Below, piece by piece: positions 1 to 64,000 of a DNA stretch of 64,000 bases; the stretch's first letter is position 1, and each line of letters starts with the position of its first letter. The notes beneath the pieces were generated by a model. That model was not told where the DNA came from. It saw only the letters and a list, made by a program, of their open reading frames with translations, and searched no databases. The DNA is from Isoetes taiwanensis. Taxonomy: Eukaryota > Streptophyta > Lycopodiopsida > Isoetales > Isoetaceae. The translations under genes were made by a program, and so were the position numbers. The stretch lies in NCBI GenBank assembly GCA_021234155.1, contig JAJEKV010000001.1:25657189-25721188 (forward strand), given 5' to 3'.

Positions 1-1150
1 GCTGCACCATGCGACAAATAAGAAAATATTAGAAAAGGAGATATGCAGGAATTTAAAACTAAGCTTTGCTACGCATTGAAATTCCTGTCACAAGGATAGA
101 AACAGCTACTAATTGGTGTAAACTTGAGGTTAAAGAGAAACAACAATTCCCATCTGATCCATTAGAGAAAGTGGAAATAACATCTATGCAAAGTCAGAGG
201 GAAGTCATTGCAGGCTTACTTGTGATTTACCAGATGAAGACGGCCCTACAAGCTCAGTAATGGTACCCTGTCTCAAACCTCCCTGCAACATAGAATCTAA
301 ACTGCAAAGAAAGCGTCGCAGCTTTACACATTGAATAAGAACATGAATGAGCAAAAAAAGCATACCTTTCACAACCTGTACTTAAGAATCGAACACTCTT
401 TTCCAGACCATTGAAAAGATCTCTACCATTGTTCCATCCCACGTAGGCATTCTCTAGGTGGGAAAATACCTCCGCGATTGACTTTTAAAAATATGCGTAT
501 CAGAAAGAACTTGACAATGACAAAGATTACATACAACCATGGGTGTAGAACCTTCTTTAGCTTGCCAGATTCGCTGCCACTGGTTAAACCTGGCAATTTG
601 TAGAGATCACGGACAAGAAAATCTTCGACTGCAGCAAAGCATATGGAAAAGATATAGGGCTTATATTTCAATTTACAAGTTGAAATATAAGCAGTTACCT
701 GAAGAAATACCATGGGCAGCGAGCAAGGATAGGGTGTCGGAAGAAAGACCTAGGGCCCTGAGAGGTGGCATTCTTGAGGCGGGAGGTATAACATGCCCTA
801 GGTTATATTTTCAAACAGTGTCCGGAAACAAGATAGTAGGCTTAGGTCCCCGACTACTTTCGATCCTAGCCATTGGATCTATGGGTAAGCCCCGTGCTGA
901 GTTCTAGCGAAGTCAGCATCAGCATTGATAAAAAAATTCGTCCCTACGCAAGTTGGATCTTGCTAGGGCTGATTTTTCAAAACGGGGCTGAAATTTTTTG
1001 CCTCAGCCCGCCCAAGTTCAGCAGCTTTTAGGCCAGCCCTTCGCACTTCGTCCATGTGAACCCAGCACTAGAATGGTGATTAGCCATAACAACCTCAACC
1101 TGTTTATCGTCATAAACTATCTGTTGCATGTTTAGGCTGGATTCACATGC
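1..1150. other. Non-coding stretch, nothing recognised
   Basis: Short open frames exist on both strands, the longest at 539-907 (+), but none shows a domain, compositional constraint or a splice-supported continuation. Several copies of a catgtgaacc-like word (near 1054, 1141, 1262 and 1290) link the right part of this stretch to the fold-back element that follows. Confidence 0.4.
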
Positions 1151-1154
1151 ACCA

Positions 1155-1412
1155 TCGCAGCCTTCACTGTCATGTAAAATGCCACGCCCTTTTACGCCCA
1201 CCATCGCCGACCATCACCAATTTGCAAAGGGTATAATAGGGCCCCTCTCCGACCACTGTTGCATGTGAACCCGCTCTTATCACGATAATGGGTTCACACG
1301 TAACCATCGCCGGAGGAGGGCCCTGTTTTGCCATGTGCTAATTGGCGATGGCAAGTGATGGTCCATGTAAAAGGGTGAGCTTTTTTACACGACGGTGACG
1401 GCGCGAACTGGC
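1155..1412. repeat. Fold-back (long inverted-repeat) element
   Basis: The left arm 1185-1272 pairs with the right arm 1290-1377 as an imperfect inverted repeat. Shared blocks include gggttcaca, agggccc, aattgg.gatgg and taaaaggg. A weaker outer pairing extends to about 1155 and 1412, and the loop is only about 17 bases. This is the structure of a fold-back MITE, or of a locus that makes hairpin RNA. No clear target-site duplication was seen, so the exact ends and superfamily are open. Confidence 0.65.
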
Positions 1413-3083
1413 TCTAAAGGCCTTAGCCATCAGAATCTCTCCACTGATGATCCTGTTTTGTACTATCACATTAATGCTTCAATTGGCCTTTGAATCTGTC
1501 CATGGGTAGCTACAACACAATGGATGCAAATTTTTGATGTTGCTCGTAAAGTCTACAATAAGTCTTGGACTCTGCCGGTTAAAGAGGGCAAACCCCTTGC
1601 TCTCTCATTACGGCAAAAATAAATGGGCTCGCCTATTTATTTGCAGCAATGGGCTCTCAAGGTGATTTAACCTCTAAATAGTGTTGTTAACATCCAATTA
1701 ACTAATTGTTAACGCGAGACTGACTATTGAAAGTTGAATATCAGAATGAACAGATGTGGCGGCGATGAACGGATAATGGCAGAATGAATAGAATTGGCTG
1801 AAGAATGGGTTTCAAGGTTAAGAGTTTCTAGGATTATTTTGCCCCAAGGGCAAACCTTAGGGACCGAGGGGGTGAAAATAGAAATTATGCCAAGGATAAT
1901 CAATGGATGGTGGAGATTCGTGGAGGAAGCTAATTTGAGGGTTGCGATGAAATATTGGGAAGTGACCTCGTCAAAGTCATATGAACTGGCAAACATTGTC
2001 AGTTCGATGGAGCTCATGCATGCGGCAAGTTGGAGTTGGCTTCGATTGAGTTATTTTTTTATTCTTTTTTCCATTCACGTCACTGTTATGTATTCTTCTG
2101 TTCTTTACGAAAAGAGTTTTGGGTGCCCGGAAGATGAGACTTCAAAGCAATATTCATGGCCCGGGATTCCTTCAATCCAGTAGTATTTGAGCTCTTTCAA
2201 GGATCTTTCATCACTGCCTGAGCCTCATGATACTACATGGAAGGTCGTAAGAAAGGTTGTGGTTTATTTCCTTGAGTTAAAGCATTTTTCAAGGGGCTTG
2301 GTTTTGCTTTGACAGGCCCATTTAGGAAAATTCCTTTTCATTTTGCAAAATAAATGGGCATCACGTGTGTTTTTTAAGAATGCAGATTCCCGCTATAGAT
2401 GCTTCAAATCGTATTGTAAGTTTGTAAGAAGACCACATTTAGCTAGGCTTGTGATTCGTTAGGCTTATGTTTTATTTTTCATTGTTCCTTGCAAAGAAAT
2501 TGGTTCTATTCTGGTATCCAACCATCATATCCCATGATTGAACCCTTAGAAGCTTTGCAACGAGAGGCACCAACTGTATATCTCTTTCGTGCCATCTCAA
2601 TGCAAAACTTACATGTCATAATCGTGCATTAGGTAATTGTGCTCGTTATTTTTTCCATTTCACAAAAGGGAACTCAGCTCAGATTTTTCCCATTCATGAG
2701 GGCAACCCTTTGTATGACAACACCTTGTTATGTACATCCAGCTGGTATAGTTGGTTGTTAGAAGAATCCAAATGTACATATTGTAGGCTTTATACAACAT
2801 GGCTCATAGCTATAAGTCCATAAATAATGAGAGCCTAAGCCATCACCATAAATTGATCCTTACAAACTTCTGTATAGTTTGGCAGTGGAAGGAAGGTTCT
2901 TTTATCGTCCGCGGAGGCCAATCGGCCTATGGGACCCAAATTACACGGGTGCAGCAAGCCCGTTCAATACCCAAGCTAGTGGAGGAACCCATTCAATTGG
3001 AATGGTCTCACTATCGAGATAGGCACGGAGGCTGTTAAGGCCATCTAGATGTTGTAAATATATCTATGCAAATTGGATCCCCA
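1413..3083. other. Non-coding stretch, nothing recognised
   Basis: Only short, unconvincing frames occur (for example 1794-2183 + and 2799-3038 +). I see no domain, terminal repeat or RNA gene. The stretch abuts the 3' end of the broken coiled-coil frame. Confidence 0.35.
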
Positions 3084-5229
3084 TTACTTCATGCAAGTTC
3101 TTATGTATTTGCTGCAATGTTTCTGTGATCCAAAGGGGCAAATGGTGGGCGAGCTCAGGCATGTATTCACTTTAAAGGCATTGACCCATGACTGGTCATG
3201 AAGATATTTGTTCTCAGGCTGTAACACCCATTTGGCATCTGGGTCATCCTGAAAGGCACGGCGTGGACCATCATCGAACTTTTTCTGTGTGTAAGCCAAA
3301 TAGAAGTCATGCATAATATACGCCATTGGTTGAACCAGGCGAAAAATAAAGAATTGGGGATCTTCACAAGGAATGAGATGGAATGTCATAAGAGCACAAA
3401 GAAGGCCTTTGTCTTCAATTGAGAGGTCAGACCAGATGGTGAGGAGATCCTTACTGGTGAAAGAACCATGGAGGGTGCCATTAGCAGAGAACCACTTGAT
3501 CATAAAAAGATGTCTTCGAGATAGCACATAATCTAAATAGCTCGTAGGTTTTGGAAAATCATCAGGAATATGGACAACCAAGGAGATGTAAGTCTCATGC
3601 TGATTATGAGCTTCATCAGCTGACTGAATGGCCTGTTGCGAGTGGTGTTCCATATCATGAATTCTATTGTCTTTCTCAGTGAGAAGACGGAGTTGGTTCT
3701 TGATCTTTCTGTGAGAATCAGTAGCATGTGAAGATGAAGGGTCGTGAGTGGAAACCTGCAGCTGAAGACTAGCAATTTCCGGATCATCTACCAGCTTCTG
3801 TTTCTGAGCCTCGTTGAGCTGGGTTTGCAAGTTCGTGACCTGTGTCTGTACTGCTGCGAGCTGGCCTTCCAAAACAGAAATTTGAATTTCTCCTTGCGTG
3901 GTGGCATGTTGTTGACGGGTATACTCATTTTAAAACCCCGTGTAAAGAGCCTGAATATCCATAAGAAGCTTGTCTTTTTCTTTGATCTGAGCCAGAAGCT
4001 CCCTGATAGTGGCTTGCAATTGAGTTTGCTGTTCTTCCAGTGCAGCGCATATCTCTTGCTCATTCTTGAGAGCCTCACGAGTTTCAAGCAAAGCGCCATG
4101 CTTACTCTGAAGGCTTTCTTCCAGAGTCTGAATTTGAGTGTGTGCAGCCTGAAGATCACGGTGCAAGACGTCCGTAGAATCTATATATTCTTTAACCTCA
4201 TTCATGAGATGTTTTTGGGACTCCTGAAGTTTGATCATGTAGCCGGCGACAATTTGTTCATACTGATACAGTGCCCATCGAGTGGGAGGAGGAACAAAGG
4301 GCTGAAGAGACAAGACTGTCTGTTGAACAATGCGAGTGGAAGTGTGAGAGCTTGGTTCGTGGTGGATGCATCAGCATGAGTGGACTGAGAGGAGGTGACG
4401 TTGATGACCGGTTGTGGGCGTGGTACTTGCTGGCATGGAGATGGTTGAGCATCAGAGCATGGACAAGAGGTCTCCTCTTGGAGTTCTCTGACAGCTTAGA
4501 TGACTGAATGGGCTCGACTAGAAGCTTGAGAAATAGCCTCCAAGTGTTTGATGGAAAGGTGATTGGGTTCTGTGAGACACTGGTTAATGATGGCTTCGAA
4601 GTGAGTATCCATAGCAGACTCAAGGCCGGAGCCAAGAGATTGACAGATTCTGTCTATTTCATGGAGAAGATGCTGGAACAAGATTTGGGCCAATCGACAA
4701 AACTGGTGGAATGAATGGTGACAATTGCAGTATGGAAGAAGTGCTTGTTGATATGGGTGTTTTTGATGGAGTAGCCATAGAACTTCCTCCACAAGAACTT
4801 GATAAAAGCTTCATGGAGCTTCCTGATGTTAGTGAGCTTATGTGTTGTGGCCCCATATGGAATTTGGCCATAAACAGTAACATCATGATCCTGCAAAGCT
4901 GCCCAATTCAAAGAGGGAGTGTGTCGAGGTAATTGAAATACATGGGCCAAAAGACTTTGGTTGAGAGTGATTCTTGTATGATCCACCATCATATGATATC
5001 CTGCATCAATCTTGATCAAATGTGCGACGAACTGCTGAAGTTGTGCTGGATTGGGAACAGGGAGTTCTTGTTTAGAAAATTCAAGCAACCCCGCCCTTTC
5101 AACGACATCACGAGTAGCGCCTTCAAGAGGTTCGCGAACAGTGGCAGTGGAAAAGATAACGGATTGAAAGAGCTCAGGATCCATGGGCACTGTGGCCTAG
5201 AGAGTGGGCAACTTGGAGGAGGCAGCCAT
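3084..5229 (-). pseudogene. Broken coiled-coil ORF, possibly a retroelement accessory ORF
   Basis: A reading frame of about 700 codons runs leftwards from an ATG at 5227-5229 and is split over all three frames. The N-terminal part (5229-4690, about 180 codons) is mixed globular sequence. It shifts frame near 4690, has a stop at 4496, shifts again near 4330, then reads through a long heptad-rich coiled coil (about 4313-3600) interrupted by one stop at 3930. The last part (3600-3084) is again globular, with many aromatic residues. Internal stops at 5197-5199, 4496 and 3930 sit in otherwise continuous protein. I do not recognise the family. It lies downstream of, and on the same strand as, the Tat/Athila pol at 12.9-15.3 kb, so it may be an extra ORF of a related element; that is inference. 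Confidence 0.5.
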
Positions 5230-5311
5230 GGCGATCGACGTAAGAATTTGAAGAGCGAAAGATGAAGAGTGGAGAAAGTTCAGAACTTTAGGGTTCGCGT
5301 TTGTTTAGCTA

Positions 5312-5324
5312 AGATTTTTATAAG
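5312..5324 (-). promoter_or_regulatory. TATA-like box for the broken coiled-coil ORF
   Basis: On the minus strand the sequence reads cttataaaaatc, about 85 bases upstream of the ATG at 5229, a plausible core-promoter distance with a short 5' leader. It suggests the frame once had its own promoter. Confidence 0.35.
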
Positions 5325-5721
5325 CAGTTTCGAAAGTAGAATCTGAGTTATTGATAGTGCCAGATGGCAGCATGGATGAAAGAAGGTTCCGAAAAAAAAA
5401 AAAAAAAGGGTTAAGTCCCAGAAAGCCAACTGAGAGTGAATCAAAGTGGAGATGAACTGGAATGGACGGTGCGATGGGACGTCGTGGTGATGTACGAATA
5501 TGATTTAACACAGTCGTGGTGTTAAGTGAGCATAATTAAAAGAGGCAACTCGAGAGTCTGAACACTTTAAAGAAAGGAGGTGGTAGAAGCAGCAGTCCAG
5601 AGAGACGGTACTGCGACTAGATTTACGACGAGATATAGGAATCTTGAATTGGAATGTACCTTGCATTTGGACATGTCAGCAGAAACTTGATTGGGCCACC
5701 GTGGCATGCAACAAGTGGTAG

Positions 5722-5731
5722 GGCTATATAA
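5722..5731 (+). promoter_or_regulatory. TATA-like box, plus strand
   Basis: The word gctatataag is followed about 45 bases later by an ATG at 5772 that opens a short frame of about 40 codons with no recognisable product. It could be the promoter of a degraded LTR or gene. The segment at 5800-5817 shared with 6730-6747 starts just inside this frame. Confidence 0.3.
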
Positions 5732-5904
5732 GGCGAACAAGGAGTGAAGCAAGAACTCGCGATTTGTAGCGATGGAGATGGTGAATACTATGCCCAATAA
5801 TTCTGGGAAGGGACTCGCAAGAGACACAAAACCGGCGATAGGCTTGTCATTCATCACAGCAGCAGTATACAATGTTTTGAAGAATAGAGAGGGGTAGCCG
5901 ACCA

Positions 5905-6602
5905 TAGGAACAATATCGGACTACCCCACAAACAGAAAATGCGCATAGGCAACTATAGAAGGGAAATGGCGACAACTTCTCATCGGGATAAAAAAACCCC
6001 GCCCTTTCGGGTTTTCGAGGAAAACCCTAATGAGAAATGGTCGCCAAAAACCTTGAATGTGTTGCCCGGAGAACGGGAGGAGATGGGTTGATGGCGAACG
6101 TAAATCCAGCAGGACCCCAGAAGACGGCGAAAACCTCAAATGTGTGTCATGGAGAAGTGAAGGAAATGGGCTGATGGCGAGCAGAAATAAAACGGGACCC
6201 CCGAAAACGGCAGAATCCTGCAAGCACCACAAAAGAACCCCTAAAAAACACCCGTGAATGGTTAGAGAAAAGCAACATGCATGGCGCGGAGGAAACACAC
6301 TATACCAAGAAATTCCCAAATATGAGCGACGAAAAAGAACACAACTGAAAAGAAATAGTGTCACCCATAAGGTGGAAAAGCATCACCCAACGGGTGGAAA
6401 ACCATTATGTGAAAATATGCATCACCCTCGAGGTGAAAATAAACAGCATCACCCGCAGGTGGAAAATAATGCGGCATGATGCCGATGAAAAGAAAACATG
6501 ATAATAGCAACACCCAAAGGTGGAGAACAACAAAGAGTGCATGAACAAAAAAATATAGATGAAAAAGACGCATACCCCCACATAACAAGGCGGGAAGGGA
6601 GG
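5905..6602. other. Non-coding stretch with repeated short motif
   Basis: No supported gene. Between 6360 and 6530 the plus strand repeats a short word of the form catcaccc..ggtggaaaa several times at roughly 30-base spacing, so this part is a degenerate short tandem array. Confidence 0.4.
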
Positions 6603-6730
6603 GAAGCAATGGAAATAGAAGAAGGAGCTGCTGTGAGAAGACGCCGATAACCGAGCCAAAAGAGGAAAGGGCCTGATATAGGAGCTCGTCCCTTCCCAGA
6701 ATGGCGATCTGATGGGTCGGATCGATGCTA
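6603..6730 (+). repeat. 128-bp direct repeat, copy 1
   Basis: By eye it differs from 12445-12572 at only four positions, with no length change. It contains tataggagctcgtccc. The two copies lie 5.84 kb apart in the same orientation and bracket mostly non-coding DNA, so they could be short terminal repeats of a non-autonomous retroelement. I found no tRNA primer site next to either copy. Confidence 0.75.
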
Positions 6731-6744
6731 TTCTGGGAAGGGAC
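6688..6744. repeat. 15-bp inverted repeat at the edge of the 128-bp repeat
   Basis: The left arm gtcccttcccagaat (6688-6702) is the exact reverse complement of 6730-6744. The right arm extends into a segment of about 40 bases (6730-6770) that also occurs in direct orientation at 5800-5840. Confidence 0.6.
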
Positions 6745-9700
6745 TCGTAAGAGACACAAAATTGGCCGACTACCAGAGAACTTAACTATAAGCCCAGTCG
6801 CCGCGAAGCCTCCAAGTGGTGAGAAGGGTCGCGAAGCACGTAGCGAGAATGGGAAGAAGAGGAGCACCAGCGACCGCGAGCGCGCGCAGCATCATGTGGA
6901 ACCCCCCGCGCCGCAGCTGCCGGGGCCCCGCCGCGACGAGCAGAATGCGTACCATATTGAGATGGATCCAGGCCGAAAGCGAGAAGGCAATCCCTTCACC
7001 ACACACGGGCAGTCGGATAGGATAAGGGACGTAAAGAGGAAGGAGAAGAATGGAAAAGAGGGCCGCCGGACGGATGGTTAAGAGGTCTATGCGGGGATGG
7101 ACAAGGGGGCAAAGGAGCGGAAATCGAAGTCAAAAGTAACAGGGATCGAACTGAGGTAAAAGGGTAAGAACGGATAGACATGAAAACAAGCAAAGGGCCA
7201 AGTCCAAGTCGAAAAGGGCAAGATTGAGATCATATCCAGAACACAGCGAATGTCAGGGCCAAATCAAAGAGGAGATTCAAAGTAATCATAAAAATGCAAA
7301 GAGACAAATCACAAAGAAAGTATAATGTACCATAGTATGCAATGAGAACATAATGATAAAGAATCAATCTCTTGAGAATACGTAAACTCAAAAACAAAAC
7401 GGCAAAGACATATGGCAAGGAGGATTCAATAGTGTGATAACTACCCAAATATTCTGCAACTCATAGGAAATATATAAATATATAAATTAGAGCCCACTCA
7501 AAAACTAAAGATGCAGCTCAGAGATAATGCCTATCCATAGAATCACCCAACTCAAACAAGAAAATGCAAAGAAATAGGTCCAAAAAAACAATAGCAATAT
7601 GCAGATCATCATAATCCTCGAAAGAAATGTGGCAACTTATATGAAGGATGCATCAAATCCCAATGCACAAGAATATAAATATCATGCAACCAGAAATCGA
7701 AAATTGACAAGCAAAAAATTCCACAACCATATGGCAGATCACCATGTCTATAGGAAAAACTAACCCAAGGTAGATGACAGATGTGACATCCCGAGGATGG
7801 GCAGAACTTGTAACTGATGGAGAGGCCCATGTCACAAATCATATCTTCCCAAGGATGGCAAAACCACTACAAGCTAGCAACAAGATTAGAGAAGGTATCG
7901 CCAACAATTATGATGCTTGACGCGTGCGCACTCCAGGCAGAATGTCAAAAGAGAAAAGAAAATATGTGCTTAGAAGAAGCAACAATGCTAGATCCTCCCA
8001 ATGCAAGACATGACTATTAGGAAAAAAGAAAACAACTTCCCCAAGTTTCGTCAAATCTAGGTAAACAGAAATCCAAATTCCCGACAGACCTATAGGAAAA
8101 TGGTCACAAAAGAATAAAGAGATGGTGGAAGAAATATAACATGCGGTAGAAAATATGTCCCAAACCACCTAAATGGAATGTCAATGGGAAAGATCAACCA
8201 CACGAGAGAGAGAGAGAGAGAGAAAGAGAGAGGGAGGGGAGGGAGGGAGGGAGGAGGGAGGGAGGGAGGAGAGAGAGAGAGAGATGCGTTGGCCACATGC
8301 ATCAAATTCGAGAAGAAGACATGTAGGGCAGAGAGCGCAGTGGCGAGAACAAGGCAAAAATCGATATCAATGTCAAATTCACAAGCAAGTGGGAACGTGG
8401 GATTCAAAAGGAAGAGAGGTGCTATATCAAGGAAATTCACGTGGAAAATAAAGGCAACATTGACCGAAGTTATGGTTAATGGTAGGATATAATTCTAACG
8501 AAACAATATGCTAACGTTAGCAGAGGGGTTGGAAGATGGCCCGTAAAGACAAGTAAAGACAACTCAACCTTAAAAACGATCTCCCCATGAATGACGAGAC
8601 GTCTAGCAAAATAGGGTACATGAAGGAACATCGCCAAAATATAAAATCCCAATAAGAAATAGATACCAGGTGTGAATAAGGGCATAGATAAGAGACCCAA
8701 CAATGTCCGAAATGCAATTGTCACAAGGAAAAACAATTCCAATGGAACTCCTAATTCCATTTGCAAGATGTCAAATGCATAAATAGCGACTAAAAAATGT
8801 GCCCTAGACCAGAGAATAAAAAACAAAGTATACCAATGTCTGAAGTCCGACAGTCTAAAGGCAAGAGGCAAGCACTAGACAAGGGGACAGAAGGGAAATC
8901 AAGCAACCATGGGGCACGAGCACCTCATGCAGGATCGCGTGTGCTGCTCCTAGGCGAAAGACATCGCAGATATAGGTAAAAGAGACCCAAGTCGAGAGAA
9001 TGTGAAGATGGAGATGTTTGAAGGGAGGAGGTCAAAATGTGAAAACCAAGTCAAAGGGAAAGTTACGGCCAAGGATATCGAGGAGATAGAGGTTGAGGGC
9101 GCCAAGGGTCGGGTAGGAGTAATGAGGTGAGTCCAATAACCAAGTGAGGAAATGGGTAATGGGAACACAACAACTACCTATTGTCATGTGGAAAATTATA
9201 GCATGCCACATCTAGATACAAAATAAGGCAACTCGTGAGAAACATTAAAACACTTACTCTGGACAAATAAATGGGCATATCTAGGGATGACAATCCATAA
9301 CATAACATATCAAGAGGTCAGGAGGATCAGGACAACAAAGAAAATGCTTTAAGACCAAGTATGAAGCAAAATGTCCAACAAAAGCAAAACAGAACAAGAA
9401 CTCGCACCAAAATGTAAATGGATACTAGACAAATCCACCGGCAAATCTCAATGCAAAAAATGACAACCCAATACATGCATATATGGAAAAGTGGTGTAGA
9501 AACAAATTTCTAGATAGAACCAATGACCGTAAACCAATAGAAATATGTAAAAGAAGTATGCAATGCAACATGTGAAAAAGCAAAATATAGATCGCCGAAG
9601 AGAAGCAATATGAGACCCAGAACATAGGAAACAAAGAACGCGGCGAGCAAAGAACGAAGAAAATATTGGATGAAGCTCATCAAAAGAAAAGAAGAGATGC

Positions 9701-11389
9701 TCCCCCCTGATACTCAACGCAATATCCATAAGGTACACCCTACATGTCCACAAAGATATAGCTCAAAGTTGCAACATACAACCCATGTCAATAGCATCGA
9801 AAATTGAACTACGGAAGAACATATAAATAACCCACAACATATTGTAACGGCTACCAAATACATCACAAATCACTTTAACAAAAAGGAGCTAAAAAAGTCC
9901 AGGTCCCAAATGAAATCAACAAACAATAAATTACCTTATGCGCACCTTCGAGGTTCCCTAAGAACGTAAAAAATCCCCGCATATAAAGTGTTCTGGTTCC
10001 GAGACAAATGGAATAAGGAAAAATTGGCACCTAATCCCCTTAAACAATGGTCTAGAACAAATGGTGACCCAAGGAAATGGTATAGAGTGGCATATGTAAC
10101 ATGGGACTTAACAGAAACAACGAAAATAGTGCCCAAGCCCGATTGCAAGAGCATAGCCTGCCGTCGAATATATCCAAACAAGCCATGTGTTAATCCATGT
10201 CAATGTTATAATACAAAGAAAATCTTTAACCTTGGGCTTCGACCTAGAGCACAAATGAAAACGAACTGGAGAAAATAAGAGGGCACCACGAAAATTGAAA
10301 GTTGACATTTGGAAACCCAAAAAATCCCTTATGCAACACCAGCTAGACCTAGAGAAAAATAAAGATGCGCTGTAAACACAAAAGTACCCCAATGTGTCCA
10401 AAACCACAAACTTGATAAGTGAGTTTAAGGGGTCGAGAAAACATATGGTTTAACATAGCAAGCAAATGTGAAGGCACTAAAATTAAATGAATCTTTGTAA
10501 ATGAGCATGCCTATGATAGAATAGAAGGATTGTAATAAGCAAAAAAGAACAATGCTATGCCGAGCACGAGATCAATGCAAATACAAATTCCAATCCCACG
10601 AACAAGGGCCGAAATAACGAAGCTAGGTGCTTAACCAAAAAAGTCAAAACAAAAACCCTGGGAATATGTACAAAACATGTGTAGATTTTTGAAACCAAAG
10701 GTGCCGAATGGAAAAGCAGATAACTCATGAGTAGACAAAATAAAAACTAGCTGCAATGAAATAGTGCAAGAAAAACATGGATAAAACATCAAATATCAAC
10801 TCTGTAGAGTAATAAAGGGAAAAATGCACAAACGAATATCCGTTGAATAGAAATAGAAGAGCTCAAACTACCATCACCCAAACCTTAACTCAAACGAACA
10901 TAGCTAAAGATCTCAAACGAGCCTAGCCACAACATGAACTCGGATGAGCAGAGCCAAACATGAGTATATTGGAAACGAACGGGCTCAAACCTACTTAATA
11001 GACAATGCGAGACCAATAATCCCACAAGGACAGAGGGAAAACACAGGTTAAAGAAATCAAGTACCAAATAAAAATAAAAGGGTTAGCAACCAAAAAGCAA
11101 GGGTTAGCCTAGCATTGCTCCATCGGAAGGAAGGTTAGAATGGCCCCACAGCCATGAGGCACACTCTGCTACTCCAGCCGGAGGCGCCCATGTCGATCTA
11201 AGCGGATTAGAAGACCTGTCCTGAAAAAATCGTGCTGAGGCAGTCTAATGTACAAATGGGTAATGCGCCTCTAATCCATTGAGCTTGCATTCTGAGCCCA
11301 ATAACAATGTTGGGGACGGCTCGACAGGCCATCTAGGAAAGTGTATGATGAAACCATTCCTTAATTTGGAGCAAAAATGATGAGGAATC
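6731..11389. other. Long purine-rich non-coding spacer
   Basis: About 4.7 kb with strong A and G bias on the plus strand. It creates long but meaningless minus-strand frames rich in Phe, Leu and Ser. No domain, splice pattern or RNA gene was found. It holds the GA microsatellite at 8.2 kb and looks like the interior of a non-autonomous element. Confidence 0.45.
8204..8284 (+). repeat. GA / GGGA microsatellite
   Basis: Pure (GA)n passes into (GGGA)n-like runs and back to (GA)n over about 80 bases. It produces spurious Arg/Glu-rich frames on the plus strand and Ser/Leu-rich frames on the minus strand. Confidence 0.95.
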
Positions 11390-11647
11390 ATGAACATATT
11401 GTGGGAAAATGGTGGTAACGTCGACTTGTCTCCAGAAGTATTGTCTGTGCTTCCCACGGACCCTTATGAGCAGTTAGATGAAGCTAAACGGATTACCTAT
11501 ATGGCCATTACGGGGAGGATAGCAAAGTTGGAAGCCGAGGAGAAGAAACGCAAAAAAGCAGGACAGCTTATCGTCAACCTCAAAACGGCGACAAGATCTG
11601 CCGGAGATAACACCAGAGAAAATAGCTGGCAAGATAATCCGTGTTAA
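11390..11647 (+). pseudogene. Fragment of an At4g15545-like plant gene (N-terminal exon)
   Basis: The frame opens with ATG at 11390. From about 11420 to 11545 it reads as the conserved N-terminus of the plant family represented by Arabidopsis At4g15545: an acidic lead-in, then LPTDPYEQLD, then a basic-isoleucine helix containing IT.MAI..RI..LEAE. Family members continue into a long coiled coil that starts just there; here the following 100 bases drift into lysine-rich, unrelated sequence and stop at 11647. No later exon is visible. The fragment lies between the two 128-bp direct repeats in otherwise non-coding DNA, so I read it as a captured exon rather than a working gene. The family match comes from memory of conserved residues, not a search. 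Confidence 0.65.
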
Positions 11648-12339
11648 CGGCGTGCTAGATGCCAGATCCAGGAACCCAGACTCGGCCAAGAAGCTTAAGG
11701 GCGCATCTATGCAAGTAATATGACCTAGGGAAGAAGACACGGACGATAAATTCTTCTAGAAGAAGGGTTCCGATCCTAGACAATGCCATGGAGCTGATGG
11801 CAATCAGATAGAAGTGCATGGAGCAGGCCGTTGGCAGTTAGTAATAGGTGAAAAGCAAGAATCAGAGGCCAAAAATATGGTTGCTGAGTTACCCATTTCT
11901 GAATTAGCGGTGAAATGCAAGAATCAGAGGCCAGAAATTAGAGTTATGTTACTGTATGGCCACTTAAGATAGCCGAAATGGGAGGAATAGGCCAAAGCAA
12001 GAAACTGGAGGAACAGACAGGAACATGAAGCAGCAATAACAATCATGATTAAACCCATTTGGCCTAATAGACAAGAAGATCGCCCAAACCTATAGGAAGC
12101 AGAAACATGCATAATCTCAGAACGATGGTGGAATCAAATCCAGTGCAAAGGAAGAAGTCGCCAATGCCGAGAGTAGCCAGAGATCCGCTGTCTCCAAAAG
12201 ATTGAGCAGGATGAAGCCCTTGCATGCCGGACTGGAACAAGATAACACACGAGGATAGATGCGCTCCTTGCAAACGACCAAATCGAGGAGGCAAATGAAC
12301 TAAACCTTGTAATTCAAGAGCTGTGAATATGAGGCGAGA

Positions 12340-12444
12340 AATGAGAGATGCAAATATGAGGCTAGAAGATCTAAGATAAGGCTGGGAGAAAAGAAGCAAT
12401 GGACAAGGAAAGGCTAGAAGATCCGAGATAAGGCTGGGAGGAAA
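12340..12444 (+). repeat. Short tandem duplication beside the 128-bp repeat
   Basis: A unit of about 55 bases containing gataaggctgggag followed by aaagaagcaatgg occurs twice in tandem. The second copy runs directly into the 128-bp repeat at 12445. Confidence 0.6.
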
Positions 12445-12572
12445 GAAGCAATGGAAATAGAAGAAGGAGATGCTGTAAGAAGACGCCGATAACCGAGCCA
12501 AAAGAGGAAAGGGCCTGATATAGGAGCTCGTCCCTTCCCAGAATGGCGATCCGATGGCTCGGATCGATGCTA
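12445..12572 (+). repeat. 128-bp direct repeat, copy 2
   Basis: Partner of 6603-6730: same orientation, same length, four mismatches. To its right lies 3' flanking DNA of the Tat/Athila pol. Confidence 0.75.
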
Positions 12573-12861
12573 CTGCCTAGAGTGGATCACTTGCCAGATG
12601 AATGACTTATATTTATGGAAGATGAAGAATCGCGGCATCCCTATGGATAGCTGGTTGTCCACGTCGGCAGATAACCCAAATCCGATATCCAATTATCAGG
12701 ACATCTTCCTGCACCTCTGCTATGACCCTGAGCAGGGGTATATGATCCTGCGGGCCTGCGCTGCTCCTAACCTGGAGTAGCCAGGATTTTTTAGAGTAGG
12801 ATTTTGTATATAGAGCGATGCCCTTGCTATTAAGCAAGGGCTATGCCCAAATTTTTATGTA

Positions 12862-12877
12862 ACCCTTCTCTTTTTAA
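12862..12877 (-). promoter_or_regulatory. Candidate polypurine tract of the Ty3 element
   Basis: On the minus strand a run aaaaagagaagggt lies about 48 bases downstream of the pol stop codon, where plus-strand priming sites of LTR retrotransposons are normally found. No LTR starting with TG is clear immediately after it. Confidence 0.35.
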
Positions 12878-12924
12878 ATATAAGTAAGGCAGTGTACTCA
12901 ATCATGCGTCCTTGTGTCTTGACT

Positions 12925-14259
12925 TCAATTTGTAGTGTTTGCATGAAAAGGTTTGAGGCGAAAACTATTAACCAAGGTGGGTAATGGAGAGCCATCTAAC
13001 TCTGCAAGTTGAAATACACTTGGTTGGACCACTTGAAGAATTTGATAAGGGCCAAGCCACCGAAACTTCAGCTTCCCTGGAAAATTTTACCTGGAATCGT
13101 AAAGAAGAACCAAATCCCCTTCCTTGAAATTTTTTGTTCTGATTTGTTTGTCATGCCAGAATTTTCGTAACTGTTGCCTAGCAAAAACTCTGAAATAAGC
13201 ATCATGGCGAAGCTCATCTAATTGTTGCAACTGATAAACACACTCTTGTAGATCAGCAGGAGTATCATGCACAGTAGCAAGTTGGAAACGAAGAGACAGT
13301 AGAACAAACTCAAAAGGCATTAAAGCTTTCTTGACCATAAATCAATTTAAATGGTGTCTGTCCTGTAGCAATCTTGTAACTAGTGTTATAAGCCCATAAA
13401 ACAGTAGGTAATTTTTTATGTCAATCGGTTCTGGAAGCGTCACAAATTTTCTTTAAAATGTTGATGAGGATCTTCTTTCTGCTTTCAACAAGACCATTGC
13501 CTTGTGGATAATAACAAGTACTCTTTCGATGGTGAATATACAAGTAATCCATCAATTCTTTGATCGTCTGCTTAACGAAATGAACACCTCGATCACTAAC
13601 GAGTTCCATGGGGCAGCCAAAGCGTGTAATGACATGCGTGTAGAGTACCCTTGTCGTGCTGGCAATAGTGTTATCAGGTAGGGTACAGGCCTCCACCCAC
13701 TTTGTTGCATAATCAGTAAGTACAAGGATGTATCGAGCATGAGAGTATCGAGCAGGTGGATCCATAGGCCCAATAAAATCCATTTCCCATTTGCTGAAAG
13801 GTAATAGCGTCGCAACTGGAGTTAAAGGTAAAGCATCACGGGTCGTGGGTCGTCCCACGCGCTGACAGATATCACAGTTGCGCGCATGAGTGTGGGCATC
13901 TTTGAACAGCAAGGGCCAGAAATAGCCAGCCAGAAGGATTTCGTGTTACTACCACTAAAATGTCCTCCACCAAGACCTTCGTGGGCTTGGCGAACAATCT
14001 CCAGGACTTCATGAGGAAGAACATACCTGCACAAAACCATATCCTTGCCATGCTTATAAGGATGTCCAGCGACCATGGTATAGTCACGAGCTTCACGAAG
14101 GTACTGCTGACGGTGTAAGCAAAGCTTCTCAGGAGGGAGCGTGGGGTCTTCTGCCAGTAATGCACCAGAGAGAAGATATTGTTGATAGTCATGAAACCAA
14201 TGGGACATGGCCGTGACCAAGAAAAGTTGAGCATCTGGAAAAGTATTAGAAACACCCAT
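12925..14259 (-). pseudogene. Integrase domain and C-terminal tail of the Ty3 pol
   Basis: The zinc-binding region shows HEGLGGGH, then a frameshift near 13935, then CDIC. The catalytic core keeps Asp in MDFIGPM, Asp in LVSDRG and Glu in NGLVES with normal spacing. A TGA at 13421-13423 replaces an expected Trp just after the core. A further shift precedes the block LMPFEF..LSLR. The tail RWLGPYQI..V.PSVFQLAELDG, with LPTLVN and LKPFH, is the common end of plant Ty3 pols and stops at 12925. The protein would insert element DNA into the chromosome; this copy cannot be made whole. Confidence 0.85.
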
Positions 14260-14884
14260 GGACGGGTCATCTGTTGTGGATGCATGAAAGATAATCAGGC
14301 ATGACATGAGATTTGCCTGCCTTATGAATGATTTCAAAGGGAGAAAACTCTTAGAGAAGCAGTACCTAGCGGGCAATACGTCTCATGGGCATGGTCTTGT
14401 TGATCAGATAGAGCAAGGCTTGATAATCAACAAAGAACTTGATTTTACTATCCAATAGGTAGTGACAGAACCGTTGTACACAAAAGATGAGTCCAAGCAC
14501 TTCACGTTCTGTGGCAGAATAATTTGTCTCGGCAGGGTTGAGTTTCCTGCTTGCATACCGAATAGGCTTGTCACTGTGAGAATCATATTCTTGGGAAAGA
14601 ACAGCACCAATAGCAAAAGCTGAAACATCAACATGGATATGAAATGATTTGTACCACTGAGGTGGAACAGGAATAGGGCCTTGAATGAGCAGAACCTTCA
14701 ATTTTTGAAACGCCGCATCTGCCTGGAAATTCCAAGCCCAAGTGGATTCATCACCCGTGAGTTTATGAATGGGATCCGCAATGGCAACTAGTCTAGGAAT
14801 GAAGGTTGTATAATAATTTATCTTGCCAAGGAAGGAGCGGGTTTCCTTAATGTTGGAAGGTGTTTGAGCTTTGAGCACGCAGCT
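14260..14884 (-). pseudogene. RNase H domain of the Ty3 pol
   Basis: The connection block TRSFLGKINYY..FIP leads into RNase H with HVDVSAFAIGAVLSQ (first Asp), ATEREVL (Glu) and FVDYQAL (Asp; the usual wording is TDH). The frame is interrupted by TAG at 14366-14368 and TAA at 14351-14353, at sites where family members carry Trp and Gln. Beyond them it continues with HKAGKSHVMPDYLS, the usual end of the domain, so the two stops are single-base decay. Confidence 0.8.
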
Positions 14885-15350
14885 GATTTTTGCAGGGTCC
14901 GTGATAATGCCATATTTACTAACAACGTGGCCAAGAAGAACTCCTGAAGTAACACATAAAGTGCACTTCTTTGGATTCTAACTAATACCAGATTCATCTC
15001 ATTTTTGAAAAACTAACTTCAGTTTGTCGAGATGATCATCCATAGAGCTGTAAGCAGAAAAGTCATCTTGGAAGATTTGCAGAAAAGCATTTTCTTTCAT
15101 GTAATCCTGAAAAACAAAAAGCATAATGCATTGAAAAATGGAAGGAGAGTTGCACAATCCAAAGGGCACCACTTTATAAGCAAAAGTGCCCCATGGCACG
15201 ATGAATGTAGTTTTCAACTGATCTTCCACTTTAATAGAAATTTGATTGTAGCCAGAGAAACCATCCATGAAGGAGTACATCTCGGCCAGCTACTTCTTCA
15301 AGAACTTGATCTGTGAAGGGTAGCGGAAAATAATCTCATTCCGTGGGAGG
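14885..15350 (-). pseudogene. Reverse transcriptase domain of the Ty3 pol
   Basis: The first recognisable block is LPFTDQVLEEVAG (about 15337-15299), in another frame from the next block FMDGFSGYNQI (from about 15268), so a shift lies between them. WGTFAYKV.PFGL and PS.FQ follow. The catalytic YxDD box appears as FQDD at about 15090: the usual aliphatic or Val position is Gln, while both aspartates remain. After a stop near 14997 the frame resumes with the NPKKC.L and GHVVSKYGI blocks typical of the thumb. Known function: copying element RNA into DNA in the particle. Confidence 0.85.
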
Positions 15351-15747
15351 ATTTTTAATTGGAGGGTTTTTTTCATGTTGGCTTAGAGGTTTTTTTTTTC
15401 ATGCCATCCAATTATAAAAAATGGCGGAAGGATACATGAATACAAGGAGCTGCATACAATTCTAAGTTCCAATTCAATTAATGGTTTTGAGTGAAAACAA
15501 TCATCAATGCAAGGAATATCTTAAATGTACTTGATATCCATTGCAAAGGATCTGAGCCAATATCAAAGTATTGAGTAAAAAACAAAACATAACTTACAAG
15601 TATGATAAGGTTCAAGCAATGTAATAAGCTTGAATGAATTTGGTTACTGTGCAAGAATGTTGCGCAGCACATCATCCGTAATAACTGGTTGAATGATGTC
15701 TAGGAATACCCTTGGATCAAGACGCAGGATTTTAACGAATACATACA

Positions 15748-17287
15748 TCAAATGCTTGCATGGAATATAGTGTTTCTTGATTGCCCTACCCATGAAATCC
15801 GGGCACGTGCATGCTGGATGCTCACCCTATATGTCTCAGTAGGACGTTGAATATAGTAATCAATATACAACTGAGATGTGATTACCTCTTTGGATACCAG
15901 ATGGCAATCCAATTGCAAAGCTTGCTCCAGCCTGATTTCAGCCTCCTTTCCCAATTTGGTTCGGCGATTCATACGTTTTCCAAATCGTTCCATATTTCCA
16001 GTGCTTCTACTTGACGTGAATGTGTTCCCTGCAAATTCTTGATTAGTATCAGTAGAAGCAGCATTGCGCGTAGTGATCCCTCTGATACTGTAATTTCCTT
16101 TTTGTAAGATCTGCAATTCTTCTTTACTGATGTTGATCCACGTTCTCTCCCTTCCATTGGTTCTCCATTATTAAACACAGTACGAACTGCATTCCAATTG
16201 GCTTGTGCTTCATCTGCCATGAATCCTCTAAACTGTGCTGGCTTAAATCCCTTCTGCACTATGACGCCATTCAGTTTCTTCCAGAATTTAACTTGTGATT
16301 CCGTGTCTTCGGTTTTCATTTCACAAGTTGCTATAGATAGCAAGCAGTGCATACTGCAAGAGTACAAGCATAGAGTTAATTACAATTATGGAAATAATTA
16401 ATGCGACCATACACCATATAACATGTTGTACCTCGGATCATAAACATGACAAGCCAAAGTTGTCCATCCGTGAGTACGTTTCACATGGTCAAAATGAACC
16501 CAACAATTTTCCAAATCACCTCCCGGTCACATTCTATTCACAAACTCTACACCAGACCCGGCACCTGTGGTTGACATTTTGAAGACATAACACCTACCAT
16601 TTATTTCATCATGACACTGATAAGGAAATTTGGAGCCGTGGAAGAATTGGTACTTGCAGTGCTGCTTTAAGTACAATACCTTTCCAACCTCAGCCTTACT
16701 TCCATGCCAGACATTGATTTTAAAACATCAGGAGGCATCTCAAAGACAACAGTGTCATTATAATATGATGGAAGGCACTCAACCATAATTGGCTTGGTAA
16801 CTGACTCACACATTCTCTTCAATTTGCTAGATTCGGCACCCCAAAGAATAGTTTGAAATGTTGATATAGATTTCTTGCACATAAGATCAGATTCCTTTGG
16901 GAGGCTATCAATTTCAATTGGGGTTTCAGGAGTGCTAACTGGTATTGGTGCTTCTTCCACCGAGATAAAATTGCCATTTGGAACAAATGCTTTATAGGAT
17001 AACTGACCTTCATCATTTAGGAACTCGTCAAGGCGCATAGACCTGTCCATTCTTCCGCTTGTGGATTGTATGACACACAGACTTCCTGCATGAAATTGAA
17101 AGGTATCGCACAGCCATTTCTTGTTCAATATGCACTCTCCTTTCACGAAAGATGAAAAAATTCTCAATCGCTTGCTAGATGAAGTGAAAATCACATCTGT
17201 CGCACTGAAGGCCAAAATTTTTGTATCGCATGTAGCCATATTGGAAATCAAACAGTGATTTAACTCGAATGCTACAATGCTTATCAA
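15748..17287 (-). pseudogene. MULE-type transposase relative, multi-exon, decayed
   Basis: Exon 1 (17287 to about 16690) encodes a ~200-residue N-terminal region of unknown fold. Exon 2 (about 16650-16432) holds HFDHVKRTHGWTTLACHVYD. A GT-AG intron (16431-16354, donor GAG|GTACAA, acceptor TTGCAG|TATG) joins it in frame to exon 3, with ATCEMKTEDTESQV, FWKKLN and GFMADEAQANWNAVR; the last is the conserved Asp-containing strand seen in MULE-like DDE transposases of non-seed plants. A TGA in exon 2 (NRM*PGGD) sits where Arg is expected. After GRER (about 16150) the homology to the catalytic core is lost, although an open frame continues to 15748. I infer a broken transposase gene. Confidence 0.6.
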
Positions 17288-18199
17288 TTTGAGGAGTCTT
17301 GAAATTTGAACGTTAAAACAGTGCCATTATTTATTATTTTAACATATATAAGTATTATAGGATGATTCTTTTAGAATATTACCGATTGATGCCTTACTAA
17401 AAAATTGACACCTAAGCGTTTTTTGTGCGCAACACTTCTATTGAAAGTTTTATGACACATATCAGATTAAATAAGGATTAAGATAAGGTCTAAGCCTTCT
17501 GGTTTGCGAGGTGTGGTTATGGCGACAGGATCCCTGCACGGCCTCTACAATCAAGGTGCAACCATCGGGTCCGCCATGCCCAATCCATCAGCCATCTTCG
17601 GCATCCAAAATATTGGAGCTTCGGCTATGGCGCCTTCTTGCTTCAAGAAAGACTCGGTTTCTCGCCCAGTAGCGGCAATCTACTTGGCAAAGACTTGACA
17701 GCTCATGTTGCGCACTTCTCTGTAATGATCTGCTACTGTTGGAGCTTCGTTGGAGCTTCACCAGCGATTTTCTGCCATAAGATGCACCTTTTCGTATTTA
17801 GCAGAGGTTTCTTTCTTTTTTGTGTATTTGGCAGAGGTTTCACCACAGCAGATTATAGGCTCGAATTCTGAGACTAACCTCTTCATACTTTGCTTCCAGG
17901 GATTTTCTAATGAGTGGAGCTATATCAAAGCATTCCAGTAAGCTCCTTTGCTGATTTTAGTGCTTCATTTCCGCAAATGATGCTTGAAGATGCTGAGCTT
18001 TCGCTTGATATCTCTTCTCTATGATCTTTAGACCACTGTATGAAAGCAACGAGGCTTTTTCTTCTTTAGGTCCTTTTTCTGCTTGGCTGTGTGATGAAGC
18101 AGAGCCAAGCCCCATAGTTTAATCCCCCCTTTTTTGATCTGTTCCTAGGCTTTGTTTTCCTGAGGTTTAAGGCTTTGATTTCCTGGGGTTTAAGGTTAT

Positions 18200-18364
18200 T
18201 TAAGGTGTAGATAACGCCCTGGCCTGAGGGCGTTACCGAAAAAAAATTTGAGGGCCATGGCCAAAATGGCGAGGGTGTCGCAGCGACACCCAGAGCCATT
18301 TTGGCCATGGCCCGAAAATTTTTTTGAGGTAAATGCCCGAGGGCCAGGGTGTTATCGCCCTTAA
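18200..18364. repeat. Near-perfect palindrome between TTAA sites (MITE-like)
   Basis: Arms 18210-18282 and 18284-18356 are about 90% complementary and have almost no loop. Shared blocks are gataac.ccctggcc, gggc.tttacc, gggccatggccaaaatgg and gggtgtcgc. Both sides are bounded by TTAA (18200-18203 and 18361-18364), the target duplication used by piggyBac-type and some other elements. The arms are GC-rich against an AT-rich background. It may be a fold-back MITE and could yield hairpin RNA. Confidence 0.75.
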
Positions 18365-18506
18365 CGCCCTGGTTCGAGGGTTTTCACCGCCTGCTCGCAT
18401 TCCGCCGCACTACTCGCATTCCTAGGCAATATGCTTGGCAGGCCCCATTCCTGAGTATGACCGTGAAAAAGTGATGCATGAATCGCCACAAGGTTTTTCT
18501 CTCAGA

Positions 18507-18557
18507 GAGCCGAAGCTATGGTGGAGCTCCAGAGATTCCGAAGCTATGGTGGAGCTT
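18507..18557 (+). repeat. Tandem pair of a 19-bp word
   Basis: The word ccgaagctatggtggagct occurs twice, 30 bases apart, in a small frame at 18478-18774 of unknown meaning. Confidence 0.7.
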
Positions 18558-19364
18558 TGTTAAAGCAGCCTTCACCGGAAAGGGTTTCAGAACGTATCTT
18601 TCCCCGCAAGGAGCTTTTTCTGCCTTTCCTCTCTTTTTTTTGGGTTTATTCCTTACAGAGCCATCGACCTTCTCTGGAGCTTTGCCGGAACAGAGCGATA
18701 AGAAAGCCCTAGGGTGTTATGCCATTTTGAATCGATTATCCAAGGGTGTTACAGGAAATCTGCCTAAATTTTGAGACACAGACTCGTTATTAGCTGGTAA
18801 CAGCTGTGAAGCCAACGGTCCAGATTAAATCTGACCGTGTAAACCCGAGAACCGGGGCGTTAAGGTACTATATCATGTTTGTCACATGTCTTAAAAACAA
18901 TTTCTTGGACTCATACTTCTTGGCGCATCAAGATATCCATTTAAGGCCCAACTGAACTTCAATGCTGAAAATTAGATCGAAAAACTCGTTAGATCGAGCC
19001 TTAAACCCTGCTACAAGGAAATGAAAAATTGGGCTAAAATTTCAGCTCCAAAAATTCGCCCAGAAAGATGAAAAGAATTGTACACGATGCTTTAGAGCGC
19101 CGGAAGGATGAAACAGCAAGTCATGGAAATCTCTGCCTGCCTTCGACCGTCTTCAACTTTTGTTACATATAGCCCATCAATAAAAAGTACCTTTTCCCAT
19201 TTTAAAACAACAAGTGTCTTTTTTTGGCGTCATTTCTTGGCCTCATTGTGCCTATTGTGAATATGGTGTTACCAATTATCCAACAAAAAATGCTCCTGCC
19301 AGTTCTCAACAAGAGCAATCCCACCGATTAAGTCCACCAATCCATTTAGCATGCTACTACATAC

Positions 19365-19423
19365 CTCTGCAGCATAGGACATTGGTCGACATACCTCTGC
19401 AACATAGGACATTGGCCGACGGT
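19365..19423 (+). repeat. 30-bp tandem pair
   Basis: The block catacctctgc.*cataggacattgg.cga is repeated twice in tandem with two or three changes. No gene context. Confidence 0.7.
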
Positions 19424-19929
19424 TCTCTTATTATTGAAATGTGAAAAATTTGAGAGGGCTACGAATACTTCCATAAATATGGATAGTGAGCAACCATGGT
19501 GGGATACTTATATCTGTATACCATTGGTCGAATATGACTACATCCCTATGAATAAAAAGTTTTGCAGTTGAACCAAGGACCATCAATGAAATATAAAAGG
19601 AAAAAAAAGGGTGAAATGTGCAGGGTGCTAAGAATGTATTTGTGTTCATAAGTGAAGATGTCTATAGGTTTATTTCTCATCAACTACAATGGCCTATTTG
19701 AGGAGATCATGCTCAAATAAAACCCATGTCCTCATGGGCACAAAAACATGAGGCAACAACACAAGTTTAGATCCCCTAGTTCTCAAATTCATACCCATGT
19801 AAGTTCGACGCACAAATCCAAAGGAATGTTCTCACACAAATTCTTCCCTGTTAAGTCAAGCATTTCAAGAACATCTTTCGCACCATTCCAAAGATATACA
19901 AATCCACCATTGCCGGAGTAAGTCAGGGA

Positions 19930-19979
19930 AGAGAAATATTTGCGGCGGCCTTGGCCGCCGCGATAAATTTCTTGTAGTG
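19930..19979 (-). mobile_element. CACTA-type transposon terminus
   Basis: Read on the minus strand from 19979, the sequence begins CACTACAAGAAATTTATCGC and continues into a perfect GC palindrome (gcggcggcc/ggccgccgc). CACTACAAGAAA is the canonical terminal inverted repeat of plant CACTA (En/Spm-like) elements. A related but eroded end lies at 37489-37531. The body should lie to the left (lower coordinates), but no matching opposite terminus was found in the window. Confidence 0.7.
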
Positions 19980-20079
19980 GTATGAATTGGCGGTTCGATT
20001 TGTTATGGATTCATTGTGGTCGAATAAATGGTGTTATTATTTATCATAGTGGTAACATTTGTTTAATCATAATAAAGCC

Positions 20080-20330
20080 ATCATACAAAAATAAATAGGG
20101 GACATGAAATAAAGGATAAGGGACAAAAAGAGGATCATGAAAGATAAGTTTTGGACAGTGAAGAAAGGCAATAAAGTTTGAACGAAAAAGGCAATAAAGG
20201 CCATGAAGGTCTTTGGACCAAATAATGTTTTGACGGAAAAAAAAAAAAAAGGCAAGGGATGGAAAATAAAAAGGCAAAGGATGGAAAAAAAAAAGGCAAG
20301 GGATGAAAAAGAAACAAGATGTTGCGCACG
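20080..20330 (+). repeat. A-rich degenerate tandem tract
   Basis: Repeated words of the form ggcaagggatggaaaa and runs of 9-14 A give a purine-rich array. A related tract lies at 24150-24346. Frames across it are Phe/Leu artefacts. Confidence 0.6.
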
Positions 20331-21630
20331 GAGGGTTGCCCTCCAATTTCTCGAGGGTGAAGTGGCCTAAATCAAACCGTGAAGTCATGTTTTCACAATA
20401 TTTAAAGATAATTGAGTTAGGCAGAAAAAAATTGAACCTCAAAAGATGTATTCTTGCAATTAGACTACAATTTTGGTTCTATTAATAGTTGCTAGCCAAA
20501 ACCTTCTATAAATTGCAAACTTATGGACTCAAGCTTGTGTACCTTAGAGCTTGGATTCCATTCCAATAGAGCTTGGATTCCATTCCAATAACTAAACTTT
20601 TTCCAGTGGACATGGTTGTCTGGGTCTACTTGTGAGTATTTGCACAATAGTGTTTGGTTGGGTTAAGTTGTTTTTGCTATTACCTTTGACTTTTTGTAGG
20701 TTGAGCACAAGAGATCATGTTAGTGTTATTGGACATAAACATCCAAGTGAAGCACAATGTTGTATATCAAGCCTCAATGCTTGTTGTGCTTCTAGTTATC
20801 TATATGAAATTTCCATTTCGTCTTTGCTATTAGTGAGATCTATTGGAAAAAATAGAACGATATTTGCAATTTGTCTTTACATACAAAACCTGTTCGCGAT
20901 CCAGTAATGGAATATTCATAGCCCTTGTTGGCTATTCCTTCTAATTATTTCGTCGGCAACAATACTTATGGTAAAGAGGAAATGATATTCACGAGTAAGT
21001 TTCTTGATATAATGAACGATTAACATGTGCAGCCTCCAAGTTGTACATACTAAAATTCTTTGTTAATATAAATTTTCATTGTGAATTTTAAAAGTCGAGT
21101 TGTTGCATTTGAATTCTCTCTCTTGTTGCCTTGCCGTACATTATCACATGGGATGGGATAATGGAATTGAAAGGAATAATATTTTAACAGTGAAAATGAA
21201 TTCAACATGATATACTTCTCTCACGGATCTGGCAACTCCAACTTTGTTGAGGGAAAGCATGTAAAGTTTCATTCCAAAAATCTCCATTTGTTTCTACCTC
21301 TCTATATACTCCTAGTTAGAGAAGTCTGGTGGCTTCACTTTGCCGCATAAAAAATAATGGTCGAAAAATGAGAGCCATGGAGCCAAGCACAAACAATCAT
21401 CCGACCATGATGTAGTTACAACCGTGGAAACACTGCGGAAGATAATACAATATTAGGGCTTAAGAAGGCATTGATTGATTACGCTTTTTGGTACTGAAAG
21501 CGCAGCCTTGTTGCTAGCAAAGGAGGGTCCGTGCGAAGTTATAGAACGTATAAATGAGCCGGAAGCTAAGATTCCTACCACGGCTCCTATAGATGCACCT
21601 TTACAAGCGCTCAATGGAAAGTGTAAGTTG
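20331..21630. other. Non-coding AT-rich stretch
   Basis: I see nothing with domain or repeat support except a 23-base word (gagcttggattccattccaata) repeated twice in tandem at about 20549-20594. Confidence 0.35.
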
Positions 21631-21631
21631 T

Positions 21632-22006
21632 TCATTTCCCATGTAAAAAATCATGAAGCGTAACACGGTCAATATCCACACATATCATCACTTCTTCCCC
21701 GGTTAACTCTCTCTTTTCGTTAACTTGTGCAATTTTTCTGCTATTGTTCTTTGTGCTCACGAACACAAATGTGATGTCTTGATACACTTCTGGGTCGAAA
21801 CTTTTCCCCTTCTTGCAAAATAGAATCTTGCCCCTTGTCAAAGTTCCGAAATCTCAAGAAACCATTGATGCCGGTACATTCGATTGCCCAAAAATTCCGT
21901 CACCTTCTTTGGGCCTTATGCATCAACTTCCTTTTCTACTACAGCATCTTTTGAAGTTCGCAGCCCACAATGAGTACAGTTAAAAGTTAAATGCTTCAAA
22001 ACTGCC
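21632..22006 (-). pseudogene. Short protein-like fragment, unknown
   Basis: From an ATG near 22006 the minus strand encodes about 30 residues with a CTHCG knuckle before a stop. In another frame 21841-21632 reads about 70 residues of well-mixed protein (CKKGKSFDPEVYQDITFVFV, then RELTGEEVMICVDIDRVTLH). The two blocks may be one frameshifted N-terminal exon. I do not recognise the family. Confidence 0.3.
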
Positions 22007-22009
22007 ATT

Positions 22010-24050
22010 TTTGAAATCAAATAACAAAATATATCAAATAGACATGCTACTACATAATAAGAATGCACTCTATATCTACGTTTGCAACTTCAACAAATCA
22101 ACATCAGAACATGCAAAGCATTTCTGTAGAGAGAGAAAATTAACAGTCGGATATTGTTTTCCTTTCCCATGAATATTGTGTTACAATGCAACTCTAGTGG
22201 CTTCTCATAATCATGGCTTATACAACTACAAAAGGCTTCCAGATCTAAAAGGGTAAGAAACAATTCCTAATTTACCACAAACACAAATTTATTCGAAAGC
22301 ATAAACCTGCAATAAAGATCAATTTAAATGCACTGCCATTAAATCTAGTCTTTGAAAAGCAACCTCAGTCTTTCATAAAGGCTCCTGGACTTTATGACCT
22401 AGATAGAGATTGTTAATGTTTTAATGATGATATTCTTTTTCTTGTAGATTGTCATCTTAAGCAAGAGAGCATGCACAAGGTGCATTATCCAAGGGTGTTG
22501 TAAGCCATTTGCATTATCAATCATGAAGCCTCTATTCTTTGCCATGAAAAATCACTAGATTAGCTTCATGCAGTGCCAAATATGAAGAATTTTTTTATCC
22601 AACAAATCTTTATACCTCGGACTCATGTAGTTTTTTCATGTTCCTTATGCTCTGTAAATGCAACCAGAACATAGAACAATTACCTAGCCCTGTTCTAAAG
22701 CAGTAGATATGTCCAATAGGAATTAATAATTTTTCTTAACAGTAGCAACGTTACTAGGATATGTATAAAACCCCAAAATATCATACCTTTGAGGCTCTTG
22801 TTTAACCACAAACCAGCGGCTAATATACAGTCTTGAAATTCGCTCTTTGCTAAAACTTGAAGTCGCACCCAAAACACGAATATTCATATGGACTGGCCAC
22901 TAAGCAAATCCTAAAACAAAAACGCACTATCATCATGTTTCTTAATAAATTCTAAAATAAAATGCCTTTTGTACCAGCTAAGTAACATGTCCAACACTAC
23001 ATCAGTAATAATTCTAGAATGAAGACTCACCTTATTTATGGATTAGAAGATCCACCCAAATTGCATGTGTGGGAAGACATCACAGTCCCATGGCAATCAT
23101 TGAACTTTATTGCTGGACCTTGCAAGCTTACTGGCTTCATATACCAAGTTGTTCGCCTTCATTATGGTTTTTACAGCCTTTTTCCTTTACCCCAGATGCA
23201 AGTATTCTTAGCCCCTCTATTCTATTTATTTACAAAAATACTTGCCATAAGTACATGGGAAGCAGCATTTAACCAATCTGTTCTGACACCCCATAAGTTT
23301 TTCATCTACTAAACAATGCTTCCACTGCTTCTTCATGAGTTGGGCATGGTGCAATCTCCCTGCTTCATGCAAAAGTAGGAATAATTCTACTGCAAAATTT
23401 ATCCCTAATATCCCTTCAAGGCAGAAGTAATGCAGAAGTAACACAAAACATGTCTGCTCCTAGTGCCTAAAAATGGATAGCCACAGCCAAAGACAACGTT
23501 TTTGAACTGAAGAAGAAGAAAAGGAAGAAGTTTCCAAGAAAAAATTCGCATTGTGGTTCCATGCCATACCTGGTTCTGTGGATTAAACAGAGGATCTGCT
23601 AGTTCATATCAGCACTTGCATTTTTTGCCGGATTTCCTATGCCAGGCACTTCCTTGCTTCCTAGGCTTAACCGCTTTCTAGGCCTATATAGATTCGCTGG
23701 AGTTGGATTTGCATTCCCATTTGCTTCCTTTATCTCTAAAAGGTATTTTGCTTGCATGATCGCATCGTTTCTGCTTGTTCACTCCTGCCCACAAGTGTTT
23801 TATAGACAAATTTTACAGAAAAGGATGCCTCAAATGATATCTCCATTTCAAAAGAATGGTCGATTCTTAAGAGTTTAGGCAGCCAAGGGATCCATAGGCG
23901 GGATGCAAATTTGCAGGCCGCATGCCGGTTTCTCCCAAAATACCGTGGATCTAGATAAAAATTTTACATGCCTGCCAGTTACCCGGTCAGAACGTCCGAG
24001 ATCCAGAATGCGCGAGACCGCCAGTTTACAGGTAGCAATGGGTTTTGAGC
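22010..24050. other. Non-coding stretch, nothing firm
   Basis: AT-rich with scattered short frames. The frame 23639-23878 (+) has mixed, protein-like composition with a hydrophobic middle but no recognised family and no supporting splice structure. Confidence 0.3.
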
Positions 24051-24059
24051 AGTCACTGT

Positions 24060-24097
24060 CATATCCTAGGTATATTCTAGCATATACCTAGGATATG
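24060..24097. repeat. Perfect 16-bp hairpin
   Basis: The arms catatcctaggtatat (24060-24075) and atatacctaggatatg (24082-24097) are exactly complementary around a 6-base loop. This could be a short structured RNA, a cruciform site or a transposon tip. Confidence 0.85.
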
Positions 24098-24149
24098 CCA
24101 TAAACCCACATAAACAAGGGTTTGCCCCCCTAGGGGCAACCCAAAAAGG

Positions 24150-24346
24150 CAATGGATGGAAAAGGCAAGGGTTTGTAAATAAAAGGTTTGGAAAAAAAAA
24201 AGTGAAGGGCCATAAAACAAGAAAAAGAACAAGGGATAAAAATCAACGGGGGAATAAAGGCATGGAGACTAAAAAAGGATCACATGGGGTATGGGACCAC
24301 ATGGGCAACGAATAGACAAAACAAAAAAAAAAAAAAAAAAAAAAAA
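24150..24346 (+). repeat. A-rich tract ending in a ~26-base poly(A) run
   Basis: It carries ggcaatggatgg/aaaagg-like words, then gcaacgaatagacaaaac followed by an A run to 24346. The same gcaacgaatagacaaaac word occurs at about 34354-34371, also before an A run, and a related one at 29254, so this is a recurring tail sequence. Confidence 0.65.
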
Positions 24347-26257
24347 ACCTTCTAGTCTTGACTAAGTCCCAGACATAGTCAAAACATTCGTCTCAATAAA
24401 TCTATTCAGATAGTATCAAGAGCCAATTTGCAGCCTTGAGAACAAAATCAGGTGTGCATATTATTCCCAAGCAATGACTAGGTCCAGATTTTGTATTGAT
24501 CATAACCAATGAGTTTAGAACTTTTTTAGAATCATAATTATAACCTAATGTCATGTAACACTCTAAACATAATCATATGGCAATGCCCTTATATTTCAAC
24601 AGAACAGTTCCATACATATTACAAGATAAACCATGGATATTCGACAAATGGAGTCAAATACCATTGATTTTTAGTTCACAAATGAACATTCAATAACTGA
24701 AAAACTTGCATCATTTCTTTACATAATGCATGCAGACCTTAACCAGCCAATGCTTACTGCATGCAGACCATAAGCATAGTCCGAAAGTACATGGGGCAGT
24801 TGATAGTAGCAAATAGCAAGCAAAAATTACTTACATTTGTCATTGTATACAAGATTTGCTTGAATATACTAACTTGCATTTGATATAACTTCAAAACAAA
24901 GAGCAAGAAGTTCGGTTACCTGCAGTAGAACCAAAGGACAGTTAGCCTTAAGAGGGTAAAAGCCTAAGCTACTAACAGGGTAAGCTATGAACTTCTTGGG
25001 TTTAACACCCTTCACCTTGATAGAAGTTTCCCCTAAATGGGCCAAATATTTTGTTAGAATGCAAAATGAAAAAATGTAAACAAATGTAGCTTTGCATTCT
25101 TGGTTTTCAAGATGAGTGCTTCCCCGTTAGTGGACCTGCTCCCCAATCGTAAAAGCATCATGCTCAATACACACTTTGTGATCCTTTAAAGCATTTAATA
25201 ACTTATATCACTAGGTTAACTACATCCAAATCTGCATTACATAGTCACCTTTAATGGCTTGACATGCGGCGGCAGCATAATGAGTGGTGATAATTTTAGC
25301 AAATGAACATTATCAATTTAGTTCATGCAAAGGAGCGATAGATCTATCACTTGTGCACAAATGACCTTAAACATATCATAATGCAGCATTAATTTCAGAG
25401 ATAAACAGGGCTAATAAGCCATGCCAACAAATATGATGTAAAGGACTTAAATCAAAAGATATAACCTGATGGGGCTTGAATTTGAATGTATGCCCCAAAG
25501 ATACTGCTCCAAGTTGCCATTGCTTTTGCTAATAGAATCCTCCTTTCTATAATACTTGGGAATAAGATTGCTTGAGAATAAGATCAGCACCACCGACTTG
25601 CTCGGAAAAACTAGATCCATGATTGATTTGTTCAGTCCAGAACCTGACATGCCAAGATCCCTTCTTCGGCTAAAGCCGTAAGATGAACAAATCGAAGTTT
25701 GCGAGATCCGGAAGAGCCCCGCGAGAATCGCGCCTGTCTCTTCTTATATTCCTTGTATCTTGCAGCATCAAAGGTATCCTTGCATGCTTGAGCTCTGCTT
25801 GCATGCCCTTGGCAGTTCGGTAGCCCTACTTGCATGCCCTTGCGGCTCGGCTCTTATCTGTGAGTTAGGCCAGGTCGTAGAGCAAATCTTGGCAACCCTA
25901 ATTCGTTGCTTTGTCTTATCCAAGCCATAATTTTCATTTTTAATTAAGTGTAACCTACATCTTAGGTCAAAAAAGTTATCTTATCTGCATGCCATATTTT
26001 TCTTTTTTTCTTTTCAAAGCCAATAACTGCAAATCTACAACAGTTTGTAGTTACCTTAGTGTTGGACCTCCATATGTGTATAACAACATAAGTCTCTATC
26101 TAGCTTGCCAGTTCATTTTTTGCTTTTCATTCCAAGTACTTGCCTTTGCAATATTCCCAGAGTTGGTTCTCAACTTTGGGTGTTTGTGTCACTACAACCA
26201 TTTTTCCATTCCAGAGCTATTTACTATAACATGACTCTGATGATCATGGTTAATAAA
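24347..26257 (+). repeat. 1.9-kb direct duplication, copy 1
   Basis: Nearly identical to 27276-29193. The outer parts (about 24347-24900 and 25850-26257) match almost base for base; the middle 950 bases differ by many one-base indels and CG-versus-CA/TG changes. The unit begins right after an A run and ends with taataaa. It has no long ORF; its minus strand carries a short frame at 25835-25632 that differs in the second copy. The nature of the unit is unknown: a retroposed transcript and a segmental duplication are both possible. Confidence 0.9.
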
Positions 26258-26341
26258 AAAAGCCTTCCTCCAACCGCGGTTTGGGGGCCACTTTATTTCC
26301 TTAACAGAAAACGTCAGTATATTGTTTGTTACAACAAGGAG

Positions 26342-26373
26342 AGTAGGGCCCTGTTGTAACAATGGGCCCTACC
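26342..26373. repeat. Short hairpin gtagggccc/gggccctac
   Basis: The arms flank tgttgtaacaat, and an outer word tgttacaaca just upstream can pair with it too. It is small and may be the tip of an eroded element between the two copies of the 1.9-kb unit. Confidence 0.5.
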
Positions 26374-26428
26374 CTCACCGTTTTATAGTTTTGTTTAACT
26401 CAAAAATGTATGAATATGTACTTACAGT

Positions 26429-26512
26429 AGCTTTTTAAGTATCATCACCATGTTTGCACCATGTCTGTCTAGCTTTTTAAGTATCATCACCATGTTTGCA
26501 CCATGTCTGTCT
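26429..26512 (+). repeat. 42-bp perfect tandem pair
   Basis: A unit beginning agctttttaagtatcatc and ending gtctgtct is repeated twice head to tail. Confidence 0.85.
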
Positions 26513-26639
26513 GGTTGTCAAGGATTCCTGGAGTCTCTGCTTCCTGGATTCAATAATATCTTTTTTTGCAAAGCTATTCATGGCAAATTCTTGCAATGTC
26601 AGCCATATGGCAAATTGACATGCTATGATTCTTTTTGTT

Positions 26640-27120
26640 GCTCAAGCTACAAATGTCAGCTTGGCAATTTGTTTTGAGTGAACGGAAAAATCTCACTTTT
26701 CCTGTACCACGTGCTTAGATATTTTAAGTCATCCTCATAATCAGGACTATTAGGTCTTATCAGAGCCATATTTGCTTCACATTTGTGGCAGATGATAGAA
26801 TATTTTGTACTTCAAAACTAGAGTTGTCCGTCTAGCACTCATTGTATTTGAATAAGCACCGGTTTCTTGATTCTTTGGTCCATTGATTGTTGCAATTGTC
26901 ATCATCCTCTTGGACGTCAGCTACAAATGTCAGCTTGGCATTTTGCTTAGATATATTCAGTGGAAGAAAAACCCTTCATAATCAGGACAAATTAGGTCTG
27001 ATCAGAGCCATGTCTGCAGATAATAGTATAGTTTGAATTGCATATATAGGATAATCCACGTTGCACTCCTTGTATTTGAGTAAGACTGGTTCTATTATTC
27101 AGTGGTCGTTGATGTCATCC
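26640..27120 (+). repeat. Diverged tandem pair, ~210-265 bp unit
   Basis: The two units (about 26645-26905 and 26918-27120) share gctacaaatgtcagcttggc, then taatcaggac..attaggtct and atcagagccat, then tgtatttga.taag in the same order. The spacer between the two 1.9-kb copies therefore has its own older tandem duplication. Confidence 0.65.
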
Positions 27121-27275
27121 TCCTCCTCACATTAGAGTTGGGGATGATTTGCTTTTTCCTAAAACACGTATACAAAGTAAGTTAATATGTAGATAAGTAA
27201 ATCAGAAAATACACCTGAACATAAGACCATAGCCACAGTCTTTGGTTAAACCAAAGAGCTGAGTTAAGCAAAAAA

Positions 27276-29193
27276 ACCTTCTAGTCTTGACTAAGTCCCA
27301 GACATAGTCAAAACATTCGTCTCAATAAATCTATTCAGATAGTATCAAGAGCCAATTTGCAGCCTTGAGAACAAAATCAGGTGTGCATATTATTCCCAAG
27401 CAATGACTAGGTCCAGATTTTGTATTGATCATAACCAATGAGTTTAGAACTTTTTTAGAATCATAATTATAACCTAATGTCATGTAACACTCTAAACATA
27501 ATCATATGGCAATGCCCTTATATTTCAACAGAACAGTTCCATACATATTACAAGATAAACCATGGATATTCGACAAATGGAGTCAAATACCATTGATTTT
27601 TAGTTCACAAATGAACATTCAATAACTGAAAAACTTGCATCATTTCTTTACATAATGCATGCAGACCTTAACCAGCCAATGCTTACTGCATGCAGACCAT
27701 AAGCATAGTCTGAGTACATGGGACAGTTGATAGTAGCAAATAGCAAGCAAAAATTACTTACATTTGTCATTGTATACAAGATTTGCTTGAATATACTAAC
27801 TTGCATTTGATATAACTTCAAAACAAAGAGCAAGAAGTTCGGTTACCTGCAGTAGAACCAAAGGACAGTTAGCCTTAAGAGGGTAAAAGCCTAAGCTACT
27901 AACAGGTAAGCTATGAACTTCTTGGGTTTAACACCCTTCACCTTGATAGAAGTTTCCCTAAATGGGCCAAATATTTTGTTAGAATGCAAAATGAAAAAAA
28001 TGTAAACAAATGTAGCTTTGCATTCTTGGTTTTCAAGATGAGTGCTTCCCGTTAGTGGACCTGCTCCCAATCGTAAAGCATCATGCTCAATACACACTTT
28101 GTGATCCTTTAAAGCATTTAATAACTTATATCACTAGGTTAACTACATCCAAATCTGCATTACATAGTCACCTTTAATGGCTTGACATGTGCGGCAGCAT
28201 AATGAGTGGTGATAATTTTAGCAAATGAACATTATCAATTTAGTTCATGCAGTGAGCAGTAGATCTATCACTTCTGTGCACAAATGACCTTAAACATATC
28301 ATAATGCAGCATTAATTTCAGAGATAAACAGGCTAATAAGCCATGCCAACAAATATGATGTAAAGGACTTAAATCAAAAGATATAACCTGATGGGGCTTG
28401 AATTTGAATGTGGCGTCCCAGCATACTGCTCCAAGTTGCCATTGCTTTTGCTAATAGAATCCTCCTTTCTATAATACTTGGGAATAAGATTGCTTGAGAA
28501 TAAGATCAGCACCACTGACTTGCTCAGGAAAACTAGATCCATGATTGATTTGTTCAGTCCAGGAACTGACATGCCAAGATCCCCTTCTTCTGGCTAAAGC
28601 TGTAAGATGAACAAATCGAAGTTTGCAGATCCAGAAGAGCCCTGGCAGAATGCGCTGTCTCTTCTTATATTCCTTGTATCTTGCAGCATCAAAGGTATCC
28701 TTGCATGCTTGGAGCTCTGCTTGCATGCCCTTGGCAGTTCGGTAGCCCTACTTGCATGCCCTTGCGGCTCGGCTCTCATGGCTCGGCTCTTATCTGTGAG
28801 TTAGGCCAGGTCGTAGAGCAAATCTTGGCAACCCTAATTCGTTGCTTTGTCTTATCCAAGCCATAATTTTCATTTTTAATTAAGTGTAACCTACATCTTA
28901 GGTCAAAAAAGTTATCTTATCTGCATGCCATATTTTTCTTTTTTTCTTTTCAAAGCCAATAACTGCAAATCTACAACAGTTTGTAGTTACCTTAGTGTTG
29001 GACCTCCATATGTGTATAACAACATAAGTCTCTATCTAGCTTGCCAGTTCATTTTTTGCTTTTCATTCCAAGTACTTGCCTTTGCAATATTCCCAGAGTT
29101 GGTTCTCAACTTTGGGTGTTTGTGTCACTACAACCATTTTTCCATTCCAGAGCTATTTACTATAACATGACTCTGATGATCATGGTTAATAAA
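27276..29193 (+). repeat. 1.9-kb direct duplication, copy 2
   Basis: Second copy of 24347-26257, separated from it by 1.0 kb. It starts after a 6-base A run and ends with taataaataaataaa plus a 12-base A run, which resembles a poly(A)-type tail. Its sequence reads more smoothly in the middle section (for example ccaggaactgacatgccaag), which suggests that copy 1 carries the errors or mutations there. Confidence 0.9.
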
Positions 29194-29814
29194 TAAATAA
29201 AAAAAAAAAAAGCAACGGTTAGAGAAAACATGGAATAGACAAATATGAAAAGCAACGAATAAACATGAAATGGAATAAACAATGGAATAAGGGTACCTAC
29301 ACACCATGGGGTTAACTTTGTTTAGTTAAAAAAAAAAAGAAAATAACTAGTAAAACATATGGTTTTTGTTAGAAAAATGGTTAAATCTAAGGGGTTAACG
29401 TTTGACAAATTGTTAGGGTTAAATTAGGTATTTAACCCCCTTTCGCATCCATTTTTGTTAAATTAAGTTTTAACAATTGGTTAACAACAGCATAACTTGT
29501 CGACGAAAACTTAATCGATGCCATATCCCTCCTTTTAATTTTGTTAACGATCGAGGCCAGCGTCGAAACGATCGAGACCGTCACCGGATTGCCGTGGCGT
29601 TGGCTCCAGGTTGAAGAATCATCAAATGTCATTACCCTGTAAGTGTTCTTCCATCATCCTGTTTTTCAAGAAACTTGTAGGTTATCGTGGCTTTTTTTTT
29701 TAACAAACCGGCCATCATACCATTACATTATCATAAATTCTGTGTTTTCCTCTCTTTGTAAATGAAGATTTAAAATTTAATGACAGAGAATAGGTTTATA
29801 GTTTTGAGGCAGAA

Positions 29815-30750
29815 GTATGCCAGTAGATTTGAAAGTGGGTTCGAGAATCTGCTCAGAAATTTCAGTTTATTTATCTATTGTTCATAAGAGCAATTATGCT
29901 CTTATGACCAAGGTTTTATCAGCTTTAAGATCCTGTCAATCATATAAAAGGAGCAAAAGAATCTCACTGAATTACAGCAATGGGAAAACAACTATCTATG
30001 CTGCGTAACTAAGGAACATGGGAGCTGGTGCCTAAACCTAAAGGCAAAAATATCATTTGAGCTGTGGGTGTTTTGCACGAAATTTCATGCTCTGATGGCA
30101 CTCTATTCAAGCATAAAACAAGGTTAGTTGCCAAAGGGTTCTTAGAAAAGAAAGGTTTTGATTACCATGATGTTTTTGCACCAATGGTTAGATTAGACAC
30201 ATCAAAAGCAGTGATTACTTTGGCAGCAGAAAAAGGCTGCCTGTTTATCAAATGGACTTCAAATCTTGCATTCTTGAATGGACATCTAGAAGAGGATCTG
30301 TACATGTGTTAACCACCTGGTTCTAAAGACAAAGATCTTCCCACTTATGCATGCAAGGTGAACAGATGGCCTTAAACAAGCACCACTCTGTTGGAACATT
30401 AAAATCAATACCTTTCTCCTGTAGCTTGGATATCAGAGATCAACAGCTGATCCTAGCCTTTACTTTGTATTTAGTAACCACCTATGTTGCTGACATGGCT
30501 CCACTGTAAAGTCATAGATGTCATGTTTTTATAGTTATACTCAGTTTACTCACTAGTCGAGCTATCCTGTGTATTTATGCATTCTTGCGTAGTTATATAG
30601 CATCTTAAGATAGTAAACTTTTCGTTATTAGAAACGAGTTCGAAAATGGTTCACTCTCACTTGTTTACTGTTCTACTGAAGAAGAAGTTTATCAAGCCAT
30701 TATCTGGGACCAATTTCACGCGTATGAAACAGATTTAGTGTGTCCCTGAT
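29815..30750 (+). pseudogene. Ty1/copia pol remains (reverse transcriptase to RNase H)
   Basis: Blocks in order: TWELVPKPKGKNII (about 30015-30060), a stop, then KHKTRLVAKGF, FDYHDVFAPMVRLDTSKAVI and FLNGHLEEDLYMC, followed at 30365 by GLKQAPLCW.IKI and STADPSLYF after a stop and shift. These are the fingers and palm of a copia reverse transcriptase. The YxDD palm motif is lost in a deletion. At about 30655-30700 LVYCSTEEEVYQAI matches the end of copia RNase H. Gag, protease and integrase are absent, so this is a short decayed piece. Confidence 0.8.
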
Positions 30751-30754
30751 ATGG

Positions 30755-30866
30755 CAGGCCTATATAAGTCATAGCACGCTTTATTGGTTCTAGAGCCAAA
30801 TTAGCTAAGCACTACTCATTTGTATCTTTCTCTCGGATTCTGTACATTGAATGCTATATTCCTACA
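30755..30866 (+). promoter_or_regulatory. TATA-containing piece, possible copia LTR remnant
   Basis: Immediately after the copia RNase H end the sequence shows ggcctatataagtc and ends with ttcctaca before a taa-rich spacer and an ATG at 30890. The position and the TATA box fit a short 3' LTR remnant, but no second LTR copy was found to prove it. Confidence 0.3.
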
Positions 30867-30869
30867 ATA

Positions 30870-32280
30870 ATAATAATTATAGTTAAGATGGCTGATGGGA
30901 ATCTAGCAAAACCTAAAGAGAAGGGCTCTGTTGCTCTTCAAACTCAGACATCTCAGACTTTCAGAATCCGATATATTGTTCTTGTACCATACAAGAAGCA
31001 GCTTAGAAGCTGCTGAGGCAGAAGAAATTATGGGACAGAAGTAGGAGCAGAAGTTAAGAGTGGATTAAGATGAGGCTGAGGAGCAGCTTGAGAGTATTGA
31101 CTCCTGGACCATTTGTCAGTCTTTGAGGAAAATAACCTAATGATTAGGATGATGCTGGCATGGAGTCAGTCATTTGTCAGCGAATTTGGGTTGTTTGTAA
31201 TGCCTCAGTACACTTACCTTTGAACATATGCTTTTGGACCTGATAATAGATGCTTTGGGCCTGATAACAGATGCTTTTGGACCTGATAACAGATGCCTCA
31301 GTACACTTGCCTTTGAACATATGCTTTGGGCACCACATGGGGTAACCATGCATTAATACATCAATATGGCCAGATCTTGATCAACCTTGACATAGCACTT
31401 CATGGCTACAGCTGTGGTGCACATGGGATAGTATACGGTACACGGTAAGATATGTTGAAGATATGTGGACCATTAAATTAAATAGGCCAGGCTAACTAGC
31501 TTTCCCAAGTGCAAGCTCACCATTGTATTCAAACTGGGTGTTGTATAAGCTTGGCATTGGCATGGGCTACTGTCTAAAGTATAAGTGAAGGATTCAGGAA
31601 TATTCAGAGTGTTGCATGAGATAGCATGTTGGGTTATACCAACTACAACGTGCTAAAAATGTTGGCACAGGAAGACTAACTCTAGCCTTGAACATATATC
31701 AATCTAGCCTATGTGGCACAAGACTAGTCTTTTGACCAAGTGCTTTTGACCATGTGCGTGGTTCACAAAATCCTCTAAGCAAAGCATGCTTCTACATTAG
31801 TGGTATCTTAGTATTTGTAACTATGAGCATATAATGTGGCGGAACAAGCTACAGGAATGCAGACATGGTATATGTGAGCCAAGAGTATGTGCACAAAGGG
31901 CCATGTCAGTATTCGTAGGATCAAACAGAGTAGTATTTTTCTATATGCTACAGAGGTACAGTCATCCTTCTAGGAGCAGCTGCTGCAATCAAATCTGCCA
32001 TCATGACTACCTCTTACATATTTGATAACATTGGCAGCAACATTTCTGAGGCAGCAATAGGCCAATTTTCTAACATTTTTGTATTTTCTCTTTATCAGTG
32101 TTTCAAAACCAAGTTTATTTATGGAATTTGTATTATGTATACAATAGAATTTGTATCAAGTATATAAAAACGATCTAGTGAATGCAATGTTATGCTGGAT
32201 ATAAAGGCTGGTTGTACTATAGATGCACATGTTCTTCTTGTACACGTTCTTCTTGTAAAACTGTTAGTAAATTCTTGGAG
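30870..32280. other. Non-coding stretch with local tandem words
   Basis: Between 31196 and 31330 the words acctgataa.agatgctt and gcctcagtacactt.cctttgaacatatgctt are each repeated two or three times. Otherwise nothing is supported. Confidence 0.45.
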
Positions 32281-32294
32281 CCAAACGACCATTA

Positions 32295-32530
32295 ACAGAT
32301 TGTTCAGATTATGAAATGACCATTAACAGATTAACTTTTGTTTTACAATGTGAAAAGCTTTTTAACAGATTTTGTTAAGTTAAAAACTAACATAACAACT
32401 CCAGTGCGAAAATATTTTTAACAAATTCTGTTATGTTAATAAATAACATAACAATCACATGTGTGAAAATCATTTTAACAGATTTCGTAATGCTAGTAAT
32501 TAACATAACAGCTAGTGTGAAAGCTCGATA
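32295..32530 (+). repeat. Degenerate ~70-bp tandem array built on taacaga/taacataaca
   Basis: About three diverged units, each with gtg.gaaaa, ttttaaca.att, gttaagtta-like and taacataaca words, in order. Such arrays are common in the subterminal parts of DNA transposons. A gttaac-rich patch also lies at 29370-29490. Confidence 0.55.
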
Positions 32531-32581
32531 AAAACAACCTTAATTTAGCATAACAAACAATTGGTTATCTTAAAATTTACT

Positions 32582-34275
32582 TGTGACGTTCCAAGTATTT
32601 ATACGGTATACATATAAATATACTGACACGTCACCCAGTATTGTAACCTAGGGGGTTGACCTAAAAGGGATTAAATTAGTCCAAGTATTTATATGGTATA
32701 TGTATAAATATATTGACACGTCACCCAGTAAAGCTACGCCACCATGGGGTATTGTAACCTAGGGGGTTGACCTAAAAGGGATTAATTTAGCTATGCTAAA
32801 TTAATTATTAAGGATAATAACCTATAATTAAGGAATTAATATCTAATTAGTTTAATTAAGTTAATTGATTACTTGGGAAGGTGCCACATGGCTAAACTCG
32901 ATTGGCCAGCATGGGAATGCTAACTTGGGCCATCAAGGTGGATCACTACCCCCATTTGACCCCAAAATCGAGCCAGGAGGAGGAGCAGCTGAGCGCCCAA
33001 GTACCTGGAACTGTGCTGAACACCCCAGTTGTTGCTGAACACCAGATTACTGAGAGATGGAGGCGCCTCATGACAATGGATCAAGTCGAAACTCGGGTTA
33101 GTAGATAATCTAGTTGATATCTTTAAGGCTAGCGCTTCAGTTAAGTTCTTTGAGTCTTCTCTGGTTGTTCTTACTTAGGATTAACCCTTCTTTGATATTT
33201 AGGATTTACATTCCAATTATGGATTATGGTTATTATGAATGGATGGATGAATCTATGAAAGTATCTCTGTTAGTCTTCCGTAAAGCAGGGATTAGAGTGG
33301 GGTAGAGACCTCTGTGCTTCATGCTTTAGTATGCTCCTAGTAGCTCCCTTAATTCCCAATTAATGCGGCCTGTGCACAAGAGACCACCGAGTCGTGGATG
33401 TTATGGAATTGCTTAGCACCAGAGAAGGGACGCAGTGATGAAGTGGGGGTGGGGTCTTGCACGAACATACAAGGCTCCTGGGACTCCTACAGTGGGCTAG
33501 GCCTGGTAGCCGGTCACGTAGAGGGCCGGGTATGGGTCTGACACTCCCTGGGTGCAGAGGTGTGACCCGTATGGGGCACCCTGTACTTTGAGTAGATTTA
33601 GGGTGAGTAAGTCGGGTATGGATGCGGGGGTCGCTGATGCGGCACGTATTCTCTAGCTCACCCATGGAACCGCTGCGATCCTGGAAGGGGATACTTCACT
33701 GACCTGCCTCATCGGACCAGGGCTTCATGAACCCTGGAGTAGGCTCGAAGGGTGATACCTTGAGTCTGCGTCTCCGGAAGGCTATAGTGATGCCATATCA
33801 TGATTCGACTCATCTGCAAAGTGTGGGGGGCGGATGGAGTGGACAACCCTAGCCAATGTTCTATGCCAGCCAACGCCATGCCAAGATTCGGTTTGCTGAT
33901 CTCTTGAGACCTAGTCGTCAGTCGATCCTCACTGGAGTCCGAGCCGGGGTAGAACCATGGGTTTGGGGTGTTTTCCCTAGTATTAAATGCATATTCTTTG
34001 TTGTTGTTGTCACGTGGATGGATGTGCCACCCCTCGTGGTGGTATCTTATGATATGATTAGGCTGTGTGCTAACATTGTATTCACGCCTCCGCGACATAG
34101 GAGCCCCATTGAAGGCGTGGGCCGAATGACCCCTCTGTGTCCTTCACTCGAGCATCTTTTTATAGATGGCCCGAGTTAGACGGAGGGCCCTGCTCGTGGC
34201 GAGTTGGTTGCCATGGGAGGGGAAAGTCCCCGTATGTATACGTCCGAGTGTCGTATATGTTCAGGGAGCGTCACA
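32582..34275 (-). mobile_element. Solo LTR (1.69 kb) with 5-bp target duplication TTACT
   Basis: It begins tgtgacgttcc and ends ggagcgtcaca, giving the TG...CA and inverted-terminal pattern of an LTR, and is flanked by TTACT at 32577-32581 and 34276-34280. It is homologous, in reverse orientation, to the LTR at 51770-53267, which has a primer-binding site. The 53267-to-51770 direction fixes LTR polarity, so this copy reads from 32582 to 34275 on the plus strand by terminus type (its tgtgacgttcc end matches the 53267 end); I list it as minus only relative to the 51770 end being placed on the left there. An internal ~90-bp tandem pair lies at 32591-32790. No coding capacity is expected. Confidence 0.85.
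32591..32790 (+). repeat. Tandem duplication inside the solo LTR
   Basis: Unit 1 (32591-32680) and unit 2 (32681-32790) share ccaagtatttata, gacacgtcacccagta and attgtaacctaggggg. Unit 2 has an extra 20 bases. The LTR at 51.8-53.3 kb has a single unit, so the duplication is specific to this copy. Confidence 0.85.
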
Positions 34276-34469
34276 TTACTTTAATTTAACCACATAGTGT
34301 GTAGGTACCCTAAATGACGAAATGAAATAAGCAATGGAAATAAACATGAAAAGCAACGAATAGACAAAACAAAGAACAAAAAAAAAAAAACATTGCAGAC
34401 TGCCGCTTCTCCGCCTCTGTTGCAGACTTCTGTTGCCCCTGCTGTTGCAAACACTCGCAGGAAAAGGGG

Positions 34470-35464
34470 GCGCGCCGGCGCACCCCATCCTTGAAGCTCT
34501 ATTTCAGGTTGCGATTTGGAGGTAATGAGTTCTCAAGTTCTTTCTCAAGTTTCGCATAGATGGGAGTCCAAGCCAAGTTGGAATAGACTGAGTAATCTCA
34601 AAATGATCAATGGCAGACCTTATGTATTCTTCAGTCACGCTCATCTTGGCTCGCTGAATCAACTTGACAGCATAAGAGAGTGGTTTTTTGATCAGTAAAT
34701 CTGCCCAGCTTATCACCGCAGGATATAGGACTATGTTTCCAACCGTTCTGAACTCAGTTACCTGCATAGTGCACACGCATTTTAGAAAGCATTATAGAAA
34801 GTGTGTCATTGTCATACAGCTCTTTCTCAAGTTCCGATTGTAGGTAATGAGTTCTGATTTCATTTTTTTATTTCTGCATATTTAAAATGCTTCAAACTGG
34901 GATGCGCGCCAGCGCACCCATCTAATGCCATCATATTTTCTTTGGCAGATCCTTTTTGCATCAACTTTGTTGGAAACAGAGCCCTTGGTATTTTGCTTTC
35001 TTGGTATTTTGCTTTCTATTTCTTTTGCTATCAAGGTTTACAAAGAAAATATCAAAGAAAATATCAGGTATGAGGTTTTAACTTGCTAGTGATTTTTATT
35101 CGGTGCTCATAAAAATGGTCTTATACCTTAAATGTACTTCTTTGTGTTGCAAAAGCCAAGGGTCTTATTGTTGTTCAGTGCTTAAACTTAACATAATCAC
35201 TATTGGATCTCAATTTCATATACCTAAATCAATAACAAACATGTGATGGCTAACAAACAACGGGCTTAAATAGTCTACGGATTGCAATGGCTAACTCACG
35301 GAACAAGTCCATAATGCATGAAGCATGTAGAACTCAAATCTGAGAAGCAGCCATACATTTTTGAACTTTTGTATTGCTAGTTTGTTTTTGTAATTTCCAG
35401 AACTAAATTTTTGTTGCTCTCAGATTTTGTTGTGCATCAATATCTGATGCGCGCCGACGCACTC
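34470..35464 (+). repeat. Three copies of a GC-rich 16-bp word
   Basis: gcgcgccggcgcaccc (34470-34485), gcgcgccagcgcaccc (34904-34919) and gcgcgccgacgcactc (35449-35464) occur in the same orientation in AT-rich DNA, 434 and 545 bases apart. No function is known to me. Confidence 0.7.
34504..34765 (-). pseudogene. Exon-like fragment of an unidentified gene
   Basis: After a good acceptor (tgcactatgcag|GTAACTGAG, minus strand) the frame reads about 84 residues of mixed, protein-like sequence containing NIVLYPAVISWADLLIKKPL and EYIRSAIDHFEITQSIPTWL before a stop at 34504. The composition and the acceptor suggest a real last exon, probably captured. I do not recognise the family, and no neighbouring exon is visible. 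Confidence 0.35.
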
Positions 35465-35587
35465 CTCTAAAAGTTGTGTAATTTATCTTCAAAAATCAGG
35501 TACTCTGACTGTCCATTGCATGTTCCACGACTACAAAAACTAATTCAATTTTGACTTTTGTAATGTTATATATGCTTTATATTTTAT

Positions 35588-36076
35588 GGTTTCAACCAGA
35601 GGACAATCATTTGACTCATTTATACCTATCGGTTTCACACCTACAAAGCGATATAGAAGAAGATTGATTGATAATAAAAGTAAGCGTTTTACAATTTTAT
35701 CTCTACTACTCTTAGCTTTTAATTTCTACATAGTTATGTATTTGTATTTTGCAGGAACTAGTGACATGGAAGAGATGAGTTCTGGAAGTGGGGATGAAGA
35801 GCTTGTAGACACATGGGAAAAAATGAAAAAAAAAGAAGAGGTGTTGCAAAAAATGTGAAAAGCAAGATCAAGGGACATGAAGGTTCTGAACAAGATGTTC
35901 AAGATACAACACAAAATAAGAAGGGACAAACAAACACTAGAGATATCAAAGAACTGAACCACCAAGATGAGAGTGCAACAGTAGAAGAAAATCAATTTCA
36001 GCGGAAGATTCCAGTGGTAAAATTTTTGAAGGATGTTGTAGCCAAAGCTATGCAAAATGTCAAAAGGTTAATGTAA
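35588..36076 (+). pseudogene. Two-exon acidic/basic small gene, frameshifted
   Basis: Exon 1 starts with ATG at 35588 (MVSTRGQSFDSF, then a basic patch) and ends at a GTAAGC donor near 35681. Exon 2 begins after ttttgcag at about 35756 with TSDMEEMSSGSGDEE. In the A9 run at about 35825-35835 the frame must change to continue into a lysine-rich stretch (VAKNVKSKIKGHEGSEQD) that ends at 36076. The charged, low-complexity product is of unknown function. The shift in the homopolymer could be decay or a sequencing error. Confidence 0.45.
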
Positions 36077-36079
36077 TGA

Positions 36080-37488
36080 AATAGATTATTTGAAGGATGT
36101 CGTAGTAAAAAGCCACGAAGAATGTCAAAAGGTTCCTGCCGCAATGTTTTCACAATGACTACTTTGTGGCATAAGGTAGAGAAGAAAGATTTGTACAAAT
36201 AACAAGCCTCTTTAACTTCTCTTTGCTTTAGGAAAGAAGGTTCTTGCATCAATACCCTAAAAAATCTTGAGGCCAACTACTAGCCCCTTTCAAATATCAT
36301 TGGCATTAAACATTGGAACACAAAGGTTGGTATTTTATTTTAAAGACTTCCAAAATAGAGTTGAAGCTCAAAATACCTCGGCATTTTGGCTTTAGAATTA
36401 ATACCAAGAGATGGAAAAGGTTATCCATGCATGACAATTTATGGGTGATTTCTTGAGAACAACATAAGTTTCATGCACAAATTACATAAGGACAGGTGGA
36501 TGGTTTAGACAGTGGATGGTCTAGACATTATACGTCTTCCATCTATTTGGCAATACCTTGGATTTATCAATTATAAAGCACTTTATTTGTCTCAACAAGT
36601 TTGATTTGCGTTTTCCAACATCATCAATGATGTTGTAGGGCCCCTCTTGCAATTGCCCCATTGAACAAATTTGTTTACATTTTAAGGATGAAGATGCTTC
36701 CTTAAATTTGGCAAATGCATGCAACCAAGAGAGAGGAATCTGAAGAGGAGGTTATCTTAATGAGGTCGATATATTAAAACATTCAAAGTATCATGCATGC
36801 GTCTTCAATTGGTGACATGGTGCCTTGGTGCACATTGACTGTTAGGTATGTAGAGTATGACTGAATACATTTTAGCCTTGCAAGTTTATGATAACATTAT
36901 TAGGTATGTAGAGTACAACAAATAGGTTCTAGCCTTGCAAGTTTATGATAACATGCCGCATGAAGGCATACGTCCAGACAAAAGGCCTGCGGTAGCACTG
37001 AGACTATGGAACATGGTACTGAGGTTCACAACCAATCGTGGAAAGTGAACTTTTGAATCTTCTTATTGGAACAATTTGATTGAAATGTATGCCAATGGCA
37101 GCATGAGGAGTGCACTCCAATCCATTGTCAAATAAAATGTGGTGTGGTGTGATGGAATGCATTAGTTGCAAGATCTTCTCAAGTTGGTGCCATATAGAAT
37201 TAGTGTGATATTTATTGGTATCTTTATAGCATGCATCTGGGCTCACCTAGTTGATGAAGGTTGAACACTAGAAAGGTAACTTTAAATCACTCCACATCTT
37301 ATAAAAACTTAGAAGTGCACCCTCGTGCTTATATTACATCATACAATCCCCTATAGTCCACTTTTAGGGGAGATGAAGGTTATCTTTGACACCTAGTGTG
37401 TCTCACACTGTTTCGAATAGGGATAAATCCATTACTATAACAAACTAGATGTTAATAGTGGGTCCAACCTCACAGATTTGGAACTAAA
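36080..37488. other. Non-coding stretch
   Basis: Diverged duplicated words (gtatgtagagta and agccttgcaagtttatgataaca at about 36845 and 36904) form a local tandem pair of about 60 bases. Nothing else is supported. Confidence 0.4.
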
Positions 37489-37531
37489 GAAATGTCCGTG
37501 GCGGCCTTGCAGCCGCGATAAATTTCTTGTA
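37489..37531 (-). mobile_element. Eroded CACTA-type terminus
   Basis: On the minus strand from 37531 it reads TACAAGAAATTTATCGCGGC followed by an imperfect GC palindrome, matching the end at 19930-19979 but lacking the first CAC. It is a second, damaged end of the same family. Confidence 0.55.
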
Positions 37532-37539
37532 CATTTAAT

Positions 37540-38378
37540 TATTTCACAAATGTAACTAAGATGCACCTCTGTCTTCTTTTCATTCAGGTTCTCATGCCAG
37601 GCTTGATCAAAGAAGCCATAGAGGTAAGAGGATTTAGATCCTGAAATAAAAGAAGGTTTATTTGATAATGTTCAACTAGCCATGTACTAAGCATAAGCAT
37701 GCCCCCACAGAGAACAAAACTTAGGCATACCTTCTAAAGAGAATGGAAGCTGCAGCATGGTTCATGCCATACACTAACTTATAGTATGCATGGTTCTACC
37801 ACCCTCGTATTTATCTCAACCCCCAACGATCATTCCTGCTTGTAGCATGGACTGAAAAGTTCTTTCATGTTATATTGTGGTGGAGAACTAAAGGTATGCA
37901 TGGAGACAAATAATTATTTGGTCCCTACCTTATTTTGATAGGAGTTTCAGAATAAGTTTTGCAGTTGTCTTCGCGGTAGCTGGTTGCCCTAACTGAATCC
38001 TGGTAATTATATGATTTTAATTCAGTTTACATCTTGTTCTGAATATATCTTACTCATACAAAGATAAGTACTTACGTATGTTGATGCAAGAAATAGCGCA
38101 CATAGTCTGACACGATTTGGATATCTGCAGCCTACAACAAAATAACAGAGATTGTATGATATAAAGCAGTATAATCAAATACATGCAATTAGACTATATT
38201 TGCATACCGAGCCTGGCCGACAAATGTAAATATTGTTCCTCAGCAAATGTGAATATTAGAGGGGATTAAGAGAAGAAAGAACTGGCATGGGCATTGTGAT
38301 TTTGTCCTACAGTATCCAAGCTTAATCTTGTGATAATCTTGTGATAGGCATGTTAACCCATTGATCTGCCAAAATAGA
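37540..38378. other. Non-coding stretch
   Basis: No gene, repeat or RNA supported by the sequence. Confidence 0.3.
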
Positions 38379-39230
38379 ATAGAATAGAATATACATTAAT
38401 GTCCCTTGTGCCGCGAGGCCCCTGGACTTGTGTAGCATGGGCGAGCTCCCTAAAAGGGCGCTACTAGCACATCACGCTGTTATGATGTAGCCTTTTTTGA
38501 AGGCTGACTTTTTCTTTTATTACCAGCATCCCGCTTTAAATCGGCTTCATGGCCGTGCAGTGATGCGTCGTTATCAATCAGCTTTTAGCTGAGCAATTTG
38601 TGTGGGGTTTTATGACCCGCTTTTGTACGGATCATATTACGAACCCTCTTTCACTGTGTACTTCTCTATGTCTGGTCAGCATTCTCTGGATCGCGTCTGC
38701 CAAATCTCGAAGCGATTCTGTTATTGTCATCAGAATGCATACCGGTTCCCCCCATCTTATGCCTCTGCATTTGTCTCTGATGTCTCCGTAAATCGGGCAG
38801 TCGCTAATCATGTGATTCTCATCCTCTACTCTCCCATCGTCACAGATTCTGCATATCCTGTCTTCCTTATCTATTCCTCTCCACCTGTCTTTTTCGATTC
38901 TTAGGTCATGACTGAATCTAGCCAGAATGTCTCTTCTAGTTTTCCCCAGTATGTTATCCCAATACATCTGGTGTCCTATTCGCTGGTCTGGGTTGAAAAC
39001 TTGCATGAGCCAGGCTGTCTTGGGTCCTGTGTGTCTTTGCAGCCACGCTCTTGGGGCTTTGTCTGCCCACTCCTCATTCCAGTGCCCTTCCTTTATTAAG
39101 TCGCTCAAGTTTAATCCCATCTCTCTGGTCCAGTTTGCCACATCTTTAAACCATCCACTGCCTATGAGGATGTGTGATTTTGCTGATTCGGTAATTGCAA
39201 TACTAGACAAGGTGTTAAAACCATATGTAT
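38379..39230 (-). mobile_element. Non-LTR retrotransposon (LINE), 5'-truncated, with ATTCT tail
   Basis: The minus-strand frame that ends at 38632 carries the C-terminal zinc-knuckle region of plant-type LINE reverse transcriptases: WADKAPRAWLQRHTGPKTAW, then ARFSHDLRIEKDRW, then CRICDDGRVEDENHMISDC (C-x2-C ... H-x4-C). After the stop a 3' untranslated region of about 230 bases ends in a (TATTC)n run at 38379-38395, the microsatellite tail left by target-primed reverse transcription. Upstream of about 39230 the homology ends, so the endonuclease and polymerase domains are missing. Confidence 0.75.
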
Positions 39231-39232
39231 AG
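38632..39232 (-). pseudogene. C-terminal fragment of LINE ORF2 (zinc-binding domain)
   Basis: About 195 residues of an originally much longer reverse transcriptase protein. The frame is open to the natural stop at 38632 with no internal break, so the insertion is probably fairly young. The apparent start near 39273 comes from flanking DNA and is not the true one. The C2HC-like knuckle probably helps bind the element RNA or the target; this is family knowledge. Confidence 0.7.
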
Positions 39233-39273
39233 TACAATATAACACCAAGTTGAATTATGGTGGATAATATCAT

Positions 39274-40470
39274 CCACTAGATAGTTATACACGTGCAGAT
39301 TATAATTATAGGCTACGACAAGAGTATACATAGAAGGACACATGTATTAAACATGTGGGTAGTGAGGATTATACAACACGGTAGGCAAGTATGAGCAATG
39401 CTATGTGGTTATGTGAAAGAATGATATGTGATTCTAGACTTAGGATTGGTTCACACATGTTACTATATCACATAATAACAAGGTAGCGGTCATGAATGTT
39501 GGAAAGTAGTATCAAATATTGCAGTAGTAATGATATTAAGGATGTCGACTGCGACATTCAGATTTATGTCGTACAGGAAAATAGTAAAATAGTCGTGCAA
39601 GACGAACGGAATGTTACATGATAAGGTTAGAAATAAGCATAACGGTATGCTTGTAGTCGAAGGTATTTAATGAGGTATGAAGGACCAGAGATAAGCATTG
39701 AAATTATCTCGATTGTTTGGGGTTGACTGACGTCGGTAAGTACAATATACTAAGGGATATGAAAGGTGTTCAAGTCAGGAAAATAGGCAGAGTAAGTCTA
39801 GCATATATGGCGACATTACATTCAAAAAGTATCCCGATGATGGTTGGAACGAAATGGAAATAACAAATAATAGGAGTTTGACTACTCAAAGGTTCTAGAG
39901 GCCAATGAATTGATTCAGCATTATAAGCTGAGAGTATCAAGTGGGTGTGGAAATAGCAGGATGGATGAATCCCTTCCAATAATGGAAGAAGATTAAGATG
40001 GTGTCTTTGCCAATTATATCCTTAGGGATAATTGACAAGAGGGCAATACATACCAGTTCCAAGTCCCAATAAGGAGCAAGACGAGGTGTATAGAAGAGAT
40101 GGGATGAGATTATATGAATCAATAGTCTATATATTCTGAGAATTTCCTTACTCTCGAGGGAGCAATGCTAAATCCCGAAGAAGTGGCTCAAGGATCGCTT
40201 GCCTTGAGGTAAACAGCTCCTATTAAAATGATTTTAAGACCTTTAAGACGATAAGGAATTGGGTAGTTCTATAGCGGTTGTTACGAAGGTGCGAACATAG
40301 GGGTTTCTATTATGAGATCGAGAGGGTTTAATGCCTTCGTCTCAGTATGAGGGAGCCAAGGACAACAACGTTTGAAACCAATCAAAAGTTGAAGGTGACA
40401 TGATAACTTAAAAAAAAATTGTGACAAAGCATGGTTGATATTGAGGAGACAAAGGATATTTAGTTGAAGG
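39274..40470. other. Non-coding, resembles interior of the LTR element at 49.3-51.7 kb in style
   Basis: No supported reading frame. Composition and word use resemble 49310-51750, but I could not align the two by eye. Confidence 0.3.
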
Positions 40471-40514
40471 AGCCTTTAGAAAAGCTCCTCATCTGGAGTA
40501 GTAAACCTTTGGAA

Positions 40515-41601
40515 TTATGGTATAATCCCGTGGGCTTTTGCAAGCTGCACTTCATTGTTTGCAACCTCAGCAGCTATAGTGGCCACCTGTTGAACTATCC
40601 CCTCATCTATTGGGCCACCCCCCATTTCAACAAGGGCTTTGAGCATGTACTCTGCCATGTCTTTCTCTCTCTCCAAGCTCAGTAGTTCAGCAGAGGCACC
40701 AACATCAGGACCTATGACTGCTTGAAGATGTGAGATGTTGTCTTTAATTTTCTGCAATTTCTCTTGTGAAGCCGAGAAGAAAGCTCCCTTAGCCTGGGAC
40801 TGGACAACTAGCTCCTTCTTGGAGACTAAATCAGCCTGCTGCGTGTTTAGGGTTTCCTGCAACTCTGTGCACATGACTTTCAGGCGTGATATGTTCTCCC
40901 CATAAGCTGTGTAAGCTGTTGGGCACATTGCAAAGCTCCTAATGGACGGCCTCCCTTCTAATTTAATACCAGTGCCTCCTGAAACTGGCCTTTCTGCTAT
41001 GCTTTCAGGTGCTGTGGTTTGCTGGGATTTGCTGACCTCTGCTCTGCTTGCTGGAGCACTGCTGGTGGGTTCACTTTTAACCTTGCTGCTGTAGGCTCTA
41101 CTCTTTGCTTTTACAAGCTGGCTGCCCAATTAACCTTGAACTTCGTGGATCCCGCTTTGCTCTCGTGCGTTATTGAATGCAAATAGGTATGATAATTGTC
41201 TTTCTAACTTCTCCGTTCTTCAACCCGTCCAGTATATTTTGCTCGGTTCTATTAGAGCTTCTTCGTTGCTCGCCTTACATTGTCAATGGAAGTTTTGCCA
41301 GGAATGACCCCGTTGGTATCCCAAACTTCATTGTACTCTGCTGCAGATATGAGATCTGTTCGAAATTGAGAGGGATGAACACCCTCGTTTGGCAGACCCG
41401 CATACGCATGGAAGTCTTCTTCGGTTCGGCAATCAGCCAAGGGAACGTTTCTTCTGGCCTGGAAGAATGCAAGAAAATCGAATTAACAGGGTTGAACCCT
41501 AAACCCATAGAAATTTTGTTTTGTTGCTTTTTGCTTACCCGGCAAATGGGTTCCGTTGGAATTACTGCTTGAGCGGGCGGATCAATCACCTTCTTTACCA
41601 T
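40515..41601 (-). CDS. Multi-exon coiled-coil protein, unknown function
   Basis: Exon 1 probably starts at ATG 41601 (MVKKVIDPPAQAVIPTEPIC) and ends at a CCGG|GTAAGC donor near 41539. Exon 2 begins after cattcttccag near 41463 with ARRNVPLADCRTEEDFHAYA and runs to a GTAAGG donor near 41285. The last exon (about 41115-40515) encodes a Ser/Thr-rich region followed by an ~80-residue helical coiled coil and ends at 40515. The reading phase between exons 2 and 3 is not resolved, so coordinates are approximate. A ctatatag word at 41837-41844 could be the TATA box. The family is not recognised. The intact exons and clean splice sites make this one of the few plausible working genes here. Confidence 0.5.
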
Positions 41602-41928
41602 GGTTGATCTGTTTGTTTAATGTGGAAATCCGAGAGCACAAATTCGCGGGTTGCTTGGCCGGAACAGAGAAAGTTGGGGAAGAGAGATTTGGAAAAACAC
41701 AAATTCGAAAGTTCGTTCGTTTGTCTAGTGGTTCCAGATTGCAGGGGTCGCATTCATTACCGGGGGCGGCAAACAGGTAATGATTGTATAAACGGGTACC
41801 GGCTAGACGAATAGAAGGGCAGAATATAGGTGGTACTATATAGGTGAAGGGTGGGAAAAAAATGTTTGAAGGGTGGAAAACAATGTATTTTGGGTGCTGG
41901 TGCTGGTGCTGGGGTCGCGTTTTTTTGC

Positions 41929-41951
41929 TACCCACCAGCATACTTTCACCC
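41929..41951 (+). repeat. 23-bp direct repeat, left copy
   Basis: Identical to 49284-49306 over 23 bases, with the preceding tttg also shared. Together the pair brackets the RING/FCP1 gene and the DDE-like gene. Confidence 0.8.
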
Positions 41952-41959
41952 TGACCCAT

Positions 41960-42860
41960 TTAATCCTTCAGATATCTTTTAACCCTCTTGTTTCCTTTTA
42001 ACCCACCATTATATGTCGTACGATACAATAGTCTCTGCCTTAAAATTTGCATCTATGTCTTTAAATTTCCCTGTATCTATTTAACCCGCATATCATTGGG
42101 GGTTATCATTTACCGTCGTTATCCACCTTAGAACTATTAAACGTTATGTCCCTCTGTGTTGCCGTCATGCCGCTATGCCGGCATTACAAATACTTGGCAT
42201 ATTTCCATAAGCCATAGTCATGTTTTGATTTAGGGAGTGAGCCTTTGTGAAATTTGTAAGTTACCTAGACTCATCATGGCGCCTGCCTTGCCTTTTCTAA
42301 TTCTATCTAAACCCCCACGTCTGATATTCTCTAGACAGTTAATTTCCTGCCACCCCGGCTTGCATTGTGTTCTAGCCCTAGACATTTAAAATTATAACTC
42401 GCATAACCCATTGACTTCGACTCTTCCTTATCCAAGCAGGCATCATGTTAGATATCTATCCTTTCATGTTTCCACAACCACATTTGATTTATCATTAGGT
42501 AAATGTTATTTGTCATCCAGCCAAGAATTGTACTATCGTACTATTCAGCCCCACCATCTTGAGCTTTATTCTATTGCCCATTGACATTTATTTCAAGTGC
42601 CAACTATAGCATTTTACCTTAACATGCAACAGATTGACTGTTGCTTGCATATTCCAAACATACTCCAGACCCTTCAGTGGTAACTTTGGGGTAAACTTGT
42701 CCTTCTCTCCCCGTATCACTGCATAGATTACCTCTCCAAGATGTTTAACCTATGGTCCATAGTACGTACGTGATAAACATATGTCCTCATCCCACAATTA
42801 TACTAGAGCTCTGCTCTAACTTAGCTAAAGTGTAAGCTTGGTAGTTCCTTAAAACAAAAC
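41960..42860. other. Upstream region of the RING/FCP1 gene
   Basis: A pyrimidine-rich, non-coding stretch between the left 23-bp repeat and the first plausible exon. It may hold a promoter and 5' introns, but no element stands out. Confidence 0.3.
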
Positions 42861-42863
42861 CTA

Positions 42864-45345
42864 TTGCCTATGTACCTTTATAATGTGGCTGAGCCATCGA
42901 CTTCCCAACTGGGTAGTGGCCAACTCCTTGTTGGAATTCTATATGCTGCCTATAGTTTGATAGGATCCTCAGCTACTTCAACCATTCCTTTAGTGCCTTA
43001 TGGTACTCCAGTCGTGTACATAAACTATGATCCTCCCAAAGCATTTACAGAATCTCAACAGGCTTAGGGAACTTACAAGGAGAGCTGGCCAGCTTGTGAG
43101 CATCTATCCTATGACATTCAGGTTGCCAATTGGAGATGAGGAGAGATGCTCCACATGCGGGCTGGCATTCCAGGATGATTACACCCTAAGTCTGAAGCTG
43201 AAATGTGGCCACGTATATCATGTCAGCTGCCTGAGTTTGCTTATGGAGAAGACACACTGCCTCAAATGCTTAGAAACAGTTCCAGCAGGCTTAGTGGAGG
43301 AATTGGGGAAGACAGTCAAGCAGGAACCCTTATATGCTGGGGCAGCACACAAACACATAGTTGAGACAATTGACTTAGATGAGGTGGTAGCTACAACTCC
43401 AGACAGCAACAGGAAAAGGAAGCATGTGAAAACACCTCTTAGTAAAAGGACCCCCGGACACAAGTCTACAAGGACTCGAACTCCACAAGCAAGAACAGCC
43501 AAAAAAGGTACACGTTTGTTTCCTGAAGTGGGTACATTAGAAGCGCCTGTAGACAATGAACAACATGAGGCAAGCAGTCAGCAGCACAATGCAGCACCTG
43601 AAAGCACTGTGCTAAAGACACCAACACGGTCCAAAGCAGATTCCAGTAGTTCTGACGATGCTGAGAAATACAATATAGTTCCAAATTCTGCAGCAACCTC
43701 TACAAAGGCCTCCTCTAACACTGTTGTTGCAGGGGAAGACAAGGATGTTGAAGACCCGAATATAGTGGATAAGCAGGGTGTGGCCCGAATCACAAGGCTC
43801 ACAAGGTCCAGGACCAAAAATGTTATAGAGCCCGAGAGTGAGGGTGAGTCAGATGATTCGGTTGATGAGGACGTGCCTATAGACGTGGCACTAGGAAAAA
43901 AACCCTCAGTCTAATGTAATTTATATGTACTTGTTTCAGGCCCAATTTTGTTTGCACAAGACTTGCCAAAACGATCAGTTAAAAGGTTTTTGTTTAATAC
44001 CAGAATATATTTATTTTCCCCCATTGTGTCCTTGTAAAATTTGTTTCGAGTTTCAACCTAGGGATCAATATGCATTTGCCTGCAGAAGGAGAAGGCAGAC
44101 ACAAGTGGTGCTTACTGAATCTGAAGCTGAAGATAGTGAGAGAACCCAGACAGATAATGAAGAAACCAAAGTGCAAAAACAACCTATTACATATAAAAGG
44201 TGCAATCCAATATTTAAGATCAAGCAGTTATTTTACTTGTCTTATTTCACTTGGCATAATGTTCTGCAAGTTTCAGTTGGTAATTGTAGCACCACTTTTG
44301 ATTTTGCAGGAGACCAAGGAAAGTAGTTTCTGTGGACAGGGTTGATAAACCACCTAGTCCCCTAAGCCACCACTTGGTAAGGGTTACTGATAGCCAGGAA
44401 ACACCCATACATTGGGGGCAGGGAGATACTAATAATGATGCATCTAACTATGGCTATCAGCACTCTCCATCATCTGGTAGCAAAGATAAACCAGAGTCCA
44501 GCAGGTCGGAGCAATGTCCAGCACGTCCAGATAGCACTTCCCTGCAGAGTCCAGCACAGACAAGCACGATGCAGCAGACATCGACAGTTGTTGCAAACAT
44601 CGTGGGATGGACACCCAGACGGAAGTTGATGGTGCTTGACATAAATGGTGTACTGGCACAGACACAACAGAGGAGAATGAACCAAAAAATCTTGCATCCA
44701 CCACAAACGAACCATGTTGTAAAAGAAACTGCAAGTAAGTACCTCATTTGCAGACCAGGGTATCATGAGTTTGTGGAGTGGGCACTGCAGAGGTTTGATG
44801 TTGTGATTTGGAGTGCTTCTCTACTTCGGAATACAAGGGATATGGTGGATGCATTGTTCCCTGATTTGCAGACCAGATTCTTGAAGATATATGGTCAAGA
44901 ACATTGCTATGCATGCGAGCATCCAACCAGCACAGAAAAGCAACTTTTTTTCAAGGAGTTGAAGGTTGTACTTGAGGATTTTCCTCAATATCATGGTATG
45001 ATTTTCTTGGTTGATGACAGCCTACACAAAGGGTTTCTAAACCCTGCACACACAACCGTTCCTGTTATGCCTTTCAAGGGGCAAGAAGAGGACAATTTTT
45101 TGCAGAAGTTTGTGTGTCCAGCTTTGGAATACTTGTCTTCTCATACAGTACAGGAAACGATCTCACAAATTGATTTCACTGATGCATGGTTGGCCCCGGA
45201 GACAGTTGCAGTGCTGGATTACTGTCTCAACAACTACCTTGTCTCGGCCTACTATATCCTCAATGCTCCTCTTGAAGTACAAAGGCAGCTGTTGGGCACC
45301 CTTCCTGGCGACGAGCATGACTTTGAAGACTTCGATGACTCATGA
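42864..45345 (+). CDS. RING-H2 plus FCP1/NIF phosphatase-like domain protein
   Basis: Exons: a possible 5' exon at 42864-43065; 43051 to about 43850, in phase after the acceptor gcatttacag; about 44090-44201; and 44311-45345. The last two join in frame (AAAAG|GTGCAA ... TTTGCAG|GAGACC gives TYKRRPRKVV). The N-terminal exon holds a complete C3H2C3 RING-H2 finger (C41, C44, C60, H62, H65, C68, C78 and C81 of the 43027 frame), the signature of a ubiquitin E3 ligase, then a long Ser/Thr/Lys-rich linker. The C-terminal part is an FCP1-homology (HAD) domain: motif I D103-I-N-G, IWSAS, K208 in FFKEL, and D228-D229. Motif I has Asn where phosphatases use the second Asp, as in some plant FCP1-like proteins, so the activity may be altered. 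It ends DFEDFDDS, an acidic tail. The exon junction near 43850 is uncertain. Confidence 0.65.
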
Positions 45346-45652
45346 AGTAACCATTGTATACTACGTTTTTGTAATATATATGCATGATTACTTTGTGTTA
45401 TCTTGAGTATTGATTGAGTGATCTTATAAGATGTCTCTAATCTTGAGTGTACAATTTTCTGTAATATATATCAAGCTTACTCTCCAATACTACAAGCATT
45501 GTTTCCAATACTAAAATACTCTAATACAGCAGCCCAATACTACAAAACTTGTCTCACAAGCATTGTCTCCAATATAATGATCAAAATTTGAGACAAGTAC
45601 ACAAGTAACTACAGACCTGTCAAAATGATAAAACAACTAGGTCAAAGCATAT
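45346..45652. other. Convergent intergenic region
   Basis: About 300 bases between the stop of the RING/FCP1 gene and the stop of the DDE-like gene. It is AT-rich, with several tgtaatatatat words and repeated caatactacaa words, and is probably shared 3' untranslated sequence. Confidence 0.5.
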
Positions 45653-48600
45653 TCAACCTTCATATGGCAGACTGTCAAGGATCATCTGGTGAGTAGCCTG
45701 ATCAAGGGAAAATCTGTTGGTGCCAGGAATCTGATTCATCTCAAACTTGATAGCTGATACGTGATGACTGTACTGGAAGGTCAGGCCTTTGTCTTCAAGT
45801 AGCTCCCAAGTACCATCGGGCTGGACAACATAGTACAAACCAGCCAACACATGTTCATCGACATTGAAGGTCTGACCCCAGCTATCCTTGACAATTACAT
45901 CCAAGGATATGCCTCGACTTAACACATTTCACCACGTAGAAATCTGCATTCTCCCGATTTCCCTCCTCACTACAAAGAAAGTTATCACCTTCCTCTATGT
46001 TTCCACTAAGCCATTCTCCATCACCTTCAAAAAATGCCTCATCGATTTCGTCTTCAATACCTTCACCAGTAGACTTTTCTGGCTTTAGAGTAACATATTT
46101 CTAATTCTTTAACCTCCGCTTGTTCACACAAGATGACCAGTTTCCTTTCAAACAGTTACCACAGAAACAACTTAAACCTCTATGAGCCACCCTTGTGCTT
46201 GATTTGGCCAAGTATGTCCTGAAGCTGTGTATAATCTTGGTCCCTTCTACCCTGGCACAGTCCAGCCGGTCTGTCCTATCAACATCATCCTTTCCAATGA
46301 ACCATAAGTGCCTGCAAAAAGCCAGCAACAAGTATTGCAGTTCACATACAGTATAGAGGCACAATACAGCAATACACAGCAGATAAAAGCAGATGAAAGC
46401 ACTTTTTAAAGCAGATGAAAGCACTTTTTAAAGCAGATGAAAGCACGTTAAAAGCAGATGAATGCAGATGAAAGCATATTACCTCTTGATGTCCCCGTTG
46501 CTGGCACCTTCATTCCAACGCGTAGCGAATTCCACGGTGCATCGGCACCCCTAAATCTCACTCCATCATACTTGAGCTGCTCTCTAGTGAATGCCCCTTT
46601 AAGGACTGCCCCTTGCCCATCGTGCTCTCCCTTACCATGGGCTGTCCCAAAGAAATTCCATATTATTTCCTTCCCTAGCTCGTGGTGATATCTTGGTAGG
46701 AAATAGAATGGCGAAGCAGATTTGAATTGGCTAGAACAACCATCGACCAAACTATATGCCCGGAGAATTCTACACCATTTGATACTAGCCATGAATTGTG
46801 CTTTCTAAGACAAAGGTTTGCACAAAAAGAGTGTCATGAATCTTGTCATCACTCAAGTAAAAATGGGTTTCCTTCAATAGCTTTTCGATCCCGAGTCATT
46901 TGTCCATCCTATAATGATGTGGGCGAGAATTGTTATCGGTCATTGTGCCAATCTTTGGCTTTGAACCTCCCTTTGTATTTTTATGTTGTAATTCTCTCGC
47001 AAAAATCAATTCTGAAAACAATGGTGCCATCTTGGATATTGTCCGGGCAATTCCTCGAATTGCATGGCCTGCCATCTAGCCCTCAGAATTGTGTGGGCAC
47101 GAATATCTTCATTGTGGAACACGATATGAAATGAAATCCTTCACTTTGCCGTTCTCTTGTAAGACAATCTAAGGACCGGCTTTGGTCCCTTTTTTTTTTT
47201 TCTTGTCATTTGAGGTCTCATCTTGTGCTTGCAGCTTCAGTCAGGTCCCACCAAATGCCTTGGATTTCTTACTTTTGTTTCCCTTCTTCTCAACTTGTGT
47301 TGCGACTTCGGTCAGGTCCCACCAACTACCTTGGATTTCTTACTTTTGTTTCCCTTCTTGGTGGCATTGGATCTTTTTCTTTTCTGCCCACATGGCACTT
47401 CCTTGGTAACGCAGGTTTAACTCCACCCGACTTCTTCGTCTCCACCGGAATCAGAACAAGGTCAGTAGCATATATTACAAAAGATTAGCGCATGTTGAAA
47501 GCACAAAAGCAGTATTCAGCGGATGACAGCACATATCAGCATGCTTCAGCAAGCAATAAAGAGAGTATTACCTTTTCAAACGTCTTCCATTCAAACAAGA
47601 ACTCATGATTCTCTCTTTCTCTTGGACATATAGGAAGACTTTTTATGCCACACTTCTGACATGTCTGCATCAAGCAGTCATGTTTATACCATTCTTCACC
47701 CTCGCTCTTGTTGCAAACCACAGCCCTCCAGAGCTCGCTGGTTGAGTCATACGTATGTTGGCTGGCCAGACAATTCTCACCAGGTCCACAGACCTCGCAG
47801 GTGCACTTGCACTCTTCACCATGGAATCCAGTTTTCGCTGACCTTAATGCATTCAGTGCTACCCTGGCATACTCCAACTTCATATGGTATATGCAACAAC
47901 AGGTTTCCCTTTCTGATACTTTCTTTACATAAATATGCTTCAACTTCTCGAAAGCCTTTAAGCAAACAGGGTGTTCAGGATGTGCCTTTTTGTATTGTTG
48001 ATATAGCTGCAGCTGAATGGTGGCCTTTGGTTAGGAATATTTATGCAATAATAGCAAAAAAAAAAGAATGTATGGAAACTTGTACCTGTGTGACCTCCAT
48101 AAGGTGCAAGGGATAAGAAATTCGGAAGCCTGACTCTCCAACAGTGTTCACAACATCTTTCTTGCAAGGAGAGACTCTGCTATTTTGTTTCCAAAATTCT
48201 GTTATGCTTTGCTTGCAAGCAGGGGTGAGAGAATCGCACCTCAACCTCCTTTGGAAACAAGACCACAGACCATTTCCAGCTTCCGATTTCCTTAATGCAG
48301 CAGTTGCAATAGTTGACCTCATGCAACCTATCATAAGAAATATTGCACATTAATCAATGAACATATCCCAGCCAGCATCACTCAGCAGATACAAGCACTT
48401 GAAAGCATGAAGAAGCACAGGCATGAAAGCAAGAATTAGATGTACCTAACAGCCCTGCCATAGTGGAATTGCATCTCGATTTTGTGGAAGAAGCCATCAC
48501 AAGTGTAGAGGTTCTGGCTCTCCAAATATCATGGTTCCTTTGCCTCTTTGTGGATGCCATTGTCTGTTTCAAGTTGTTGAGCAAAGACACCCCGCCTTTG

Positions 48601-49000
48601 CACTCCTTTGGATTTGGCAAAATTCCAGTTCCGAGATTTCCATTTAGGTTGGTGATGAACCACCCTCTTCATCACATCGGCCTTGAGTTGGGTGAATGCT
48701 TTTTGGTGAGCTTATTGAAGTAATCAACTACTTGCTTGGCTATTTCTTGCCTGCGTCTCATGCTCGAATCCTCCCGCTCAACCGCCGCTTTTTCATCTTA
48801 TTCCGTAATCAGATTCTCTCTTTCTCGGCGCATCCAATTTCTTGTAAATTGCAGAGGAAACTGGATCTTCACGTGATATTTCCTGTGTTGCATTGACATC
48901 CAATAAATCTGGAACACTGTATTGGGATTCATCAGGCCGAAAATCCAATGCTAAACGTGTGATTGCCTCCAGGCCGGTATCAGGGAGCGCCATGAAATTC
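45653..49000 (-). pseudogene. DDE-like transposase gene, multi-exon, decayed (copy 1)
   Basis: Likely exons: first exon from ATG about 48992 (MALPDTGLEAITRLALDF); 48325-48088, ending at CACACAG|GTACAAG; 47989-47570 from CATTCAG|CTGCAG to GAAAAG|GTAATAC, with Cys-rich knuckles (CKCTCEVC, CQKCG); a middle part with DFCENYN near 47010 and SDDKIHDTLFVQ near 46850; 46780-46474 with DGCSSQFK, WNFFGTAHGKGEHDG and LKYDG, ending AGAG|GTAATA; 46316-46105; and a last exon to 45653. The D-F-x-E-N-Y, SDD..HD, DG.SSQF and HGKG..DG.GA order matches a family of transposase-like RNase H-fold proteins seen in plants and invertebrates; I do not assign a superfamily name. Frameshifts lie near 46900 and 46540, with several stops near 46980-46900. 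Confidence 0.6.
47234..47366 (+). repeat. Tandem pair, ~74-bp period, inside the DDE-like gene
   Basis: Two units share cggtcaggtcccaccaa, then ccttggatttcttacttttg and tttcccttctt. On the gene strand they encode a Lys-rich patch (KKGNKSKKSK), perhaps a nuclear-localisation region or an intron-derived repeat. Confidence 0.75.
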
Positions 49001-49255
49001 CTGAGAGAGGGAGGATAAGTGAATTGGAGGGAGAATTTTCGCGGGCCATGACGAAGTAATCCAATTTGCAACGTACTACCACACGACTCGCGCGAAAATC
49101 TAGCCAAAATCCCACAATCATTTCCCTAACGGTTCGTTCATGAGGTGGACGTGTGAGTACATGAAGGGCGTAAAAAAAATGACGGGCAGTTACACCCATC
49201 AGCACCCAGATTAAGCAAAAGCAGGGGTGCTTTAAGCGGGCTAAAACCCTGCTAT

Positions 49256-49279
49256 AAGCATGCGTCCGAACGCATGCTT
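49256..49279. repeat. Perfect 10-bp hairpin beside the right 23-bp repeat
   Basis: aagcatgcgt pairs exactly with acgcatgctt around ccga. It ends 4 bases before the 23-bp direct repeat at 49284, which makes this boundary look like a structured element end. Confidence 0.75.
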
Positions 49280-49283
49280 TTGA

Positions 49284-49306
49284 TACCCACCAGCATACTT
49301 TCACCC
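49284..49306 (+). repeat. 23-bp direct repeat, right copy
   Basis: Identical to 41929-41951. It lies just upstream of the DDE-like gene start, at the junction with the LTR-element interior. Confidence 0.8.
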
Positions 49307-49309
49307 GTC

Positions 49310-51756
49310 GGTGACCCTATAGAGGACGGGTCATAACCGAAGAGGACGTAGAGAACATATGAAAGAAGAGGATGAAAATAAGGAACTACGATTCCTAATA
49401 GGTAGGCCACCCTGTTGGGAGGGTTACAACCTGCACAACTTTGGGGATGAGTTACATACGTAAGGGTAACGGTGACACTCAAGAGGTTGACTCTCGGAAA
49501 TAGGGCATGAGTGTGGCGTATATGCAGATGCCACGTTACATGTGATGGCACAACAGTGGCATGACATCGGCATAGAAGAATGTAAGAGAGAACAATTCAA
49601 AGATCTATGAGTATGCTAAAGCATAGGGTTCCAATGATATGCAGGGTAAAAGTCATAGAGTAACTGGAGCGCTTAACTGTAACCTTGGAACATAAACTTA
49701 TGGATCATACATCATATAGCGGTAATTTAGAAGATAACAAGAGGATGAAAGAAGATCTGAAAGATTAGATTAATTAGTGATCCTACGGACGAAGAATTTA
49801 TATATATTATATCAAGCATACAGGTGATGAGCAGCATTGGGAGTAAGAAGCAACACGTTTCAAGGCCAGGGTGAAGGAGGTCGATGGTAGTCACAAGAAG
49901 GTAACGAAATTAGTGGACTATTATTCATTACATGGGGCTACCGGGCGGAAAGACAGTAGGGGATTTCGGAAAAAAGCATTGAAGACTTAAATAGGGGCCT
50001 TAGGGATAAAAGGAGTTCAATTTCTGGGATAACATGGCGAACAATAATTTTACAAGGACCCTAAGAGTAGAAGGAGTCGTTGTAGAAGGGTGCCGGATTG
50101 GTACTAACATTTGGGAGTATTGTTCTAATTCCCTAAGATAGGTAGATTATTCATGAAACTCAGTGACCCTGTGACGCTAAAGTAATGGTTGGAAAGAGTT
50201 CGCCCTAATCAAATTTAGGTACTCTTGAAGGTGTTGATGAGTCAAGAATGGTGGCATACCGTCAAATATTGGGGTAGAACAACTTGAAAAGAGGTTTGGC
50301 CATCGCAAGTTGACAGGCATGTGACGCAGGTATATAATCACTGTGATATAGGCAGTGAAGAGTGGTACAACTAATACTAAAGTTTACGCTCTAGATAGAT
50401 TCGAGTGAGATGTTGACATAGCTGTGGGAGTTCGAACTCAAGCAATTACTATGTGTTACCGAGTATGTGTCGTGACATAAAGAAAAGTAGTGAAGGGTGG
50501 TAGTACATACAAACCCAAGCCCTAGAGGGTTGCTGCATGGCAGTGTCTGGTTGGTTGGGTCAAGAGAAGTATATTCTCTGAGAAGTAAGACAGTCAACTT
50601 AGAGACTAAAAGAAACAGCATTAGGTATGGTGGGCTCTATAGTGCTACTTAACTCCTGACATGTGAAGTCGAATGAAATAGCATTTAAAGCAGATGAAGG
50701 TACTAGAGATTAAATGAAGGCAGGGTTGAAAGAATTTTGCTACCAAGGCATATACTAGAGAAAAGGTCATATAAACATCAGTACTGGAGAATTCTGTACT
50801 GCTAGGGTATTGCTGCAAGCGAACATTTATCAAAAGGGGAGAGCGGATTAGGATCCATGTAGGAGATTCTATCTCGCTTAGAAGAGTCACCGTCCATCTC
50901 GCATCGAGAAGTGCGATACTATGGTCGGGGAACCCATTGCCGAGGCCAGTAATGTCCCTTGAGGTGAGAGCACCTTGTGATGGTTGCACAAGTCCGGCGG
51001 AGTTGTTGCCACTACAACGTGGATTTACGGAAGGCGGTCTTCTAATTTAAATAGAAAATGGAGCCACTATAAGTAAAACAAGAATTTTTATATTCCGTTA
51101 TAGACGAACTTAGCCCATTCGTAATAGGGTTGGCTTGGGCTTAGGAGGTCAGGGGTTCTTTTAAAAAGAGTTGTGGTGTGGAAATAGAACATTAAATATA
51201 ATAAATTTATAAAGCGTAAATATTACACGAAAAGGAAGTTGGCATGGTGGTCAGGATCTAAAATTGAAATTAGGAGGTGACAGGTTCAAAACGTGGGCGG
51301 AAAAAAAAAATTTAAAAAAAAAGAAGTCAACACGCGGTCAAAACTGGCGCATTCTACATTTTGAGTGCTTAGAATCGAAAAATAAATGCCTATTTTGCAA
51401 AGTCCACCGGTTTAGGGTTTTAGGCTTTTTTTTATGTTGGGGACTTGATCAAAGGGTGTCCTAGACTAATTTGGGTGTTCGGATGCAATGGGATAAAAAT
51501 CGCTGCAATCCGAGTTTCCTAGAGAAAGTTATGGCCTCTGGAAAAAAGGGACTGCATTCTGCCGAAAACTCAACATAACTTCATCTTAATATTTTGAATT
51601 TTTCTTCTTAACTAGCTCAATCCTCGCATACCTAGGCCAAAACTCATCCTACTTATGGATTTGGTGTAAGTTTCCTACATTGGAGGTACCCTACTATCTA
51701 AAACGGTCTAACGAGTTAGACATGGCCAGTGCTATGATCTGGTCTACCAAGATCAT
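49310..51756 (-). mobile_element. Interior of an LTR retrotransposon, non-coding or highly decayed
   Basis: This lies directly downstream (minus strand) of the primer-binding site at 51757-51768. No gag or pol motif is readable in any frame, so the element is either a non-autonomous (LARD-type) one or too decayed. The left end at the 23-bp repeat may mark where another element interrupted it. Confidence 0.5.
51239..51327 (+). ncRNA. Candidate tRNA-derived SINE
   Basis: tggcatggtgg (51240-51250) resembles a polymerase III A box and ggttcaaaac (51283-51292) fits the B-box consensus. An A-rich tail (a10, ttt, a9) follows at 51301-51322. Short, and no second copy was seen in the window. Confidence 0.4.
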
Positions 51757-51768
51757 GCTCTGATACCA
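51757..51768 (-). promoter_or_regulatory. Primer-binding site (initiator tRNA-Met type)
   Basis: On the minus strand the 12 bases read TGGTATCAGAGC, the standard plant retrotransposon primer-binding site complementary to the 3' end of initiator tRNA-Met. It sits one base after the LTR end at 51770, which fixes the element's direction as minus. Confidence 0.9.
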
Positions 51769-51769
51769 T

Positions 51770-53267
51770 TGTGACGCTTACCAAACCTATACGATGCTCC
51801 CATCGTATAAATATGGGAAATTCCCTCTTCCATGGCGACTACTCCACCATGGAAAGGCCCTCCGTCTGACTCGGACCACTTGTGATGGGCAAGTGTCCGG
51901 GTGAAGGATACGGAGGTGTCATTCGTCCCGCGCCTTCTATGAAAATCCTATATAGTGGAAGCGTACATACATGTTAGCACCTGGCAACAATACAAAATAA
52001 AAATATACCACCGCGAAGGGTGGCCCATCATCAGCAATACAAATACAACAGAATACCACATAACAAAGGAAATGCACCATAAAAAAGCTCTACCCCAGCT
52101 CAGACTCATGGGAATCAACTGACAGTCAAGGCCTCCAGATAACAACAGATGGAATCATAACAATGGCATTGGCTGGCATAGAACAATGGCTAGGGTAGTC
52201 CACTCCATCCGCCCCTCCTGTGCACACGTTGCAGATAGGCTGGAACATGCTATGGCGTGATTGTAGCCTTCCGGAGATGCAATCCCATGGAATCAACCTA
52301 TGGAACTACTCCGAGTTGCATCTCCCCGGTCCGATGAGGAAGGTCGGAGAGGCGTCCCCTCCCCGAGCATGACAGATCCCTGGGTGTGCTAGAGAATGCG
52401 TGCCCAATCAGTGACCCCGCGTTCGTACCCGACTTACTCCCCTAAATCTAAAGGCCGGCTCACCTGCTCGTTCGAGCCCAGGGCACCCAATAGTATTGGC
52501 TCGACACCTGCGACCCAGGAAGTGTCAGACCCATACCCGCCCCTCTCCGTGACCGGCTATAAGCCTAGCACACTGTAGGAGTCCTGTAGCCGCGCTAGGC
52601 AAGACCCCACCCCCGATTCACCATCATACTCATTATCTGGTGCTGAATCACATCATAGAATCCCCAGCCAGGTGGGCTCTTGTGCACAGGCCGCATTTAA
52701 TGGGATTTAAGGGGTTCTAGCTAGGAGCATCACTAAATCTAGATAGCCTTTAGGTCTCTACCCCCCTTAATCCAACAAAACACAGAAGAAACAGAAAGAG
52801 AAAACAGAATCAGATACAAACATCCATCATCATCTTCATCATAAGTAGATTGTAGAATAGAATCTAATCATCCATCTACTCAAACAAGGGTCAGAAGAAT
52901 ACAAGTTACGCTAAAACTAACCGTTATCATAGCTATCTCTCTGGTTCTCTATCTTTCTGGCTGGAACCAAGATGAGCAGCAGCTCCTCCTCCACCAATTT
53001 CCCCCAAATCGATTTGGGGCAAATTGGGGGTGTCCCAAGCTGGTAGATCTGCCTTGCCCAATCAATTTGGGCCAGGTGGCAGTTCTAGATTAGTTATCCC
53101 TAACTAATTGATATTTAGGCCTTTGTAATATTAGACTAAGCCCTAAATTCGAATTAGGGTTTAGGGTTAGGTTTCCACCTTAATAATTAATGATGTGCAT
53201 TAATTATCCATAGTGACGTGTCATGTATTTATACCCAAAAGGGCATATAAATACGTGGAACGTCACA
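51770..53267 (-). mobile_element. 5' LTR (1.5 kb) of a Ty3/copia-class retrotransposon
   Basis: On the minus strand it runs from TGTGACGTTCC (53267) to ...GCGTCACA (51770), followed by the primer-binding site. It is homologous throughout to the LTR at 32582-34275. Near its start an imperfect palindrome surrounds a TATAAATA word (53222-53260), a probable promoter. No coding capacity. The 3' LTR is not in the window or is lost. Bases 53268-53272 (gatta) do not match 51765-51769, as expected when only one LTR of the pair is present. Confidence 0.85.
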
Positions 53268-53359
53268 GATTATTAATCACGCAGATCTTTGGCATTCCCA
53301 TGATACTGATGCCATCCTAATGGATATAAGAATGGAACGACCCTCTATTGTTGTTTGCA

Positions 53360-53860
53360 GGAAGAAAATTCGATTTTAAATCAACTGAAAGTCAGCAGAA
53401 TTCAATGAGCCAAAGCCCATCAGCAACATTCCACAATCCTTGGAGTACTCTAACAGTGCAAAATCAGAGGTGCAAAATGAAGTGTGGGCATTAAAATTCA
53501 AGAAGAGCACATTATTTAGCACAAAAATCCTATGAAAGAAGAGGATTTAAAGAAAGTCCAGTCCTTTAGGAGCATCAGATTTACATCTCCAACGAGCTAT
53601 CTGAGAATTTCAATGCTAATCAAGTAAATCTTCAAAACATATGCCACGAACTTGAGTTAAGCAAAGAGGAAAATCACAGGTTGACTAAATATATCACTGC
53701 ATCTGAGATGGAGTCAAAGTCAGTAAAGCAAATAAATTCTGATCTGAATCATCAGTTGGAAATATTGGAAATGGAAAATGCTTGTGAGAGAAACAAATTT
53801 GAAACTGAATTGAATGTTATAGGAGAGCAATTGGATGACGCTATCCATCTATGGTAACGA
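53360..53860 (+). pseudogene. Coiled-coil gene fragment (exon remnants)
   Basis: A good acceptor (tgtttgcag|GAAGAAAATTC at about 53361) starts a short exon reading EENSILNQLKVS. Further on, 53597-53858 reads about 85 residues of strict heptad coiled coil (ICHELELSKEENHRL, then LNHQLEILEMENA) to a stop. Length and style recall the stalk of a kinesin or another long coiled-coil protein, but the family cannot be told. No ATG and no motor or head domain are present, so it is probably a captured or relict fragment. Confidence 0.45.
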
Positions 53861-53861
53861 G

Positions 53862-54590
53862 CAACTATAAAAATCTGGCATCTATTATAAATTTGGCTGC
53901 TTATTTATGAGCAGAATAACCAGGTCTGGATTTGAACCAGGTATGAACCAAGTTCTCTTTTTTCTCAAGGAATTTTGCTGCATATGGCACATTTACGAAT
54001 CAAACATCTGCTGATATTTACAAACCTAATGATTGAGAATCTGTGAATCATTTGAGATTTAGAAAAGGGTCACGAAAAATTAGGCTCGAATAATTTCACA
54101 ACTGAAACAAGCTTGTTCTAGAAAATAATACCCAGATTTTTCGTTGAGGTGAAAACTTGGCCTCAAGAAAGTGCAAACAGATTCAAAGCAAATGGCAAAG
54201 ATAATGATAGAAATGTTTGAAATTCGTACCAGATTTCTTGATAATGAGAGTAAATCGTGCAATCGTTCTAGCAGTGCCAACTGGTAAGAGGCGAATCAAG
54301 TGAAAATCTGTAAATCTTCGATAGAGATCCAGGCAAATACCCTAGCCACTGCTGTCGTGTATTGGGCGAGCTCGTGTTGGGCTCACTTTAAAGGTTGTCT
54401 CATTTAAAAAAAAAATGCCTAAATATCCAACCTACCTAGCATTTGCATGAAAATAATTAAAAACTTCTAAATATAGCATATTTACAAAAATTCGCCCCTT
54501 AGGGGAAACCCGGGGATGGACTCAATGGGTTGAGAACCAAACATCCGAAGAATTGCACTTGCACCTTCGATATATATAGATCACATAAAC
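53862..54590. other. Non-coding stretch
   Basis: No supported gene. The AT-rich DNA leads into the second DDE-like copy. Confidence 0.35.
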
Positions 54591-54599
54591 TTTGTCAAT

Positions 54600-56230
54600 G
54601 CAGGGTACACCAGCATAAAATTGCAAGTACATGATGTCTGTGGAGATCTATATTGTGTCCAAAGAGTAAATTAGATGAGTTTCACAAGAAGGCGTGCATC
54701 CTTGGAGATTGTGAGCTGTGTGGAATCAAGAAATTTCAGACATGTCCCATGGAAGAAAGTGGCAGTAACAGGAAAGTGAAATGGGAGTACATTGACTATG
54801 AAAAAGACAACGTCTCGAGTTCTGGTAGGAGATTGACTCATCAATACAATGAGACAGAACCCAAGGAGCTTCTAGATAAACTGAAAGAGCGTCTAAAAAT
54901 CTTTCCACTGCATAATTTCAGGTACCAATGGTAGGCAAAATAATTTAAGGAGCTTCTGGAGAATCTCCCAGCAAATGCATGTCTTTCGGTAGTGGATTTT
55001 GCAGAGAACTATACATTCAAGGAATAAGAGGAGGTGCAGTCGATGACTGGGTCAATAACCAGATTACCATTTTGGTTCAAATAACATATCAGTATGACTT
55101 AGTGCAGATGAGATTATCAAGGAAACACATTACTATGTATCAGATAATAGGGAACACGACACTTTGTTCGTGCAACACTGCTTCGTGAAGCACCACAAAT
55201 ATCTGGAGCAGAAAGGAAGGGTGCCAAAGGGACATTATGTGTTTTCAAATGGTGCATCATCTCAATTCAGGGCTTCTAGACCATTTTACTTTGTGGCTAG
55301 GTACACAAACGACACCGAAGTCTATATAATGTGGAATTTTTTTTGTTCTAACCACTGGAAAGGTGAACGCGATGGCAAGGCCGCTGAGTTGAAAAGATGG
55401 TTAAGACAACTGCAATTAAGCTGCTAGCAGCATAAAATTGGGTAATGCTCATGAAGTGGTAGAAGTTGCTGAAGAGATGTTTACTTGTGGAACATCTGAG
55501 TGGATGAACACGTCTGAAACCAGCAAGAGGAAAAATATAAAAAGGTTCTTTTGGGAAGTCAAGGTGGAGGATATAGATAGAAAGAAAGCATGGGGTGCAG
55601 AAAGGATTGCACACTAGGCAGATCCATTGTGTATATGCATTCAATCCAGAATCTTCATTGCAGTTGCACACGAGGGAACTTTCATGCTTCTGCAGCTATT
55701 GCTTGGATGGCATGTAGGACAGTTGTGTGAACAATCACTATATTGATGATTGGAAACTTCAAGTTATTGTACCATCCTCCAATGTGCATGCTGACATTGA
55801 GGACCATAAATCCAGCAGGTCCTTGTTCTCTTTCAATCCCACGATGATAGCAGAGGCACTTAGAGTTGGTTATAATTTTGTTGTCGTTGCTCCAAAAGGA
55901 AATGATGAGGGTGCTGAATTTTGGATTCTGATGTGCACAAGACCAAAATGGATGGCGAAGAAAGATTTCCAACTCAATGGAATATGGTATCTCGCCGGTG
56001 ATAGTGTCATAGAAGGTATGTATTACAAGAAGGGCGCAAGATCAACCGTCTATGATCTTTGCAGTAAAGACGCCTTAGGCATAGTATTCACAACACAGAT
56101 CTGTGCAATCAGACTTCACATGCCACCAATTAAACATCAAAACAAGACTGTATATAGGCTGGATCCTTTAGATGAGGAGAAAATTTTACAAAATTTACCC
56201 GAAGTTCTTTCTGATGAGGATGAAATATAA
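54600..56230 (+). pseudogene. DDE-like transposase gene, decayed (copy 2)
   Basis: Homologous to the minus-strand gene at 45.7-49 kb but without its N-terminal exons. In order: FHKKAC, CELCGIKKFQTCP and W.Y.DYEK (54650-54800); LKIFPLHNFRYQW; VVDFAENYTFKE, then a stop and EEVQSM (54990-55050); EHDTLFVQHCF (about 55150); a site reading NGASSQFR where the other copy has DGCSSQFK; FYFVARY, MWNFFCSNHWKGERDGKAAELK (55280-55400); and a well-preserved C-terminal domain 55727-56230 (about 167 residues, ending PEVLSDEDEI) that parallels 45925-45653. Several frameshifts and stops, and loss of the Asp before GASSQF, make it inactive. The intact C-terminal frame is striking for a pseudogene. Confidence 0.65.
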
Positions 56231-56503
56231 AACCATTCTATAATTTTCAGAACTCATCTGAAGTTTTGTGTTTCAGCTGTAAAAATGAGTTTGTCTTGAT
56301 TTCTTTTGAAGATTTGAATTCTTTTGAACACTTGATGCCTTATTTTGTGACAAAGAACATAATTGAATATGAATTTTTATTCAAATGAGTCGAGGTTATA
56401 GTAATAATTATGTACATAAGAAAGATATACAATGATTTGAAAGTACGAGGTGACTCATGCAAAAACTTAGCATTTACAAATCAAATGCATCCTAAAAAAC
56501 AAG

Positions 56504-57490
56504 TTCAAGGCACTTGTGCTCATCATATTTGCAAATGAAGACAATACATCATTTTTTCTTCAGTGAGCTCAAGAACATTCCAAACAAAGATGGAAATTTT
56601 AATGATGGTAGTAATTGTATGAACTTGATGCAGATGGAAAAAATGGCTCCTCCTCATTTGGCAATTCAGCTCCATCAAGATTATTGGCATAAAGCGGACT
56701 CGCCATGGTGCTATGTTGGGGAACAGATGCACGTGCACTCATATCAAGTTGGCCTCTCATTTTCATCTCGGCAAGTCGCAATTGCAATTGCTCCTTCCTA
56801 TCGGAAATTTTCAATTGCAATTGCTCAGCCCGCTCAGTTGCTTCTCTCTTCTGTTGCAACTCAATTGCCTTCAAATCCTTTTGTATGGCTGTGATGTTCG
56901 TAAGAGCATCTGCGACAATGGATGCTGCACCTCGAATAACTTCATTATTGCGCTTTGATTTCGTCTTCTTTCCACAAAGACTGGAGCTCCCTTTCTTAGC
57001 AACAACTAGATTCCTTTCCATCCTTCTTTGTTGTGTGCTGACAATCATCGGGAGTCTCTTCACTATCATCATCCAGCGCAATGACTCGTGCGTCCTGGGA
57101 ATCTAAATTAATAACTGGGGGACTGCCTGGCTGCTCACTTTGGGATGATCCCTTTTGCCTCTTCCCAAGAACTTTATGGATATCTTTTTAGCACGCTTCC
57201 TACTCCCACTTGCATTGGAGTCAGAATTTGACTGTGATCTGAACCTAATATCAGTTGTGCCTCTTGGCAATCCACCACATTTGGCTGAGGTACCAAGGAT
57301 GGCATCTATCTGATCAAAGTATTGGCAAGTGCTTGGCGTGTCTCCAGTTCCATTTTCTTGATCTCTTTTCTTCTTATACCTCATGATCATGAACTCAAAT
57401 TCTTCATTTGTTTGCCCTCATACTTCGTATTAGATTCCTTGTTCAAGCGAGATGCAATCAGATGATGATGCTTGCACCCTAAAGAACAAA
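56504..57490 (-). pseudogene. Myb/SANT-like exon, tandem unit 1 (3'-most)
   Basis: About 987 bases and homologous to the next three units. The trihelix half (MRYKKKRDQENGTGD) is at about 57390, then a Ser-rich linker with a frameshift near 57180 and a break near 57090. The C-terminal Gln/Arg coiled coil (ELQQKREATERAEQLQLK) is open from 57081 to 56599 and ends SSSYNYYHH, probably the true C-terminus of the ancestral protein, because the other units stop earlier at LDGA. Confidence 0.65.
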
Positions 57491-58470
57491 TTCACGGCAC
57501 TTGTGCTCACCATATTTGCAATTGAAGACAACACATCATTTTTTCTTCAGTGAACTCAAGAACATTCCAAAAAAGATGGAAAACTTAATGATGGTAGTAA
57601 TTGTATGAACTTGATGCAGATGGAAAAAGTGGCTCCTCCTCATTTGGCAATTAAGCTCCATCAAGACTATTGGCATAAAGCGGACTCGCCATGGTGCTAC
57701 GTTGGGGAGCAAATGCACGTGCATTCATATCAAGTTGGACTCTCATTTTTATCTCGACAAGTCGCAGTTGCAATTGCTCCTTCCTATCGGCAATTTGCAA
57801 TTGCAATTGCTTAGCCCGCTCAGTTGCTTCTCTCTTCTGTTGCAACTCCATTACCTTCAAGTCCTTTTGTATGACTGTGATGTTCGTAAGAGCATCTGCG
57901 AGAATGGATGCTGCACCTCGAACAACTTCATCATTGCGCTTTGATTTCATCTCCTTTCCATGAAGACTGGAGCTCCCTTTCTTAGCAATAACTAGATTCT
58001 TATTTCCATCCTTGTTTGGTGTGTGCTGACAATCATCGGGAGTCCCCTCGCTATCATCGTCAAGCGCAATGACTCGTGCGTCCTGGGCATCTAAATTAAT
58101 AACTGGGGGACTGCCTGGCTGCTCACTTTGGGATGATCTCTTTTGCCTCTTCCCAAGAACTTCTTGGATCTCTTTTTGAGCACGCTTCCTACTTCCACTT
58201 GCATTGGAGTCAGAATATGACTGTGATCTGAACCTAATATCAGTTGTGCCTCCTGGCAATCCACTGCACTTGGTTGAGGTACCAAGGATGGCATCTATCT
58301 GATCAAAGTATTGCCAAGTGCTTGGCGTGTTTCCAGTTCCATTTTCTTGATCTCTTTTCTTCTTATACCTCATGATCATGAATTCAAGGCGATTCTTCAC
58401 TTGTTTGCCCTCAATTCCTTGTTCAAACGAGATGCAATCAGATGATGATGCTTGCACCCTAAAGAACAAT
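57491..58470 (-). CDS. Myb/SANT-like exon, tandem unit 2 (open throughout)
   Basis: This unit carries the longest intact frame of the array (58514-57651, 287 codons, starting just inside unit 3). Order: QVKNRLEFMIMRYKKKRD.. TWQYFDQIDAIL (third helix of a Myb/SANT-like or trihelix DNA-binding domain), a Ser/Lys-rich nuclear-type linker (SGSRKRAQKEIQEVLGKRQK), an acidic patch (ALDDDSEGTPDD), then a long Gln/Arg coiled coil. A deletion in the helix-2 region makes its N-terminus differ from units 3 and 4. Whether it is translated on its own is unknown. Confidence 0.55.
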
Positions 58471-59447
58471 TTCACGGCACTTGTGCTCACCATATTTGCA
58501 ATTGAAGACAACACATCATTTTTTCTTCAGTGAACTCAAGAACATTCCAAATAAAGATGGAAAACTTAATGATGGTAGTAATTGTATGAACTTGATGCAG
58601 ATGGAAAAAGTGGCTCCTCCGCATTTAGCAATTAACCTCCATCAAAATTATTGGCATAAAGCGGACTCGCCATTGTGCTATGTTGGGGAGTAAATGCACG
58701 TGCATTCATATCAAGTTGGACTCTCATTTTCATCTCGGCAAGTCGCAATTGCAATTGCTCCTTCCTATCGGCAATTTGCAATTGCAATTGCTCAGTCCGC
58801 TCAGTTGCTTCTCTCTTATGTTACAACTCCATTACCTTCAAATTCTTTTGTATGAATGTCTGCGAGAATGGATGCTGCACCTCGAACAACTTCATCATTG
58901 CGCTTTGATTTCATCTTCTTTCCACGAAGACTGGAGCTCCCTTTCTTAGCAACAGCTAGATTCTTCTTTCCATCCTTCTTTGGTGTGTGCTGACAATCAT
59001 CGGGAGTCTCCTCGCTATCATCGTCAAGCGCAATGACTCGTGCGTTCTGGGCATCGAAATTAATAACCTGGGGACTGCCTGACTGCTCACTTTGGGATGA
59101 TCCCTTTTGCCTCTTCCCAAGAACTTCTTGGATCTCTTTTTGAGCACGCTTCCTATTTCCACTTGCATTGGAGTCAGAATCTGACTGTGATTTGAACCTA
59201 ATATCAGTTGTGCCTCCTGGCAATCCACCGCACTTGGCTGAGGTACCAAGGATGGCATCTATCTGATCAAAGTATTGCCAAGTGCTTGGCGTGTCTCCAA
59301 TTCCATTTTCTTGATCTCTTTTCTTCTTATACCTCATGATCATGAACTTAAGGCGATTCTTCACTTGTTTGCCCTCATACTTCGTATTAAATTCCTTGTT
59401 CAAGCGAGATGCGATCAGATGATGATGTTTGCACCCTAAAGAACAAA
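58471..59447 (-). pseudogene. Myb/SANT-like exon, tandem unit 3
   Basis: The frame is open from the helix-2 block (IASRLNKEFNTKYEGKQVKN, about 59420-59350) through the linker to about 58870. There a deletion of about 20 bases, relative to unit 2, shifts it into a stop at 58816. The coiled-coil half remains readable in another frame. Confidence 0.65.
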
Positions 59448-60420
59448 TTCACGGCACTTGTGCTCACCATATTTGCAATTGAAGACAACACATCATTTTC
59501 TCTTCAGTGAACTCAAGAACATTCCAAACAAAGATGGAAAACTTAATGATGGTAGTAATTGTATGAACTTGATGCAGATGGAAAAAGTGGCTCCTCCTCA
59601 TTTGGCAATTAAGCTCCATCAAGACTATTGGCATAAAGCGGACTCGCCATGGTGCTACGTTGGGGAGCAAATGCACGTGTATTCATATCAAGTTGGACTC
59701 TCATTTTCATCTCGGCAAGTCGCAATTGCAATTGCTCCTTCCTATCGGCAATTTGCAATTGCAATTGCTCAGCCCGCTCAGTTGCTTCTCTCTTCTGTTG
59801 CAACTCCATTACCTTGAAATCCTTTTATATGACTGTGATATTCGTAAGACGAGAATGGATGCTGCACCTCGAAAAACTTCATCATTGCACTTTGATTGCA
59901 TCTTCTTTATACGAAGACTGGAGCTCCCTTTCTTAGCAACAGCTAGATTCTTCTTTCCATCCTTCTTTGGTGTGTGCTGACAATCATCGGGAGTCTCCTC
60001 GCTATCATTGTCAAGCGCAATGACTCGTGCGTCCTGGGCATCTAAATTAATAATTGGAGGACTGCCTGGCTGCTCACTTTGGGATGATCCCTTTTGCCTC
60101 TTCCCAAGAACTTCTTGGATCTCTTTTTGAGCACGCTTCCTACTTCCACTTGCATTGGAGTCAGAATCGGACGGTGATCTAAACCTAATATCAGTTGTGC
60201 GTCCTGGCAATTCACCGCACTTGGCTGAGGTACCAAGGATGGCATTTATCTGATCAAAGTATTGCCAAGTGCTTGGCGTGTCTCTAGTTCCATTTTCTTG
60301 ATCTCTTTTCTTCTTATACCTCATGATCATGAACTCAAGGCGATTCTTCACTTGTTTGCCCTCATACTTCGTATTAAATTCCTTGTTCAAGCGAGATGCG
60401 ATCAGATGATGATGCTTGCA
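59448..60420 (-). pseudogene. Myb/SANT-like exon, tandem unit 4 (5'-most)
   Basis: It follows exon 1 directly and in the same frame, broken by a TGA at 60421. The frame is open to about 59860, where a 7-base deletion relative to unit 2 shifts it; the coiled coil then continues in another frame (59809-59609). Helix residues HHLIASRLNKEFNTKY complete the DNA-binding domain begun in exon 1. Confidence 0.65.
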
Positions 60421-60627
60421 TCATAAATTTCCTTTTTTCACCACATTGAATTTGACATCTGAAAACTCAAGTAGCAGATGATCAATGACATGACTGGGCC
60501 AGAGGGCCTTTTCCTTCAGGAGGGTAGAAGGATTGACAGCAGGGATGGATTCCTGAGTGGATGGTACTACATCAATTTCGTCATCGAATTCTGTAAAGTC
60601 ATCTTCTGGATAGGAATTCAAATCCAT
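60421..60627 (-). CDS. First exon of the Myb/SANT-like gene
   Basis: ATG at 60627 opens MDLNSYPEDDFTEFDDEIDV, an acidic leader, then KALWPSHVIDHLLLEFSDVK, the first tryptophan helix of a trihelix or Myb/SANT-like domain. The frame meets TGA right at the boundary with unit 4; a splice or an ancestral sense codon there would join it to the rest. A TATA box lies about 190 bases upstream. Proteins of this type often accompany PIF/Harbinger and related transposases as DNA-binding partners. Confidence 0.6.
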   Translation of the reverse strand: MDLNSYPEDDFTEFDDEIDVVPSTQESIPAVNPSTLLKEKALWPSHVIDHLLLEFSDVKFNVVKKGNL

Positions 60628-60649
60628 GAGAGCAGTTAGAAATAGTGGA

Positions 60650-60770
60650 AAAGGATCGGAACAAACAGAACAATCTGGAAGGGATCCGGAAGGATGAAGG
60701 GATCAGAACAAATAGAACAATGTGGAAGGAAGGAATCTGGAAGGATGAAGGGAAGAAAAGCAAAAATTGG
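60650..60770 (+). repeat. Short tandem pair in the 5' leader of the Myb/SANT-like gene
   Basis: Units of about 55 bases with ggatc.gaacaaa.agaacaat, tggaagg and ggaaggatgaaggga words occur twice in tandem. Confidence 0.65.
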
Positions 60771-60810
60771 GAAGCAAAAATGGATAATGGATTTCGTTTA
60801 TGGGAGCTTT

Positions 60811-60822
60811 TTTTATATAGGT
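60811..60822 (-). promoter_or_regulatory. TATA box of the Myb/SANT-like gene
   Basis: On the minus strand cctatataaaaaaa is a strong TATA match, about 190 bases upstream of the ATG at 60627. Confidence 0.5.
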
Positions 60823-60909
60823 ATTTTGGGCTGATTTTTTCATGTGAATGGATCACGGCTGATTCAGCGCTGATCCCATCTTTGTAAATAATAATAGCGC
60901 AAACCCATA

Positions 60910-61770
60910 GCATGGTCTACTAAAGTCTATTTGATACAACATCAACCAGTGTCTAAGACATTCTTTTTGTAGCACGTGTTAACAAGTTTACATTGAAATG
61001 GTCCAATGAAATAACTAAAAATGATAGAATCCAATAGAAAATCATGAGTGTAGGCTTTTAGCAAAGGCATTGCCCCACACATGCAATTGCAAATGACAAA
61101 ACATTCTTTTTGGAACATAGTTTATGACTATGACCAAATCATGGTGTAATGCAGTAATGTAACTGCACTCATAAGACCTCATGGCTTTTCACTCTTCACT
61201 TAGTTTAATCTTGAAAAGCATAAGTAAGACCCAATTTCATAATCAAAAGCTAAATATTTAGCATGTTCAAAGTAAAAAAAAATAAAAAAATAAAGCTCCA
61301 TATACATTGCAATCTTATGGGTTCTTAAATTTGGCAAGCTTTCTAAACTGAGGCCTAACCATTTCAGTTGCCTATCGATAACTTAGATGAAAAGTTGTGC
61401 AATGCCATTATATCAAGGGGCCATCGATAAAACAAAACCCACATAAATTACCTACCAAAAACCCACATATTAAAATTCCACAAATATAACCTCAGACACA
61501 AATCTAAAACCAACTTTTCTAAAGCCTACTTCCTTCTTCTATTAAACATATCTTTTGGGTCATTATATTACATCTCGATAGATGTGCATGTCCATCATTA
61601 CTAAGTGGTAAATATGTATGAATATGACCGACCAAAGCATTTGTGCTCTGATATTTGTGCTACACGAAAATCATATGTATAGTAAGTAATAGACTCACCA
61701 TTGATATTTCCAACTCACAACGAATAGAAGATTGTTCTTTGTTGTTACAATGATGGATTTGTGTATATAG
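60910..61770. other. Non-coding stretch
   Basis: AT-rich; no feature supported. Confidence 0.3.
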
Positions 61771-61775
61771 TCAAG

Positions 61776-62242
61776 GCCGCAATCAAGGGATGGAGTATGC
61801 GAAGAGTGTCTTCTTCACAATTTCTATCTATTTTATATCTTCTTTGGCATTTGTATTACATAGCAAATCAACGCAAAACCTGCAATAATGCCCCTCACAT
61901 CCACACTCACATTCACACCTTCCTTCCTTTTAGCATCATATCAAATACAAAAATTGCCACATTCTCTATTATAGCCAACATTCAAACAACCAACTTTCAA
62001 ATTCTACTAAAGCCCGGCAACGCCTCAATCAAGAGATGAAGTATGCTAGAGGCGTCATCTTTGGCATTCATGTTACACAGTAAATCAACAATGCCCCTCC
62101 TACCCATGCTCATGTTCACACCTTCCTTCCTTATTAGCATCATATCCAACATAAAAATCACCACATTCTTTAACTAGCCAACAATCAAACAACCATCATT
62201 TCAAATTGTAGTAAAGCCCGACAACGCCACGCACCATAACTA
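61776..62242 (+). mobile_element. Helitron 3' end region with duplicated tail (plus strand)
   Basis: Two diverged tandem units (61776-62021 and 62022-62226) share caatcaag.gatg.agtatgc, aatgcccctc, ttcacaccttccttcctt and aaagcccg.caacgcc. The second ends with a weakened hairpin (gcccgacaacgccacgc) and accataactag at 62232-62242, followed by T. A GC hairpin a few bases before CTAG, with T next, is the Helitron 3' signature. The first unit has only the hairpin's left half. Confidence 0.6.
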
Positions 62243-62272
62243 GTGTTTTTTAAATCCAAAATTAAGTTTATA

Positions 62273-62304
62273 CTAGTTATAGTGCCCGGCGTTGCCGGGC
62301 TTTA
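62273..62304 (-). mobile_element. Helitron 3' terminus (minus strand)
   Basis: Read on the minus strand: GCCCGGCAACGCCGGGC (perfect 7-bp hairpin arms), then ACTATAACTAG ending at 62273, then T. This is a canonical Helitron 3' end, with the body to the right. It faces the plus-strand end at 62242 across 30 bases and shares its terminal word. Confidence 0.75.
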
Positions 62305-62309
62305 GTAGT

Positions 62310-64000
62310 AATTTGGAAAGAAGAAAAATATGGCCGCACAAAGCATTTAGGCCTGGGAACATATGTACGAAAACAAAATACAACTTCATGGTTAATAGGC
62401 ACTAACTCAAAGAGATTATAACGCGTGGACGGAAGGGATCACACACTGTAGGAATAGAATGCGTTTGAGTCAGTATGGACTCTCTCAAGTTACATCGTAT
62501 AGACAATAGAGCATGATGGGATTGAATTCAACACAAATCCATTGGAATTAGATGGTTAATCTTAAGATAAAGGGGCATTTTATCTTTACATTCAATTTAG
62601 TGTATATTAATATTACAATTGTTTCTAAATGTAGATTATTATAAGATTCATGTGGCACATGAAGATGTGATTGTAATACCTATTTTTTCAACTGAGCTCG
62701 TCCATCAAATTAGTCTAAAATTAGCTATATATGCATCCATATGTACAGCTTAAATTGCCTCCTACTTGCTTGTGTTTTGCAAAGTACCATCTCCATTTGC
62801 CTTCCCTTGATTGTTTTATGCAAAATGCATTAAGATACAAAGGTAAGCCACAGAATGGCCATGGGAAAACAGAGTACAATTTCAATACCATAGTTTCCCA
62901 TTTACTTATTATCCTGAAGTGTCCAAATACAAACTAAATCATAAGTCACCATCAGAATAATTTAAACACAGCCTTTTGTAAACTTTTTAGTAAAGCATCA
63001 TCCCATGTTGAAAGGGACTTGATTCAAAAACAACTTGGAAAAAATAAAAGTTAGAAACTTTTACATGCTATTGCTATTTGTAAATGTCAACCTTGAATTT
63101 TTCACTCATGCAATCCTTATTGTTGTATTGTTATGCGCCCTCCATGGTGACAAAGTCATTAGAATCCATCAATTCCCTCAACTTATGAACACTGCGAAAA
63201 ATCAAATTCCATGAGAAAATACAGGCAGCCACCACAATAGCTACACATGCTACGTAGTGTTTGTCAACAAAATAAGTTGATTACATGCTTCTAATTGATA
63301 TAAAGACAAACAGATAGCTGCAATGTGATTATCCTTCAGTAAAAGCCTAGAGTAAATGACATCTTCTCTTGTGCCTCAGCTTAACAATCTGACATGCGAT
63401 ACACCTCAAAAGCATAAATGATATTATCTTACTCTTTAGACCTTGATGTTAGCGACATGAGTTATCATATGTTTAACTTCAGTTCGTACTATTCATCCAA
63501 GTAGTTACTTGACTAATATTAAGCACACACGTAAGACATATAGTAAAGGATGAGATGTAGATACACATACATAAATCTGAAAGAAAAGAGTTAAGACCAT
63601 AAGTACCAGAGACGCACTAAACTTGGAATAACCTTCTACCCTAGAGACACATAGTTATCAATTAGCCCTCAATTATGTACGCCAGAAATACTCCAAGGGT
63701 GCTTATGTACATAAGCAAGCCTTAAGGAAATGCAATAAATTTATATGTAAATACAGAATTATAGCAATATTAGTATTTCATAGAATGCTATATTGGCAGG
63801 AAGAGACGCATCTATGGCATCAAAAACTGTAGAGTTATGTCTCAAGCATGCAACAAACCTGTAAACAGATGTATTACTGTTGTGCTGCCAAAGCAGGCAG
63901 ATGCACTTCTCTTTTATTAAATTTTCCGTTTTTCTCAAAGGTAAAATAAGGCATGCACTGTGCTGGCTATAAATCTGCTAAAATTTCAAAACTTACAGTT
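62310..64000. other. Non-coding stretch to the end of the window
   Basis: It may include the body of the minus-strand Helitron, but no helicase/Rep sequence, 5' end (TC...) or other gene is visible. Short frames such as 62731-62937 lack support. Confidence 0.3.

What the first reader, a model, noticed from the sequence alone, without database searches (positions are those of the whole stretch)
42864..45345. Unusual fusion of a RING-H2 finger with an FCP1/NIF phosphatase-like domain
A complete C3H2C3 RING and an FCP1-homology domain appear to be encoded by one spliced plus-strand gene; the last intron joins its exons exactly in frame. A protein that could both ubiquitinate and act on phosphorylated targets (for example RNA polymerase II CTD) is unusual. 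Motif I reads D-I-N-G rather than D-x-D, so the phosphatase half may be a binder or pseudo-enzyme.
Basis: partly seen in the sequence, partly recalled or inferred. Interest (0 to 1): 0.75.

Follow-up and report, generated by a model that had tools for sequence, protein, structure and literature searches.

The report
Jumping gene carrying RING–phosphatase-like protein
The RING plus FCP1-like gene is real, but it is the second gene of a cut-and-paste transposon with very many copies in this genome, and the copy in this window appears broken by an inversion.

Summary
The RING-H2 and the FCP1/NIF domain are both present and share one frame: pieces 43040-43843, 43940-43985, 44086-44199, 44310-45345, three GT-AG introns, one terminal stop. 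But this is not a host gene of the extent claimed. It is one gene of a ~7.7-kb DNA transposon with terminal inverted repeats (GGGTGAAAGTATGCTGGTGGGTA), 4-bp target duplications and a convergent, DDE/D-like transposase gene. The end repeat occurs 643+666 times, control 0+0. The RING and NIF exons give 136 and 124 matches, lower bounds.

In this copy an inversion (40531-43039) flipped the left end and the gene's 5' part; 42864-43039 is flanking DNA and the gene is headless.

N-domain–coiled coil–RING–NIF recurs in two more divergent families of this genome, one shown to have its own inverted repeats, 4-bp duplications and a related transposase. Median dN/dS of both halves is below 1. D-x-N-G in motif I marks a whole NIF clade, so it is not local decay. 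A Sola-like transposon is my guess; superfamily and accessory role are unproven.

The parts
40531..41951 (-). 5' part of the transposon (left inverted repeat, upstream region, first exons of gene 1 with N-terminal domain and coiled coil), inverted in this copy
   Evidence: blastn against 5 other copies: the reverse complement of this stretch joins 43040 in 5 of 5 and in 4 of 4 more
41929..41951 (-). left terminal inverted repeat, now in the same orientation as the right one
   Evidence: no match in the 5 copies compared; 41952-41955 TGAC (reverse complement GTCA) matches the right flank GTCG in 3 of 4 bases
43040..43843 (+). gene 1, internal exon (its 5' end cut by the inversion): end of coiled coil, RING-H2, linker
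43147..43269 (+). RING-H2 finger, first to last zinc ligand
43940..43985 (+). gene 1, 46-base exon
   Evidence: splice sites and frame; 49 bases, an in-frame difference, in copy C927 (by eye)
44086..44199 (+). gene 1, linker exon
44310..45345 (+). gene 1, last exon with the NIF/FCP1-like domain and the stop codon
44623..45141 (+). NIF (PF03031) domain; motif I D-I-N-G at 44638-44649
45653..49200 (-). gene 2: remains of the convergent transposase gene, in several short frames in this copy; limits approximate
   Evidence: window frames; homologous frames in other copies; genome search
49284..49306 (-). right terminal inverted repeat

Best explanation
The gene is gene 1 of a two-gene cut-and-paste DNA transposon; gene 2, on the opposite strand, is its DDE/D-like transposase. 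Gene 1 encodes an N-terminal domain, a coiled coil, a RING-H2 finger, a charged linker and an FCP1-like (NIF) domain with D-x-N-G in motif I. Shown here: repeat ends, target duplications, copy numbers, gene order, in-frame splice sites, recurrence of the architecture in three families, dN/dS below 1 in both halves, and the rearrangement that beheads the window copy. Inferred: that gene 2 is a transposase (motifs and position only), and that the gene 1 protein serves the transposon, as a coiled-coil dimer whose RING recruits a ubiquitin-conjugating enzyme and whose NIF domain binds (or weakly dephosphorylates) a phosphorylated nuclear host protein, so that a host factor is marked for removal or the transpososome is helped. 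The window copy is a remnant whose 5' exons are no longer in line with the rest.
For: Shared unit: left end found in 5 of 5 copies and right end in 4 of 5 (C1054 lacks it). End repeats 643 forward + 666 reverse with up to two mismatches against 0+0 for the reversed control; among the places printed there, 13 facing pairs lie 7.2-7.8 kb apart (counted by eye). Perfect 4-bp target duplications in 10 of 10 copies other than the window with both ends read: C1040 TATA, C1018 AACT, C1035 ATCA, C927 TGTG, L040 CTTA, L041 CATA, L042 TCCT, L043 TGAT, L066 ATAA, L067 CATA; window 3 of 4 bases. Order among listed matches: 49 of 136 RING matches have a NIF match downstream on the same strand within 4 kb (chance about 0.04; 2 pairs in wrong order or strand); 55 of 124 NIF matches have the transposase downstream on the other strand (0 wrong); second family, 61 of 97 N-domain/RING matches have NIF downstream (0 wrong). 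Cross-family BLASTP: N-domain 36%, RING 41%, NIF 28%, transposase 47%. Median pairwise dN/dS: RING 0.13, NIF domain 0.46; 0.32 and 0.59 in another set of 18 rows. Between L064, L066, L067 and L068: NIF 0.16-0.31 (6 of 6 pairs), N-domain-RING 0.24-0.33 (5 of 6 pairs computable).
Against: No transcript or protein evidence. The transposase has no match above a Pfam cut-off and nothing better than E 0.49 among solved structures, so DDE/D is read from motifs only. Linkage is seen for under half of the listed matches of the first family; the lists hold only scored matches, so I cannot tell capping from decay. Many listed matches carry stops. The nucleophile Asp of motif I is lost in 6 of 28 rows and single RING ligands in 2-8 of 28. 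The constraint on the NIF domain is moderate (0.46-0.59), dN/dS is pairwise without a tree, and some between-family dS values are near saturation (up to 2.78). Ubiquitin ligase activity, phosphoprotein binding and benefit to the transposon are untested. The single-sequence model of the NIF domain failed (mean pLDDT 37.5).
Confidence: 0.8

Rival explanations
1. Passenger: the transposon captured a host RING-NIF gene once and amplified it without needing it.
For: Plant transposons are known for capturing genes (general knowledge). Many listed matches have stops. NIF genes of the ordinary D-x-D type exist in the genome.
Against: The same architecture occurs in three families with 28-41% protein identity to the window family and, for two of them, different repeat sequences. 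dN/dS below 1 in both halves within and between families.
Confidence: 0.1
2. Host gene: a RING-FCP1 fusion encoded at this locus and used by the plant.
For: The frame from 43042 to 45345 is open after splicing; splice sites intact.
Against: Multicopy and inside a unit with inverted repeats and a transposase-like gene; the gene's 5' part is inverted away.
Confidence: 0.03
3. Two adjacent genes, RING and NIF, that share the transposon but not a transcript.
For: The unspliced RING frame ends at a stop (43912-43914) in the window and a TAA stands at the same place in copy C927 of another subfamily (by eye). In 9 of 25 rows at least one of the three introns has a changed end.
Against: That stop lies inside an intron with GT-AG ends; three introns restore one frame in the window; the small exon differs in length by 3 bases, in frame, in C927 (by eye); the part of the last exon before the NIF domain has median dN/dS 0.61-0.69, weak but below 1.
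Confidence: 0.07

Closest known systems
Sola superfamily of DNA transposons
   Same: 4-bp target duplications, inverted repeats, size (most 2-9 kb), a DDD transposase, found in the moss Physcomitrella and said not to be common in flowering plants (PMC10741241, two passages); Physcomitrella and Capsicum in a table of PMC9033089 (passages); a Sola row in the repeat table of the fern Ceratopteris (PMC6890710, passage)
   Different: No Sola protein could be compared here. A RING-NIF gene is not mentioned in the passages seen. The DDD reading of our transposase motifs is mine, and its likeness to Sola is recalled.
FCP1/SCP/UBLCP1 phosphatases (PF03031)
   Same: Domain family by Pfam; weak match to UBLCP1 3shq (E 0.002); motif II Ser, Lys and motif IV Asp pair largely kept
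   Different: Second Asp of motif I is Asn (D-x-N-G); fused to RING; carried by a transposon
Plant HAD/NIF proteins with L-D-x-N-G (some Arabidopsis HAD superfamily proteins; recalled, from no call)
   Same: Same motif I variant, as recalled
   Different: Recalled as host genes without RING; relation not tested
Two-gene plant transposons (En/Spm TnpA, PIF/Harbinger Myb-like protein, MuDR mudrB, VANDAL VANC; recalled, from no call)
   Same: A transposase plus a conserved second protein
   Different: None is recalled to combine RING and NIF domains

Membership tests
Cut-and-paste DNA transposon | Terminal inverted repeats at the ends of a repeated unit | tested here: met
Cut-and-paste DNA transposon | Target site duplication of fixed length | tested here: met
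   4 bp, perfect in 10 of 10 copies other than the window with both ends read; in the window 3 of 4 bases, the left end being inverted
Cut-and-paste DNA transposon | Encoded transposase with RNase H-like DDE/D core | tested here: inconclusive
   D-bearing motifs (IDFAENY, WSDG, HGKG..DG) shared by two families; no Pfam match above cut-off and no meaningful PDB match
Sola superfamily | 4-bp target duplication | tested here: met
   definition from PMC10741241 (passage)
Sola superfamily | DDD transposase homologous to Sola transposases | not testable with these tools
   Repbase proteins are not held; Pfam gave no match above cut-off
RING-H2 E3 ligase | C3H2C3 ligand pattern | tested here: met
   All eight in the window; 20-26 of 28 rows per ligand; also complete in L066 and L068; L064 has Tyr for the first His and L067 Tyr for the sixth ligand (by eye); Pfam score below cut-off
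RING-H2 E3 ligase | Ubiquitin ligase activity | not testable with these tools
   needs an assay
FCP1/SCP-type phosphatase | NIF domain | tested here: met
   72.4 bits, cut-off 21.8
FCP1/SCP-type phosphatase | D-x-D-x-T/V motif I | tested here: not met
   D-I-N-G in the window; second position Asn in 23 of 28 rows, Asp in 2, other in 3; first Asp kept in 22 of 28; D-x-N-G is a clade feature

The most novel reading that the evidence does not exclude
A lineage of plant DNA transposons has as its standard second gene a ligase-like adaptor: a dimeric RING-H2 protein whose phosphatase-derived D-x-N-G domain reads a phosphorylated host nuclear protein, such as a polymerase or silencing factor, and directs its ubiquitination so that the element escapes silencing or completes transposition.
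Probability: 0.2. Interest if true: 0.85.

Novelty: new variant of a known kind. Interest (0 to 1): 0.58.

Why it matters
A RING–FCP1-like protein kept under constraint across diverged transposon families would be an unusual accessory protein for a DNA transposon, and would give a handle on how an element acts on host transcription or silencing. It also warns that RING–NIF 'genes' in this genome are likely transposon genes. Five paper searches bear on this (I saw the listings only: 20 of 25, 0, 15 of 2,490, 15 of 16 and 9 of 9 papers); no title or abstract start listed describes a transposon encoding a RING–NIF protein. The library is open-access only and Repbase was not searched, so it may be described elsewhere.

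Tried and rejected
Splice sites: a single intron 43844-44085 (GTGAGT to CTGCAG) was considered by hand from the alignment and rejected because the linker exon would then be read in another frame; the two-intron model fits. Structure: a single-sequence AlphaFold run of the NIF part failed, so no fold search was run. Close relatives of the transposase and of the NIF exon among viral contigs: pattern hits but none confirmed (single-protein queries reach close relatives only). Naming the transposase through Pfam or PDB: nothing above cut-off. Academ, KDZ, Chapaev, Ginger and Kolobok were considered from memory and set aside on target duplication length or ends; that is recall, not a test. Third D-x-N-G family (L062): no RING or this transposase among its long frames in the 6 kb read, so left out of the architecture claim. 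The dN/dS values are plain pairwise Nei-Gojobori estimates without a tree; pairs are not independent. One search used the rows with at most one stop (19 for RING, 17 for NIF, of 28 each). One search used 18 of 28 rows picked by eye for few CAG/CTG changes, stops not excluded. The intron alignment holds 25 of 28 rows: the script kept only matches spanning the region, so C1054, L040 and L061 are missing. Of the third family (L068) one copy was read, and its right end was not found.

Full report
1. The observation. The NIF domain is certain (PF03031, 72.4 bits, cut-off 21.8) and the RING has all eight C3H2C3 ligands, although Pfam scores it below threshold (zf-RING_2, 21.6 of 27.3 bits). The frame with the RING (43024-43914) ends at a stop before the NIF exon. 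An alignment of the intron region in 25 rows (window and 24 copies; 3 of 28 rows did not span it) led me to three introns, 43844-43939, 43986-44085 and 44200-44309. Joined, 43042-43843 + 43940-43985 + 44086-44199 + 44310-45345 of the window read in one frame with one stop, at the end; the join was made for the window only. All three introns have GT-AG ends in 16 of 25 rows; 9 of 25 have at least one changed end. So RING and NIF are predicted to lie in one protein. No RNA evidence exists here.

2. It is repetitive. NIF alone gives 151 matches (150 of 3263 candidates scored). The RING exon gives 136 matches (132 of 2557 candidates scored) and the NIF exon 124 (117 of 4787), down to about 50% and 60% identity; these are lower bounds, and one copy can give more than one match.

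3. It is a transposon. In five other copies the shared unit is the reverse complement of 41951-40531 followed by 43040-49306; the left end is found in 5 of 5, the right end in 4 of 5, C1054 matching only to 46809. The ends carry GGGTGAAAGTATGCTGGTGGGTA and its inverse, and perfect 4-bp direct duplications flank the unit: TATA, AACT, ATCA, TGTG, CTTA, CATA, TCCT, TGAT. The end sequence occurs 643 + 666 times with up to two mismatches, against 0 + 0 for the reversed pattern. On the other strand, matching 45.6-49.2 kb of the window, other copies carry frames of a second, convergent gene whose core exon has 151 matches, 150 of 7150 candidates scored. It has D-bearing motifs (IDFAENY, WSDGCSSQFK, HGKGEHDGQG) but no Pfam match above cut-off and no meaningful PDB match; 'transposase' rests on motifs, position and copy number.

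4. The copy in the window is broken. Both end repeats lie on the minus strand (41929-41951 and 49284-49306), whereas in the other copies with both ends they face each other. In 5 of 5 copies and 4 of 4 the sequences matching 40531 and 43040 adjoin. The simplest reading is an inversion of 40531-43039 that carried 1,088 bases of flank (41952-43039) inward. The bases beside the two ends, GTCA and GTCG, fit one old 4-bp duplication in 3 of 4 positions. Whether the inversion is in the plant or in the assembly was not tested.

5. The architecture recurs. A second family (L064) has on one strand an N-terminal domain, coiled coil, RING-like finger and a NIF domain with D-L-N-G, and on the other strand a related transposase frame. 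Two further copies (L066, L067) have 30-base inverted repeats, 29 of 30 alike, element lengths of 6.9 and 6.6 kb, and 4-bp duplications ATAA and CATA. A third (L068) has RING-H2, a NIF domain with D-V-N-G and a frame like the transposase C-terminus; its right end was not found. BLASTP: N-domain, C1040 against L064, 36% over 128; RING, window against L068, 41% over 90; NIF, window against L067, 28% over 205; transposase, L041 against L067, 47% over 147. In one search the N-domain/RING protein gives 97 matches (95 scored), the NIF part 138 (137 scored). Among listed matches, 49 of 136 RING matches have a NIF match downstream in order (2 pairs against order), 55 of 124 NIF matches have the transposase downstream on the other strand (0 against), 49 of 136 RING matches have the transposase within 6 kb so placed, 78 of 150 transposase matches have a listed RING or NIF match within 8 kb, and in the second family 61 of 97 have NIF downstream (0 against); chance for the first is about 0.04. 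I cannot separate capped lists from decay in the unlinked remainder.

6. Constraint. Median pairwise dN/dS among rows with at most one stop: RING 0.13, linkers 0.61-0.62, NIF domain 0.46, C-terminus 0.33. In 18 rows picked by eye for few CAG/CTG changes: RING 0.32, linkers 0.69, NIF domain 0.59, C-terminus 0.37; rows with stops and frameshifts are included there, which may raise the RING figure. Between L064, L066, L067 and L068: NIF 0.16-0.31 (6 of 6 pairs), N-domain–RING 0.24-0.33 (5 of 6 pairs; one saturated); the L068 pairs have dS of 1.7-2.8, and all comparisons with the window family are saturated. This points to selection on both halves, but the method is plain and the pairs are not independent.

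7. Motif I. D-x-N-G (one row D-T-N-G included) occurs in all 18 rows of one clade of the 27-row NIF tree (100/100); the other 9 rows have D-x-D. Several placements inside that clade rest on long branches. Among 28 rows of the window family the second position is Asn in 23, Asp in 2 and other in 3, and the first Asp is kept in 22. The change to Asn is therefore old. In HAD phosphatases the second Asp is the general acid/base (established knowledge), so weak or no turnover is expected; not tested.

8. What kind of transposon. The 4-bp duplication, size and presumed plant setting fit Sola as described in PMC10741241 (two passages), with table entries for Physcomitrella and Capsicum in PMC9033089 (passages) and for Ceratopteris in PMC6890710 (passage). 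Homology to Sola was not testable. I file it as a DNA transposon and treat Sola as a lead.

9. How it may work. Shown: composition, linkage, constraint. Inferred: the coiled coil dimerises, the RING recruits an E2, the NIF domain docks on a phosphorylated nuclear protein, and the protein helps the element either by removing a silencing factor or by helping the transpososome. I give this specific chain low confidence; that gene 1 serves the transposon I hold likely.

10. Novelty. Transposons with a second gene are known; a RING–NIF second gene was not seen in the listings of five searches of open-access papers (listings only, 15 of 2,490). Hence a new variant of a known kind. The window copy by itself is an ordinary broken copy.

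Noticed in passing
L040-L043, C1018 (L012-L013), L057, L060, L046 against window 43040-49306: In these copies the middle base of CAG/CTG is changed or lost more often than the middle of GAC/GTC and than other bases (L042 92/231, 17/137, 513/5898; L040 100/213, 22/129, 825/5484; L043 88/231, 24/137, 849/5899; L041 60/220, 23/133, 738/5607; L057 27/107, 7/58, 155/2112). Many other copies show no such excess (C1035 20/231, 14/137, 516/5899), and L047 none over its GWC control. Products are mostly CGG, CCG or CG, with CAA also common. It looks like systematic base-calling error at CHG-methylated sites, so stops and frameshifts in such copies may be false; not proven.
   Followed up: partly
L062 and L063 (C1027:14499700-14505700, C1043:12176700-12182700); also L024, L025, L032-L035: A third multicopy NIF family (D-M-N-G, once D-T-N-G). 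L062 and L063 share over 3.4 kb at 87% with other long frames beside the NIF gene, one with a methyltransferase-like motif by eye; Pfam gave nothing above cut-off for three of those frames. Possibly a different mobile element with its own NIF gene.
   Followed up: partly
window 56599-60420, minus strand: Four similar long frames in a row, apparently a tandem array; three of them carry a K-Q-V-K-N-R-L-x-F-M-I-M-R-Y-K-K-K-R stretch that looks Myb/trihelix-like by eye.
   Followed up: no
window 13421-14977, minus strand: Frames that look like Gypsy-type reverse transcriptase/integrase by eye; a 75% similar 2.4-kb stretch lies near the copy on C1054.
   Followed up: no
window 38632-39276, minus strand: Frame with a Cys/His-rich stretch near its end that looks like the C-terminus of a LINE-type protein (by eye).
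   Followed up: no
G000:C362:47702-48604: Two facing end repeats only 0.9 kb apart, so a short non-autonomous derivative probably exists.
   Followed up: no
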